This document shows positions 1-52,462 of a stretch of DNA of 52,462 bases, one piece after another. The translations under genes and the position numbers were made by a program. The stretch is from contig JAAEMR010000066.1 of NCBI GenBank assembly GCA_024225395.1, positions 1 to 52,462 of the forward strand, in the 5' to 3' direction. The notes under the pieces were generated by a model. The model made no database searches. It saw only the letters and a list, made by a program, of their open reading frames with translations, and was not told the DNA's origin. The stretch is from Gammaproteobacteria bacterium (GTDB lineage Bacteria > Pseudomonadota > Gammaproteobacteria > GCA-001735895). Each line of letters starts with the position of its first letter. The first letter of the stretch is position 1.

Positions 1-63
1 AGTTATTTGGATTTATAGAAATATAAATAACAATAAAAACAAATAGTTAGGGGTTATAAGTGA

Positions 64-249
64 CTCCGGCCATCGGCACCATTTTTAACAAATGAATCAA
101 TCATGGCGAATTGCTTTCGGTCGTGAAGATTCAGTCGAACCGGTACCCGGTTAGATTACAACCCACATCCGTGTGGGTTGCCCTTCGGGTCACTTGCAAG
201 CTCGCGATTCTAATTCGTTCCTGACGAATTAGTCCGGCCATCGGCTCCA
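64..249 (+). repeat. Two partial tRNA-Leu 3'-end copies as a direct repeat
   Basis: A 17-nt word, TCCGGCCATCGGC(A/T)CCA, occurs at 65-81 and 233-249 with one mismatch, and both copies are followed by ATTT or TTT. CATCGGC plus ACCA is what the acceptor 3' strand and CCA end of a tRNA-Leu beginning GCCGATG would look like, and CCGGC before it would be the 3' half of a T stem. Neither copy has a matching T loop, anticodon arm or 5' acceptor strand upstream, so neither is a complete tRNA gene. In many gammaproteobacteria a tRNA-Leu gene lies just upstream of nuoA, so the intact gene may sit left of the window (inference). Duplicated tRNA 3' ends are typical of integrase attachment sites, but no integrase gene is visible. 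Confidence 0.5.
138..232. repeat. Chain of palindromes between the tRNA fragments
   Basis: Several inverted repeats stand in series. AACCGG/CCGGTT lies at 138-152 with a 3-nt loop. CAACCCACA/TGTGGGTTG lies at 159-180 with loop TCCG. CCC/GGG lies at 181-189, the self-complementary CTTGCAAG at 193-200, and CTAATTCGT/ACGAATTAG at 210-232 with a 5-nt loop. The two 9-bp stems are perfect. The layout resembles REP-like intergenic elements or a structured RNA. No coding frame fits the interval. Which of these it is cannot be decided without finding other copies. Confidence 0.5.
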
Positions 250-261
250 TTTGTAAAAACC

Positions 262-286
262 AGGACGCTCTTTAGTGTCCTTTTTT
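262..286 (+). terminator. Rho-independent terminator
   Basis: AGGAC-GCT and AGT-GTCCT form an 8-bp stem with one G:T pair around loop CTTT, followed immediately by six T. It would end a transcript entering from the left, probably the one carrying the tRNA-Leu region, before the outer-membrane protein gene. Confidence 0.75.
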
Positions 287-512
287 ATGCCTGAAAGTGA
301 TGAGGGAAATTGTGACCTGAAGGTGGTTTTTTATGGCTTAGGATTGTTATATTACCTGACTGATTTTTTCCTATACTATATCTGAGCGGTAGTGGCTGGA
401 TTCTTATCACCGACTAACCTCTTGTTTTAGAAACAAATGAGACGGTTATTCTTAAATAATTATGGTTGTGGTGCAGAGTAAACTATTTATGACACTGAAA
501 ACTGGTAAGTTA

Positions 513-1895
513 ATGAAATTAAGGTATTTGTGCTGCTTGATGAGCATAAATTTATTGTTTATAGATAACCTGCAGGCAAAAGATGTTGATTTTTCATCTT
601 TTTTGACTGTGGGCGCAGGCTACTCAGATAATATCAATCTCGATTCTACAAATGAAATATCCACCGCTTATATCAATGTTAACCCTGGTATCGCACTTTC
701 AAAGGAAGGCTCGAGAGTTAAGAGTCAGCTTAGTTATAATGTCAAGGGTTTGTTTTATAATGATGAAAGTCAGGTAAATGATGCGCAGCATTATTTAAAT
801 GCTAATGTAGCATCTGAGTTGGTAAAAAAATCAATTTTTGTTGATTTGTATGCAAGCATTTCTCAGCAGTTACTGGATGACAGTGGATATATTTCGCCAG
901 GGGGTGTAGCGGGTTCTAATGATTTGACAGAGACATATACCTATGGTTTTGCACCTTCGTGGAGAAAAGAATGGAATAACTTTGCTACTTCACTGCTTAA
1001 ATACAATTATAACCAGGTAAACTATAGCGGTAATAATAGCGATGATAGTACGGCAAATAATATCACGCTAAATGTTGAGAACAGCAAGACAAATTCTGAG
1101 TATTTTTGGAACTTTGATTATGCTCATACTGATACTGCCTATGATAAAAATGAGGATACTTATTCTGATGCGTATAAATTACGTCTAGGTTATCATTATT
1201 CTAGAAAATTAAGTTTTACTGCGTCAAGCGGGTATGAAGACTATGCTGGTGATCAATATGACGGTGATACAGGCTGGCGTGCTGGTTTTATCTGGACCCC
1301 ATCTCAGAGAACTAAGCTGGAGTATGAGGCTGGACAACGTTTTTTTGGTACTACCTATTTTCTTGATTTAAATCATCGAAGCAGACGTTTAACCTGGCAT
1401 TTAAAATATGATGATTCTGTTACCGACAGCAGAAATCAAATAATTAATAATAATGATGATCTCCAGGAGGCACCTGATGGTGTTATTCCACCGTTAACTG
1501 ATTTTACCGCGCAATATTATTTAAACAGACGTTTAACAGGAGATGTAACTTACCGCTTTAAAAAATCAACAATTACTTTAGGTTTTTTTAATGAGTGGCG
1601 CTATTTTCAGGGTTCAGATCAAAAAGATGAAGATGATAGTGGTATAAATTTGAACTGGAGTCAAAATATGAGTCGGAGTATCAGTATGAATACAAGTATG
1701 TCCTGGGGACGATTAGAAGATACTCAAAATAATAATGCCCAGGATCATAGTACTTTTCGCTGGTCAATAAATAAAAGCCTGAGTCGAGCCGCGTCGGCAG
1801 ATTTGATGGTTTCCTATAACAACAATGATTCAGATATAAAACTGAATGGGTATACAGAAAATTCAATATCGTTCAATTTTAGAAAAAGTTTTTAG
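513..1895 (+). CDS. Outer-membrane beta-barrel protein, PEP-CTERM-associated type (TIGR03016-like)
   Basis: Predicted exported protein of about 460 residues. From the ATG at 513 it begins MKLRYLCCLMSINLLF and has a signal peptide ending near NLQA. In-frame ATGs at 462 and 489 would add up to 17 residues ahead of the signal peptide. No start has a strong ribosome site, so 513 is chosen on the signal peptide. The mature part is rich in Asn, Asp, Ser, Tyr and alternating aromatic residues, and ends in F-R-K-S-F, the C-terminal aromatic typical of outer-membrane barrels. The stretch W-T-P-S-Q-R-T-K-L, then G-Q-R-F-F-G-T-T-Y, then H-R-S-R-R-L-T-W recalls the TIGR03016 family, which accompanies exosortase/PEP-CTERM and exopolysaccharide loci. 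No exosortase gene is in this window. Substrate and role are unknown; a porin or exopolysaccharide-related role is inference. Confidence 0.7.
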   Translation: MKLRYLCCLMSINLLFIDNLQAKDVDFSSFLTVGAGYSDNINLDSTNEISTAYINVNPGIALSKEGSRVKSQLSYNVKGLFYNDESQVNDAQHYLNANVASELVKKSIFVDLYASISQQLLDDSGYISPGGVAGSNDLTETYTYGFAPSWRKEWNNFATSLLKYNYNQVNYSGNNSDDSTANNITLNVENSKTNSEYFWNFDYAHTDTAYDKNEDTYSDAYKLRLGYHYSRKLSFTASSGYEDYAGDQYDGDTGWRAGFIWTPSQRTKLEYEAGQRFFGTTYFLDLNHRSRRLTWHLKYDDSVTDSRNQIINNNDDLQEAPDGVIPPLTDFTAQYYLNRRLTGDVTYRFKKSTITLGFFNEWRYFQGSDQKDEDDSGINLNWSQNMSRSISMNTSMSWGRLEDTQNNNAQDHSTFRWSINKSLSRAASADLMVSYNNNDSDIKLNGYTENSISFNFRKSF

Positions 1896-2168
1896 AAAAT
1901 AGCAGTGCTTCTCGGGATTAGCCCAAAACAAAGTTCAATATATTGTCTACACGGCTTTAAAATAATCATTGATGCTGGCTCTGTTTTCAGGGTTGATTAA
2001 ATGCATGAAAAACTAAAATTTTGTTGCTTGCTTCAGGTCAAAATAAAAATAATTAATTCAGTCTATTATTGAATCATTATCCAAGTTTCCTTGACTCTAT
2101 TCTCGTCGCACAATAGACTCCCGCCTCATAATTAAAATGACATGATTTAGACAGGGGCGACCAACTGT
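1896..2168. other. Intergenic region upstream of nuo
   Basis: A 273-base A+T-rich spacer with no coding frame. Its right part holds the candidate nuo promoter listed separately. The left part shows only a short GGG/CCC hairpin after the preceding stop codon and no T-rich terminator. Confidence 0.5.
2091..2119 (+). promoter_or_regulatory. Candidate sigma-70 promoter for nuoA-N
   Basis: TTGACT at 2091-2096 and TAGACT at 2114-2119 are separated by 17 bases, the preferred sigma-70 spacing. Transcription would start near 2126, about 43 bases before the nuoA ATG. An AGGGG ribosome site lies just before the gene. The call is by pattern only. Confidence 0.5.
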
Positions 2169-2525
2169 ATGTTAGGTAATTATTTACCCATCCTTATTTT
2201 CCTGACCGTGACTACTCTCATGGGTTCCGTTTTTATCGTTCTGGGTAAATTACTGGGGCCTTCTCGTCCTGATGCTGAAAAAAACTCTCCTTACGAATGT
2301 GGCTTTGAAGCCTTTGAAGATAGCCGTATGAAGTTCGATGTGCGTTATTATCTTGTTGCTATCCTGTTCATTATTTTTGATCTTGAAATAGCCTTCCTGT
2401 TTCCCTGGGCTATTGTGCTGGATCAGATTGGAACTTTCGGTCTGATTTCTATGGGTATATTTCTGGGTGTGCTGGTTATTGGCTTCATCTATGAGTGGAA
2501 AAAAGGAGCGCTGGAATGGGAGTAG
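2169..2525 (+). CDS. nuoA: NADH-quinone oxidoreductase subunit A
   Basis: Small membrane subunit of complex I, 118 residues, the usual family length. Three hydrophobic segments are visible (about residues 5-28, 60-82 and 88-108). The conserved loop after the first helix reads N-S-P-Y-E-C-G-F-E, carrying the Cys that shifts environment during the active/deactive transition in other complexes I. The next helix carries [11 protein letters not shown]. NuoA sits at the junction between the membrane arm and the quinone-binding peripheral arm. It is the first gene of the nuo operon; its last 10 bases overlap the nuoB start. Confidence 0.97.
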
Positions 2526-2992
2526 AAGGTTTACTTAAAGAAGGTTTTGTAACCACCAGTGCTGATAAGCTGATCAACTGGGCAAGAACCGGTTCGATGT
2601 GGCCGATGACTTTTGGTCTGGCCTGTTGTGCGGTGGAAATGATGCAGACGGGTGCTTCTCGTTATGACCTTGATCGTTTTGGAATTCTATTTCGTCCAAG
2701 TCCACGTCAATCTGATGTGATGATTGTGGCTGGAACCCTGGTTAATAAAATGGCTCCAGCTTTACGTAAGGTGTATGACCAGATGGCTGAACCTCGCTGG
2801 GTTATCTCCATGGGGTCCTGTGCTAATGGTGGCGGCTATTATCATTATTCCTACGCAGTCGTGCGCGGCTGTGACCGTGTAGTTCCTGTTGATGTTTATG
2901 TGCCGGGTTGTCCTCCTACTCCGGAAGCTTTGTTGTATGGAATATTACAATTGCAAGGCAAGATTAAACGTACAAATACGATAGCTCGCTAA
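2516..2992 (+). CDS. nuoB: NADH-quinone oxidoreductase subunit B
   Basis: Peripheral-arm subunit that holds the last iron-sulfur cluster, N2, which passes electrons to quinone. The cluster ligands are visible: adjacent Cys37-Cys38 in F-G-L-A-C-C-A-V-E, Cys102 in G-S-C-A-N-G-G, and Cys132 in V-P-G-C-P-P. The ATG at 2516 is preferred over one at 2495 because a strong AAGGAG lies 7 bases upstream and the product then starts M-G-V-E-G, giving the usual 158 residues. The start lies inside the nuoA tail, so translation of the two is probably coupled. Confidence 0.97.
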
Positions 2993-2994
2993 TT

Positions 2995-3726
2995 ATGTCT
3001 GATTCCCTAAAGCAACAGGCTGAAGCCCTGCAGAATCACTTTGGTGACAAGATCCAGAACCTGGTTTATCAGTTTGATGAAATTACTATCGACATAACAG
3101 CTGCTGATTTGATTGAAGTTTCTACCGCTTTACGTGATGAGACTGATTTTGCCTATGAGCAGTTAATGGATCTATGTGGTGTTGATTATTCACAGTTGGG
3201 TCAGGTTGAATGGGAAACAGATAAATCCAGTTCAACGGGTTTTAGTCGTGGTGTAGAGGCTACGACAATGGGGCACCTGACCTTTGGCGATGAACTGGAA
3301 GCACAGGATGCTGAAGCACTACGTTTTGCTTCGGTGATGCACCTGATTTCCTACAGCAATAACCATCGACTGCGTGTTCGAGTATTTGCTGAAAATAATG
3401 ATTTCCCTGTGGTTCCCAGTGTTACAGATATCTGGTCATCTGCTAACTGGTATGAAAGAGAATCATTTGATCTGTTTGGTATTATGTACAGTGATCACCC
3501 TGATTTACGTCGTATATTGACTGACTATGGTTTTGTCGGCCATCCATTCCGTAAAGATTTTCCTCTAATCGGCAATGTTGAAATGCGCTATGACCCTGAA
3601 CAGAAACGAGTCATTTACGAGCCGGTTTCAATCGACCCTCGTGTATTAGTGCCACGTGTTAAACGTGATGATCATCGCTATCTTGATGAAGCAGGGACAG
3701 ATGAGCAACAGGAGGCAGCTGAATAA
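2995..3726 (+). CDS. nuoC: NADH-quinone oxidoreductase subunit C
   Basis: The 30-kDa peripheral subunit of complex I, next to the quinone site; it carries no cofactor. The family signature is clear in [12 protein letters not shown] (about residues 161-172) followed by [13 protein letters not shown] and [10 protein letters not shown]. NuoC is a separate protein here, not fused to NuoD as in E. coli and Pseudomonas. Between C-G-V-D-Y-S (about 61-66) and R-F-A-S-V-M-H-L (about 110) there is an acidic stretch of roughly 40 residues that short NuoC proteins lack. It starts 2 bases after nuoB; its stop overlaps the nuoD ATG by one base (TAATG). Confidence 0.96.
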
Positions 3727-4979
3727 TGCCTGAGATAAAGAATTACACACTAAACTTTGGCCCACAGCATCCCGCGGCACACGGTGTTTTACGCCTGGTA
3801 CTGGAAATGGATGGTGAGGTTATCGAACGTGCCGATCCACACGTCGGATTATTGCACCGGGCCACTGAAAAATTAGCCGAGTCCAAGCCTTATAACCAGT
3901 CGATCGGCTATATGGATCGCCTGGATTATGTCTCGATGATGTGTAACGAACATGGTTATGTATTGGCGATAGAAAAGTTACTGCAACTGGATGTGCCGAT
4001 TCGTGCTCAATACATACGTGTCATGTTTGATGAAATAACGCGAATTTTAAACCACCTGATGTGGATTGGAACGCATGCACTGGATGTGGGCGCAATGACC
4101 ATGTTTCTGTATGCCTTCCGTGAACGAGAAGATTTAATGGATATGTATGAGGCTGTTTCAGGTGCTCGTATGCATGCCGGTTATTATCGTCCGGGTGGAG
4201 TCGCTCGCGATTTGCCTGATAGCATGCCTCAGTTTGAAGCAAACAAATGGCGTAGCCAGAAAGAAGCCGATCGTCTGAATGAAAATCGTCAATCTTCTCT
4301 GCTCGATTTTATTGAAGACTTTTGTCAGCGCTTTCCAAAATATGTAGACGAATATGAAACTCTGCTAACCGATAACCGTATCTGGAAACAGCGTACTGTG
4401 GGTATCGGTGTGGTTTCTGCCGAGCGTGCTTTACAACTGGGTTTTACCGGTCCGATGTTAAGAGGTTCTGGTGTTGAATGGGATCTGCGTAAAAAACAAC
4501 CTTATGAAGTGTATGCGGATATGGATTTTGATATTCCAGTCGGTACCAGTGGCGATAGCTATGATCGCTACCTGGTTCGCATGGAAGAAATGCGTCAGTC
4601 TAATCGCATTATCAAGCAATGTGCTGACTGGCTGAAAAAGAATCCCGGTATAGTGTTGAGTAAAAATCATAAAGTGACTCCTCCAAGACGTGAAGAAATG
4701 AAAGCCGATATGGAAGGTCTGATCCATCATTTTAAACTGTTTTCTGAAGGCTACTGTGTGCCGGAAGGCGAAGTGTATACCGCTATTGAACATCCAAAAG
4801 GAGAGTTTGGTATTTACCTGATTGCTGATGGAACCAATAAACCATACCGTTTGAAAATTCGTGCACCGGGTTTTGCACATCTGTCCAGTATGAATGAAAT
4901 GGCCCAGGGGCATATGCTGGCAGACGTAGTCGCCATTATTGGAACCCAGGATATTGTATTTGGTGAGATTGATCGATAA
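3726..4979 (+). CDS. nuoD: NADH-quinone oxidoreductase subunit D
   Basis: The 49-kDa subunit of complex I, 417 residues, which with NuoB forms the quinone-binding cavity. The N-terminal loop G-P-Q-H-P-A-A-H-G carries the His that contacts the quinone head group in characterised complexes. [12 protein letters not shown] and the C-terminal D-I-V-F-G-E-I-D-R are also typical. It descends from the large subunit of NiFe hydrogenases but lacks the metal-binding Cys pairs. It overlaps nuoC and nuoE by single bases (TAATG at both ends), which suggests tight translational coupling. Confidence 0.98.
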
Positions 4980-5482
4980 TGACTGAAACAACGAACCCTA
5001 TGGAATTACTGACGGATCATACTCGTGAAGAGATTGATGCCTGGTTGAAAAAATATCCTGAAGATAAAAAACGCTCAGCAGTAATCGCTGCACTGACGGC
5101 CACTCAGCATCAAAATGAAGGTTTCCTGACGACTGAATTAATGGATGCCGTGGCTGAGTATCTGAATTTACCAAAAATTCAGGTTTATGAAGTGGCGAGC
5201 TTTTATTCCATGTATGAAACCAAACCGGTAGGCCGACATAATGTTGCCATTTGCACCAATATTTCCTGCATGTTGATGGGTTCTGATTCGGTTGTTGGTT
5301 ATATCGAAAAGAAGCTGGGTTGTAAGGTTGGAGAAAGTACCGATGATGGTCGTATTTTCCTGAAGCCGGAAGAAGAATGCCTGGCAGCCTGTTCTGCCGG
5401 TCCGATGATGCAGGTTGATCATGTTTACCATGAAAAACTGACACCGGAGAAAATTGATGAAATTCTGGACGGGCTGGAGTAA
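4979..5482 (+). CDS. nuoE: NADH-quinone oxidoreductase subunit E
   Basis: The 24-kDa thioredoxin-fold subunit of the NADH dehydrogenase module, 167 residues. It binds the [2Fe-2S] cluster N1a with Cys92, Cys97, Cys134 and Cys138, seen in C-T-N-I-S-C and [11 protein letters not shown]. The N-terminal helical part contains [11 protein letters not shown], the usual leader. It forms the electron-input module with NuoF and NuoG, which follow directly. Confidence 0.97.
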
Positions 5483-5484
5483 TC

Positions 5485-6759
5485 ATGGCGAATGAAGTTT
5501 GTTTTTCAACCCTGCAATATGATCAGCCCTGGTCACTGGAAAGCTATATCAAGTCTGGTGGCTATCAGGCTATCAAAAAAATATTTGATGAGAAACTAAC
5601 ACCCGAAGCTGTAATCGAAGAAGTCAAAGCTTCCGGTTTACGCGGACGCGGTGGTGCGGGTTTCCCTACCGGTTTAAAGTGGAGTTTCATGCCTCGAACC
5701 GCGCCGGGCCAAAAATACATAGTGTGTAACTCGGATGAATCTGAACCGGGTACTTGTAAAGACCGGGATATCTTACGCTTTAATCCGCATGCGCTGGTCG
5801 AAGGCATGATCATTGCTGGTTACTGTATCGGTGCCACAGTGGGTTACAACTATATGCGTGGCGAATTTATGGATGAGCCTTATCAACGTTTTGATCAGGC
5901 GGTAAAAGAAGCTTACGAGCAGGGTTATCTGGGGAAAGATATTTTAGGTAGTGGAGTTGACTTTGACTGTTATCCATCGCTGGGTGCCGGTGCGTATATC
6001 TGCGGAGAGGAAACGGCGTTACTGGAATCTCTGGAAGGCAAAAAAGGTCAACCACGATTCAAACCTCCATTTCCAGCAAATTTTGGTTTATACGGAAAAC
6101 CTACAACCATTAACAACACCGAATCACTGTCATCGGTTCCGGCCATTATTCGTAACGGTGGAAAATGGTTTGCCGATCTGGGTATTCCCAATAATGGTGG
6201 AGTTAAGTTATTTTCAATGTCGGGTCATTTAAATGCACCGGGTAATTTTGAAATTAACATGGGCACGCCTTTTAAAGATTTACTGGAAATGGCGGGTGGC
6301 GTTAAAGATGGCCGAAAGTTAAAGGCTGTTATTCCCGGTGGTTCATCAGTTCCTGTTTTACCAGGTGACGTAATGATGGAATGCACCATGGATTATGATT
6401 CTATTGCCAAGGCAGGTTCCATGTTAGGTTCCGGAGCAGTTATCGTGATGGATGAAACCACCGATATGGTGAAGGCATTACGCAGAATATCTCGCTTTTA
6501 CTTTTCAGAATCCTGTGGTCAGTGTACGCCCTGTCGTGAAGGTACCGGTTGGTTGTATCGAGTATTAACCCGAATTGTCGAAGGCAAAGGTCGCCCGGAA
6601 GATATCGCGATGCTGGAAGAAGTGTCACACAAAATTGAAGGGCGTACGATTTGTGCTTTAGGTGAAGCAGCGGCCATGCCGGTATGGAGCTCTATCAAAC
6701 ATTTCCGTCACGAATTTGAATATTATATCGAGCATAAACGTTCGATATTAGACGTTTAA
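5485..6759 (+). CDS. nuoF: NADH-quinone oxidoreductase subunit F (FMN and NADH binding)
   Basis: The 51-kDa subunit that oxidises NADH, 424 residues. [13 protein letters not shown] (about residues 51-63) is the glycine-rich NADH/FMN loop, and [13 protein letters not shown] further on belongs to the FMN site. The [4Fe-4S] cluster N3 is held by Cys344, Cys347 and Cys350 in [12 protein letters not shown] and by Cys390 in R-T-I-C-A-L-G. The GGAG inside the nuoE tail serves as ribosome site for the ATG at 5485. Confidence 0.98.
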
Positions 6760-6773
6760 GGTACAAGCTAGCT

Positions 6774-9173
6774 ATGAACGAAACCGTCACTGACAGCATC
6801 ACTATCACGATCAATGGTAAGGAGATCCAGACGCGTCCGGGTCAAATGCTGATTGATGTGGCGGATGACAACAATATTAGTATTCCTCGATTCTGTTATC
6901 ACAAAAAACTGTCGGTAGCAGCAAATTGTCGCATGTGCCTTGTTGAGGTTGAAAAGGCACCAAAGCCAATGCCAGCCTGTGCGACACAGGTTAATGATGG
7001 CATGGTGATTAAAACCAAATCTACCAATGTTGTAGCTGCGCAGAAATCGGTGATGGAATTTCTGCTGATCAATCACCCGCTGGATTGTCCGGTCTGTGAT
7101 CAGGGTGGTGAGTGTGAGTTACAGGATGTCGCGATGGGATTCGGTGGTGATGTTTCGCAATACACAGAATCAAAACGTGTTGTTTGTGATAAAAATATTG
7201 GTCCGTTGATTGCCACAGATTTAACCCGTTGCATACTTTGCACACGCTGTGTTCGATTTGGTGAAGAGATTGCGGGTTTACCTGAGCTGGGAGCAACCGG
7301 TCGGGGTGAGTCTACTCAGATTGGAACTTACATAGAAAAATCTGTTACCTCTGAATTGTCAGGCAATATTATTGATTTGTGCCCGGTAGGTGCGTTAACG
7401 GCCAAGCCTTCTCGTTTTACTTCTCGTCCGTGGGAATTAATTCAACACGCTACCGTAGCTGCACATGATTGCGTGGGTTCAAACCTTTATGTTCATACAC
7501 GAAATCAACAGGTAATGCGTGTTGTACCTCGTGATAATGAGCAAATTAATGAAGCGTGGATTTCAGACCGAGATCGTTTCAGTTATACCTCGGTGAATAG
7601 TGATAACCGTTTACTCACTCCGAAAGTACGTGAGAATGGCAAACTGAAAGATATTGACTGGGAGTCGGCGATAAACCTGGCCGTTGAGAAACTGCAGGCG
7701 GCTGCTAACCAGAAAGGTGATCTGGCTGGGTTAATTAGCCCTCAGTGTACATTGGAAGAGCATTATTTATTCCAGAAGCTTGTTCGTGGTCTTGGATCAA
7801 ATAATATTGATCACCGTTTAAAGCAGGTCGATTTTTCAGCTCAGAATGATGTGCCAGCGATGCCATGGCTAGGGCGTTCCATCGAATCCCTGGAATCACT
7901 GGATAGCGCTTTACTGGTAGCCGGTGACCTGAGAACAGAACAACCTATTCTGAACCACCGGATTCGTAAGGCTGTTATCAATAATAATGCGGCAGTTGCT
8001 TCTATTTCCTCGGTATCGGGGCAATATAACTACGATTGTGTTGAAGATATAGCGGGTAGTGCAGAACAGATATTGTATGACCTTGCTTCGGTTGTAGTCG
8101 CTGTTGCGAATAAAACCAAAACAGATCTTCCTGCTGAATTAACCGGGATTGTGGAAAAAGTTACAGCGAAAAAAGAACATAATGCAATTGCTGCAGCTCT
8201 GATCAAAGGTGAACAATCAGCTGTTATCGTGGGTGTGCAGGCTATATCTCATCCTCAATATGCTTTAGTCATGCAACTGGTTGAAGCAATTGCTTCGATG
8301 AGTCAGTCCTCACTGGGTTACCTGTCTGATTCGGCCAATACGGCTGGTGCCTGCCTGGCTGGATCATTACCGAATCGTGTAGCGGCTGGTATTAATGCTG
8401 AAGAAAGTGGTCAGAACAGCGCAGAAATTTTGAGTGCAAATCATAAAGTGTTGATGTTAATGGGTATAGATCCCATGATCGATATCAGCAATGGGTCTTC
8501 AGTGAAAGCTGCTGCTGATAACAATGATTTTATTATTGCGATTAATAGCTTTGAAAATGAATTTGCGAATGAAGCAGCAGACCTTATTCTGCCGCTAGCA
8601 ACTTTCCTTGAATCCTCGGGGACTTTTGTCAATGTTGAAGGATTCTGGCAACCCTTCAAGGGGTGTGCAGCAGCTGCCGGTGAAAGTCGTCAGGGCTGGA
8701 AAATTCTAACCGCTTTATCGCAAGTGTTATTGCCAGCAGATAACAATGATTATGCTGATTCAGTAGCAGTAAGAAATGAACTGAAACAGCAGTGCCGTGA
8801 ACTGAAACTGGATAACTTTGTTGCTATTAAAGCAATTAAAAATAAGTTGCCGACCCGTCCAAGAGCATTGCAGAAAATTTCCGGAATGCCTATTTACGCT
8901 GTCGATGCGATGGTAAGAAACTCTGATTCGCTGCAGGCTACTGTTAACATGAAAAATGCCAGCTGTGTTCGCGTGAACTCTGCCCAGGCTGAAAAATCAG
9001 GTCTGACCGGTGCTGAACAAGTTCATATTAAGCAGGGCGAAGGTACAGCAATTTTGCCGATGGCTATAGATGAGAATATTCCAGCCGGTTGTGTGTGGAT
9101 TCCTTCAGGATTAAAACAGGTAGAACAATTAACGACCCTGTTTGGATCTGTTGAAGTGGAGAAAGTATCATGA
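6774..9173 (+). CDS. nuoG: NADH-quinone oxidoreductase subunit G
   Basis: The 75-kDa iron-sulfur subunit, 799 residues. Cluster ligands seen: Cys41, 52, 55 and 69 for the N-terminal [2Fe-2S] centre; His101, Cys105, Cys108 and Cys114 for the His-Cys3 [4Fe-4S] centre; Cys153, 156, 159 and 203 for the next [4Fe-4S] centre. The fourth cluster found in E. coli and Thermus (N7) is missing: where its Cys motif should be, only Cys233 remains in H-D-C-V-G-S-N. The C-terminal part is a molybdopterin-oxidoreductase-like fold without cofactor residues that I can recognise. Absence of N7 is common and does not imply loss of function. Its stop overlaps the nuoH start (ATGA). Confidence 0.97.
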
Positions 9174-10228
9174 GTGATTTTATTTCTTCATTTGTTTCCA
9201 TTCTTCCTGAGTGGATGCAGTATTTCTGGCCTGAATGGTTTCAGTACATCATTTCCAATGTGTTAACCGCTTTAATAATTCTGTTACCACTATTCATCGT
9301 GGTTGCTTATTACACTTATGCCGAGCGTAAGGTCATCGGATATATGCAAATTCGCATTGGGCCAAACCGGGTAGGGCCCAAAGGTTTGTTCCAGCCATTT
9401 GCCGATATGTTTAAGTTGATGTTTAAGGAAATTATCATTCCTACAAATGCCAACAGATATTTATTTATTATTGCGCCTGTTCTGGCCTTTGCTCCTTCGA
9501 TGGCTGCCTGGGCGGTGATTCCATTTAACGATACGCTGGTGTTCAGTAATATTAATGCCGGTTTGCTTTATATTCTGGCAATGACATCTCTCGGTGTTTA
9601 CGGAGTAATCGTTGCGGGTTGGGCATCGAATTCAAAATATGCATTACTAGGAGCAATGCGTTCTGCGGCTCAAATCGTTGCTTATGAAATTGCCATGGGT
9701 TTTGCACTGGTTGGAGTATTGATGGCCAGCGGCAGTTTAAACCTGGGTGAAATTGTAGCAGCTCAGGAAGGCTCGATTTATAACTGGTTCATGATTCCTT
9801 TATTTCCATTATTTATGGTGTATTTCATTGCTGGTGTGGCGGAAACGAACCGTGCTCCATTTGATGTGGCAGAAGGCGAATCTGAAATCGTTGCGGGTTT
9901 TCATGTTGAATACTCGGGTATGACATTCGCGGTATTTTTCCTCGGTGAATACGCCAACATGATATTGATATCAATGTTAACCGCCCTGATGTTCATGGGA
10001 GGCTGGTTATCGCCAATACCTTCCTTGATGGGAGATAGTATTTTATGGCTATTCCTCAAGACAGGTTTCTTCATGCTGCTGTTCCTGTGGTTCAGAGCAA
10101 CTTTCCCACGTTATCGTTATGATCAGATTATGCGTCTCGGCTGGAAAGTATTGATCCCGGTGACCATCGTCTGGTTAGTAGTTGAAGGTGTGTTTGTGTA
10201 TTACAACGTCGGCCCGTGGTTCGCTTAA
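9170..10228 (+). CDS. nuoH: NADH-quinone oxidoreductase subunit H
   Basis: Membrane subunit at the foot of the peripheral arm, 352 residues with about eight hydrophobic segments. It forms the entrance of the quinone channel. Family signatures are [21 protein letters not shown] near residue 50 and the acidic loop [23 protein letters not shown] near residue 225. The start overlaps the nuoG stop (ATGA) with GGAG in the nuoG tail. Confidence 0.97.
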
Positions 10229-10243
10229 GGAGGTAATGAACAA

Positions 10244-10735
10244 ATGATCAAAACAATCAAATATTACCTGAAAAGCTACCTGTTTCTGGAGCTGTTAAAA
10301 GGTTTGAGTGTCACCGGTGGTTACTTCTTCAAAAAGAAGTTCACTATTCAATATCCGGAAGAAAAAACCCCGTTAAGTCCAAGATTTCGTGGCTTACATG
10401 CGTTACGTCGTTATGCCAACGGTGAAGAACGTTGCATCGCCTGTAAATTATGCGAGGCGGTTTGCCCGGCGTTGGCGATCACCATTGAATCTGAACAACG
10501 AGAAGATGGAACACGTCGAACTACGAAATATGATATCGACCTGTTTAAATGTATTTATTGCGGTTTTTGTGAAGAAGCCTGTCCGGTAGATTCCATCGTT
10601 GAAACCAATGTTTTTGAATATCATTTTGAAAACCGTGGCGAGAATATTATGAACAAACAGAAATTACTGGAAATCGGTGATCGTTATGAAGCTCAACTTT
10701 CAGCAGATAAATCTGCTGATGCGCCGTACCGATAA
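10244..10735 (+). CDS. nuoI: NADH-quinone oxidoreductase subunit I
   Basis: Ferredoxin-like subunit of 163 residues that carries clusters N6a and N6b between NuoG and NuoB. The two [4Fe-4S] motifs are complete: Cys64, 67, 70, 74 ([12 protein letters not shown]) and Cys103, 106, 109, 113 ([12 protein letters not shown]). An amphipathic N-terminus anchors it to the membrane arm. A full AAGGAGGT ribosome site lies about 10 bases before the ATG at 10244; a nearer ATG is out of frame and was ignored. Confidence 0.97.
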
Positions 10736-10756
10736 GCGGGGTTATCAGAATATATT

Positions 10757-11356
10757 ATGATTGAATCACTCGTTTTCTATTTCTTTGCAACTATGACCGT
10801 TATCACTGCGGGTGCTGTTGTAACGGCCAGAAACCCGGTACATGCAGCGTTGTCCCTGGTGCTGACATTTTTCAGCAGTGCATTTATCTGGATGTTACTG
10901 GAAGCTGAATTTCTCGCGATCACGCTGGTACTGGTGTACGTTGGTGCGGTCATGGTGTTATTCCTGTTCGTGGTGATGATGCTGGATATCAATATTGCTC
11001 GTATCAGAGAAGGTTTTATCAAGTTCCTGCCGGTTGGTATTGCGCTGGCTTTGATTATGTTCGGGCTCATTTACTATGTTGTTTCAGGTGATCAGTTTTC
11101 ACTGGAATCGATGGCAGCTCCTGTTGCTAAAGCGGCTGATTATTCAAATACCAAAGAACTTGGCATGGTGCTTTACACCGAATATGTATTTGCCTTTGAA
11201 ATTGCAGCCGTTATTTTACTGGTTGCCATTATTGCGGCTATATCACTGACCTTGCGTAGAAGACCTGGAACACGTTATCAGAATCCATCAGAACAGATGA
11301 AGATTCAAAAGCAGGACCGCCTGCGTATCGTTAAGATGGAGGCAGAAAAGAAATGA
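10757..11356 (+). CDS. nuoJ: NADH-quinone oxidoreductase subunit J
   Basis: Membrane subunit of 199 residues with five hydrophobic segments. The conserved third segment reads [17 protein letters not shown], the site of the pi-bulge that gates proton transfer in solved structures. A long basic cytoplasmic tail follows the last helix. Its stop overlaps the nuoK start (ATGA). Confidence 0.96.
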
Positions 11357-11661
11357 CCCTGGCGTTAAATCATTATCTGGTTCTTGCAGCCATTTTGTTC
11401 AGCATCAGTATTGCTGGCATCATCATCAATCGGAAAAACCTGATAGTTTTATTGATGTCCATCGAACTCATGCTGTTGGCGGTTAATTTAAATTTTATTG
11501 CCTTTTCGCATTTTCTGAATGACCTTGCCGGACAGGTATTCGTATTTTTTATTCTGACGGTTGCTGCTGCTGAAGCGGCTATCGGTCTGGCAATTTTGAT
11601 TGTGTTGTTTAGAAATAAACAGACCATCAATATGGCGGACATTAACGAGATGAAGGGGTAG
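11353..11661 (+). CDS. nuoK: NADH-quinone oxidoreductase subunit K
   Basis: Small three-helix membrane subunit, 102 residues, related to MrpC antiporter subunits. Conserved Glu residues lie in helix 2 ([11 protein letters not shown]) and helix 3 ([10 protein letters not shown]), both part of the proton path. A GGAGG site in the nuoJ tail precedes the ATG, and the two genes overlap by four bases. Confidence 0.97.
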
Positions 11662-11663
11662 GA

Positions 11664-13622
11664 ATGGATATGCAATCTTTATATCTGGCTATTCCTCTGG
11701 CGTCACTGTTTGGCGCTATCATTGCCGGATTTTTCGGTAAGCAGATTGGCCGTAGTGCATCGCACTGGGTGACCTCTTTAGGAGTTGCTACCTCGTTTGT
11801 TTTATCTCTGGTCGTTCTGAAAGATGTAGTTATTGATGGTGCTGCTATTTATAACGAATCGGTTTACACCTGGATGGTCAGTGATGGCATCAAGTTTGAA
11901 GTTGGGTTTTTAATTGATAGCCTGACAGCACTGATGATGACGGTTGTTACCGCTGTTTCGCTGATGGTTCATATTTACACCATTGGTTATATGAGTGAAG
12001 ACCCCGGCTATCAACGTTTCTTCAGTTATATTTCACTGTTTACTTTTTCCATGCTGATGCTGGTTATGTCGAATAACTTTTTACAGTTGTTTTTTGGCTG
12101 GGAAGCGGTTGGGCTGGTGTCTTACCTTCTGATCGGTTTCTGGTTTAAAAAGGAAACGGCTATCTTTGCCAATATGAAAGCATTTCTGGTTAACCGCGTG
12201 GGTGACTTTGGTTTTCTGTTAGGTATTGCCTGTATCCTGATGTTTACCGGATCACTGGATTACTATGAAGTATTCAATAAAGCAGATGTTATGTTATCCA
12301 GCACCATTGAAATATTTGACGGTGAGCCCTGGTCGGTAATTACCGTTGCCTGTATTTTATTATTCATCGGCGCGATGGGTAAATCTGCACAGGTTCCATT
12401 ACATGTGTGGCTTCCAGATTCTATGGAAGGTCCAACACCAATCTCAGCATTAATTCATGCGGCGACTATGGTAACTGCCGGTATCTTCATGGTATCCAGG
12501 ATGTCTCCTTTGTTTGAACTGTCGGAAGTCGCTCTTTCTTTTGTCATGATCATCGGTGCGATAACGGCCTTTTTTATGGGTTTGATCGGTATCGTTCAAA
12601 ACGATATCAAACGGGTTGTGGCCTACTCTACGTTGTCACAGTTGGGTTACATGACCGTTGCTTTAGGTGCTTCGGCTTATTCGGTAGCGATTTTCCACCT
12701 GATGACTCACGCATTTTTTAAAGCGTTGTTATTCCTTGCTGCTGGTGCCGTCATCATTGCGATGCATCATGAACAGGATATGCGTAAGATGGGTGGTTTG
12801 AAGAAATACCTGCCTATCACTTACTGGGTTTCACTGATTGGTACTTTGGCTTTAATCGGTTTTCCTGGAACATCCGGTTACTTTTCCAAGGATGCTATTA
12901 TCGAAGCTGTCCACCACTCGGAATTACCTGGAGCCAGTTTTGCTTACGTGATGGTTCTGCTCGGTGTATTCGTAACGGCATTTTATTCTTTCCGGTTATT
13001 CTTCATGGTGTTCCATGGTGAAGAACGTATGGATCAGCACACCAAAGATCATTTGCATGAACCTCCGGCCGTTGTCTGGGTACCACTGGTATTATTAGCC
13101 ATACCATCGGCTATTATTGGTTGGTTAACGGTAGATAGTGTTGTGTTTGGATCTTACTTTGACAATGTGTTACTCACTTTGCGTGAACACGATGTGGTTG
13201 CAGCAATGAAAGAGTTTTATCATGGTGAACTGTCATTTGTTATGCACGGTTTCAGTGGTCCCGCGGTTTATCTGGCGGCTGCTGGTGCAGTGTCTGCCTG
13301 GTTTATCTATTTAAAGAAACCTTCGATCGCAGATTTGGCTCAACAGAAACTATCTTTTCTGCATAAATTACTCGATCAAAAATACTATTTTGATCGTTTC
13401 AATGAAATCGTTTTCGCTGGTGGAAGTCGCGTTATTGGATCACTGTTCTGGCGTATCGGTGACGGAATTATAATTGATGGCATAGCTGTTAATGGTAGTG
13501 CCAGAGTGGTTGGCTGGTTCTCTCAATTGATCCGGGTTGTACAGACTGGATACCTTAATCATTATGCTTTTGTGATGGTTTCAGGTTTGATTCTGTTACT
13601 GGGTTGGGCAGTGCTAGGATGA
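11664..13622 (+). CDS. nuoL: NADH-quinone oxidoreductase subunit L
   Basis: Largest antiporter-like proton-pumping subunit, 652 residues with about sixteen hydrophobic segments. F-F-G-W-E-A-V-G-L-V-S-Y-L-L-I-G-F-W (near residue 145) holds the key Glu. A-M-G-K-S-A-Q-V-P-L-H-V-W-L-P-D-S-M-E-G-P-T-P-I and H-A-A-T-M follow in the usual order. The C-terminal lateral helix that spans NuoM and NuoN lies in the last 100 residues. It starts 2 bases after nuoK. Confidence 0.97.
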   Translation: MDMQSLYLAIPLASLFGAIIAGFFGKQIGRSASHWVTSLGVATSFVLSLVVLKDVVIDGAAIYNESVYTWMVSDGIKFEVGFLIDSLTALMMTVVTAVSLMVHIYTIGYMSEDPGYQRFFSYISLFTFSMLMLVMSNNFLQLFFGWEAVGLVSYLLIGFWFKKETAIFANMKAFLVNRVGDFGFLLGIACILMFTGSLDYYEVFNKADVMLSSTIEIFDGEPWSVITVACILLFIGAMGKSAQVPLHVWLPDSMEGPTPISALIHAATMVTAGIFMVSRMSPLFELSEVALSFVMIIGAITAFFMGLIGIVQNDIKRVVAYSTLSQLGYMTVALGASAYSVAIFHLMTHAFFKALLFLAAGAVIIAMHHEQDMRKMGGLKKYLPITYWVSLIGTLALIGFPGTSGYFSKDAIIEAVHHSELPGASFAYVMVLLGVFVTAFYSFRLFFMVFHGEERMDQHTKDHLHEPPAVVWVPLVLLAIPSAIIGWLTVDSVVFGSYFDNVLLTLREHDVVAAMKEFYHGELSFVMHGFSGPAVYLAAAGAVSAWFIYLKKPSIADLAQQKLSFLHKLLDQKYYFDRFNEIVFAGGSRVIGSLFWRIGDGIIIDGIAVNGSARVVGWFSQLIRVVQTGYLNHYAFVMVSGLILLLGWAVLG

Positions 13623-15148
13623 GCGGTTTAATGACAATGTTTGCTGATTTACCTTTATTAAGTCTCGTTATCTGGTTGCCGATAATTGGTGGTATATTCG
13701 TTCTGTTTGCTGGCGATAAAGAACCTTCTGGTGCGCGTAAGATTGCTCTGGTTTTTTCTATACTGACTTTTTTATTAACGATTCCTTTATACACCCTGTT
13801 TGATTCTTCCAGTTATGCGATGCAGTTTGCTGAAAAGCATGTCTGGATTACAGAATTTAATATCAATTATCATCTGGGCATAGATGGCATTTCAATGCCA
13901 CTGATTCTGTTAACCAGCTTTATCACTATTCTCGTTATTATTTCTGCCTGGGAAGTCATTCAATACAGAGCTTCACAATACCTGGCCGCTTTCCTGATTA
14001 TGGAAGGTTTTATGATTGGAACTTTCTCTGCTCTGGATTCAATCCTGTTTTACATATTCTTCGAAGCGATGTTGATTCCAATGTTCCTGATCATTGGAAT
14101 CTGGGGCGGTGTGAATAGAATCTATGCAACCTTGAAATTTTTCCTGTATACCTTTATCGGTTCGGTACTGATGCTGGTGGCATTGATTTATATGTACAGC
14201 AAATCCGGTAGTTTTGCGATTCTAGATTTACACGATTTACCGTTAAATATTAGCGAACAGACTCTTATCTTTCTGGCCTTTCTAGTGGCCTTTGCGGTTA
14301 AAGTTCCTATGTGGCCGGTACATACCTGGTTACCGGATGCTCACGTTGAAGCGCCTACCGGTGGTTCCGTAATATTGGCGGCCATCATGTTGAAAATTGG
14401 TGGGTATGGCTTTCTTAGGTTCAGTCTACCGATTACACCGGATGCCAGTCAGCAACTGGACTGGTTAATTATTACCATGTCATTGACCGCGGTCGTTTAT
14501 ATCGGCTTCGTGGCACTGGTGCAGCAGGACATGAAAAAGCTGATTGCTTATTCTTCCATCGCTCACATGGGTTTTGTGACTTTAGGTTTCTTTATTGTTT
14601 TTCGCATTACCTCAACAGGCGATAGCCAGGGTGCAGTTTTAGCACTTGAAGGCGGCATGGTTCAGATGGTATCTCACGGTTTTATTTCAGGCGCTATGTT
14701 CTTAAGCGTTGGTGTACTGTATGACCGGATGCACAGTCGGCAGATTGCAGATTACGGCGGAGTCGTAAACACTATGCCGGTCTTTGCTGCGTTCATGGTT
14801 TTCTTTGCTATGGCTAATGCCGGTCTGCCAGGTACTTCAGGTTTTGTCGGTGAATTCATGGTTATTCTGGCTGCTTTCAAGGCAAACTTCTGGTTTGCAT
14901 TTCTGGCCGCTACTACACTGATTTTAGGCGCGGCATATACTTTGTGGATGGTTAAGAGAGTTGTCTTTGGTGATATCGCTAATGACAATGTAAAAGCTTT
15001 AACCGATATCAATAATCGTGAATTTTTGATTCTGGGTCTATTAGCAATTGCAGTGCTGGTTTTGGGTCTGTGGCCTGATCCACTTGTCGATGTTATGCAT
15101 CCAACCATTAATAATCTGTTGCAACACATCAGTGTTTCAAAAATTTAG
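13619..15148 (+). CDS. nuoM: NADH-quinone oxidoreductase subunit M
   Basis: Second antiporter-like subunit, 509 residues from the ATG at 13619. It pumps one proton per cycle through a membrane half-channel pair. Visible signatures are F-F-E-A-M-L-I-P-M-F-L-I-I-G-I-W-G (key Glu), V-K-V-P-M-W-P-V-H-T-W-L-P-D-A-H-V-E-A-P-T-G-G-S and S-S-I-A-H-M-G-F-V. A start at 13604 is open but lies deep in nuoL; 13619 gives the ATGA overlap used elsewhere in this operon. ATGs at 13631 and 13637 are also possible. Confidence 0.95.
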   Translation: MSGLMTMFADLPLLSLVIWLPIIGGIFVLFAGDKEPSGARKIALVFSILTFLLTIPLYTLFDSSSYAMQFAEKHVWITEFNINYHLGIDGISMPLILLTSFITILVIISAWEVIQYRASQYLAAFLIMEGFMIGTFSALDSILFYIFFEAMLIPMFLIIGIWGGVNRIYATLKFFLYTFIGSVLMLVALIYMYSKSGSFAILDLHDLPLNISEQTLIFLAFLVAFAVKVPMWPVHTWLPDAHVEAPTGGSVILAAIMLKIGGYGFLRFSLPITPDASQQLDWLIITMSLTAVVYIGFVALVQQDMKKLIAYSSIAHMGFVTLGFFIVFRITSTGDSQGAVLALEGGMVQMVSHGFISGAMFLSVGVLYDRMHSRQIADYGGVVNTMPVFAAFMVFFAMANAGLPGTSGFVGEFMVILAAFKANFWFAFLAATTLILGAAYTLWMVKRVVFGDIANDNVKALTDINNREFLILGLLAIAVLVLGLWPDPLVDVMHPTINNLLQHISVSKI

Positions 15149-15169
15149 ACAATAATTATAGGCGCTTTC

Positions 15170-16618
15170 ATGACAGCTTTTATTCAACCTAACCTGTTAC
15201 CCGCACTACCAGAAATGGTGATGCTGGCAATGGCCTGTCTGGTACTGGTTGTTGACCTGTTTTTACCTCAGGAAAAACGTGGTTTTACTTTATTACTCTC
15301 GCTGATCACCTTAATCCTGGTAGGCATAGCTACAGTTTATGTATCACCTGCGAGCAGTATCAGCACGTTTGGTGGAAGTTTTATTCTGGATAAACTGGCG
15401 GTTACATTAAAGTTATCGGTGTATGTGGTGACTTTTCTGGTGTTTGTTTATTCACGTGATTACCTGAAAGATTTAAATATTTATAAAGGTGAATATTATG
15501 TTCTGGGACTGTTTGCTGTTCTTGGCATGATGATCATGATTTCAGCTCATAGTTTTCTGCTGATTTATCTTGGGCTTGAATTACTGTCGCTATCCTTGTA
15601 TGCAATGATTGCCTCTAATCGTGATTCAGTGACTGCATCAGAAGCCGCTATGAAATATTTTGTCCTGGGAGCTTTAGCGTCTGGATTATTGCTGTATGGA
15701 ATTTCCATATTTTATGGTCTTTCTGGAACTCTGGATATCACGGAATTATCGGGCATTATTAAATCTCAGGCCGCAAGCAATCCTGTAATGTTGTCATTTG
15801 CATTAACCTTTATCGTGGTTGGTTTGTCGTTCAAACTGGGAGCCGTTCCATTTCATATGTGGTTACCGGATGTATACCAGGGTTCACCAACGTCGGTTAC
15901 GTTGTTTATCGGTACAGCGCCAAAGATTGCCGGATTTGCGATGGCTATACGTTTATTAGTCGATGGCATGTCCGATTTGCAGGTCGACTGGTCTCAAATG
16001 TTAACCGTATTAGCGGTAGCTTCCATGGCTATTGGTAATATCATTGCGATTTCGCAAACCAACTTTAAACGTATGCTGGCGTATTCAACCATATCTCATG
16101 TTGGTTTTATATTGCTTGGCCTGCTGTCGGGTACTGAGTTAGGTTTTTCTTCAGCCATGTTTTATACCATCACTTATGCAATAACTTCATCGGTCGCTTT
16201 TGCCGTATTGATGCTGTTAAATCGTGAAAAGCATGAAGCAGGTGAAATTGCAGATCTGCGTGGATTGAATGATACAAACCCCTGGTACGCTGCATTATTG
16301 GCGATAGCTTTATTTTCCATGGCGGGTGTTCCTCCTACCGTAGGATTCTATGCTAAACTGACCGTTATCAATTCTGTTATTCAAATAGATATGGTCTGGT
16401 TAGCTCTTGTAGCCGTTCTGTTCTCAGTGATTGGGCTGTTTTATTATTTACGCGTGATCAAAGCGATGTACTTTGATAAACCAGCTGAAAATCAGGTTAT
16501 TACCATTAAAGAAGCGCTGGATGTGAAGATTCTGCTGAGTGCTAATGGACTTAGCCTGTTATTACTGGGTTTATTTCCATCGCTGTTAATGGCCTGGTGT
16601 GTAGCGGCATTTGCCTGA
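15170..16618 (+). CDS. nuoN: NADH-quinone oxidoreductase subunit N
   Basis: Third antiporter-like subunit and last gene of the operon, 482 residues with about fourteen hydrophobic segments. Signatures are L-G-L-E-L-L-S-L-S-L-Y-A-M-I-A near residue 125 (key Glu), F-K-L-G-A-V-P-F-H-M-W-L-P-D-V-Y-Q-G-S-P-T and A-Y-S-T-I-S-H-V-G-F. A weak hairpin, ATCTT/AAGAT followed by four T (16621-16637), may end the transcript. Confidence 0.97.
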   Translation: MTAFIQPNLLPALPEMVMLAMACLVLVVDLFLPQEKRGFTLLLSLITLILVGIATVYVSPASSISTFGGSFILDKLAVTLKLSVYVVTFLVFVYSRDYLKDLNIYKGEYYVLGLFAVLGMMIMISAHSFLLIYLGLELLSLSLYAMIASNRDSVTASEAAMKYFVLGALASGLLLYGISIFYGLSGTLDITELSGIIKSQAASNPVMLSFALTFIVVGLSFKLGAVPFHMWLPDVYQGSPTSVTLFIGTAPKIAGFAMAIRLLVDGMSDLQVDWSQMLTVLAVASMAIGNIIAISQTNFKRMLAYSTISHVGFILLGLLSGTELGFSSAMFYTITYAITSSVAFAVLMLLNREKHEAGEIADLRGLNDTNPWYAALLAIALFSMAGVPPTVGFYAKLTVINSVIQIDMVWLALVAVLFSVIGLFYYLRVIKAMYFDKPAENQVITIKEALDVKILLSANGLSLLLLGLFPSLLMAWCVAAFA

Positions 16619-16637
16619 ATATCTTAACAAGATTTTT

Positions 16638-16746
16638 ACCACGAAGGGCACGAAGATTTACTTTGTGGTATTAGTGTTTAGTTATCTTTCTTATAGATAA
16701 AAAATCTATATCATTTTTTCTTCGTGTCCTCTGTGTTTTCCGTGGT
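16638..16746. repeat. Inverted repeat of the 'accacgaagg' intergenic type
   Basis: The left arm, ACCACGAAGGGCACGAAGA at 16638-16656, is matched imperfectly by the right arm at 16719-16746, which reads as its complement with a short insertion (TCTTCGTG-TCCT ... CCGTGGT). About 60 A+T-rich bases separate them. Sequences of the form 'accacgaagga-cacgaag' are scattered between genes in many proteobacterial genomes. The arms suggest a non-coding mobile or structural repeat placed between nuoN and the helicase pair. Confidence 0.55.
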
Positions 16747-16803
16747 GATATCTTTGTTTGCTCTTAATGTTTACAAGTCCTTTTAGTTTTTCTATAGCTC
16801 TCT

Positions 16804-19059
16804 ATGCAACCCGTTCCCTGTCTACGACTGTTTAATGATGAAGAAGATTTTTCTGACCTTGATGAAGGGGATGAAGCTTTAGGTCTGGCTGAACTGTATT
16901 TCGATTATGTCGGCATAAAAGTCAATCCGCTGGATGATAAAACCGAGTTTTCATTAGTTACGAAAATAGGAACCAAAAAAATCACTCGTAATCTCGAAGC
17001 TGAAGAACTTATTCTCAACAGGCTGGATAAAATGGGTTTAATGGCTGACGAGTTTGAAAGTGAAGGGGATACTCTGCGTTTAGAACCTGTTCATATCAAG
17101 GATACCTGGTTTAACTTTATGGTACATCATAAAGCTGAGCTGGAAGCTGAAGACTGGAGAATAGATGTTGAAAAAAATTTTTCCTACCAGTTTGAAGTTG
17201 CAGAAAAATGGTATGCAAACATTACAGATGAAAGCAGCGACTGGTTTAAGCTGGAGCTGGGTATAGAGTCTGAAGGGGAGCAATTAAACCTGCTGCCTTT
17301 TCTGGTCGATTTTCTCTCAGACTATCTAACTGAGGATGAAACGGCGAAAGTACAGGCATTACCAGACGATCATCCACTGTTATATAAGCAGGATAATGAA
17401 CGTATATCGAATATCGCTTTTTATAAAGTACGTTTTATTATCGATACCTTGATTGAATTAAATGATCCGGAAGTACTGGATCAGGATGGCAAGCTTAAAC
17501 TTTCTCGCTTCCAGAGTAATCAGCTTTCTCTATTAGAAGCAGGGCACCCGAACATCAACTGGACGGGCGGTGAAAAAATTAGGGATTTTGGTGATAAATT
17601 ACAGAATTTTGAAGGCATAGCAGAAGCTAAAGTCCCTGATAATTTAAAAGCTGAGTTACGTCATTATCAGCTAGATGGATTAAGCTGGTTACAGTTTCTT
17701 CGCGAATACAAACTTGGTGGTATTCTGGCGGATGATATGGGCCTGGGAAAAACAGTTCAGACTCTGGCTCATTTACTCATCGAGAAAAATGAACAGCGTG
17801 CAGACTTACCCAGCCTGGTCATAGCACCGACCAGTTTAATGGTAAACTGGAAAAGAGAGGCGGCTCGTTTCGCTCCGGATTTGAAGGTGCTGGTTTTACA
17901 TGGTGCCGGTCGAAAAAACCTGTTTGACCAGATCGAATCTAATGATCTTATTTTAACCACTTACCCTCTGCTAACCCGGGATGCTGAAGTATTATTAAAT
18001 CAGCAATGGCACATGACTATTCTGGATGAAGCTCAGCATATTAAAAACCCCAAATCGAAAGCGGCCCAAACGGCATGTTTGTTAAAAACTCGATTTCGGT
18101 TGTGTTTAACAGGTACTCCAATGGAGAATCATCTGGGTGAATTGTGGTCTCAATTTCATTTCTTGATGCCGGATATGCTTAAAGATGAAAAAAGTTTTCA
18201 GAAGTTATACCGTACTCCGATAGAAAAAAAGCAGGATCAATCGCGCCAGCTACAGTTAAAAAATCGTCTTTCTCCATTTATGTTAAGGAGAGATAAATCA
18301 GAGGTGGCGACTGAGCTGCCTCCCAAGACAGAAATACTCAGCGAAGTTGAACTGGAAGGTGCCCAGCGTGACCTGTATGAAAAAATTCGTTTGTCGATGC
18401 AGGATAAGGTTAAACAAAGTGTCGATAGTAAAGGTTTATCCAGAAGCCATATCGTTATTCTTGATGCGCTATTAAAACTCAGACAGGTTTGCTGTCATCC
18501 ACAGTTGATTAAAAATTCTGATTATAACCTTCCGAAACATTCGGCCAAGTTAAATCAGTTAATGGAAATGTTACCTGAAATGGTAGAAGAGGGGCGTCGC
18601 ATTCTGCTATTCTCACAATTTACCAGTATGCTTGCGATTATCGAATCAGAATTAACAACGCATAAAATTGACTATGTGAAACTAACCGGACAAACACGTA
18701 ATCGAGAGAAGCCGGTTGATGCATTTCAGTCCGGTAAGGTTCCGATATTTTTAATCAGTCTCAAAGCCGGTGGTTCAGGGTTGAATTTAACCGCCGCCGA
18801 TACCGTTATACATTATGACCCCTGGTGGAATCCTGCAGCTGAACGACAGGCTACCGATCGTGCGCATCGAATAGGTCAGGATAAACCTATTTTTGTGTAT
18901 AAAATGATTACATCAGGAACTGTCGAAGATAAAATAATCGATATGCAAAATAAAAAACAGGCTTTGGCTGATTCGCTGTTCTCCGAAGATCAAAAAACAT
19001 CGGCTATTACTAATGAAGATTTACGCTCCCTGTTTGAGCCATTAGCAAAAGAGCAATGA
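16804..19059 (+). CDS. SNF2-family DEAD/DEAH-box ATPase, short paralogue without SWIM domain
   Basis: SNF2/RapA-type double-stranded-DNA translocase of 751 residues. Helicase motif I is D-D-M-G-L-G-K-T (about 309-316), motif II is D-E-A-Q at 408-411, motif III contains L-T-G-T-P-M-E-N, and motifs V-VI are L-K-A-G-G-S-G-L-N-L and A-T-D-R-A-H-R-I-G-Q near the C-terminus. Residues 1-750 align by eye along their whole length with the C-terminal 750 of the next gene, starting at the shared P-V-P-C-L. The SWIM-bearing N-terminus of that paralogue is absent. The ATG at 16804 has no clear ribosome site. Bacterial SNF2 proteins act on DNA or nucleoprotein in transcription or repair; the specific role here is unknown. 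Confidence 0.88.
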   Translation: MQPVPCLRLFNDEEDFSDLDEGDEALGLAELYFDYVGIKVNPLDDKTEFSLVTKIGTKKITRNLEAEELILNRLDKMGLMADEFESEGDTLRLEPVHIKDTWFNFMVHHKAELEAEDWRIDVEKNFSYQFEVAEKWYANITDESSDWFKLELGIESEGEQLNLLPFLVDFLSDYLTEDETAKVQALPDDHPLLYKQDNERISNIAFYKVRFIIDTLIELNDPEVLDQDGKLKLSRFQSNQLSLLEAGHPNINWTGGEKIRDFGDKLQNFEGIAEAKVPDNLKAELRHYQLDGLSWLQFLREYKLGGILADDMGLGKTVQTLAHLLIEKNEQRADLPSLVIAPTSLMVNWKREAARFAPDLKVLVLHGAGRKNLFDQIESNDLILTTYPLLTRDAEVLLNQQWHMTILDEAQHIKNPKSKAAQTACLLKTRFRLCLTGTPMENHLGELWSQFHFLMPDMLKDEKSFQKLYRTPIEKKQDQSRQLQLKNRLSPFMLRRDKSEVATELPPKTEILSEVELEGAQRDLYEKIRLSMQDKVKQSVDSKGLSRSHIVILDALLKLRQVCCHPQLIKNSDYNLPKHSAKLNQLMEMLPEMVEEGRRILLFSQFTSMLAIIESELTTHKIDYVKLTGQTRNREKPVDAFQSGKVPIFLISLKAGGSGLNLTAADTVIHYDPWWNPAAERQATDRAHRIGQDKPIFVYKMITSGTVEDKIIDMQNKKQALADSLFSEDQKTSAITNEDLRSLFEPLAKEQ

Positions 19060-22000
19060 ATCTAACCGTAAAAGATTTATTGTCTTTTTTTAAACCTGCC
19101 TATATGCAGAGAGGGCGAGTTTATTTTGAGCAGAACATGGTTCTTAATACTGAAAAACATCACGGTGGCTCTGTAATAACGGCGTCAGTAAAAGGTGCAG
19201 GAAATAATACTTACTCATTAAGAATTGAACTGGAATCCAGGGGCAGATCCGTCGTTGATATTCAGGGTAACTGTTCCTGCCCGGTTTCTTATAACTGCAA
19301 ACATGTTGTTGCAGCTCTATTGCACTTTATAGAGAAAAATCCACCGGCACAGGATGATATGTTCGGCCTGCCATCAGATAAATGGTTGTATCAACTTAAA
19401 TCTGCACAACAGCAGCCTTCCGAAAAACAGCCCGTGTCTAATGAAATGGTGTTATACCTGCTACGTACAAATTCATACACTACGGGAACACGCTTTTACG
19501 TCGAGACAGTCAAAGCCCGTCTGAAGAAAGATGGAAGTTTTTCTACTGCAACTCATTGTCAAATAAATCCTTCTTCGAAGGCCCGTTTTATGCGTGAAGA
19601 TGATCAGTTTGCAATGTTGTTACTAAAATCCTTAATGGAGGGAAATGCAGCTCCCTATCCGGTGCTTGAGGGAGAGTCCGGGTTAAAGGCACTTAAGGTA
19701 TTAATTAATACCGGTCGATGTCACTGGTCAGATGAAGAGTACCCGGCAATAAACCATGCAAAAAATATTACCAGTACATTGTCGTGGCATTTTTTATCGG
19801 ATGCCAGCCAGGTCATAAAAGCAGATGCATTAAATGATGAATTTGTTTTAGTACCAGTGACTCCTCCCTGTTATCTCAATACAGAAACAGGAGACTGTGG
19901 TGAACTGGATTGCGGGTTGCCGGAAAAAATAAGTTCGATACTGGTAGCTTCTCCACCTGTACATCCAGAAAATGTAGATAAGGTTTCTAAATTTTTATCT
20001 GAAAGTATCAGTGATCTTAAAATTCCTTTACCGGTAAAACCGGATATACATCACAATGATCAGGTTGAACCTGTTCCCTGTTTGAAACTACTCACCGAGC
20101 AGGTGGGCACATCTTATTATGCAGAGGACGTTGAGCCATTTGTATTTGCCGAATTTCATTTTGATTATAACGGGAAAAAAATTCATCCCTCAGATGATAA
20201 AAGTACATTCATCAGTAAAACCGAAAATGGGTTTGAGGTTATTCATAGAAATACAGAAATCGAACAGCAACTTTTAACAGTTCTCAATGAAACAGGGTTG
20301 CATGAAGCCGATTTGTATACGGAATTTGAAGAAGTTATGCAGCTCGAACCAGATCAGGGAATAGATACCTGGATAGACTTTATGTTGAACCAGCGATTTA
20401 AGCTGGAGTCGGATGGCTGGTCGATAAAAATTACTGAAGATTTTGCTTATCAGATTGATGAAGCGGATGAGTGGTACGCTGATGTAAAGCAGGGCTCGAA
20501 TGAGTGGTTTAAGTTGGAACTGGGTGTAGATATAGATGGTAAAAATATAAACTTACTTCCATTCCTGGTGAATTACCTGGGTTCTCTTAAAGGGACTATG
20601 GGTGTTTCACAGTTGCGGCAATTGCCGGACGATCACCCCATTTTACTAGAGCAGAATAATGGCAGGCTATTGCATATCCCGCTGAGTAAAGTTCGTCATA
20701 TTCTGGATACCTTGATTGAACTTCATGATCCTGATGCCCTGGATCAGGAAGGCAAACTTGAGCTATCTCGTTACCAGAGTAATCAACTTGTGGAGCTTGA
20801 TAATCAACAGACAAAACTGACCTGGGCGGGTGGTGAAACACTCAGAAAATTTGGGGAAAGGCTGCAGAATTTTGAAGGCATTCGTGACATAGCACCTCCT
20901 GCTACGCTTAAAGCTGAATTACGAGACTATCAAAGAGAAGGACTGAACTGGTTACAGTTTTTACGTAAGTACGATTTAAGTGGAATACTTGCTGATGATA
21001 TGGGTCTGGGTAAAACGGTGCAGACTCTGGCGCATTTGCTGGTAGAAAAAAAGTATAAACGTACCGATCTTCCCAGTCTAATCGTTGCTCCAACCAGTCT
21101 GATGGTGAACTGGAGCAGAGAAGCTGCGCGTTTTGCACCTTCCTTAAGCGTACTGGTGTTACAGGGTACAGAGCGCAAAAATAAATTTAACTCGATTAAT
21201 GATTTTGATGTGGTTCTAACAACATATCCTCTACTATCACGCGATACCGAAATTCTGATGAAATATCAGTGGCACCTGGTAATACTGGATGAAGCCCAGC
21301 ATATTAAAAATCCAAAATCAAAAGCTGCACTAACCGCCCGGCAACTGAAAACCAGACATCGTCTATGTCTGACCGGTACACCGATGGAAAATCACCTGGG
21401 TGAGTTATGGTCACAATTCCATTTCTTAATGCCCGGAATGCTGGGGAATGAAAAACGTTTCCGTAGAATTTTTCGTACACCGATTGAAAAATTTCAGGAT
21501 GATTATCGTTCAAAGCAATTAAGCAATCGCATTGCCCCCTTTATGTTGCGACGACATAAATCAGAAGTAGCCACTGAATTGCCTCCAAAGACAGAAATAC
21601 TCAGTCAGGTCGAACTGGATGGGGCACAGCGGGATCTGTATGAAACGATTCGAGTTTCCATGCATGAGAGAGTTAAACAAGCTATTCACAGTAACGGAAT
21701 AGGGCGTAGTCAGATTGTCATTCTTGATGCTTTGCTGAAATTGCGACAGGTTTGTTGTCACCCGCAATTATTAAAGCTATCCAGTGCTAAAAAAGTAAAA
21801 CATTCTGCAAAGCTTAGTCAGTTAATGGAAATGCTGCCAGAAATGGTAGAAGAGGGGCGACGTATTTTATTGTTCTCCCAATTTACCTCGATGCTGGCCA
21901 TTATCGAAAATGAAATTGCTCAGCATAAAATTCCTTATGTGAAACTCACCGGACAGACACGTGACCGTGCTACACCGATTGATAATTTCCAGTCTGGAAA

Positions 22001-22313
22001 GGTGCCGGTGTTCCTGATCAGTTTAAAAGCGGGTGGATCAGGTTTGAATTTAACCGCAGCAGATACTGTTATTCACTATGATCCCTGGTGGAATCCTGCC
22101 GCTGAAAATCAGGCGACTGATAGAGCGCATCGCATAGGTCAGGATAAACCGGTGTTTGTGTATAAAATGATAACAGCGGGTACGGTCGAAGAGAAAATAG
22201 TTGAGATGCAGGTTAAAAAACAGGCACTAGCTGATTCCCTGTTTTCTGAAGGTAGTAAAGGCAGTGCGATCAGCAGTGATGATTTACAGGCATTGTTTGA
22301 ACCACTCAGATAA
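19056..22313 (+). CDS. SNF2-family ATPase with N-terminal SWIM zinc finger
   Basis: SNF2-type DNA translocase of 1085 residues. The N-terminal domain has a SWIM zinc finger, C-S-C-P-V-S-Y-N-C-K-H, with ligands Cys73, Cys75, Cys81 and His83. A linker of about 250 residues without recognised motifs follows. From about residue 334 the protein matches the upstream paralogue: motif I at 647-654 (D-D-M-G-L-G-K-T), D-E-A-Q at 745-748, L-T-G-T-P-M-E-N, and A-T-D-R-A-H-R-I-G-Q. SWIM domains are predicted DNA- or protein-binding zinc sites. The start overlaps the upstream stop (ATGA), so the two are probably co-translated. A terminator follows at once. Confidence 0.92.
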   Translation: MNLTVKDLLSFFKPAYMQRGRVYFEQNMVLNTEKHHGGSVITASVKGAGNNTYSLRIELESRGRSVVDIQGNCSCPVSYNCKHVVAALLHFIEKNPPAQDDMFGLPSDKWLYQLKSAQQQPSEKQPVSNEMVLYLLRTNSYTTGTRFYVETVKARLKKDGSFSTATHCQINPSSKARFMREDDQFAMLLLKSLMEGNAAPYPVLEGESGLKALKVLINTGRCHWSDEEYPAINHAKNITSTLSWHFLSDASQVIKADALNDEFVLVPVTPPCYLNTETGDCGELDCGLPEKISSILVASPPVHPENVDKVSKFLSESISDLKIPLPVKPDIHHNDQVEPVPCLKLLTEQVGTSYYAEDVEPFVFAEFHFDYNGKKIHPSDDKSTFISKTENGFEVIHRNTEIEQQLLTVLNETGLHEADLYTEFEEVMQLEPDQGIDTWIDFMLNQRFKLESDGWSIKITEDFAYQIDEADEWYADVKQGSNEWFKLELGVDIDGKNINLLPFLVNYLGSLKGTMGVSQLRQLPDDHPILLEQNNGRLLHIPLSKVRHILDTLIELHDPDALDQEGKLELSRYQSNQLVELDNQQTKLTWAGGETLRKFGERLQNFEGIRDIAPPATLKAELRDYQREGLNWLQFLRKYDLSGILADDMGLGKTVQTLAHLLVEKKYKRTDLPSLIVAPTSLMVNWSREAARFAPSLSVLVLQGTERKNKFNSINDFDVVLTTYPLLSRDTEILMKYQWHLVILDEAQHIKNPKSKAALTARQLKTRHRLCLTGTPMENHLGELWSQFHFLMPGMLGNEKRFRRIFRTPIEKFQDDYRSKQLSNRIAPFMLRRHKSEVATELPPKTEILSQVELDGAQRDLYETIRVSMHERVKQAIHSNGIGRSQIVILDALLKLRQVCCHPQLLKLSSAKKVKHSAKLSQLMEMLPEMVEEGRRILLFSQFTSMLAIIENEIAQHKIPYVKLTGQTRDRATPIDNFQSGKVPVFLISLKAGGSGLNLTAADTVIHYDPWWNPAAENQATDRAHRIGQDKPVFVYKMITAGTVEEKIVEMQVKKQALADSLFSEGSKGSAISSDDLQALFEPLR

Positions 22314-22330
22314 GTGGCTGCTAAAATACA

Positions 22331-22354
22331 AAAAGCCCCGAAATCGGGGCTTTT
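22331..22354. terminator. Bidirectional rho-independent terminator
   Basis: GCCCCG and CGGGGC form a perfect stem around AAAT, flanked by AAAA on the left and TTTT on the right. It can therefore end both the + strand helicase transcript and the - strand small-protein transcript, which converge here. Confidence 0.85.
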
Positions 22355-22369
22355 ATAAATGCTTTTACA

Positions 22370-22615
22370 TTAAAATCCTGCGGGCCAGTTCATTCCATCG
22401 GCAACGTCTTCATGGCTACTGGTATCGATGTCACTGTCAAATGACCTTCCTTCTGGCCAGTTAAACCCGGATGTTTTTTCTGCTTGAATTTGTTGGCTGG
22501 TAGCATCTGTTGAAAACCCGTCAGGCCAGTTAAAGCCATCGTCAATATTAGCGGCAATAAGTTGAGTGCTGCCAACAATTGTTACAAGTGCAAGTGAAGT
22601 GAGTAGTTTTTTCAT
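22370..22615 (-). CDS. Small predicted exported protein with three FNWP-type repeats
   Basis: An 81-residue protein that I do not recognise. Residues 1-22 (M-K-K-L-L-T-S-L-A-L-V-T...L-I-A-A) form a clear Sec signal peptide, leaving a mature chain of about 59 residues. The mature part has three repeats, G-F-N-W-P-D-G-F at 27, G-F-N-W-P-E-G-R at 50 and G-M-N-W-P-A-G-F at 74, spaced 23 and 24 residues apart and ending exactly at the C-terminus. The linkers are acidic and Ser/Thr-rich. There is no Cys. The gene has a good GAGGAA ribosome site 6 bases before its ATG and shares a bidirectional terminator with the helicase. It probably acts in the periplasm or outside the cell; function unknown. Confidence 0.75.
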   Translation of the reverse strand: MKKLLTSLALVTIVGSTQLIAANIDDGFNWPDGFSTDATSQQIQAEKTSGFNWPEGRSFDSDIDTSSHEDVADGMNWPAGF

Positions 22616-23380
22616 GGTACATTCCTCGAAAAGTTGAATAATGATATAAATATATATTCAATATCAAATAAGGAAAGTGACTATGTCACGCGCATCAGGG
22701 TGAGTAATTGGCTTTATTGTGATGAGGATGTTTTACAACAAAGAGGTACGGATTTATTTTTTGACTCATTTCATGCAGGGTTTGATAAATAATTGACAAC
22801 AGTGCTGAAAGTATAAAAGCGGACTTTGAAGGTAGAGGGTGTAAACGCAGAGTCCGATGTTACAAACGCGCTCCAGGTGGATTTATTTTTCTATTGCGTG
22901 TGTCTCTTTATAAGCTTGATATTGATTTTTCCGGTACTGATGCACTTGAAGTACAGATTGATTTACTGACAGCATGTCGTTGTGGTGCAAATGCAGGAGA
23001 TTGCCCTTAGTAATTGTTAATGAAAGAGTCCCGGAGCAGTTTCAACTGCTCTGCCTTTCCTGTCTAACTCGATTAACTGTGAGATCTACTTTTATAGCAT
23101 TCATGGACTGGATTATTAGTTATACTTGCTGGTAACAGACTATTCTGTGTGAGAAATAGAAGTTAATATGAAACTACTAAAGCGATATAACCTGGCGGAG
23201 CGAGGCTTTGCTTTTTCAATGTAGATCTTATTAATCATTTCAGTAATCTGAAATACTTGCTAAATGTGCTAGATACAGGCCGAAAACAAGATTGAAGCAA
23301 TTAACTTTAAGAGATTCGGGCTAATGACCGAAAACTGCTTGATATCTGAATACAACATGGCTAAACTCTCGCTCCTCTGA
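22616..23380. other. Gene-poor interval with a possible coding relic
   Basis: 765 bases between the small exported protein and tRNA-fMet. A + strand frame is open from about 22789 to the TAG at 23008-23010 but has no ATG and no ribosome site. It translates through F-S-G-T-D-A-L-E-V-Q-I-D and ends C-R-C-G-A-N-A-G-D-C-P, so it may be the decayed tail of a gene. An 8-bp inverted repeat, GAGCAGTT/AACTGCTC, lies at 23034-23051. An 18-residue frame at 23168-23224 follows a weak ribosome site and stops early. The promoter of the tRNA operon must lie near the right end, but I cannot pick it with confidence. Confidence 0.45.
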
Positions 23381-23457
<77 letters not shown>

Positions 23458-23520
23458 AATTTATTTTGGCCTGAAGTATGTCAACTATTGTTTAAATAGT
23501 TTTGTTACAGGTTAATAGAC

Positions 23521-23546
23521 AAAAAGGCCCTATATGGGCCTTTTTT
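23521..23546 (+). terminator. Rho-independent terminator after tRNA-fMet
   Basis: AAAAAGGCCC and GGGCCTTTTTT form a GC-rich stem around TATAT with a T tract. It lies between the tRNA and rimP, so either part of the transcript ends here or the hairpin separates the tRNA from the mRNA. In E. coli metY-rimP-nusA-infB read-through occurs at a similar position. Confidence 0.8.
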
Positions 23547-23606
23547 ATTGCTTAAACTTTGTGCAGCCGGTTAATGAATATTTCAATTTCCGGCAGAGGA
23601 AATCAG

Positions 23607-24053
23607 TTGCAGGATTTAACAGCATTATTCGAGCCTGTCGTTGAGTCGATGGGTTATGAACTGGTGGGAATTGAATTTCACAGCAGTGAACATCATGGTG
23701 TGTTGCGGATTTTCATTGATCATGAAAACGGTATTACAGTCGATGACTGTGCCAAAGTGAGTCGTCAGATTAGTGCTGTTATTGATGTTGAAGACCCCAT
23801 TGAGATGGCGTTTGATCTTGAGGTTTCATCTCCAGGTCTTAACCGGCCACTTTTTAAGCTGTCTGATTTTGAAAAGTTTTCAGGTAAAACAGTAAAAATT
23901 AAGTTGGGCGTCGCGCTGAATGGACGTAAAAATTTTAGTGGTGTATTACAGGGCGTCGCTGAAAACCAGCTGGTTATTATCGATGTCGACAATGAGATTT
24001 ATGAGCTGCCCTATCAGGATATTGCCAAGGCTAACCTGACCAGGCAGATATAA
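23607..24053 (+). CDS. rimP: Ribosome maturation factor RimP
   Basis: Assembly factor for the 30S subunit, about 148 residues. The family core is clear: F-E-P-V-V-E-S-M-G-Y-E-L-V-G-I-E-F, then G-I-T-V-D-D-C-A-K-V-S-R-Q-I, then L-E-V-S-S-P-G-L-N-R-P-L. The start is not obvious. TTG at 23607 has AGAGGA six bases upstream and gives the usual short leader before the core. An in-frame ATG at 23574 and a TTG at 23559 would add 11 or 16 residues but lack a ribosome site. First protein gene of the nusA-infB operon. Confidence 0.93.
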   Translation: MQDLTALFEPVVESMGYELVGIEFHSSEHHGVLRIFIDHENGITVDDCAKVSRQISAVIDVEDPIEMAFDLEVSSPGLNRPLFKLSDFEKFSGKTVKIKLGVALNGRKNFSGVLQGVAENQLVIIDVDNEIYELPYQDIAKANLTRQI

Positions 24054-24083
24054 TATATAAGCATTACACTTAAGAGATTCACG

Positions 24084-25580
24084 ATGGATAATAAAGAAAT
24101 TCTATTAGTTGCTGATACTGTCTCCAATGAGAAAGGTGTAGACAGAGAAGTTATTTTTGAAGCGATTGAAGCTGCTCTGGCTTCGGCAACCCGCAAAAAA
24201 CATCAAAAGGAAATCGGTGTGCGCGTTGATATTGATAGAAACACGGGTCATTACGATACCTATCGTCAGTGGGAAGTTGTTGAATCTGCTGAAAATGGCG
24301 GGCTTGAAGAACCTCTTAAGCAGATTACTCTGGAAGCAGCTCAAATTGATGAACCAGAGATACAACTGGGTGAATTTGTAGAAGAGCAAATAGATTCAGT
24401 TGATTTTGACCGAATTGCTGCACAAACTGCGAAACAGGTTATTGTGCAAAAGGTGCGTGAAGCAGAAAGAAGAAAGGTCATCGAAGCTTATGCGGATCGT
24501 GAAGGAACGCTGGTCATGGGTCAGGTCAAACGGGTTGAGCGTGGTAATGTTTACGTCGACCTGGGTGAAAATGCCGAAGGCTTTATCCCGCGAGAAGAAA
24601 TGATTCCTCGTGAAGCAGTTCGCCCCGGTGACCGTATTAGAGGTTACCTGTACAAAATAGCCAGTGAGCCACGTGGTCCTCAGCTATTTATCAGTCGAAC
24701 AGCTCCAGAATTTTTGATTGAACTGTTCAAGCTGGAAGTACCTGAAGTGGGTCAGGATTTAATTGAAATTCTATCTGCTGCACGAGACCCCGGTATGCGC
24801 GCCAAGATTGCGGTTAAAAGCAATGATCCTCGCATGGATCCTGTCGGCGCCTGCGTCGGCATGAGAGGCTCACGAGTTCAGTCAGTCTCTAATGAGCTGG
24901 CGGGTGAACGAGTAGATATTATTTTATGGGATGAAAGCCTGGCTCAATTTGTCGTTAATGCGATGTCTCCTGCAGAAGTGGCATCGATCGTCATCGATGA
25001 AGATTCTGGTCAGATGGATATTGCTGTACCCAGTGATAAGCTATCCCAGGCTATTGGTCGAGGTGGTCAGAATATTAAACTGGCCAGCCAACTGACCGGC
25101 TGGACATTAAATGTCATGGATGAAGCTGAATTAGATGAAAAGTCTGATGCAGAAACTAAGAAGTTAGCTAAAGTTTTTATGGATCAACTGGATGTTGATG
25201 AAGAAGTTGCAGTTATTCTTGTTCAGGAAGGCCTGTCAACGGTTGATGAAGTCGCTTATGTGCCGGTTGCTGAATTACTCGAAATTGAAGAGTTCGACGA
25301 AGATATTGTCGAAGAGTTACGCGGTCGAGCTCGTGATGCGCTGTTAACTATGGCCATAGCAACTGAAGAATCTAAAGAACCTCATGAAGATCTTCTAAAT
25401 ATGGAATTAATGACCGATGAGATTGCGGCTATCCTGGCGTCAAATAAGATTTATTCCATGGAAGATCTGGCGGAACAGGCCGTAGATGATATTGAAGAAT
25501 TTGAAGGGATTGATCGGGATATGGCTGGGAAATTAATTATGCAGGCTCGTGAGCCCTGGTTCGCTGAAGAATCAGAGTAA
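24084..25580 (+). CDS. nusA: Transcription termination/antitermination factor NusA
   Basis: RNA polymerase-binding factor that modulates pausing, termination and antitermination; 498 residues, close to the 495 of E. coli. Order of domains: N-terminal RNAP-binding domain (1 to about 125); S1 domain with G-Q-V-K-R-V-E-R-G-N-V-Y-V-D-L-G; two KH domains, the second with A-I-G-R-G-G-Q-N-I-K-L-A; and two C-terminal acidic repeats with helix-hairpin-helix character, each containing the pattern V-A-...-L-E-I-E-E-F-D or D-L-A-...-I-E-E-F-E-G-I-D. The double acidic repeat is typical of gammaproteobacteria. Confidence 0.98.
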   Translation: MDNKEILLVADTVSNEKGVDREVIFEAIEAALASATRKKHQKEIGVRVDIDRNTGHYDTYRQWEVVESAENGGLEEPLKQITLEAAQIDEPEIQLGEFVEEQIDSVDFDRIAAQTAKQVIVQKVREAERRKVIEAYADREGTLVMGQVKRVERGNVYVDLGENAEGFIPREEMIPREAVRPGDRIRGYLYKIASEPRGPQLFISRTAPEFLIELFKLEVPEVGQDLIEILSAARDPGMRAKIAVKSNDPRMDPVGACVGMRGSRVQSVSNELAGERVDIILWDESLAQFVVNAMSPAEVASIVIDEDSGQMDIAVPSDKLSQAIGRGGQNIKLASQLTGWTLNVMDEAELDEKSDAETKKLAKVFMDQLDVDEEVAVILVQEGLSTVDEVAYVPVAELLEIEEFDEDIVEELRGRARDALLTMAIATEESKEPHEDLLNMELMTDEIAAILASNKIYSMEDLAEQAVDDIEEFEGIDRDMAGKLIMQAREPWFAEESE

Positions 25581-25632
25581 TTTCCAGTTTTAAGGTTTAA
25601 AGTAGAACAATACACTATCAGGATCGAATACG

Positions 25633-28371
25633 ATGTCTAATGTAACAGCAAAACAACTTTCAGGAGTCATTGGGGTTTCTGTTGATAAGTTACTGGAGCA
25701 ACTACGCAGTGCTGGCGTAACTGTTGCGGGTGCAGATGATCCGATTTCTGATGCTGATAAAATGAAGTTACTGGACTCTTTACGTACCAGTCATGGTAAG
25801 GATGCAAAGTCTGCCAGCCCCAAAAAAATTACTTTACGACGTAAAGATAAAACTCAAATTAAGGTGAATGCCAGTAGCGGTAGAAACACCACGTCTCGCT
25901 CGATAAATGTTGAAGTGCGTAAAAAGAGAACTTTTGTTCGTCGACCTGTAGTTGAAGAGCCTGAAACAGCGGAAGTTGCAGAAGAAGTTGCTGTAGATGC
26001 TCCACAGGAGACATCTCAGGAAGCACCTCAGGAAGCACCTCAGGAAGCACCTCAGGAAGCCCCTCAGGAAGCACCTCAGGAAGCACCTCAGGAAGCACCA
26101 CAACCGCCGTTTGTTGAGGAAGTTGTCGTTTCAGAAGAAGAGTTGGCAGCTCAGAAGAAAGCGGAAGAAGAAGCGCGTTTGGCCGAACAGGAAAAAATAG
26201 CTAAAGAAGCTGAGGAAGCAAAGCTTAAAGCGGAGCAGGAAGCATTACTTAAAGCAGAGCAGGCTGCACGTGAAGAATCTGAAATCGCCAGGCTTGAAGC
26301 CCAGGTTAGAGCCGCAGTTGAAAAAGAAATGATGGAAGCCGCAAAAACTGCGGTCGTCGCAGCTGCTCCAGTCATAGCTCAACCTGATGTGGCAGCTGCA
26401 GAAGTTGCGTCTAAAACTGAAGAAAAAGGGCGTCATGGACGAGGCAAGCAAAAAGCGGGTCAAAATACTCGTTATGGACGCAAGGAAATTCATGTAAAAC
26501 CCGGTAGTGACCATAATCAACGCGGCAAAGGTAAGGGCAAGAAGGGTCGTCGTCGTGCTGCTGCGCCGGTTGCTGATAATATTCATGGTTTTGAAAAACC
26601 AACAGCACCTGTTGTAAGAAATGTTGCTGTGCCTGAAGCTATTGCTGTTTCAGAGTTAGCGCAGAAAATAGCTGTTAAAGCAGGTGATGTTATTAAGGTG
26701 CTGATGCAAATGGGCACCATGGCAACTATTAATCAGGTTCTGGATCAGGATACTGCTATTCTGGTTGTGGAAGAAATGGGTCATGTAGCTACAGCTGCTG
26801 ACGATGATAATGTTGAGCAGGATCTGCAAAAGAACCTGGAAGTCAATGAAGAACATCTGGTTACACGTCCTGCTGTTGTCACAATTATGGGGCACGTTGA
26901 TCATGGTAAAACTTCATTACTGGATCATATTCGTAAAACCCGGGTTGCCTCGGGTGAAGCAGGTGGTATTACCCAGCACATAGGTGCCTATCATGTAAAA
27001 ACAGATCATGGCATTATCACGTTTCTTGATACACCGGGTCACGCTGCCTTTTCTGCCATGCGAGCTCGTGGAGCACAGGCAACGGATATCGTAATTCTGG
27101 TGGTTGCAGCTGATGACGGAGTTATGCCGCAAACCAAAGAGGCTATCTTACATGCGAAAGCTGCTGGCGTTCCATTGATCGTGGCGGTTAATAAATGTGA
27201 TAAGGAAAATGCCGATCCAGACCGTGTTCGTAACGAATTAAGTGCCGTTGAAGTTATTCCGGAAGAATGGGGTGGTGAGCATATGTTCGTGAATGTTTCT
27301 GCTCACTCGGGAGAAGGAATTGATGCGTTGCTCGAAGCCATATTGCTGCAATCTGAAGTGATGGAGTTACAGGCTTCGGATCAGGGTCTGGCTAAAGGAA
27401 TTGTTGTTGAAGCTTCACTGGATAAAGGTCGTGGTCCTGTTGCTACCGTCCTGGTGCAGTCGGGTCTGCTGGAAAAAGGTCAGATACTGCTGGCCGGTAC
27501 CGAATTTGGCCGGGTTCGAGCGTTGTATGATGAATCGGCCAGATCAATCAAGACAGCCGGGCCTTCAATGCCTGTGGTTGTTTTAGGTTTGTCGGGCACA
27601 CCGAATGCCGGTGATGAAGTATTTGTTGTTGAAAGCGAACGTCGTGCCCGTGAAATAGCACAGACTCGTGAAACAAAAATTAGAGAAACCCGTTTGGCTG
27701 CACAGCAAAAAGCCAAGTTACAGGGCATGTTCGATGCTATGACCGAAGGCGATGTTGCTGAGCTTAACCTGCTGGTTAAGAGTGATGTTCAGGGCTCAGC
27801 CGAAGCCTTGAGTGATGCGCTGTTAAAACTTTCCACTGAAGAAGTTCGAGTTAAGCTTGTAGCATCTGGCGTGGGTGGAATCAATGAATCTGATATCAAC
27901 CTGGCAGCAGCATCGAATACGCTGGTTATTGGTTTTAATGTTAGAGCAGATGCTTCTGCTAAACGTATTGCAGGCGATTACGGCATTGATATTCGTTATT
28001 ACAGTGTTATCTACGACATTATTGATGATGTTAGAGCCGCTATGAGTGGCCTGTTAGCACCAGAAACCAAGGAAACTATACTGGGTCTTGCTGAAGTTAA
28101 AGACGTTTTCAAATCACCAAAATTCGGGGCTGTTGCAGGTTCCATGGTTATAGAGGGCACCATCAAACGTGGTAAGCCTATTCGTGTGTTACGCGATAAT
28201 GTGGTTATTTATGAAGGTGAACTTGAATCATTACGTCGCTTTAAAGACGATGTCGATGAAGTTCGTAACGGTACAGAATGTGGTATTGCCGTGAAGAACT
28301 ACAATGACGTTAGACCCGGGGATCAAATTGAAGTGTTTGATCGCGTTGAAGTGGCCCGGAAAATAGATTAA
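25633..28371 (+). CDS. infB: Translation initiation factor IF-2
   Basis: GTPase that brings fMet-tRNA to the 30S subunit; 912 residues. The IF2 N-terminal small domain (1 to about 50) is followed by a low-complexity linker containing seven Q-E-A-P repeats (about 129-156) and a charged, Ala/Glu-rich coiled-coil segment (about 165-235). A second IF2 N-type domain lies near 335-385. The G domain has G-H-V-D-H-G-K-T near 420, D-T-P-G-H-A-A-F and N-K-C-D. Beta-barrel and C-terminal fMet-binding domains complete it. Encoded next to the initiator tRNA and nusA, as in E. coli. Confidence 0.98.
26017..26100 (+). repeat. In-frame 12-bp tandem repeat within infB
   Basis: Seven copies of CAGGAAGCACCT stand end to end, nearly identical at DNA level (one has CCCCT, the last ends CACCA), preceded by a degenerate copy CAGGAGACATCT. 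They encode Gln-Glu-Ala-Pro units in the disordered linker of IF-2. Near-identity of the DNA implies recent slippage expansion. Unit length is a multiple of three, so copy changes keep the frame. Confidence 0.95.
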
Positions 28372-28418
28372 TTATAATAATTAGTTAATTTATCAAACCG
28401 TCCTGCGAATAAGCCAGT

Positions 28419-28790
28419 ATGCCAAAAGATTATCCCCGTAGTGATCGACTAGCCTCACAGATTCATCGTGAGCTGTCATCACTGATGCAGCATTCTTTAA
28501 AAGATCCCAGACTTTCACAACCCAGTATTCTGGATGTGAAAGTGACGCGAGATTTATCTTCTGCAAAAGTTTATTTCAGTGTTTTAAATGAAGAAGACGG
28601 TGAGCAGACACGACGTGCATTAACTCATGCTGCAGGTTTTCTACAGCGTGAACTAGGCAAAGCGATTAAATCCCGGCTTACACCGAAATTGATTTTTGTT
28701 TTCGATGATACGGATATTCGTGGTCGTACGATGGATGAGTTAATTGATTCTGTTATCGCTCGTGATAAAGCAAAACCTGCCAAAGATTAA
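28419..28790 (+). CDS. rbfA: Ribosome-binding factor A
   Basis: Small KH-like factor needed for late 30S maturation and 16S rRNA 5' processing; 123 residues. Typical family features: R-S-D-R-L-A-S-Q-I-H-R-E-L-S near the N-terminus, V-T-R-D-L-S-S-A-K-V-Y-F-S in the middle, and L-T-P-K-L-I-F-V-F-D-D-T toward the end. It lies between infB and truB as in other gammaproteobacteria. Confidence 0.97.
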   Translation: MPKDYPRSDRLASQIHRELSSLMQHSLKDPRLSQPSILDVKVTRDLSSAKVYFSVLNEEDGEQTRRALTHAAGFLQRELGKAIKSRLTPKLIFVFDDTDIRGRTMDELIDSVIARDKAKPAKD

Positions 28791-28801
28791 AGTACGGTCT
28801 A

Positions 28802-29725
28802 ATGGGTAGAAGAGCAAAAAGTCCGAAAGGGTTTAAGGATGTACACGGAATTCTTCTGCTAAACAAACCTTCTGGTATTAGTTCTAATAAAGCCTTACAG
28901 GCAGCTCGCAATATTTTCAGAGCCAATAAAGCGGGTCACACCGGCAGCCTTGATCCATTAGCCACCGGTATGTTGCCGATCTGTTTTGGTGAGGCGACAA
29001 AATACTCCGGTTATTTGCTGGATTCCTCTAAATCGTATCATGCCAGCTGCAAACTCGGTGTGACCACCACTACAGGTGATGCAGAAGGCGATATCGTCAA
29101 TGAAAAGCCGGTCGATGTTTCAGCTGACTTACTGGATCAGGTGATATCCCGGTTTATAGGAAAGATTGAACAGACTCCGCCCATGTATTCTGCTGTAAAG
29201 CATAAGGGTGAGAGACTCTACAATCTGGCCAGACAGGGAATTGAGGTAGAACGCAAGAGTCGGCAAATAGAAATATTCAGCCTTGAGGTGCTATCATTTG
29301 AGAATGATTCCCTGGAGTTGAATATTCATTGTTCAAAAGGCACTTATATTCGCACTCTGGCGGAAGATATCGGTCATGATCTTGGCTGCGGCGCGTATCT
29401 GACAGCACTTGATCGAATTGCTGTCCAGCCTTTCTGGGATGCTCGAACCTTTACTCTGGATGAGTTACGTGAGATCAGTGATGACGAAGATCAGCAGCTG
29501 AATGACTGCCTGTTACCCATTGAGTCAGCATTAACAGACTGGCCTGATGTTAAATTAACCACTGATATGAGTTTTTATATTCTCCAGGGGCAAGCTGTTC
29601 AGGTACCCAATTCCCCCACCCATGGTTTAGTCCGGTTAATTGATGAAGCAAAGGGTTTTATCGGATTGGGTAAGATTCAATCGGATGGCCGGATAGCACC
29701 TAAACGAATGATGCGTGAAGTTTAG
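28802..29725 (+). CDS. truB: tRNA pseudouridine(55) synthase
   Basis: Makes pseudouridine 55 in the T loop of tRNAs; 307 residues. The catalytic Asp51 lies in G-H-T-G-S-L-D-P-L-A-T-G-M-L-P. K-P-S-G-I-S-S-N near the N-terminus, T-P-P-M-Y-S-A-V-K-H-K-G-E-R-L-Y in the thumb region and C-S-K-G-T-Y-I-R-T-L further on are also family signatures. A PUA-like C-terminal region follows. Starts 11 bases after rbfA. Confidence 0.97.
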   Translation: MGRRAKSPKGFKDVHGILLLNKPSGISSNKALQAARNIFRANKAGHTGSLDPLATGMLPICFGEATKYSGYLLDSSKSYHASCKLGVTTTTGDAEGDIVNEKPVDVSADLLDQVISRFIGKIEQTPPMYSAVKHKGERLYNLARQGIEVERKSRQIEIFSLEVLSFENDSLELNIHCSKGTYIRTLAEDIGHDLGCGAYLTALDRIAVQPFWDARTFTLDELREISDDEDQQLNDCLLPIESALTDWPDVKLTTDMSFYILQGQAVQVPNSPTHGLVRLIDEAKGFIGLGKIQSDGRIAPKRMMREV

Positions 29726-29851
29726 CGTTTACAGCCTGATTTCAAGTCCTGTTGATTGACTTAAAAGCCATTAATTTCGGGGTTTTCCGGCAGTTTTCAG
29801 ATGAACTTTTGAAATCAGCAAAAACTTCATCTATTAAGCGATTGAAATAGC

Positions 29852-29880
29852 TTGTTACTCGTCCCCCACATAGGTAGAAT
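29852..29880 (+). promoter_or_regulatory. Candidate sigma-70 promoter for rpsO-pnp
   Basis: TTGTTA at 29852-29857 and TAGAAT at 29875-29880 stand 17 bases apart. Start of transcription would be near 29887, leaving a leader of about 30 bases before the rpsO ATG. E. coli also has a promoter between truB and rpsO. So short a leader leaves little room for the pseudoknot that represses rpsO there. Confidence 0.55.
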
Positions 29881-29915
29881 ACCCCCCTTTTTCGGGTCCT
29901 TAGAGATTTTTTACT

Positions 29916-30185
29916 ATGTCAATGTCTGCTGAACAGAAAAGTTCAATCATTACAGAACACGCTCGCGGCGAAGGTGATACCGGTTCACCAGAAGTGCAGG
30001 TTGCATTATTATCACACCAAATCAGTCATCTGACTGAACATTTCAAACATCACATTCATGATCACCACTCACGTCGTGGTCTGATTCGTATGGTTAACCA
30101 GCGTCGTAAACTGCTGGATTACCTTAAAACAAAGAACCAGGATCGTTACAAAGATCTTATTGGTAAATTAGGCTTGCGTCGCTAA
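29916..30185 (+). CDS. rpsO: 30S ribosomal protein S15
   Basis: Primary 16S rRNA binding protein of the small-subunit platform, 89 residues, the universal length. Signatures: [14 protein letters not shown] near residue 20, [23 protein letters not shown] in the rRNA-contacting helices, and a C-terminal L-G-L-R-R. The codons are frequent ones, as in highly expressed genes. pnp follows 11 bases later. Confidence 0.98.
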
Positions 30186-30196
30186 GAGGGATTATT

Positions 30197-32299
30197 GTGA
30201 ATCCAATTAAGAAGAGTTTTCAGTTTGGTGACCGTACAGTCACGTTAGAGACCGGTGAAATCGGTCGTCAGGCAAGTACGGTATTTGTAAACATGGATGA
30301 TACCGTCGTGATGGTAACAGCCGTTGGTATGAAGAAGGCTGTTCCTGGTCGTGATTTCTTCCCGATGACAGTCGACTATCAGGAAAAAACTTATGCAGCA
30401 GGTAAGATTCCTGGTGGTTTCTTCAAGCGTGAAGGTCGTCCGAGTGAAAAAGAGACTTTGACCTGTCGTTTAATCGATAGACCATTACGTCCTCTGTTTC
30501 CTAAAGGATTCCAAAACGAAGTTCAGATCGTTGCTACCGTTGTTTCAATGAACAGCGAAGTCGATCCTGATATCGCAGCACTGATTGGTGCTTCCGCCGC
30601 AGTAACTATTTCTGGTATGCCTTTTGCGGGCCCGATCGGGGCAGCCAGAGTTGGTTACATAAACGGTGAATACGTTCTTAACCCAGGTTATAGCGAGCTT
30701 GTTGACTCTGATCTTGATCTTGTCGTTGCTGGTACTGAAAACGCAGTATTAATGGTTGAATCTGAAGCTAACATGTTGTCAGAAGAAGTCATGCTGGGTT
30801 CAGTTGTCTACGGACATGAGCAATTACAGGTCGTTATTAACGCAATCAAAGAATTTTCTGCAGAAGTTGGAAACGAAGCCTGGGAGTGGAATGCTCCTGA
30901 GACTGATGAAGATTTAGCCGCTAAAGTTTCTGCTGAATGTGCAGGTGCTGTTGGTGAAGCTTATACCATTGCAAACAAGCTGGATCGTCAGGATAGGTTA
31001 TCCGCTATTCGCTCGGCGACAGTTGAGGCACTTTGTACTGATGACGACGATGCTCCTGGTGAAGGTGATGTTCGTGCTGCAATGTCTAAAGTTGAAAAGA
31101 AAACTGTACGTGGTCGCGTAATCGCTGGTGAAAATCGTATCGATGGTCGTGACACCAGAACGGTTCGTCCTATTTCAGTTCGTACAGGTGTTTTACCTCG
31201 TACTCATGGTTCTGTTGTTTTCACTCGTGGTGAAACTCAGGCGTTAGTTGTGACTACATTAGGCACAGGCCGCGATGCACAAATTATCGATGCAATCGAA
31301 GGTGAGCGTAAAGATCATTTCATGCTGCATTACAACTTCCCGCCATCATGTGTGGGTGAAGTAGGTCGTGTTGGAACACCCAAGCGTCGCGAAATCGGTC
31401 ATGGCCGTTTAGCAAAGCGTGGTGTGATGGCTATCATGCCTAACCAGGATGAATTCCCTTATGTTATTCGTGTAGTTTCTGAAATCACGGAATCAAACGG
31501 TTCTTCTTCTATGGCTTCTGTTTGTGGAACCAGTCTGTCGCTGATGGATGCGGGTGTTCCAATCAAAGCACCTGTTGCTGGTATTGCGATGGGTCTGATT
31601 AAAGAAGGCGATGATTTTGCAGTTCTTTCCGATATTCTGGGTGATGAAGATCATCTGGGCGATATGGATTTCAAGGTAGCTGGTACAACAGATGGTGTTA
31701 CTGCGCTGCAAATGGATATCAAGATTGACGGTATCACGACTGAAATCATGTCACAGGCTCTGGATCAGGCTAAAGAAGGTCGTCTGTTTATTCTTGGCGA
31801 AATGGCCAAGACACTTGATACACACCGCGAAGTGATGTCTGAATTTGCTCCTCGCATGGTCACTTTCAAAATCAACCCTGAAAAGATTCGTGACGTTATC
31901 GGTAAAGGTGGAGCTACTATCCGTGGCATAACTGAAGAAACCGGTGCCACTATCGAAGTTGATGATGATGGAACGGTTAAGATTTCTTCTGTTGATAAAA
32001 CTGCCAGTGATGAAGCACGACGTCGTGTCGAGCTGGTGACTGCTGAAGTTGAAGTAGGCACTATCTACGAAGGTAAAGTTGCCAAGATCATGGATTTTGG
32101 TGCTTTCGTGAATATCCTTCCTGGTAAAGATGGTCTGGTTCATATCTCTCAGATATCTAACGAGCGTGTTGAAAACGTCAGTGATAAATTATCTGAAGGT
32201 GACAAGATCAAGGTTAAAGTACTGGAAGTGGATCGTCAGGGACGTATTCGCCTGAGTATGAAAGCTGTCAACGAAGGTGGTGCAACTGAGGCGGAATAA
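30197..32299 (+). CDS. pnp: Polyribonucleotide nucleotidyltransferase (PNPase)
   Basis: Phosphorolytic 3'-5' exoribonuclease of the degradosome, 700 residues. Two RNase PH-like domains surround an alpha-helical linker: the first includes [12 protein letters not shown], and the second [12 protein letters not shown] and the metal-binding [10 protein letters not shown]. The KH domain has [10 protein letters not shown], and the S1 domain [12 protein letters not shown] closes the protein. The start is GTG at 30197 with GAGGGA upstream. Order rpsO-pnp is conserved in bacteria. Confidence 0.98.
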
Positions 32300-32316
32300 A
32301 GCTCAGTTAAAGCATT

Positions 32317-32346
32317 AAAAAAGGAGCCACTGGCTCCTTTTTTTTT
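32317..32346 (+). terminator. Rho-independent terminator after pnp
   Basis: AAGGAGCC and GGCTCCTT form a perfect stem around ACT, followed by an uninterrupted T tract to 32346. It ends the rimP-to-pnp transcript. Confidence 0.92.
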
Positions 32347-32384
32347 GGCTGTGATTGAAAAATATATTGCAGAGCGATCTGGCT

Positions 32385-32415
32385 CAGTCATATATTGAGT
32401 TTACAATATAGACTG
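32385..32415. repeat. Inverted repeat upstream of the cytochrome gene
   Basis: CAGTC-A-TATATTG and CAATATA-G-ACTG are complementary except for a one-base insertion, with AGTTTA between. The site lies about 120 bases before the cytochrome c5 ATG and could be an operator or a hairpin in a leader. A second weak hairpin, GGCACC/GGTGTC, lies at 32465-32482. Confidence 0.35.
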
Positions 32416-32532
32416 ATGAGTTAACTATTGTTACTCTGCCGTTTAAAAAAATGATTAAATTTTTAGGCACCGAGAGGGGTGTCTTCAAAATTTTTCCATG
32501 TGATATTTATATTGAATAAGTTGGAGACTTAA

Positions 32533-33009
32533 ATGAGTGAAATTAAAAACAATGACTGGGGCTCAAACCTGGTAATCGCAGTCAGTATTTTAGCAACCTC
32601 GATCCTGATTTACCTGGCAATTCTGGGCAATACTCCTGTTGCCTATACTGGTGCAGTCAATTCTGCGAATGAAACCCTGGCAGACCGAATTCGTCCCGTT
32701 GTAACGCTTGATGATATTCTCAATGCAGATGAAACAGTCGTTCAGGCTGAAACTACTGAAGTTGCCACCAAAACACCTGCAGACCTTTATCAGGCTGCCT
32801 GTATGGCATGTCATACGACCGGTGTAGCGAACGCTCCCAAGTTAGGTGATAACGCTGTCTGGGCAACACGTGCTGGTTTAGGTCTGGAAGGTTTATTGCA
32901 GTCTGCTATCAAGGGTAAAGGAGCGATGCCGCCAAAGGGGGCATCCACTTATTCTGATGAAGAATTACGCAGTGTTATCGAATATATGCTTACCGAAGCA
33001 AATTTGTAG
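32533..33009 (+). CDS. Membrane-anchored cytochrome c5-type protein
   Basis: Single-heme c-type cytochrome of 158 residues. Residues 12-32 form an uncleaved N-terminal membrane anchor. A linker rich in Thr, Glu and Ala (about 45-82) leads to a cytochrome domain of about 75 residues. The heme site is C-M-A-C-H at 90-94, and the distal ligand is probably Met132 in G-A-M-P-P-K-G. The A-M-P-P-K-G ending and the short domain fit the cytochrome c5/c555 group. It faces the periplasm and would carry electrons to an oxidase; its heme would be attached by the Ccm system encoded 4 kb downstream. Ribosome site TTGGAG is near the start. Confidence 0.9.
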   Translation: MSEIKNNDWGSNLVIAVSILATSILIYLAILGNTPVAYTGAVNSANETLADRIRPVVTLDDILNADETVVQAETTEVATKTPADLYQAACMACHTTGVANAPKLGDNAVWATRAGLGLEGLLQSAIKGKGAMPPKGASTYSDEELRSVIEYMLTEANL

Positions 33010-33141
33010 ACTGATAATTAACTTCTACTGCTGATTTGTTTTGCAGTTGACCAGCCAATATGCCGTTATGTTTTACTGTACCTGGTATTGCCGGTCACAA
33101 AATCCCTGCTGTTAGAGGCCAAATCTATTCAGGTTGTTATA

Positions 33142-33540
33142 ATGCAAAATGTAAACTCAACCTTTATTCTGGCAATGTTGTTATCGGGTTGTGCTACAGA
33201 CCCGTATTCTATTATTGAAGGCGGTCGCAGCAGCATGACAGATCGAAATAGCTTTGATGTTATTATTTCAGGAGTTGACGGGAAAAAATATTTTAAAAAT
33301 GAAAAAACTAAATATGTAGATCCAGGCCCTCACCGCGTTGAGCTGACGTCAACAAAGCTTGATAGGGGAGGGGATGTCACTTATAAGTCATGGTATTTTA
33401 AGGCTGAGCCCTGCAAAAGGTATGTCGTTGCGGCGAAACACTCAAAAACTCAACCGTTTAGTAATGAACACTGGGAAGTCGACCTGCTAAGAGTTGAGCC
33501 TGTCCCTTCCTGTGAGCACCTGTTAGAAAATAAAAAGTGA
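33142..33540 (+). CDS. Small putative lipoprotein of unknown function
   Basis: About 132 residues from the ATG at 33142. The N-terminus M-Q-N-V-N-S-T-F-I-L-A-M-L-L-S-G-C-A ends in a lipobox (L-S-G-C), so the mature protein would begin with lipidated Cys followed by A-T-D. The n-region lacks Lys or Arg, which is unusual. A frame open further upstream (TTG at 33088) gives no better leader. The mature part has a P-G-P-H-R-V-E-L-T-S motif like periplasmic beta-sandwich domains, and two Cys, in E-P-C-K-R-Y and P-S-C-E-H, that may pair. Function not recognised. Confidence 0.65.
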   Translation: MQNVNSTFILAMLLSGCATDPYSIIEGGRSSMTDRNSFDVIISGVDGKKYFKNEKTKYVDPGPHRVELTSTKLDRGGDVTYKSWYFKAEPCKRYVVAAKHSKTQPFSNEHWEVDLLRVEPVPSCEHLLENKK

Positions 33541-33656
33541 ATTCAGCTGGGGGGTATTAACGCTCTATTTTTGTATTCAATGTTTGTTAGTTAAATACTG
33601 CATTTAAGTGGATTCCCAATTGTCCGCCACATTATAAGCGGATTTATGTTGTTTTG

Positions 33657-34595
33657 TTAAACACTGGACTGCCCTAAGGCTCCCAGTAGTCCAGCGCCAC
33701 GTGATTTTGGAACATCGGTGATGTGTCTTATCTCTCGACTTCTTTTAATCAGGTCATGAATCAGCGGCATGAGTATCACTTCGATGGTTCCAATCATCAT
33801 TCCTCCAGGCACCACCAGCGTGTTGCTTCTGCTCAAAAATGAGCCCGGTAACATCTCAAGCAATTCATTGATATTCGGCATTTTTACATTCTGAAAATGA
33901 ATCACGAGAAAACACTCATCCTTGTCTGGTTCCTGTTCCACGGCAAAAGGGTCAGAGGTATCGACCGTCGCCACCATTTGTATATTGATGTGAGTGCGTG
34001 AAAACTGAGGTGTGATATGGCAAACATAATCAGACATGCGGCGCAGAATAGCTTCGCGTACTGCTGTGCGAGAATAACCTCGTAATGATGTGTCACGTTT
34101 GATTTTACGAATCCATTCCAGGTTTACATTCGGCACCATGCCGATGAGTAAATCCGGGTAGCTGGAAATGTCGATATCGCCGTCAATTGCCGCGCCATGT
34201 AGTCCACGGTAGAGTAATAAATCCGTATCACTGTCAAGTTCTTCCCAGGGGGTTAAAGTTCCTGGTTTCTGGCCCCACTCGTCCGCGATTACTTCTGAAT
34301 GAAGGTAATATCGATACATACCTGTACCAGTTGCCGCATATTGATAAAAGAGGCTTTCGAGTTTATCCAGATGATTTGCAGCGGGGGAGAAATGCGTTAA
34401 ATCCCAGCCTTCTTTTTCGGCTTTATCTTCCTGCTCTTTCATTTCCTTTCGCTCATAACGGTGAAAAGCACTGCCTTGAATATAGGCGGCTTTTACTCGT
34501 TCACGAAAGAAAATGTGCTCAAAAGCTTTGGTGATTGATGAACTACCAGATCCAGATGCTCCGGTTATGGCAACTATAGGAAATTTTTCAGACAT
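33657..34595 (-). CDS. Phosphoribulokinase-family protein with altered active site
   Basis: 312 residues, clearly homologous along its length to the proteobacterial (class I) phosphoribulokinase/PrkB family, which phosphorylates ribulose 5-phosphate. Conserved features: P-loop T-G-A-S-G-S-G-S-S at 11-19, F-H-R-Y at 44-47 with Arg49, N-L-E-W-I-R-K-I-K-R-D at 158-168 (equivalents of Lys165 and Asp169), I-T-P-Q-F-S-R-T-H-I-N and V-V-P-G-G. Two acidic positions differ. Residue 42, the catalytic Asp of the Rhodobacter enzyme (usual motif E-G-D-S-F-H-R-Y), is Ser in I-Q-G-S-A-F-H-R-Y. The Glu of F-Y-E-G-L-H-G is Arg130 in L-Y-R-G-L-H-G. I checked both codons on the - strand (AGT and CGT). The C-terminus is about 20 residues longer than usual. 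It may be inactive or have another substrate. No other Calvin-cycle gene is nearby. Confidence 0.85.
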   Translation of the reverse strand: MSEKFPIVAITGASGSGSSSITKAFEHIFFRERVKAAYIQGSAFHRYERKEMKEQEDKAEKEGWDLTHFSPAANHLDKLESLFYQYAATGTGMYRYYLHSEVIADEWGQKPGTLTPWEELDSDTDLLLYRGLHGAAIDGDIDISSYPDLLIGMVPNVNLEWIRKIKRDTSLRGYSRTAVREAILRRMSDYVCHITPQFSRTHINIQMVATVDTSDPFAVEQEPDKDECFLVIHFQNVKMPNINELLEMLPGSFLSRSNTLVVPGGMMIGTIEVILMPLIHDLIKRSREIRHITDVPKSRGAGLLGALGQSSV

Positions 34596-35008
34596 AAGTT
34601 ACTACTCTCTGTGATTTATCCAATGATATGAAGTCTTTAAGAATAAATACCATTAAAAGTGCAGGGTTAATGTGGTGAAGTGGTTAAGTAACTGGTCAAG
34701 ATTTGAGTAACAGGGTCAATCATGATTGCCGCAAAGCTATTTATTATGATAGCGTACGATTCCCGAATTCTGTTGCTTGCCTGTGACAGGCCTGTCAATA
34801 TTCGAGAAAAGTTAAGAATGGCATGGAAAGTGTGTTAAGCATTGCATCGACCTTTTGAATCTTTGCCTGCTGCTATGCCTGTCTTTTTTGTGGCCGATGC
34901 TTTGACCATAGCAGCTTTAGTCGCTGCACCGTGTATAGTGCTGTGGTTACCCGGGTTAATGGGTTTTTCATGATGGAAAGTTGGCAGTGAAGAGTATGTG
35001 AGAAGAAG
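34596..35008. other. Divergent intergenic region between the kinase homologue and alaX
   Basis: 413 bases that must hold the promoters of two divergent genes. A 14-bp perfect palindrome with core GACAGGCCTGTC lies at 34784-34797 and could be an operator. A 32-codon + strand frame at 34875-34973 encodes a very hydrophobic peptide but lacks a ribosome site. I found no convincing sigma-70 pair. Confidence 0.4.
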
Positions 35009-35710
35009 ATGACAGATGAATTATTTAGAAAAGATGGTTATTTAAAGAATTGTGATAGCCTGGTGATTGCCGTCGATGGTGTTTCTGTTGTGCTGGATCG
35101 AACCGTGTTTTATCCAACCGGTGGTGGTCAACCGGGTGACACGGGTGTGATGGAATATGCCGATGGAACGGCAGTTCATATTATCGATACAGTTAAAACT
35201 GAATCAGGCATAGCACATGTACTGGAAGAGGGCGTTAGCCCGCCTGCTATCGGTGATACGGTAACGGTTGAAATAGACTGGTTACGCCGACATAAATTGA
35301 TGCGCATGCATTCCTGCATGCATTTACTTTGTTCTATAGTGCCTTTCGGGGTCACGGGTGGTTCGATTCGGGAAGACAGTGCAAGACTTGATTTTGATGC
35401 TCAGGATCCGATGGATAAAGAAGCTATTAATACCGAGTTGAATCGCCGTATAGAAGAAGATTACCCGATGACGATGCGCTGGATTACAGAAGAAGAACTG
35501 GATGCTCAGCCAGATTTAGTACGCACTATGTCAGTCCAGCCTCCGAGAGGTACGGGTTCGATTCGGCTGGTGAACTTTGAAGGTGTTGACCTGCAGCCCT
35601 GTGGTGGAACTCATGTGAAGTCCACAGCTGAAATTGGTGCAGTCAGAATTCGAAAGATAGAAAAAAAAGGTAAGCACAACAGGCGTGTTAATATAGTTTT
35701 TGATGAATAG
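35009..35710 (+). CDS. AlaX-type alanyl-tRNA editing protein
   Basis: Free-standing editing domain related to that of alanyl-tRNA synthetase, 233 residues. It hydrolyses Ser or Gly wrongly attached to tRNA-Ala. Zinc-binding residues are visible: His101 and His105 in M-H-S-C-M-H-L-L, and Cys198 and His202 in C-G-G-T-H. The N-terminal F-Y-P-T-G-G-G-Q-P-G-D-T-G is the family hallmark. Ribosome site GAGAAG precedes the ATG. The gene converges on the hydrolase gene, with a 20-bp palindrome across the junction. Confidence 0.93.
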   Translation: MTDELFRKDGYLKNCDSLVIAVDGVSVVLDRTVFYPTGGGQPGDTGVMEYADGTAVHIIDTVKTESGIAHVLEEGVSPPAIGDTVTVEIDWLRRHKLMRMHSCMHLLCSIVPFGVTGGSIREDSARLDFDAQDPMDKEAINTELNRRIEEDYPMTMRWITEEELDAQPDLVRTMSVQPPRGTGSIRLVNFEGVDLQPCGGTHVKSTAEIGAVRIRKIEKKGKHNRRVNIVFDE

Positions 35711-35720
35711 TTGATTGCAG

Positions 35721-35740
35721 CTTTAACTGCGCAGTTAAAG
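35721..35740. terminator. 20-bp perfect palindrome at convergent gene ends
   Basis: CTTTAACTGC is followed directly by its reverse complement GCAGTTAAAG. As RNA it folds as an 8-bp stem with loop GCGC. It lies 10 bases after the alaX stop and overlaps the stop codon of the opposing hydrolase gene. There is no T tract on either strand, so terminator function is uncertain. Confidence 0.4.
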
Positions 35741-36685
35741 GTGGATCTGGATAAAGTCCAGAATTCTCTTCTCCAGCCAGAATTCGGGCTTCATCAACTT
35801 GCCACTGATAAAACCTACATGCCCCCCGTTATCCGATAATTCCAGCGTAACCTTTGCAGAAATTTCATTTTCGTCAGGTATAACAGCTTCAGTCATAAAT
35901 GGATCATCCTTACTGTGAATCATTAATGTGGGTTTTTTGATGCCGTTAAGAAATTGTCGGGAACTGCAACACTGATAATAGTGTTGAGCATCGTCAAAGC
36001 CATGTGAAGGGGCCGTGTAGGAATTATCAAACTCCACAAAGGTTTTCAGGGATTCAGGTTTATCAGGCATCCCGGCCGCACTGAGTAAGTCCTGCTTTTG
36101 CTGAACTTTTTTGATCAGCCGCCTCATTAAGCCATATTGGTAAATTCTGGAAAATCCCCGGTTCATTCGTTCAGCACAAATACTCAGAACCAACGGTACC
36201 GAAATAGCGGTTGCACAGATGATAGCGTCATCAGTTTGTTGTTCTCCCATGTATTTGAGCGTTATATTTCCGCCCAGTGAATACCCCACCAGTGCTATCT
36301 TTTCGCTGCCACTTTTTTTCAGGTGGTTGATGACAGATTTTAAATCTTCGGTTTCACCAGAGTGATAACTTCTGATTTTATTATTGGGTTTTCCGTTGCA
36401 ACCTCGGAAGAACATGAAAACAACCGGGATATTCTGCTTATTTAATGTGTTAATCAAACGTTGAGCATAGGCAGACCGAAGAGAGCCTTCCAGCCCGTGT
36501 AATAGTAGAACGGTATTAGGACCTGTAGCGGTGCCACGGGCAATCTCCAGTGTGTCTCCGTCAGGTAGAGCTACCGTATCATAACTGACCTGTGGGCAGT
36601 GAGGATGAATGAGGTTGGCCAGTAATGTCTGAGCATGAGGGTTTTTCAGGTACCAGATCGGTTTAAATGTACTTTTCTTAATCAT
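35735..36685 (-). CDS. YheT-family alpha/beta hydrolase
   Basis: Alpha/beta-fold hydrolase of 316 residues in the YheT/EMB8 group, whose physiological substrate is not known. Signatures: N-P-H-A-Q-T near the N-terminus, L-L-H-G-L-E-G-S (oxyanion region), R-G-C-N-G-K-P, the nucleophile elbow G-Y-S-L-G-G-N with Ser136, an acid in S-K-D-D-P-F (260/261) and His289 in N-G-G-H-V-G-F. The catalytic triad therefore looks complete. No signal peptide, so cytoplasmic. Divergent from ccmA. Confidence 0.92.
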   Translation of the reverse strand: MIKKSTFKPIWYLKNPHAQTLLANLIHPHCPQVSYDTVALPDGDTLEIARGTATGPNTVLLLHGLEGSLRSAYAQRLINTLNKQNIPVVFMFFRGCNGKPNNKIRSYHSGETEDLKSVINHLKKSGSEKIALVGYSLGGNITLKYMGEQQTDDAIICATAISVPLVLSICAERMNRGFSRIYQYGLMRRLIKKVQQKQDLLSAAGMPDKPESLKTFVEFDNSYTAPSHGFDDAQHYYQCCSSRQFLNGIKKPTLMIHSKDDPFMTEAVIPDENEISAKVTLELSDNGGHVGFISGKLMKPEFWLEKRILDFIQIHL

Positions 36686-36808
36686 GTTGTTTATTTAGGT
36701 TACCCCTGAATAACATTAAATTTTAATTGAGTTAATATGCCGCATTGCACTTCTATCAATTTTTAGATAGCCTTCGTTTTCCTTAAACAATGAGCCGAAT
36801 CATAAAGC

Positions 36809-37429
36809 ATGTCAGTCCTTTTACAAACTAGTGACCTAACCTGTGTTAAAGATGATCGTGTATTGTTTGAAGATTTAAATTTATCGCTTACCGCAGGGCA
36901 GATGCTACTGGTAGAAGGTAAAAATGGCAGTGGTAAAACCAGCCTGTTACGAATTTTAACCGGTCTAAATTTACCTGAAAGTGGTGATGTGTTGTGGCAG
37001 GGTGAACCCATTAGCGAAGTTGGCCCTGAATATTATGAACAGGTGAATTATGTTGGGCATCATGATGGCATAAAACGTGATTTAACCTGTCTGGAAAATC
37101 TACGTCTGGTGCAGGCTATGGGTAAACCGTTACCGATTGACCTGGATGATGCGCTGGATAAAGTTAATTTATATCGATTCGGTGATAACTTTGTTGCCAC
37201 GCTCTCCGCCGGGCAGAAAAGACGCCTTGCAATGGCCAGGCTGGTCGTTACTGAAGCCAGGCTATGGATTATGGATGAGCCATTCACTTCGCTGGATAAA
37301 GCCAGTATGGCGATGTTTCAGCAAATGTTCGAACAGCACCTTAATGATGGAGGGCTGATCGTGATGACATCTCACCATGATATTGAAATGCCAGACTCTG
37401 ATGTAGTGAGGTTAAATCTCTCAGAATGA
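36809..37429 (+). CDS. ccmA: Heme exporter ATP-binding protein CcmA
   Basis: ATPase of the CcmABCD complex that releases heme-loaded CcmE during cytochrome c maturation; 206 residues. Walker A G-K-N-G-S-G-K-T at 37-44, signature L-S-A-G-Q at 132-136, Walker B L-W-I-M-D-E-P at 152-158. The Y-V-G-H-H-D-G-I-K near residue 81 is typical of CcmA. First gene of the ccm cluster. Its stop codon overlaps a 49-codon open frame (see separate entry) instead of abutting ccmB. Confidence 0.96.
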   Translation: MSVLLQTSDLTCVKDDRVLFEDLNLSLTAGQMLLVEGKNGSGKTSLLRILTGLNLPESGDVLWQGEPISEVGPEYYEQVNYVGHHDGIKRDLTCLENLRLVQAMGKPLPIDLDDALDKVNLYRFGDNFVATLSAGQKRRLAMARLVVTEARLWIMDEPFTSLDKASMAMFQQMFEQHLNDGGLIVMTSHHDIEMPDSDVVRLNLSE

Positions 37430-37575
37430 ATAACAACTTAGCTTACCGTCCAGTTAATCCAGTTACTGTGTCGAAAATGCTCATGTACGCCTGTACTCTG
37501 CGCTTTTTCCCCTTATTCATGGCTCAATTGAACAATAATCAAAGCTTTTATTCTAATGAGCAGGTGATGTTTTGA
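37426..37575 (+). CDS. Candidate 49-residue ORF bridging ccmA and ccmB
   Basis: The ATG at 37426-37428 overlaps the ccmA stop (ATGA) and the TGA at 37573-37575 overlaps the ccmB TTG start (TTGA), so the frame exactly fills the gap between two genes that usually abut. The peptide begins M-N-N-N-L-A-Y-R-P-V, has a hydrophobic central part (M-L-M-Y-A-C-T-L-R-F-F-P-L-F-M) and a polar, Asn-rich tail. No ribosome site of its own was seen; translation would be coupled to ccmA. I do not recognise it. A chance open frame of this length is not rare, so this is a candidate only. Confidence 0.3.
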   Translation: MNNNLAYRPVNPVTVSKMLMYACTLRFFPLFMAQLNNNQSFYSNEQVMF

Positions 37576-38255
37576 AACGTTTATCTCTTTCTCAGGCTTT
37601 CTGGTTTTTATTACGCAGGGATTTATTGCTGGCACTGCGTAATCGATCCGAGCTGGCTAATCCCTTATTGTTCTTTGTGCTGGTTATTACGTTATTTCCA
37701 CTGGCCGTAGGAGCTGAACCAAATTTACTGTCACGTATTGCTCCAGGCATTATCTGGGTGGCGGCTTTACTGGCTTCAATGCTGTCTCTGGATGGTATTT
37801 TTCGCTCTGATTTTGAAGATGGAACACTGGAGCAAATGCTGCTGAGTGCTCATCCGGTACCCATTCTGGTGTTAGCCAAGGTAACAGCGCACTGGCTGGT
37901 GACCGGCTTACCGTTGTTATTAGTTGCTCCGTTACTGGCGATGATGCTGGGGCTGGATGAAGATGCCTACGGAATTCTTCTATTGACCATCCTGTTAGGT
38001 ACACCTGTGTTAAGTTTAATAGGCTCTATTGGCGTAGCGCTTACCATTGGGCTGAGGAAAGGTGGTATAATTTTATCGCTTTTGGTGTTGCCACTGTATG
38101 TACCGGTTTTGATATTCTCATCCAGTGCGATTGATGTCGCGGCTAGCGGGTTACCTGCAACTGCACAATTATCAATGATGATGGCTTTTTTGTTTCTATC
38201 ACTCTCTTTATCGCCTGTTGCAACAGCGGCAGCCCTTAAGATGAGTATGAGCTAG
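37572..38255 (+). CDS. ccmB: Heme exporter membrane protein CcmB
   Basis: Integral membrane partner of CcmA, 227 residues with six hydrophobic segments. The N-terminal R-R-D-L-L-L-A-L-R-N-R-S-E-L-A-N-P-L-L-F is characteristic. The start appears to be TTG at 37572 with AGGTGA a few bases upstream; an ATG at 37567 is out of frame. Separated from ccmA by 142 bases, which is unusual. Confidence 0.94.
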   Translation: MKRLSLSQAFWFLLRRDLLLALRNRSELANPLLFFVLVITLFPLAVGAEPNLLSRIAPGIIWVAALLASMLSLDGIFRSDFEDGTLEQMLLSAHPVPILVLAKVTAHWLVTGLPLLLVAPLLAMMLGLDEDAYGILLLTILLGTPVLSLIGSIGVALTIGLRKGGIILSLLVLPLYVPVLIFSSSAIDVAASGLPATAQLSMMMAFLFLSLSLSPVATAAALKMSMS

Positions 38256-38320
38256 ATCATCAAAAAAATGAAAATAAAAATAATTTAATGCGTTAATAAA
38301 TAATTTTTGGGAATTAATAG

Positions 38321-39067
38321 ATGTTCAAATGGTTTGTAAAATGGTTCCATCGATTCGGGTCACCACCCTATTTTTATAGGCTTGCCGGTTTATGGTTACC
38401 GTGGTTGACGGGTCTGTTTACCATACTGGTCGTTGCTGGCCTTTACGGTGGACTGGTTCTCGCACCGACCGATTACCAGCAGGGTGAAAGCTACCGAATT
38501 ATCTTTGTGCATGTTCCTGCCGCGTGGATGTCGATGTTTATCTACATGGTGATGGCTTCCTGTGGAATTATTATCCTGGTGTGGAGAATGAAACTGGCTG
38601 AAGTAGTGCTCAGTTGTGCCGCACCAATTGGTGCCAGTTTTACTTTTCTGGCACTGGTGACCGGTTCTTTATGGGGTAAACCCATGTGGGGAACTTACTG
38701 GGTATGGGATGCACGTTTGACTTCCGAGTTAATACTACTGTTCCTGTACCTGGGTATTATGGGTTTGTATGGAGCTATCGATGATAAACGGGTGGCTGGA
38801 CGAGCTGTCGCGATTCTGGCGATTGTCGGCATGGTGAATATCCCGATTATTCATTATTCTGTTGAATGGTGGAATAGCCTGCATCAGGGTCCAACGGTGA
38901 CTAAATTTGATAAGCCATCAATCGTCTGGAGCATGTTGTGGCCTTTATTAACCATGGCACTTGCATTTAAAGTTTATTTTGTAATTTCGTTATTTCAACG
39001 CGTTAGAGCTGAATTATTACATCGGGAACGAAATACTCGGTGGGTTGAGGAACTAGTTAAATCATGA
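38321..39067 (+). CDS. ccmC: Heme-handling membrane protein CcmC
   Basis: Loads heme onto CcmE; 248 residues and six hydrophobic segments. The tryptophan-rich periplasmic loop reads W-G-T-Y-W-V-W-D-A-R-L-T-S-E (Tyr in place of the first Trp of the usual W-W-V-W-D). Heme-ligand His residues are expected in F-V-H-V-P-A-A-W-M and in I-I-H-Y-S-V-E-W-W. Its stop overlaps ccmD (ATGA). Confidence 0.97.
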   Translation: MFKWFVKWFHRFGSPPYFYRLAGLWLPWLTGLFTILVVAGLYGGLVLAPTDYQQGESYRIIFVHVPAAWMSMFIYMVMASCGIIILVWRMKLAEVVLSCAAPIGASFTFLALVTGSLWGKPMWGTYWVWDARLTSELILLFLYLGIMGLYGAIDDKRVAGRAVAILAIVGMVNIPIIHYSVEWWNSLHQGPTVTKFDKPSIVWSMLWPLLTMALAFKVYFVISLFQRVRAELLHRERNTRWVEELVKS

Positions 39068-39246
39068 GTCTGTCTGAATTCTTTAACATGGGTGGATACG
39101 CAGTATTTGTGTGGTCATCTTATGCTCTAACACTAGTACTATTGGTGCTTAACTGGTTTTTACCTTATCAGCAGCACAAACAGAATTTAAGAAAATTGAA
39201 ACGCCAATTTAGGCAGGATAATAGAAACAATGACTCCCGCACGTAA
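39064..39246 (+). CDS. ccmD: Heme exporter protein CcmD
   Basis: Small single-span protein of 60 residues that stabilises the CcmABC-E complex. F-F-N-M-G-G-Y-A-V-F-V-W-S-S-Y is the family's N-terminal signature, followed by the membrane helix and a highly basic cytoplasmic tail. It overlaps ccmC by four bases and ccmE by 17 bases. Confidence 0.95.
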   Translation: MSLSEFFNMGGYAVFVWSSYALTLVLLVLNWFLPYQQHKQNLRKLKRQFRQDNRNNDSRT

Positions 39247-39685
39247 AAAAAGACTCTCTCTAATTATTTTAATGGTTGTCGGTGTGTCTGTGGGGGTTGG
39301 TTTTGCCCTGAAGGCACTCAATGAAAATATTATGTTTTTCTTTTCACCAGCAGATATTCAGGCGGGTAAAGCGCCAGCAAATAAGGATTTTCGTGTTGGT
39401 GGTATCGTTGTAGAAGGCACTGTTGCTCGCCCCGGTGAAGGTTTAACGGTTGAGTTTGTCCTGACCGATAATGATTCAGACGTAAAGGTTAAGTACACAG
39501 GCATTTTGCCCGATCTGTTTCGTGAAGGGCAGGGCATTATTGCGAATGGCAGGTTGAATGCAAGTGGTGAATTTATCGCAGCTGAAGTCCTGGCCAAACA
39601 TGATGAAAATTATATGCCGCCTGAAGTTATGGATGCGATGAAAAAATCAGGGCAAACAATGCCCAGTATGAGCCAGGGTATATAA
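39230..39685 (+). CDS. ccmE: Heme chaperone CcmE
   Basis: Periplasmic heme carrier anchored by an N-terminal helix (about residues 8-29), 151 residues. The covalent heme ligand is His124 in L-A-K-H-D-E-N-Y-M-P-P-E, with the conserved Tyr128 four residues on. The OB-fold core includes F-R-V-G-G-I-V-V-E-G and Y-T-G-I-L-P-D-L-F-R-E-G-Q-G. Starts inside the ccmD tail. Confidence 0.97.
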   Translation: MTPARKKRLSLIILMVVGVSVGVGFALKALNENIMFFFSPADIQAGKAPANKDFRVGGIVVEGTVARPGEGLTVEFVLTDNDSDVKVKYTGILPDLFREGQGIIANGRLNASGEFIAAEVLAKHDENYMPPEVMDAMKKSGQTMPSMSQGI

Positions 39686-39704
39686 TTCCTGCTACAAGCA
39701 CTCA

Positions 39705-39800
39705 GGAATGACGAGTTTTTTGTAGTTATTCCGGCATGGTCTGTCATTCCGTCATGCTTTTAGACGGAACGGAATAAATGACGTTTGACTTCCCTGGACG
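39705..39800. repeat. Palindromic intergenic repeat between ccmE and ccmF
   Basis: The 170-base gap holds nested inverted repeats. GGAATGAC at 39705-39712 pairs with GTCATTCC at 39743-39750. The motif ATTCCGTC...GACGGAACGGAAT follows at 39746-39775, and TGACGT/ACGTCA flanks 39779-39803. This 'gtcattccg...cggaat' pattern resembles dispersed non-coding repeats in many proteobacteria. It interrupts genes that are usually close together. Confidence 0.5.
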
Positions 39801-39855
39801 TCAAATCTAAGAAAAACCAAAACTTTATAGTATTAAATAGTACCGAGGAATTTTT

Positions 39856-41826
39856 ATGATCCCCGAAATTGGACATTTTGCGCTGATTTTAGCGCTTTGC
39901 ATTTCAATAGCTCAGACAGTATTTACATTGCTGGGTGCCCAATTTGGCTATGCCCGCTGGATAGCGCTGGCTCGTCCGACTGCCTACGCCCAGTTTGGCT
40001 TTGTATTGTTTTCATACATCTGTCTAACCATAGTTTTTCTGAACCACGATTATTCAGTTTTATATGCGGCCAGTAACTCCAACTCTAATTTGCCTGTTAT
40101 GTACCTGATTTCTGGTGTGTGGGGCGCGCATGAAGGTTCGCTGCTGTTATGGGCTCTTATTTTATCTGGCTGGACAGCCGCGGTTGCTCTGTTTAGTAAA
40201 AGTATTCCGAAGGTCACTCTAGCGCGTGTCATCGGTGTCATGGGCTTCGTATCTATAGGTTTTATATTATTTATTCTGGTGACATCCAATCCGTTTGACC
40301 GCCTGTTACCAGCCGCTTTTGAGGGGCGTGATTTAAATCCTTTGCTTCAGGATCCCGGTTTAGTCATTCATCCTCCTCTGCTGTATTTAGGTTATGTTGG
40401 TTTTGCCGTGCCTTTTGCTTTTGCCATTGCAGCTTTATTATCCGGGCAGGTTGATTCGGCCTGGGCTCGCTGGTCACGTCCCTGGACCAATATAGCATGG
40501 TTATTTTTAACGCTGGGAATCGCTCTCGGATCCTGGTGGGCCTATTACGAACTTGGCTGGGGTGGCTGGTGGTTCTGGGATCCGGTAGAAAATGCTTCCT
40601 TCATGCCATGGCTGGTGGGTACGGCATTGATGCATTCCCTGGCCATTACCGAAAAACGGGGAACCTTTAAAGCCTGGACAGCATTATTGGCAATCTTTGC
40701 CTTTTCTCTCAGCCTGCTTGGAACATTCCTGGTTCGCTCTGGCGTGTTGACCTCGGTACATGCTTTTGCCAGTGACCCTGAACGTGGTGTGTTTATTTTG
40801 ATGTTCCTCGGTGTCGTAGTTGGAACATCATTAGTGCTTTATGCCTGGCGAGCGCCTACCCTGAAAAGTGCAGCGGTGACAAATTTACTGTCACGGGATA
40901 TGGCATTGCTACTGAACAATATATTTCTGACCGTGGCGACGGCGGCCATTTTACTGGGCACGGTCTATCCCATATTTGTTGACGCGATAGGCGGAAAAAT
41001 TTCAGTAGGACCTCCTTATTTTAACCTTGTGTTTCTGACTCTGACAGCTCCCATTGGTGTACTTATCGGTGCTGGAATGATTGTTAGATGGAAAAGTGAT
41101 GAACCTTTACGTCTAATGTCTAAATTGAAAATTCCATTACTGTTTTCAGTGGGTGTTGGTGTGATCCTGAGTTTGATGTTACCTGAGTGGAACTGGCAGG
41201 CACTGGCTGGATTAATGATGGCCCTGTGGATAGTGAGTACTGTTGTTCTGGCATTGAGTGAACGTTTTAAAGGTCGTTCAATCGGCTCGGCTTTGCGTTC
41301 TACACCGCGTGGTTTTTATGGCATGTTACTAGGTCATCTTGGTATTGCTGCCTTCATTATCGGGGTTACCCTGGTCAGTATGTACAACATAGAAAAAGAT
41401 ATACGCATGGCACCGGGTGACAGTTTTGAAATGGCCGGTTACACGTTTAAATTCAATGGCGTCAGAATGACACGAGTTGAGAATTATGATGCTGCCCGTG
41501 GCGATTTCCTGGTGACCAATGATGATGGCTTCAGGGCTGAGATGAGACCTGAGAAAAGAGTTTACCTGGTGCAGAAAATGCCGATGACTGAAGCGGCAAT
41601 AGATGCCGGAATTACCCGTGATCTATTTATTGCTCTGGGTGAAGAAGTCGGTACCGATGGAAGCTGGGCACTTCGAATCTATTACAAACCCTTTATTCGC
41701 TGGATCTGGATAGGTGCATTAATTATGTCATTTGGTGGTTTGCTGGCAGCGACTGATAAACGCTATCGTCAGATGGCGAGACGCGAAATCGACGCTGCAA
41801 ACAATGCTGCAGGGAGTCCAGCCTGA
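39856..41826 (+). CDS. ccmF: Cytochrome c heme lyase subunit CcmF
   Basis: Large membrane subunit of the heme ligation complex, 656 residues with about fifteen hydrophobic segments. The WWD motif reads W-G-G-W-W-F-W-D-P-V-E-N-A-S-F-M-P-W. Conserved I-H-P-P-L-L-Y-L-G-Y and the G-V-L-T-S-V-H-A-F segment provide His ligands for its own heme. The periplasmic domain near the C-terminus precedes the last helix. Its stop overlaps the ccmG start by one base (TGATG). Confidence 0.97.
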   Translation: MIPEIGHFALILALCISIAQTVFTLLGAQFGYARWIALARPTAYAQFGFVLFSYICLTIVFLNHDYSVLYAASNSNSNLPVMYLISGVWGAHEGSLLLWALILSGWTAAVALFSKSIPKVTLARVIGVMGFVSIGFILFILVTSNPFDRLLPAAFEGRDLNPLLQDPGLVIHPPLLYLGYVGFAVPFAFAIAALLSGQVDSAWARWSRPWTNIAWLFLTLGIALGSWWAYYELGWGGWWFWDPVENASFMPWLVGTALMHSLAITEKRGTFKAWTALLAIFAFSLSLLGTFLVRSGVLTSVHAFASDPERGVFILMFLGVVVGTSLVLYAWRAPTLKSAAVTNLLSRDMALLLNNIFLTVATAAILLGTVYPIFVDAIGGKISVGPPYFNLVFLTLTAPIGVLIGAGMIVRWKSDEPLRLMSKLKIPLLFSVGVGVILSLMLPEWNWQALAGLMMALWIVSTVVLALSERFKGRSIGSALRSTPRGFYGMLLGHLGIAAFIIGVTLVSMYNIEKDIRMAPGDSFEMAGYTFKFNGVRMTRVENYDAARGDFLVTNDDGFRAEMRPEKRVYLVQKMPMTEAAIDAGITRDLFIALGEEVGTDGSWALRIYYKPFIRWIWIGALIMSFGGLLAATDKRYRQMARREIDAANNAAGSPA

Positions 41827-42356
41827 TGCGATTTTTACTTCCACTGGGAATATTTGGTGTACTGGTCATTTTACTGGCGCTTGGATTGACGCTTGATCCT
41901 AAGAAAGTACCATCCCCCTTAATTGGCAAGGTAGCTCCGGCATTTACTTTACCGCAATTGCATAATCCATCTGCGAACTTTTCCCCGGAACATTTCAAGG
42001 GCAAAGTATGGGTTTTAAATGTATGGGCTTCCTGGTGTGTTTCCTGCCGCGCTGAACATAAGGTCATCACTCGATTAGCAAACATGAAACTGGTGGATAT
42101 AGTCGGCCTTGATTATAAGGATGAACCTGCCGATGGAAAACGCTGGTTACAACAATTTGGTAACCCCTATACGCTCAGTGCTGTTGACCTGGAAGGTAAG
42201 GCTGGTATTGATTGGGGAGTTTATGGTGTACCTGAAACCTTTATCATGGGCAAAGATGGTTTGATAAAACACAAACATATTGGCCCGGTGGATGATAAAG
42301 CGCTGGATGAAGAAATCGTTCCATTATTAAAAACTTTATTACAAGAACCTTCCTGA
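41826..42356 (+). CDS. ccmG: Thiol:disulfide oxidoreductase CcmG (DsbE)
   Basis: Membrane-anchored thioredoxin-like protein that keeps apocytochrome cysteines reduced; 176 residues. N-terminal anchor at about 4-23. Active site W-A-S-W-C-V-S-C-R with Cys71 and Cys74, and cis-Pro in G-V-Y-G-V-P-E-T-F. E. coli has C-P-T-C; C-V-S-C is frequent in other gammaproteobacteria. Confidence 0.96.
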   Translation: MRFLLPLGIFGVLVILLALGLTLDPKKVPSPLIGKVAPAFTLPQLHNPSANFSPEHFKGKVWVLNVWASWCVSCRAEHKVITRLANMKLVDIVGLDYKDEPADGKRWLQQFGNPYTLSAVDLEGKAGIDWGVYGVPETFIMGKDGLIKHKHIGPVDDKALDEEIVPLLKTLLQEPS

Positions 42357-42376
42357 AGAAATTGAAAAACACCGTC

Positions 42377-42847
42377 ATGAAATATTTAATATCTTTGTTA
42401 CTATTTTTTACTTTGTCTGCGCCAGTGTATGCAGCAATCGAAGTACACGAGTTTAACGATGCCGCAACTGAAGCAGATTATAAGGACTTAATTGAAGAGC
42501 TACGTTGCCTGGTTTGTCAGAATCAGAACCTGGCAGGGTCTGATGCAGATCTTGCCAAGGATTTGCGCCAGCAAACCTATGAACTGTTACAACAGGGTAA
42601 AAGCAGGGCAGAAGTCGTTGATTATATGGTGACACGTTACGGTGATTTTGTACTTTATCGTCCACCGGTTAAATCCAGCACTTTGCTGTTATGGGCAGGC
42701 CCTTTTGCCCTGTTATTTATTGTTTTAATTATAGTTATGTTGAAAGTTAAAAAAACACGCACGGTGGAAGCTCCTGAGCAGAAAAATCTGGATCAGGCTA
42801 AAAGTTTACTGTCAGATGATCAGGATAATTCAGGAGCAGCAAAATGA
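42377..42847 (+). CDS. ccmH: Cytochrome c maturation protein CcmH (CcmL type)
   Basis: Periplasmic thiol protein that handles apocytochrome c with CcmG and CcmF; about 156 residues. A signal peptide M-K-Y-L-I-S-L-L-L-F-F...V-Y-A is cleaved near residue 19. The redox motif is L-R-C-L-V-C-Q-N-Q with Cys44 and Cys47. A C-terminal membrane anchor spans about 102-122. A TTG at 42362, closer to a GAAGAA site, would add five residues; ATG is chosen on the signal peptide. Overlaps ccmI by four bases. Confidence 0.94.
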   Translation: MKYLISLLLFFTLSAPVYAAIEVHEFNDAATEADYKDLIEELRCLVCQNQNLAGSDADLAKDLRQQTYELLQQGKSRAEVVDYMVTRYGDFVLYRPPVKSSTLLLWAGPFALLFIVLIIVMLKVKKTRTVEAPEQKNLDQAKSLLSDDQDNSGAAK

Positions 42848-44154
42848 TTTTTGGTGGCTTAGTTATTTTATTAATAGCCCTGTCTCTAACTTTTCTAATA
42901 TTTCCTGTTCTTAGACATCCATCGACAAAGGATTCTCTGGGTCGAGATCAGCAAAATATCGTTATCGCTAAAGAGAAGAAGGCCATACTTGAAACTCAGC
43001 TGGCAGAAGGTCAGATGACTCAGGAAGATTATGACTCCGGTTTTGCAGACCTTGAAGCATCGTTGGCCATTGATCTTGAAAGGCAACAGGCTTTAGGAAG
43101 TAACCTGGATGCCGGTAAATGGGCTGTCTGGGTATTTGCAGCAACTGTACCTGCGTTGAGTATTTTTCTATATCTTCAGTTCGGTGAGTATCGAGTTATT
43201 GATAACCCTGAATTAGCGGCTCCACGTTCACAAACAGCAGAAGCCATGCCTTCTGGCAAAGCGCCATCGATGAGTGAAATGATTCAGAAAGTAAAAGATC
43301 ATTTAGCTGAAAACCCTGATGATGCCCGTGGCTGGTTTATGCTGGGTCGTTCATTAATGACAGTGCAGCGATTTACCGAGGCTGCAACGGCTTTGCAGCG
43401 CGCTCATGATTTAAATAAATCTGAGGCCAGTGTGATGCTGGCATTGGCCGATGCTTTAGCCATGACCAATGATGGGGTCATGACTGGAGAGCCTGAACGG
43501 CTTGTAAAACAGGCTCTTGAAATATCACCCAATGAATTAACAGGACTTTGGCTGGCTGGTCTTGCTGCGGAGCAGGGTGGTCGTTTACGTGAATCCTTTG
43601 ATTACTTTGTTAAGTTACTCCCGATGTTAGAGGGCGACCCTCAATCTGAAGCAGAGCTGAAAGTTATGTTGGCCGAACTTAAAGCCAGGCAGCCTGATTT
43701 ACCTGATCTTCCTGCTGACAAGTCTGCTCAGACAATTGCCAGTGCATCAGTAGCTGTATCTGAAAATTCAGCTACCAGTGAAGTTTCAGGGCCATCAACT
43801 ATTTCAGTATCAGTGAGCCTTGATGAAAGTCTGATATCTCAGGTTCGGCCGGATAATCTCGTTTTTGTTTATGCCAGGGCCGCTTCCGGCCCTCCAATGC
43901 CACTGGCAGCGAAAAAATTAAAGGTTTCAGATTTACCGGTTCAGGTGACTCTGTCAGATAATGATGCCGTGATGGCACAAATGAAATTAAGCGGTTTTGA
44001 GCAGGTTATAATTGGTGCTCGTGTTTCAAAGTCGGGCGATCCGATTGCTAAAGCGGGTGATTTTTATGATGAAACCGGTGCCATCACACGTAGCTCTATC
44101 AATGGCGTTGTTGAAATTAATATTTACCAGGTAAGGAAACCTTCGAAGCCTTGA
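42844..44154 (+). CDS. ccmI: Cytochrome c maturation protein CcmI
   Basis: Apocytochrome chaperone of 436 residues. Two N-terminal membrane helices (about 3-20 and 94-112) flank a cytoplasmic loop with a leucine-zipper-like pattern. The periplasmic part has TPR units, seen in D-D-A-R-G-W-F-M-L-G-R-S-L and E-L-T-G-L-W-L-A-G-L-A-A-E-Q-G-G. The C-terminal domain holds V-F-V-Y-A-R-A-A-S-G-P-P-M-P-L-A. Last gene of the ccm cluster; corresponds to the C-terminal half of E. coli CcmH. Confidence 0.94.
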   Translation: MIFGGLVILLIALSLTFLIFPVLRHPSTKDSLGRDQQNIVIAKEKKAILETQLAEGQMTQEDYDSGFADLEASLAIDLERQQALGSNLDAGKWAVWVFAATVPALSIFLYLQFGEYRVIDNPELAAPRSQTAEAMPSGKAPSMSEMIQKVKDHLAENPDDARGWFMLGRSLMTVQRFTEAATALQRAHDLNKSEASVMLALADALAMTNDGVMTGEPERLVKQALEISPNELTGLWLAGLAAEQGGRLRESFDYFVKLLPMLEGDPQSEAELKVMLAELKARQPDLPDLPADKSAQTIASASVAVSENSATSEVSGPSTISVSVSLDESLISQVRPDNLVFVYARAASGPPMPLAAKKLKVSDLPVQVTLSDNDAVMAQMKLSGFEQVIIGARVSKSGDPIAKAGDFYDETGAITRSSINGVVEINIYQVRKPSKP

Positions 44155-44162
44155 TCTAATTC

Positions 44163-44187
44163 AGTTGGTGCGCTCAGTGCACCAACT
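44163..44187. terminator. Hairpin between convergent ccmI and oppF
   Basis: AGTTGGTGC and GCACCAACT form a perfect 9-bp stem around a 7-base loop just after ccmI, 10 bases beyond the oppF stop. The + strand continues TTACTT, a poor T tract. Probably a terminator for one or both genes. Confidence 0.6.
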
Positions 44188-44196
44188 TTACTTCTC

Positions 44197-45189
44197 TCAA
44201 TCAGCAAAATGACAGGCGACAAAATGATCGGAGTCGTTGCTTTCTAAAGCAGGTTTTGTGGTTGCACACAGTTGCTGCGTTTTTGGGCAACGTGTGCGAA
44301 ACACGCAGCCCGAAGGTGGACTCAATGGAGAAGGAAGATCGCCCTCCAGTAAAATTATATCTTTATTTTTTTCAGCTACCGGGTCTGGAATAGGAACTGC
44401 GGAAATCAGGGCCTGAGTATAAGGGTGCTTCGGATTTTCATATAAATCATTGGCCGGCGAAACTTCTGCGACATTACCTAAATAAAGTACCATGATTCGA
44501 GTGCTGATATGACGCACCACACTGAGATCATGCGCTATAAATATCAATGACATACCCAGTTCATTTTGCAGCTCCATGAGTAAATTTATAACCTGAGCCT
44601 GAACGGATACATCCAGAGCTGATACCGGTTCATCGCAGATGATTAATTTAGGGTTGAGAATCAGGGCGCGAGCAATCCCTATACGCTGACATTGCCCGCC
44701 GGAAAATTCGTGTGGATAACGATTGATTTGATTCGGTAACAATCCAACCTTTAGCATCATGTCCTGAACTTGCTTTTTTACATCTTCTTTTTTAGTTTTG
44801 GGATAATGAGTTATAAGAGGCTCTGCAATAATTTGTCCAATAGTCATGCGAGGATTTAACGATGCCAGGGGGTCCTGGTAAATCATTTGAGCCTGGCGTC
44901 TGATATCGAGAAGTTCTGTTTTTGATGCTTCAAGAATATCATGTTGTCCCATCCATAAAACTTTACCCTCATGAGCGGGTATTAATTTAATCAGGGCGCG
45001 GGCAAGGGTTGATTTTCCACAGCCGGATTCGCCGACTATGCCGAGTGTTTCACCTTCTTTTAGTGAGAAACTTATTCCATCGACTGCTTTTAATTTATCT
45101 GGAGACGTCCAGGGCATAGCGCCTTTGGGATAAATATCAAACTGAACTTTTAAATCAGAAACAGATAGCAATTCATTCGTATTATTCAT
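44197..45189 (-). CDS. oppF: Oligopeptide ABC transporter ATP-binding protein OppF
   Basis: One of two ATPases driving peptide import, 330 residues. Walker A G-E-S-G-C-G-K-S-T at 53-61, signature F-S-G-G-Q-C-Q-R (Cys where most have Arg), Walker B L-I-I-C-D-E-P. The C-terminal oligopeptide-type domain carries a Cys cluster (C-V-F-R-T-R-C-P-K-T-Q-Q-L-C and C-H at the end). Last gene of oppABCDF, two bases after oppD. Confidence 0.92.
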   Translation of the reverse strand: MNNTNELLSVSDLKVQFDIYPKGAMPWTSPDKLKAVDGISFSLKEGETLGIVGESGCGKSTLARALIKLIPAHEGKVLWMGQHDILEASKTELLDIRRQAQMIYQDPLASLNPRMTIGQIIAEPLITHYPKTKKEDVKKQVQDMMLKVGLLPNQINRYPHEFSGGQCQRIGIARALILNPKLIICDEPVSALDVSVQAQVINLLMELQNELGMSLIFIAHDLSVVRHISTRIMVLYLGNVAEVSPANDLYENPKHPYTQALISAVPIPDPVAEKNKDIILLEGDLPSPLSPPSGCVFRTRCPKTQQLCATTKPALESNDSDHFVACHFAD

Positions 45190-45191
45190 GA

Positions 45192-46154
45192 TTAAAGTTC
45201 CAGAGCACTGTGACAGGCTCTATATCTATTGTCAGTAAATTCCTGAAGTGTCGGTATTACGTTTTTGCAAGTGTCTAATGCAACGCCACAACGAGGCTCA
45301 AAAGGGCAGCCCTCAGGCAGTCTTAACATATTAGGAGGACTGCCTGGAATCGTAGTCAATTGATCGCCCTGATGATCAATTCTGGGGATTGCATGTAATA
45401 ATCCTTTCGTATAGGGGTGAGCAGGTTGAGAAAAAACCTGTTTAATATTTCCATATTCCATGACTCGACCACCATACATCACGAGCATTTCTTCGCAGGA
45501 GCCGGCGATGACACCCAGGTCATGAGTGATTAATATAATTGCGGTACCGAGTTCCTGTTGCAATTCAGACAGTAACTTCATAATCTGCGCCTGAACCGTA
45601 ACGTCTAGTGCGGTGGTTGGCTCGTCTGCAATGAGTAATTGTGGTTTGCATAAAAGAGCCATAGCTATCATGACACGCTGTCGCATGCCTCCTGAAAACT
45701 CGTGCGGGTATAAATGAATTCGGCTTTTTGCCTGAGGAATTTTAACGGCATCTAGCATTTGAACGGATTCAATGAGAGCCTGTTTTTTGGACAAACCTTT
45801 GTGATGTATAAGGACTTCGGTGAGCTGATCACTGACCCTGGTATAGGGGTTTAGCGAAGTCATTGGGTCCTGGAAAATCATTGAAATCTGCTCAGCCCTG
45901 ATTTTGTTCAACTGCTTTTCTGGAAGGTTAAGGATTTCCTTTCCATTATATTTAATGCTACCAGTAGTTGTTCCGTTTCTGGCAATGAGCCCCATCAGTG
46001 CGAATACAGTCTGGCTTTTACCCGACCCGGATTCTCCCACTATACCGAGTGTCTCACCCGCTTTCAGGTTAAATGAAATCCCGTTGACAGCATTGACAGT
46101 GCCATCCAGAGTATCGAACTGAACGCCCAGGTCTTTAACTTCTAATAAATTCAT
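45192..46154 (-). CDS. oppD: Oligopeptide ABC transporter ATP-binding protein OppD
   Basis: The other ATPase, 320 residues. Walker [10 protein letters not shown] at 40-48, signature F-S-G-G-M-R-Q-R, Walker [13 protein letters not shown]. The C-terminal domain has the Cys cluster [14 protein letters not shown] with a final A-C-H, which in some OppD/DppD proteins holds a [4Fe-4S] cluster. Starts 11 bases after oppC. Confidence 0.93.
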
Positions 46155-46165
46155 AAAATAACCTC

Positions 46166-47095
46166 TTAGCGATCTTTAGGGTCAAGAGCATCACGTAATC
46201 CATCGCCAATAAAAAAGAAACTGAGTAAGGTTGTGATAAAAAAGAAAAGAGGGAATAAAAGTTGCCAGAGTGTCCCGTTCTGCAAGGTTCGAGCGCCTTC
46301 ATTTATCAGGGCTCCCCAGGATGTTTGTGGCTCCTGCACGCCTAGTCCGAGGAATGAAATAAAAGATTCGGTCATGATCATGCCTGGAACCAGCAGGGTG
46401 GCATACACCACGACAATTCCCAGTACATTAGGAACAATATGCCTGGTAACGATGGTGAAAGGTTTAACACCGGTAGCAATAGCCGCTTCAATGAACTCCT
46501 TATTCTTTAACGATAAGGTTTGCCCGCGAATGATACGTGACATATCAAGCCAGGATAGTAAACCGATGCCTATAAAAATCATGAATATAGACCGGCCAAA
46601 CATCACCATCAGCAGGATAAGAACAAACATGAAAGGTATTGCCATTAGAATGTCTACAGTTCTCATCATAGCGCTGTCAATACGTCCACCGAGGTAACCC
46701 GCTATGGCACCATATAAAGTTCCTACAACCACGGCAATGAATGAACCGATGAGTCCGACCATCAGTGATATTTGGGTACCCTGAATAACCCGGGAATATA
46801 AGTCCCGTCCCAGGTCGTCTGTTCCGAAATAGTGCCCTGATGCAAAACTTGGCGCGCCAAGAACCTGTACGTCGCCCATTGCGTCCCAGTCAATTTCTTC
46901 GTAGTCCCATGGTGAGAATTGAGGGCCTACAAAGGCAAACAGAACAATCAATGAAAGAGTAATTAAACTGATCAAAGCGGCCTTGTTTTTAAAAAAACGA
47001 TGACGGGCATCCTGCCATAAAGATCGTCCTTCGATTTCACTACCGTCAGACAGGTTGTCTGCAAGGGTTTGAATTTTTATATTATCTACATACAT
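46166..47095 (-). CDS. oppC: Oligopeptide ABC transporter permease OppC
   Basis: Inner-membrane permease of 309 residues with six hydrophobic segments and the family N-terminal extension (R-S-L-W-Q-D-A-R-H-R-F-F-K-N-K-A-A). H-Y-F-G-T-D-D-L-G-R-D-L-Y-S-R and the EAA loop E-A-A-I-A-T-G-V-K-P are typical. The ATG at 47095 starts M-Y-V-D-N-I-K; an upstream ATG at 47128 lies inside oppB and gives an atypical leader, so it was not used. No strong ribosome site at either. Confidence 0.92.
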   Translation of the reverse strand: MYVDNIKIQTLADNLSDGSEIEGRSLWQDARHRFFKNKAALISLITLSLIVLFAFVGPQFSPWDYEEIDWDAMGDVQVLGAPSFASGHYFGTDDLGRDLYSRVIQGTQISLMVGLIGSFIAVVVGTLYGAIAGYLGGRIDSAMMRTVDILMAIPFMFVLILLMVMFGRSIFMIFIGIGLLSWLDMSRIIRGQTLSLKNKEFIEAAIATGVKPFTIVTRHIVPNVLGIVVVYATLLVPGMIMTESFISFLGLGVQEPQTSWGALINEGARTLQNGTLWQLLFPLFFFITTLLSFFFIGDGLRDALDPKDR

Positions 47096-47100
47096 AACTA

Positions 47101-48024
47101 TTAATAACGAATTCTGGGGTCGATCCATGCATACAGAATCTCTACCAGCAGATTAAAAACGATAGTCAACGTTCCCACCAGAATAGTGACACCCATGATG
47201 ACTGAATAATCCCGGTTTAATGCTGCATTTACAAAATGTTGTCCGATGCCACCAGTACTGAAATATTGATCAATGATGACAGAGCCTGTCACCATGCCTA
47301 CGAAAGAAAGACCCAGTGAGGTAAGTACCGGTAGCATGGCTGGTTTTAGCGCATGATGCAGTATGATGTAGTGAGTAGGTAAGCCTTTTGATCTAGCCGT
47401 TCTGATAAAATTAGAGTTTAAAACTTCTAGCATAGATGACCTCGTTATGCGTGCAATGCTGGCCAGATAACTGGTTGCTAAAGCGATGACTGGCATGATG
47501 ATGAATTGCCATTGCCCGCCTTCCCAGCCACCGCCGGGTAGCCAGTTTAGATACACTGTGAATAATAAAACCAGTAAAGGTGCCATAACAAAATTAGGCA
47601 GAACAGAGCCAATGATAGCTGTGCTGGTTGCGAGGTAATCAAGCCATGTATTATGCTTTAAAGCGGCAATAACTCCCAGGCTAACACCTATTATAGTGGC
47701 AAATAAAAATGACCACATTCCATAAACCAGGGTGACTGGAAAACCACTGGCAATAATTTCATTGACGGTCAAATTTTTATATTTAAAAGAGGGGCCAAAG
47801 TCAAAATCAGTGACTACGTTTTTAACATAAACTCCAATTTGCTGATACAGCGGCTTATCAAGCCCATATTTTTTTTCAACATTAGCAAGCACTTCGGGGG
47901 GGAGTTTTCGTTCAGCAGTAAACGGGCCACCAGGTGCTGAATGCATCAGTAAAAATGAAAATAAAATGATTACCAGGATCGTTGGAATGGCGATAGCCAG
48001 TCGGCGCAGGATAAAATTTAACAT
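47101..48024 (-). CDS. oppB: Oligopeptide ABC transporter permease OppB
   Basis: Inner-membrane permease of 307 residues, six hydrophobic segments. The N-terminus M-L-N-F-I-L-R-R-L-A-I-A-I-P-T and the A-P-G-G-P-F motif after the first helix are characteristic. The EAA loop reads R-T-A-R-S-K-G-L-P. Its 3' end abuts oppC. A hairpin separates it from oppA upstream. Confidence 0.94.
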   Translation of the reverse strand: MLNFILRRLAIAIPTILVIILFSFLLMHSAPGGPFTAERKLPPEVLANVEKKYGLDKPLYQQIGVYVKNVVTDFDFGPSFKYKNLTVNEIIASGFPVTLVYGMWSFLFATIIGVSLGVIAALKHNTWLDYLATSTAIIGSVLPNFVMAPLLVLLFTVYLNWLPGGGWEGGQWQFIIMPVIALATSYLASIARITRSSMLEVLNSNFIRTARSKGLPTHYIILHHALKPAMLPVLTSLGLSFVGMVTGSVIIDQYFSTGGIGQHFVNAALNRDYSVIMGVTILVGTLTIVFNLLVEILYAWIDPRIRY

Positions 48025-48068
48025 TTAAAATTACACGTTAAAATTAATTTGTATAAGGATTTAACATT

Positions 48069-48094
48069 AAAGAGCAGCTTATGTGCTGCTCTTT
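48069..48094 (-). terminator. Hairpin between oppA and oppB (partial terminator)
   Basis: AAAGAGCAGC and GCTGCTCTTT form a perfect 10-bp stem with loop ACATAA (- strand). It follows the oppA stop by about 22 bases. There is no long T tract. Such hairpins after the binding-protein gene let oppA be made in excess over the membrane subunits, by partial termination or by protecting the 3' end. Confidence 0.65.
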
Positions 48095-48115
48095 AATTAA
48101 TGATTAAATAAATAT

Positions 48116-49732
48116 TTAATGAGCGGTGATATACAGATCTTTTGAATACCAGTTAGCTTCAACGTTCTGGTGAGGCCATCCTTTGACATAGGGTTTAAGC
48201 ATTAATACCCCGGTATAGTGATAGATTGGAGAAATAGGGAAGTCTTTGGCGATAAGCTCTTCTACTTTTTTGTAGTTAGGGTTCGGGTCATCCAGTGTTC
48301 TGGCGCTGACAATGAGTTCATCAACGACCGGGTTATTATAGTTGGAATCATTCTGGTCTGAATCTGAGCGCATCAGATCAAGGAAGGTAGATGCTTCATT
48401 ATAGTCACCACACCATCCGGATCTGGCTATCTGAAAATTACCCGCATCACGTGTCGATAAAAATGTTTTCCATTCCTGATTTTCCAGGGTTGCCTGTATG
48501 CCAACCGATTTCCACATCTGGCGAATAGCAATCGCTATTTTTTTATGACCCTCAGATGTGTTGTACAGTAACGTTACTTTTAGCGGGTTGCTGCGGCTGT
48601 AACCTTCTTCTGCGAGTAATGATATGGCCAGTTTGTTCCTGTCTTTTTGAGACATCTTTCCATAGGCAGTATCGGGGACAATAAAGTTAGCCGTTGAACC
48701 AGGGGTAAAACTATAAGCTGGGATTTGTCCTGCACCCAAAATTTTATCGGTCACAATACTTCTGTTTATTGCCAGGGTTAAAGCTTTACGCAGGTTTAAA
48801 TGCTTTAGCGTCTCATCTTCCATGTTAAAAAGGTAATAATAACTACAAAGCCTTGGGTTTGAATGCGTTTCGATTGGTAACTGCTTTTTTAAACGCTTAA
48901 ATTGACCGGTTGGAACTTCAGTTTTATAAAGTTCACTGGCCTGATAACGATTATATGCCTGGTTTTCATCGGTGATGATGAGTCCTACTGTTTTATCAAT
49001 GATGGTTTTATCATTGTTCCAGTACATCGTATTACGTTCTCGGACCATGCGTTCATTCAAGATATGTTCGGTGAGTTTATAGGCACCGTTACTGACCATA
49101 TTTTCAGGTTTGGTCCAGCTGGTGCCGTGTTTTTCAATGGTTTTCTGATGAGTTGGAAATGTAGTGGTGTGCACCATCATCGATGGGAAGTAGGAAAGCG
49201 AACCGCTCAAAGATACCTGTAAAGTGTAATCATCAACTGCTTTTACACCTAAAGAAGAAGTGGGTTTGTTTCCTTTTAGAATATCTGCAACGTTCTTAAT
49301 TGATGTTAATTCCATAAAGCTGGCATATGGAGATGAAACCACGGGGTCGACAGCACGTCGCCAGGCATACACAAAATCATGAGCTGTTACAGGGTCGCCA
49401 TTTGACCAGCGGGCATTTTTTCGAAGGTGAAAGGTGTAACTGTCTTTGCTGTCATTTCCTTCCCAGCGCTGTGCAACTCCGGGGGCCAGGGTGCCATCGG
49501 CATTTTGAGTCAATAAACCTTCAAACAGGTCCCGGGAGATAGCAGACCCTTCGACGTCTTCAACCAGTTGTGGGTCAATCGATGGAGATTCTGCACCTAT
49601 GCGGTAATAAAAAACCTGTTCATTTGCCAGTTTTTCACCGGTAACGGGATGTGCATTAGAAGCAAAACCGGTAGTTATGCCCAGTAATGAGCTTACTACC
49701 AGTACCAGTAAGGTTGACGGTATTATTTTCAT
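48116..49732 (-). CDS. oppA: Oligopeptide-binding protein OppA
   Basis: Periplasmic solute-binding protein of the peptide/nickel family, 538 residues, the length of E. coli OppA. A signal peptide M-K-I-I-P-S-T...T-G-F-A precedes the mature start near S-N-A-H; there is no lipobox. Signatures: Y-R-I-G-A-E-S-P-S-I-D-P-Q, R-D-L-F-E-G-L-L, Y-T-F-H-L-R-K-N-A-R-W-S-N-G-D-P-V-T-A, and F-Q-I-A-R-S-G-W-C-G-D-Y near residue 433. First gene of the opp operon with GAGAG upstream; divergent from the TonB-dependent receptor. Confidence 0.94.
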   Translation of the reverse strand: MKIIPSTLLVLVVSSLLGITTGFASNAHPVTGEKLANEQVFYYRIGAESPSIDPQLVEDVEGSAISRDLFEGLLTQNADGTLAPGVAQRWEGNDSKDSYTFHLRKNARWSNGDPVTAHDFVYAWRRAVDPVVSSPYASFMELTSIKNVADILKGNKPTSSLGVKAVDDYTLQVSLSGSLSYFPSMMVHTTTFPTHQKTIEKHGTSWTKPENMVSNGAYKLTEHILNERMVRERNTMYWNNDKTIIDKTVGLIITDENQAYNRYQASELYKTEVPTGQFKRLKKQLPIETHSNPRLCSYYYLFNMEDETLKHLNLRKALTLAINRSIVTDKILGAGQIPAYSFTPGSTANFIVPDTAYGKMSQKDRNKLAISLLAEEGYSRSNPLKVTLLYNTSEGHKKIAIAIRQMWKSVGIQATLENQEWKTFLSTRDAGNFQIARSGWCGDYNEASTFLDLMRSDSDQNDSNYNNPVVDELIVSARTLDDPNPNYKKVEELIAKDFPISPIYHYTGVLMLKPYVKGWPHQNVEANWYSKDLYITAH

Positions 49733-49875
49733 AGGAATTCTCTCGGATTATTTGATCTAATTTTTATTTTAGGTTGAATGAGCTGGCTGTATATCAACAG
49801 TCTTTATTTGCCACGCAAAATCTCACATATCACTTATAAATTCAATGACGCTGACTGATTTAAAGAAAGAAAAAA

Positions 49876-49894
49876 GATAACTATCATCATTTTA
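49876..49894. promoter_or_regulatory. Fur-box-like site upstream of oppA
   Basis: GATAACTATCATCATTTTA matches 14 of 19 positions of the Fur consensus GATAATGATAATCATTATC. It lies 144 bases before the oppA start (- strand) and over 500 bases before the receptor gene. In A+T-rich DNA such matches occur by chance. Confidence 0.25.
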
Positions 49895-50300
49895 TCTATG
49901 ACTTAACGAAGTCTTTTCAGGGGCATTGCCAGGTAATTGCTGATAACTCTCCTGTAACATTGGATCAAATATTGCTGTGACAGGTTAAGGTGATTGTGAT
50001 ATTTGAATCGATTTCAGCTGTTCGTATTGTCTTCAACAGGGGCTCGCATATCGCCAGAAAATAGATGTTTGGAAATAGTTGCAACTTTCGTTAGATTTTA
50101 TATTGATATAAATAAAATAAATAGGTCTATAAATGAGATCTAATATAGCTTCTATTTACGCGCGGAAATGAATATACGGCTTAGGTTTTAATAAATTAAG
50201 AAGAAATCATATTTGTGTTTATTTATTGCTAAGTGGTATATGAATATGAAATTTGACTCTAATAAGCATACAAAGCCTTGGTTTTGGTGTTTTCCATTAG

Positions 50301-50330
50301 TTGCAAAATGAAATTATCTAGGGCTACAAT
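50301..50330 (+). promoter_or_regulatory. Candidate promoter for the TonB-dependent receptor
   Basis: TTGCAA at 50301-50306 and TACAAT at 50325-50330 are 18 bases apart, close to sigma-70 consensus. A strong AAAGGGG ribosome site and ATG follow at 50407-50420. Confidence 0.4.
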
Positions 50331-50417
50331 GCTGTGTCAACTGAAGTACGGGCTGAAAAAATATAATCCTGATTTAGTTTAATTATAATTACTGATTTGT
50401 GAATTAAAGGGGTATAC

Positions 50418-52462
50418 ATGAACAATAAAAAAACAAAACTCGGCATGGCGATTAAAGCCATTTGTGCCGGTGTAATGGTTACAGGAGTGGCCTTCAATGG
50501 TGTGGCTTTCGCTGCTGATGATGCGGTAGAACTGAAGAAAGAAGTAACTACCGGTTCTCACATTAAACGTACAGATATCGAAACTGCTCAACCACTAATT
50601 GTTATCGATGCAGAGGAAATTGCAAACCGGGGTTATGTAACGGTTCAGGATGCACTGAATAGCCTGACTCAAAATGCTGGTGGCTCATTAACTCAGCAGT
50701 CGATTCATGGCTTTACACCAGCGGCTTCGGGTTTTGATCTTCGTGGTGCAGGTCTTGGTCGTGTATTGACCCTGATTAATGGCAGACGTGTTTCAAAATA
50801 TCCTATTGCTGCCGGCGCAGAAATTAACTTTACTGATACAGCCAATATTCCAATCGGTGCAATTGAAAGAATAGAAGTATTAGCAGGCGGTGCTTCTGCT
50901 ATTTACGGTTCAGACGCGATGGGCGGTGTTGTTAACATTATCATGCGTAAAGATTATGAGGGTATAAGCGCTAATTTGTATGAAAGTACAACTGATGAAG
51001 GTGGACGTGGGGTGCATCGTCAATCGGTATCATGGGGTACTAATGATGACTGGGGTTATGTAAATATATTTCTTGAGCATGAAGAAAGAGAGCAGTTAAA
51101 AGCAACAGATCGTAAGGGAATGGATATTCATACTGACCTTGCATTTGATCATCCATTTTCTAGCTATAGTTCTTATGGTGGTTCTCTTTTTAGTAATGTA
51201 GATGGCAGAATTAATACGATCGCTGAAGCTGATTGTACTAGTCGAGGCTTACAGTGGAGAGACACCTTTTGTGGTTTTGATCGTTCTACCATGCGTGATC
51301 TATTACCGGAACAGGAACGTACCTCTGTGTTAGGTAATTTTAGCTTTAACCTGTCGGAAGATCATGAAATTTATGGTCGTTTCGATAATACAAGCGCTGA
51401 AATTACAACTAAAATAGAGCCGATGCCTGTAGCCGATTATACCTACTATACGGGTGCCGGTTTTGGCGTTACCCCTGGCATGGTTGGCTTTGAATCCGAT
51501 GCAACCGGAACATATACTGAACGTGACATACTTACTGGATTTGGTGGTGATTTTGCTGCGTATGCAAATACCGGTGGTGCTGGAGTAGATACCGATGAAG
51601 TTTTTTGGTACACGCGTAGAATGATCGAATTCGGTAATCGTATGAATACCACAGAAGTCGACAATACCGGTTATACCTTTGGTATTACAGGTGTATTAAC
51701 GGATACATTTGAATATGATGCTGCTATTAGCCATTCTGAACAGGAAGTTGTTAGTCGAGGTAGTGGTTACGCAACCGTTGATGGTTTCCATGATTTAATA
51801 GCGGGTACGGATGATGCTAGCAGTCTCTCTCAGCTTGATTATTTATCTGCTGCTGACGTAGCGTCAGCTGCATACGAAACTTACAATAAAGATACATCCA
51901 GTTATGATCAGGTATCATTTGGCATTACTGGTGACTTATTTGAGATGGACGCTGGTGCTTTCTCCCTGGCTGCAGGTGTCGAGTTAGGTACTGAAGAGTT
52001 TACCCAGAATAGTGATGCAGCTAGTGCTAACGGAGAAATACTCTCTACCGGTGGTGCTACTCCAAGTTCTGGTGACCGAGATTCAACATCAGTTTATGTT
52101 GAAGCCCTGATTCCTGTTTCAGATCAATTTACCGTTAAACCTGCTTTACGCTGGGATGATTACAGCGATGCAGGAGATAATATTTCACCTCAGTTAGGTT
52201 TAGAATATCGTCCGGATGATAATTTACTGATTAGAGCTAATTATTCGGGAACTTTCCGTGCACCGGATATGATGCGTGTATACGGTGGTGATGTAACTGC
52301 ATTCCAGCAAATCATCGATCCAAAAGGTTGTGAAGACAATGGTGGAACAATTGGTGTAGGTACTCCAGGTGTTTCTGATGAAATGGATGCCTGTATAGGT
52401 GAATGGTACGTGGATGTATTCAGTGGTGCGAACCCGGATCTAGAGCCTGAGACTGGATCAAA
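50418..52462 (+). CDS. TonB-dependent receptor, 3' end beyond the window
   Basis: Outer-membrane active importer; 681 codons are present, open to the window edge with no stop or frameshift (frame followed to the end). The N-terminus has a long signal peptide (M-N-N-K-K-T-K...G-V-A-F-A-A). The plug domain includes V-T-T-G-S-H-I-K-R, then D-L-R-G-A-G-L-G-R-V-L-T-L-I-N-G-R-R-V and I-E-R-I-E-V-L-A-G-G-A-S-A-I-Y-G-S-D-A-M-G-G-V-V-N-I. Barrel strands follow, up to N-P-D-L-E-P-E-T near the edge; a further 150-250 residues are expected. Two Cys pairs in loops (D-C-T-S-R-G...F-C-G and K-G-C-E-D...A-C-I-G) may form disulfides. Ligand unknown; the neighbouring Opp importer hints at peptides or a peptide-like siderophore (inference). 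Confidence 0.93.
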   Translation, partial: MNNKKTKLGMAIKAICAGVMVTGVAFNGVAFAADDAVELKKEVTTGSHIKRTDIETAQPLIVIDAEEIANRGYVTVQDALNSLTQNAGGSLTQQSIHGFTPAASGFDLRGAGLGRVLTLINGRRVSKYPIAAGAEINFTDTANIPIGAIERIEVLAGGASAIYGSDAMGGVVNIIMRKDYEGISANLYESTTDEGGRGVHRQSVSWGTNDDWGYVNIFLEHEEREQLKATDRKGMDIHTDLAFDHPFSSYSSYGGSLFSNVDGRINTIAEADCTSRGLQWRDTFCGFDRSTMRDLLPEQERTSVLGNFSFNLSEDHEIYGRFDNTSAEITTKIEPMPVADYTYYTGAGFGVTPGMVGFESDATGTYTERDILTGFGGDFAAYANTGGAGVDTDEVFWYTRRMIEFGNRMNTTEVDNTGYTFGITGVLTDTFEYDAAISHSEQEVVSRGSGYATVDGFHDLIAGTDDASSLSQLDYLSAADVASAAYETYNKDTSSYDQVSFGITGDLFEMDAGAFSLAAGVELGTEEFTQNSDAASANGEILSTGGATPSSGDRDSTSVYVEALIPVSDQFTVKPALRWDDYSDAGDNISPQLGLEYRPDDNLLIRANYSGTFRAPDMMRVYGGDVTAFQQIIDPKGCEDNGGTIGVGTPGVSDEMDACIGEWYVDVFSGANPDLEPETGS

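Follow-up and report, generated by a model that had tools for sequence, protein, structure and literature searches.

The window analyzed here, by which we mean the entire stretch of 52,462 nucleotides, contains a homologue of phosphoribulokinase (PRK), the enzyme that commits carbon to the Calvin (CBB) cycle, in which two acidic active-site residues are replaced. This raises the question of whether the encoded protein is still a kinase and, if it is not, which function it fulfills.

A PRK homologue with two replaced active-site acids

The ORF, which encodes a protein of 312 amino acids, matched the Pfam profile PF00485 (PRK) with an E value of 4e-52 and scored 391 bits against NF011997, the NCBIfam equivalog of bacterial phosphoribulokinase, for which the cut-off is 362. 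A phmmer search of the PDB revealed the PRK of Rhodobacter sphaeroides (1a7j) as the best solved relative (E value of 9e-79, query residues 1-287). The alignment with 1a7j confirmed the two replacements reported in a preliminary description of this DNA, namely, Ser for Asp42 and Arg (query residue 130) for Glu131 of the FYEGLHG motif. The description had also stated that M1 to G41 align without gaps and that the numbering is exact at position 42, which agrees with a first gap only after residue 63. The sugar-phosphate-binding Arg and His residues and the equivalents of Lys165 and Asp169, described there as kept, are indeed present, as seen in H45, R49, H99 (H100 in R. sphaeroides), K164 (K165), and R167/D168 (R168/D169). 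An Asp residue is the catalytic base of PRK, as given in plant and algal numbering (PMC9978339), and the equivalents of R49, Y98, and H100 hold the phosphate of ribulose 5-phosphate (Ru5P) (PMC5241800). The features of the gene are as follows:

33657..34595, minus strand: PRK-homologue ORF with Ser42/Arg130, 312 aa, ATG start (Pfam PRK and NCBIfam NF011997)
34539..34565, minus strand: P-loop T11-S19, TGASGSGSS (canonical, TGSSGAGT[ST]); more degraded in several orthologues
34470..34472, minus strand: Ser42, replacing the catalytic base Asp42 (alignments)
34449..34451, minus strand: Arg49, equivalent of a Ru5P-phosphate-binding residue, invariant in the clade (alignments; role according to PMC5241800)
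34299..34307, minus strand: Tyr97-Leu98-His99 (R. sphaeroides Tyr98 and His100), Ru5P-phosphate-binding equivalents, Tyr and His being invariant in the clade (role according to PMC5241800)
34206..34208, minus strand: Arg130, replacing Glu131 of FYEGLHG; present in 32/32 aligned clade members
34035..34109, minus strand: lid helix R163-M187 (K164, R167, D168, R172, R185, R186); catalytic residues kept in the query and lost in some orthologues
33660..33740, minus strand: C-terminal tail, residues 286-312 (SREIRHITDVPKSRGAGLLGALGQSSV), conserved in the clade and without counterpart in ordinary PRKs

An AlphaFold model built with 12 sequences had a pLDDT of 78 and a pTM of 0.79, with low confidence at the active-site loops and the last five residues. 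Its top PDB match in Foldseek was again 1a7j (E value of 6e-29, TM score of 0.81 by target length). The model supports a PRK fold and does not bear on the mechanism.

The gene is a stand-alone paralogue in a genome with a canonical PRK

As noted in the preliminary description, RuBisCO or CBB genes are not adjacent; inspection of the ORFs in the 52-kb window revealed none, and no RNA element was found beside the gene. A small plus-strand ORF (33088-33540) is convergent with it, and 413 bases separate it from a divergent gene at 35009. Elsewhere in the window (16804-22313) lie two tandem SNF2-type helicase genes with overlapping ends, which are apparently duplicated (Pfam assignment of the first).

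A second, canonical prk, proposed earlier as something to look for, is present in the source assembly. It encodes 295 amino acids, has Asp42 and Glu131, and is located on contig C69 at about 7 kb from the RuBisCO large-subunit gene cbbM. The order on this contig is a LysR/CbbR-like regulator (on the opposite strand), cbbM, CbbQ, a VWA protein (CbbO-like), further ORFs, and prk, a neighborhood that links the canonical PRK to the CBB cycle. Another RuBisCO gene is found elsewhere in the genome. The window gene is a stand-alone paralogue.

Distribution of the variant

The variant was detected in 36 gammaproteobacterial genomes, which belong to the source genus, gill symbionts of Solemya, sediment metagenome-assembled genomes (MAGs), and the family f75. 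Orthologues with the same residues, a search for which had been suggested, therefore exist. Four further genomes of the source genus carry proteins with 88, 82, 75, and 82% (partial) identity, all with Arg130 and with S, S, N, and D, respectively, at position 42. Scanning genomes with an alignment of the clade retrieved relatives of 60-65% identity from the gill symbionts of Solemya velum and S. elarraichensis and from sediment MAGs, all of which have Ser42 and Arg130. A DNA pattern of the motif matched 2 of 369 genomes across the class, one being the source genome and the other leading to f75. In this family the variant is present in 24 of 63 genomes, including all 16 of genus g278, several of which are closed. 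A large draw of genomes from the family of the Solemya symbiont yielded no carriers beyond those known. The variant is patchily distributed but occurs repeatedly.

A canonical-type PRK accompanies the variant in 35 of the 36 carriers, the exception being a MAG that is 79% complete; the residues of the second copy were read for the source genus, the Solemya group, and six f75 genomes. Of the carriers, 31 were found to have RuBisCO; it was not detected in 5, one of which is 96% complete (the completeness of the sediment MAGs is unknown). Within f75, RuBisCO was present in 22 of 24 carriers versus 24 of 39 noncarriers (Fisher P = 0.01, uncorrected for phylogeny). The loci inspected showed no conserved operon partner, and their neighborhoods were neither conserved nor CBB linked.

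Each g278 genome contains two PRKs together with one to three RuBisCO genes, which fits an assignment of f75 to Thiotrichaceae. An assignment to the purple sulfur bacteria was rejected, as a photosynthetic reaction center gene is absent from the 63 genomes.

The variants form one old clade under purifying selection

In the phylogenetic tree, the variants formed a single clade of 35 rows with a support of 100/100. Constraining the variants and the canonical PRKs of f75 to group with each other cost 211 log units (p-AU of 2e-50), by which a recent or local duplication of the family's own prk was rejected. The clade is thus one ancient paralogue rather than a set of local duplicates.

The ORFs are intact in nearly all of the 36 carrier genomes, and pairwise dN/dS values were 0.016-0.115 for the variants and 0.022-0.069 for the canonical genes, although several pairs are near dS saturation. 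This strong purifying selection is in agreement with the earlier view that the gene is not decaying. The progressive loss of catalytic residues is what a decaying gene or pseudogene would show, but the dN/dS values contradict this explanation, and the intact ORFs, the invariant R130, and the conserved tail make it scarcely conceivable.

The PrkB proteins of Escherichia coli and Aeromonas fall on the variant side of a branch with 98/91 support in this unrooted tree. The variant could accordingly be of the PrkB type and have a housekeeping role outside the CBB cycle, as is presumed for E. coli PrkB, since E. coli lacks RuBisCO. The two share common residues, such as SRTHxN and VIHF, and a gene for a YheT-like hydrolase is located one gene away in the window, as compared to the adjacent yheT-yheU-prkB in E. 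coli; a YheT-like gene also lies a few genes from the variant in genome G038. However, the proximity to yheT does not extend to other families, E. coli PrkB has D42 and E131 and no tail, and most carriers possess RuBisCO. We therefore consider a housekeeping role of this type fairly unlikely.

Loss of catalytic residues and conservation of the sugar-phosphate site

The preliminary description had proposed an alignment with characterized PRK and PrkB proteins. Here, 32 aligned variants were compared with 67 canonical type I PRKs. All 67 canonical proteins have Asp42 and Glu131. Among the variants, position 42 is occupied by Ser in 28, Asn in 3, and Gly in 1, with Asp in none, whereas position 131 is Arg in 32/32 and Glu in 0/32. 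One additional partial variant from the source genus, outside the 32 (L009, G036:C172), combines Asp42 with Arg130, which indicates that the two replacements are separable.

Other catalytic residues were retained to a variable extent: Lys165 in 26, Asp169 in 25, Arg168 in 24, His45 in 23, and Arg186 in 3 of the 32 variants, and P-loop residues (Gly or Ser) are missing in some. With respect to 13 catalytic and ATP-binding residues, the query keeps 11, and only 5 to 8 are left in many orthologues. R49, Y98, and H100 are present in all 32 variants. The same applies to Gly302, which lies within a tail of about 20 residues at the C terminus that follows the pattern SRxLRxITxVPxxRGAGxLG in most variants and is absent from canonical PRKs.

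These data bear on the possibility that the protein is an active kinase whose substrate or mechanism has changed, Arg130 and Ser42 adapting the pocket to another sugar phosphate. In favor of this, the source genus keeps the P-loop, K165, R168, D169, and the lid arginines, and purifying selection is strong; the 11 of 13 residues kept in the query would be compatible with residual ATP binding or another phosphotransfer. However, with both acids gone, no residue is evident that could serve as base or Mg ligand, and P-loop Gly/Ser residues, K165, R168, or D169 are missing from orthologues that share R130 and the tail, so that a single kinase chemistry cannot account for the features kept by the clade. 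Such an activity appears unlikely. The preliminary description had left open a changed reaction, substrate, or regulatory role; a noncatalytic sensor or regulator fits better, and a new kinase reaction or substrate is less supported, because orthologues in another family without P-loop and lid catalytic residues still keep R130, the sugar-phosphate residues, and the tail, and phosphotransfer is thus not the common trait of the clade.

A slow or conditional PRK isozyme is more improbable still. The query and several other members pass the NF011997 cut-off, and second copies in Thiothrix are annotated as prk (PMC9455678), but the catalytic base is missing, half of the catalytic residues are gone in several members, and a canonical PRK already exists in nearly every carrier. 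The cut-off is passed by the degenerate members L062, L066, L102, and P0001, with others just below it; degenerate members are hence likely to be annotated as the phosphoribulokinase enzyme, and prk counts from standard profiles overstate the number of working kinases.

Several related sequences deviate from both groups. L087 (G413:C29) has Asp42, Gln131, and, like the variants, Ser at P-loop position 18, and is tail-less; it possibly represents an intermediate state, its position in the tree being uncertain. The canonical f75 PRKs L122-L127 and L084 have FHSLSR or FHGVTR in place of FHRYxR near Arg49, irrespective of the presence of the variant in the genome. In the family group of the Solemya symbiont, L217-L221 (G544, G501, G547, G575, and G475) are other PRK paralogues, in which about 28 residues are inserted behind FYEGLHG. 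Four of them have Asn42, Asp/Glu131, and Arg45, and the fifth has Asp42 and Lys131; the corresponding genomes have up to three PRK copies. In these paralogues, PRK may have degenerated a second time and independently.

A proposed PRK-derived pseudokinase as the best explanation

Taken together, the comparisons describe a real, conserved, and catalytically degenerate PRK paralogue and strongly indicate that ordinary PRK chemistry is lost. Our best guess is a regulatory role. Specifically, we give about an even chance to the window protein being a conserved PRK-derived pseudokinase that binds a sugar phosphate and probably acts on the CBB cycle or on PRK, the partner and the effect being inferred. 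In favor of this reading are, besides the residue pattern, the tail, and the selection, the canonical PRK in 35 of 36 carriers, the higher frequency of RuBisCO among f75 carriers, and the CBB-linked position of the canonical prk in the source genome. Points against it are the 11 of 13 catalytic and ATP-binding residues kept in the query, the Asp42 of L009, the 5 carriers in which RuBisCO was not detected, the neighborhoods without CBB genes in the loci inspected, and the low-confidence active-site loops of the model. Three steps can be distinguished. First, the protein very likely lacks ordinary Ru5P kinase activity, since neither the catalytic base nor the FYEGLHG acid is present, the latter always being replaced by Arg. 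Second, since the Ru5P-phosphate residues are invariant, the chances are slightly in favor of a pentose phosphate still being bound. Arg130 could supply a positive charge near the former Mg-phosphate site, which would make Ru5P and RuBP possible ligands. Third, and more tentatively, the ligand signal might pass via the C-terminal domain and the new tail to a partner, which would most likely be the cell's own PRK, through a mixed oligomer or a regulatory contact, or another CBB component. The window protein would then sense or regulate the cycle and not act as an enzyme.

Some sulfur-oxidizing CO2 fixers possess, in addition to their normal PRK, such a look-alike, which would probably sense or regulate instead of catalyze. 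If regulatory, the protein would represent a new layer of control in chemoautotrophs, including animal symbionts.

Comparison with known systems

A search of the available literature on phosphoribulokinase as a pseudoenzyme or pseudokinase retrieved no relevant paper. In plants and cyanobacteria, PRK has a regulatory partner, CP12, which would be analogous to the variant if the latter regulates PRK, although no sequence relation between them was seen. A bacterial control in the style of CP12, in which a pseudokinase derived from PRK itself reads the level of Ru5P or RuBP with its former active site, Arg130 being on the second phosphate, and tunes the active PRK via mixed oligomers and the tail, is conceivable but, in this specific form, rather unlikely.

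The window protein resembles the type I octameric PRK of R. sphaeroides (1A7J) in 46% identity, a collinear fold, and the conservation of R49, Y98, and H100, but differs from it in Ser42, the Arg at the equivalent of position 131, the conserved tail of about 20 residues, and a gene that is not near cbb genes. With E. coli PrkB (b3355), it shares 48% identity, PrkB-like residues, and, in the window, a gene position near a yheT-like gene, whereas PrkB has retained both acids and is tail-less.

Thiothrix genomes are reported to contain two phylogenetically different prk copies, with prk1 and prk2 tabulated for Thiothrix, Thiocaldithrix, and Thiolinea, and prk1 alone for Thiofilum, which lacks RuBisCO (PMC9455678, PMC10532065). 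The portions of these papers considered here present prk2 as a divergent copy only and do not mention residue loss. Similarly, f75 carries a canonical PRK and the variant, both in 16/16 g278 genomes. Thiothrix prk2 thus probably belongs to the same subfamily as the window variant, the match of f75 to Thiotrichaceae being inferred. Some Thiothrix-like bacteria are cultured, and the presence of the variant in them would make its role testable in the laboratory.
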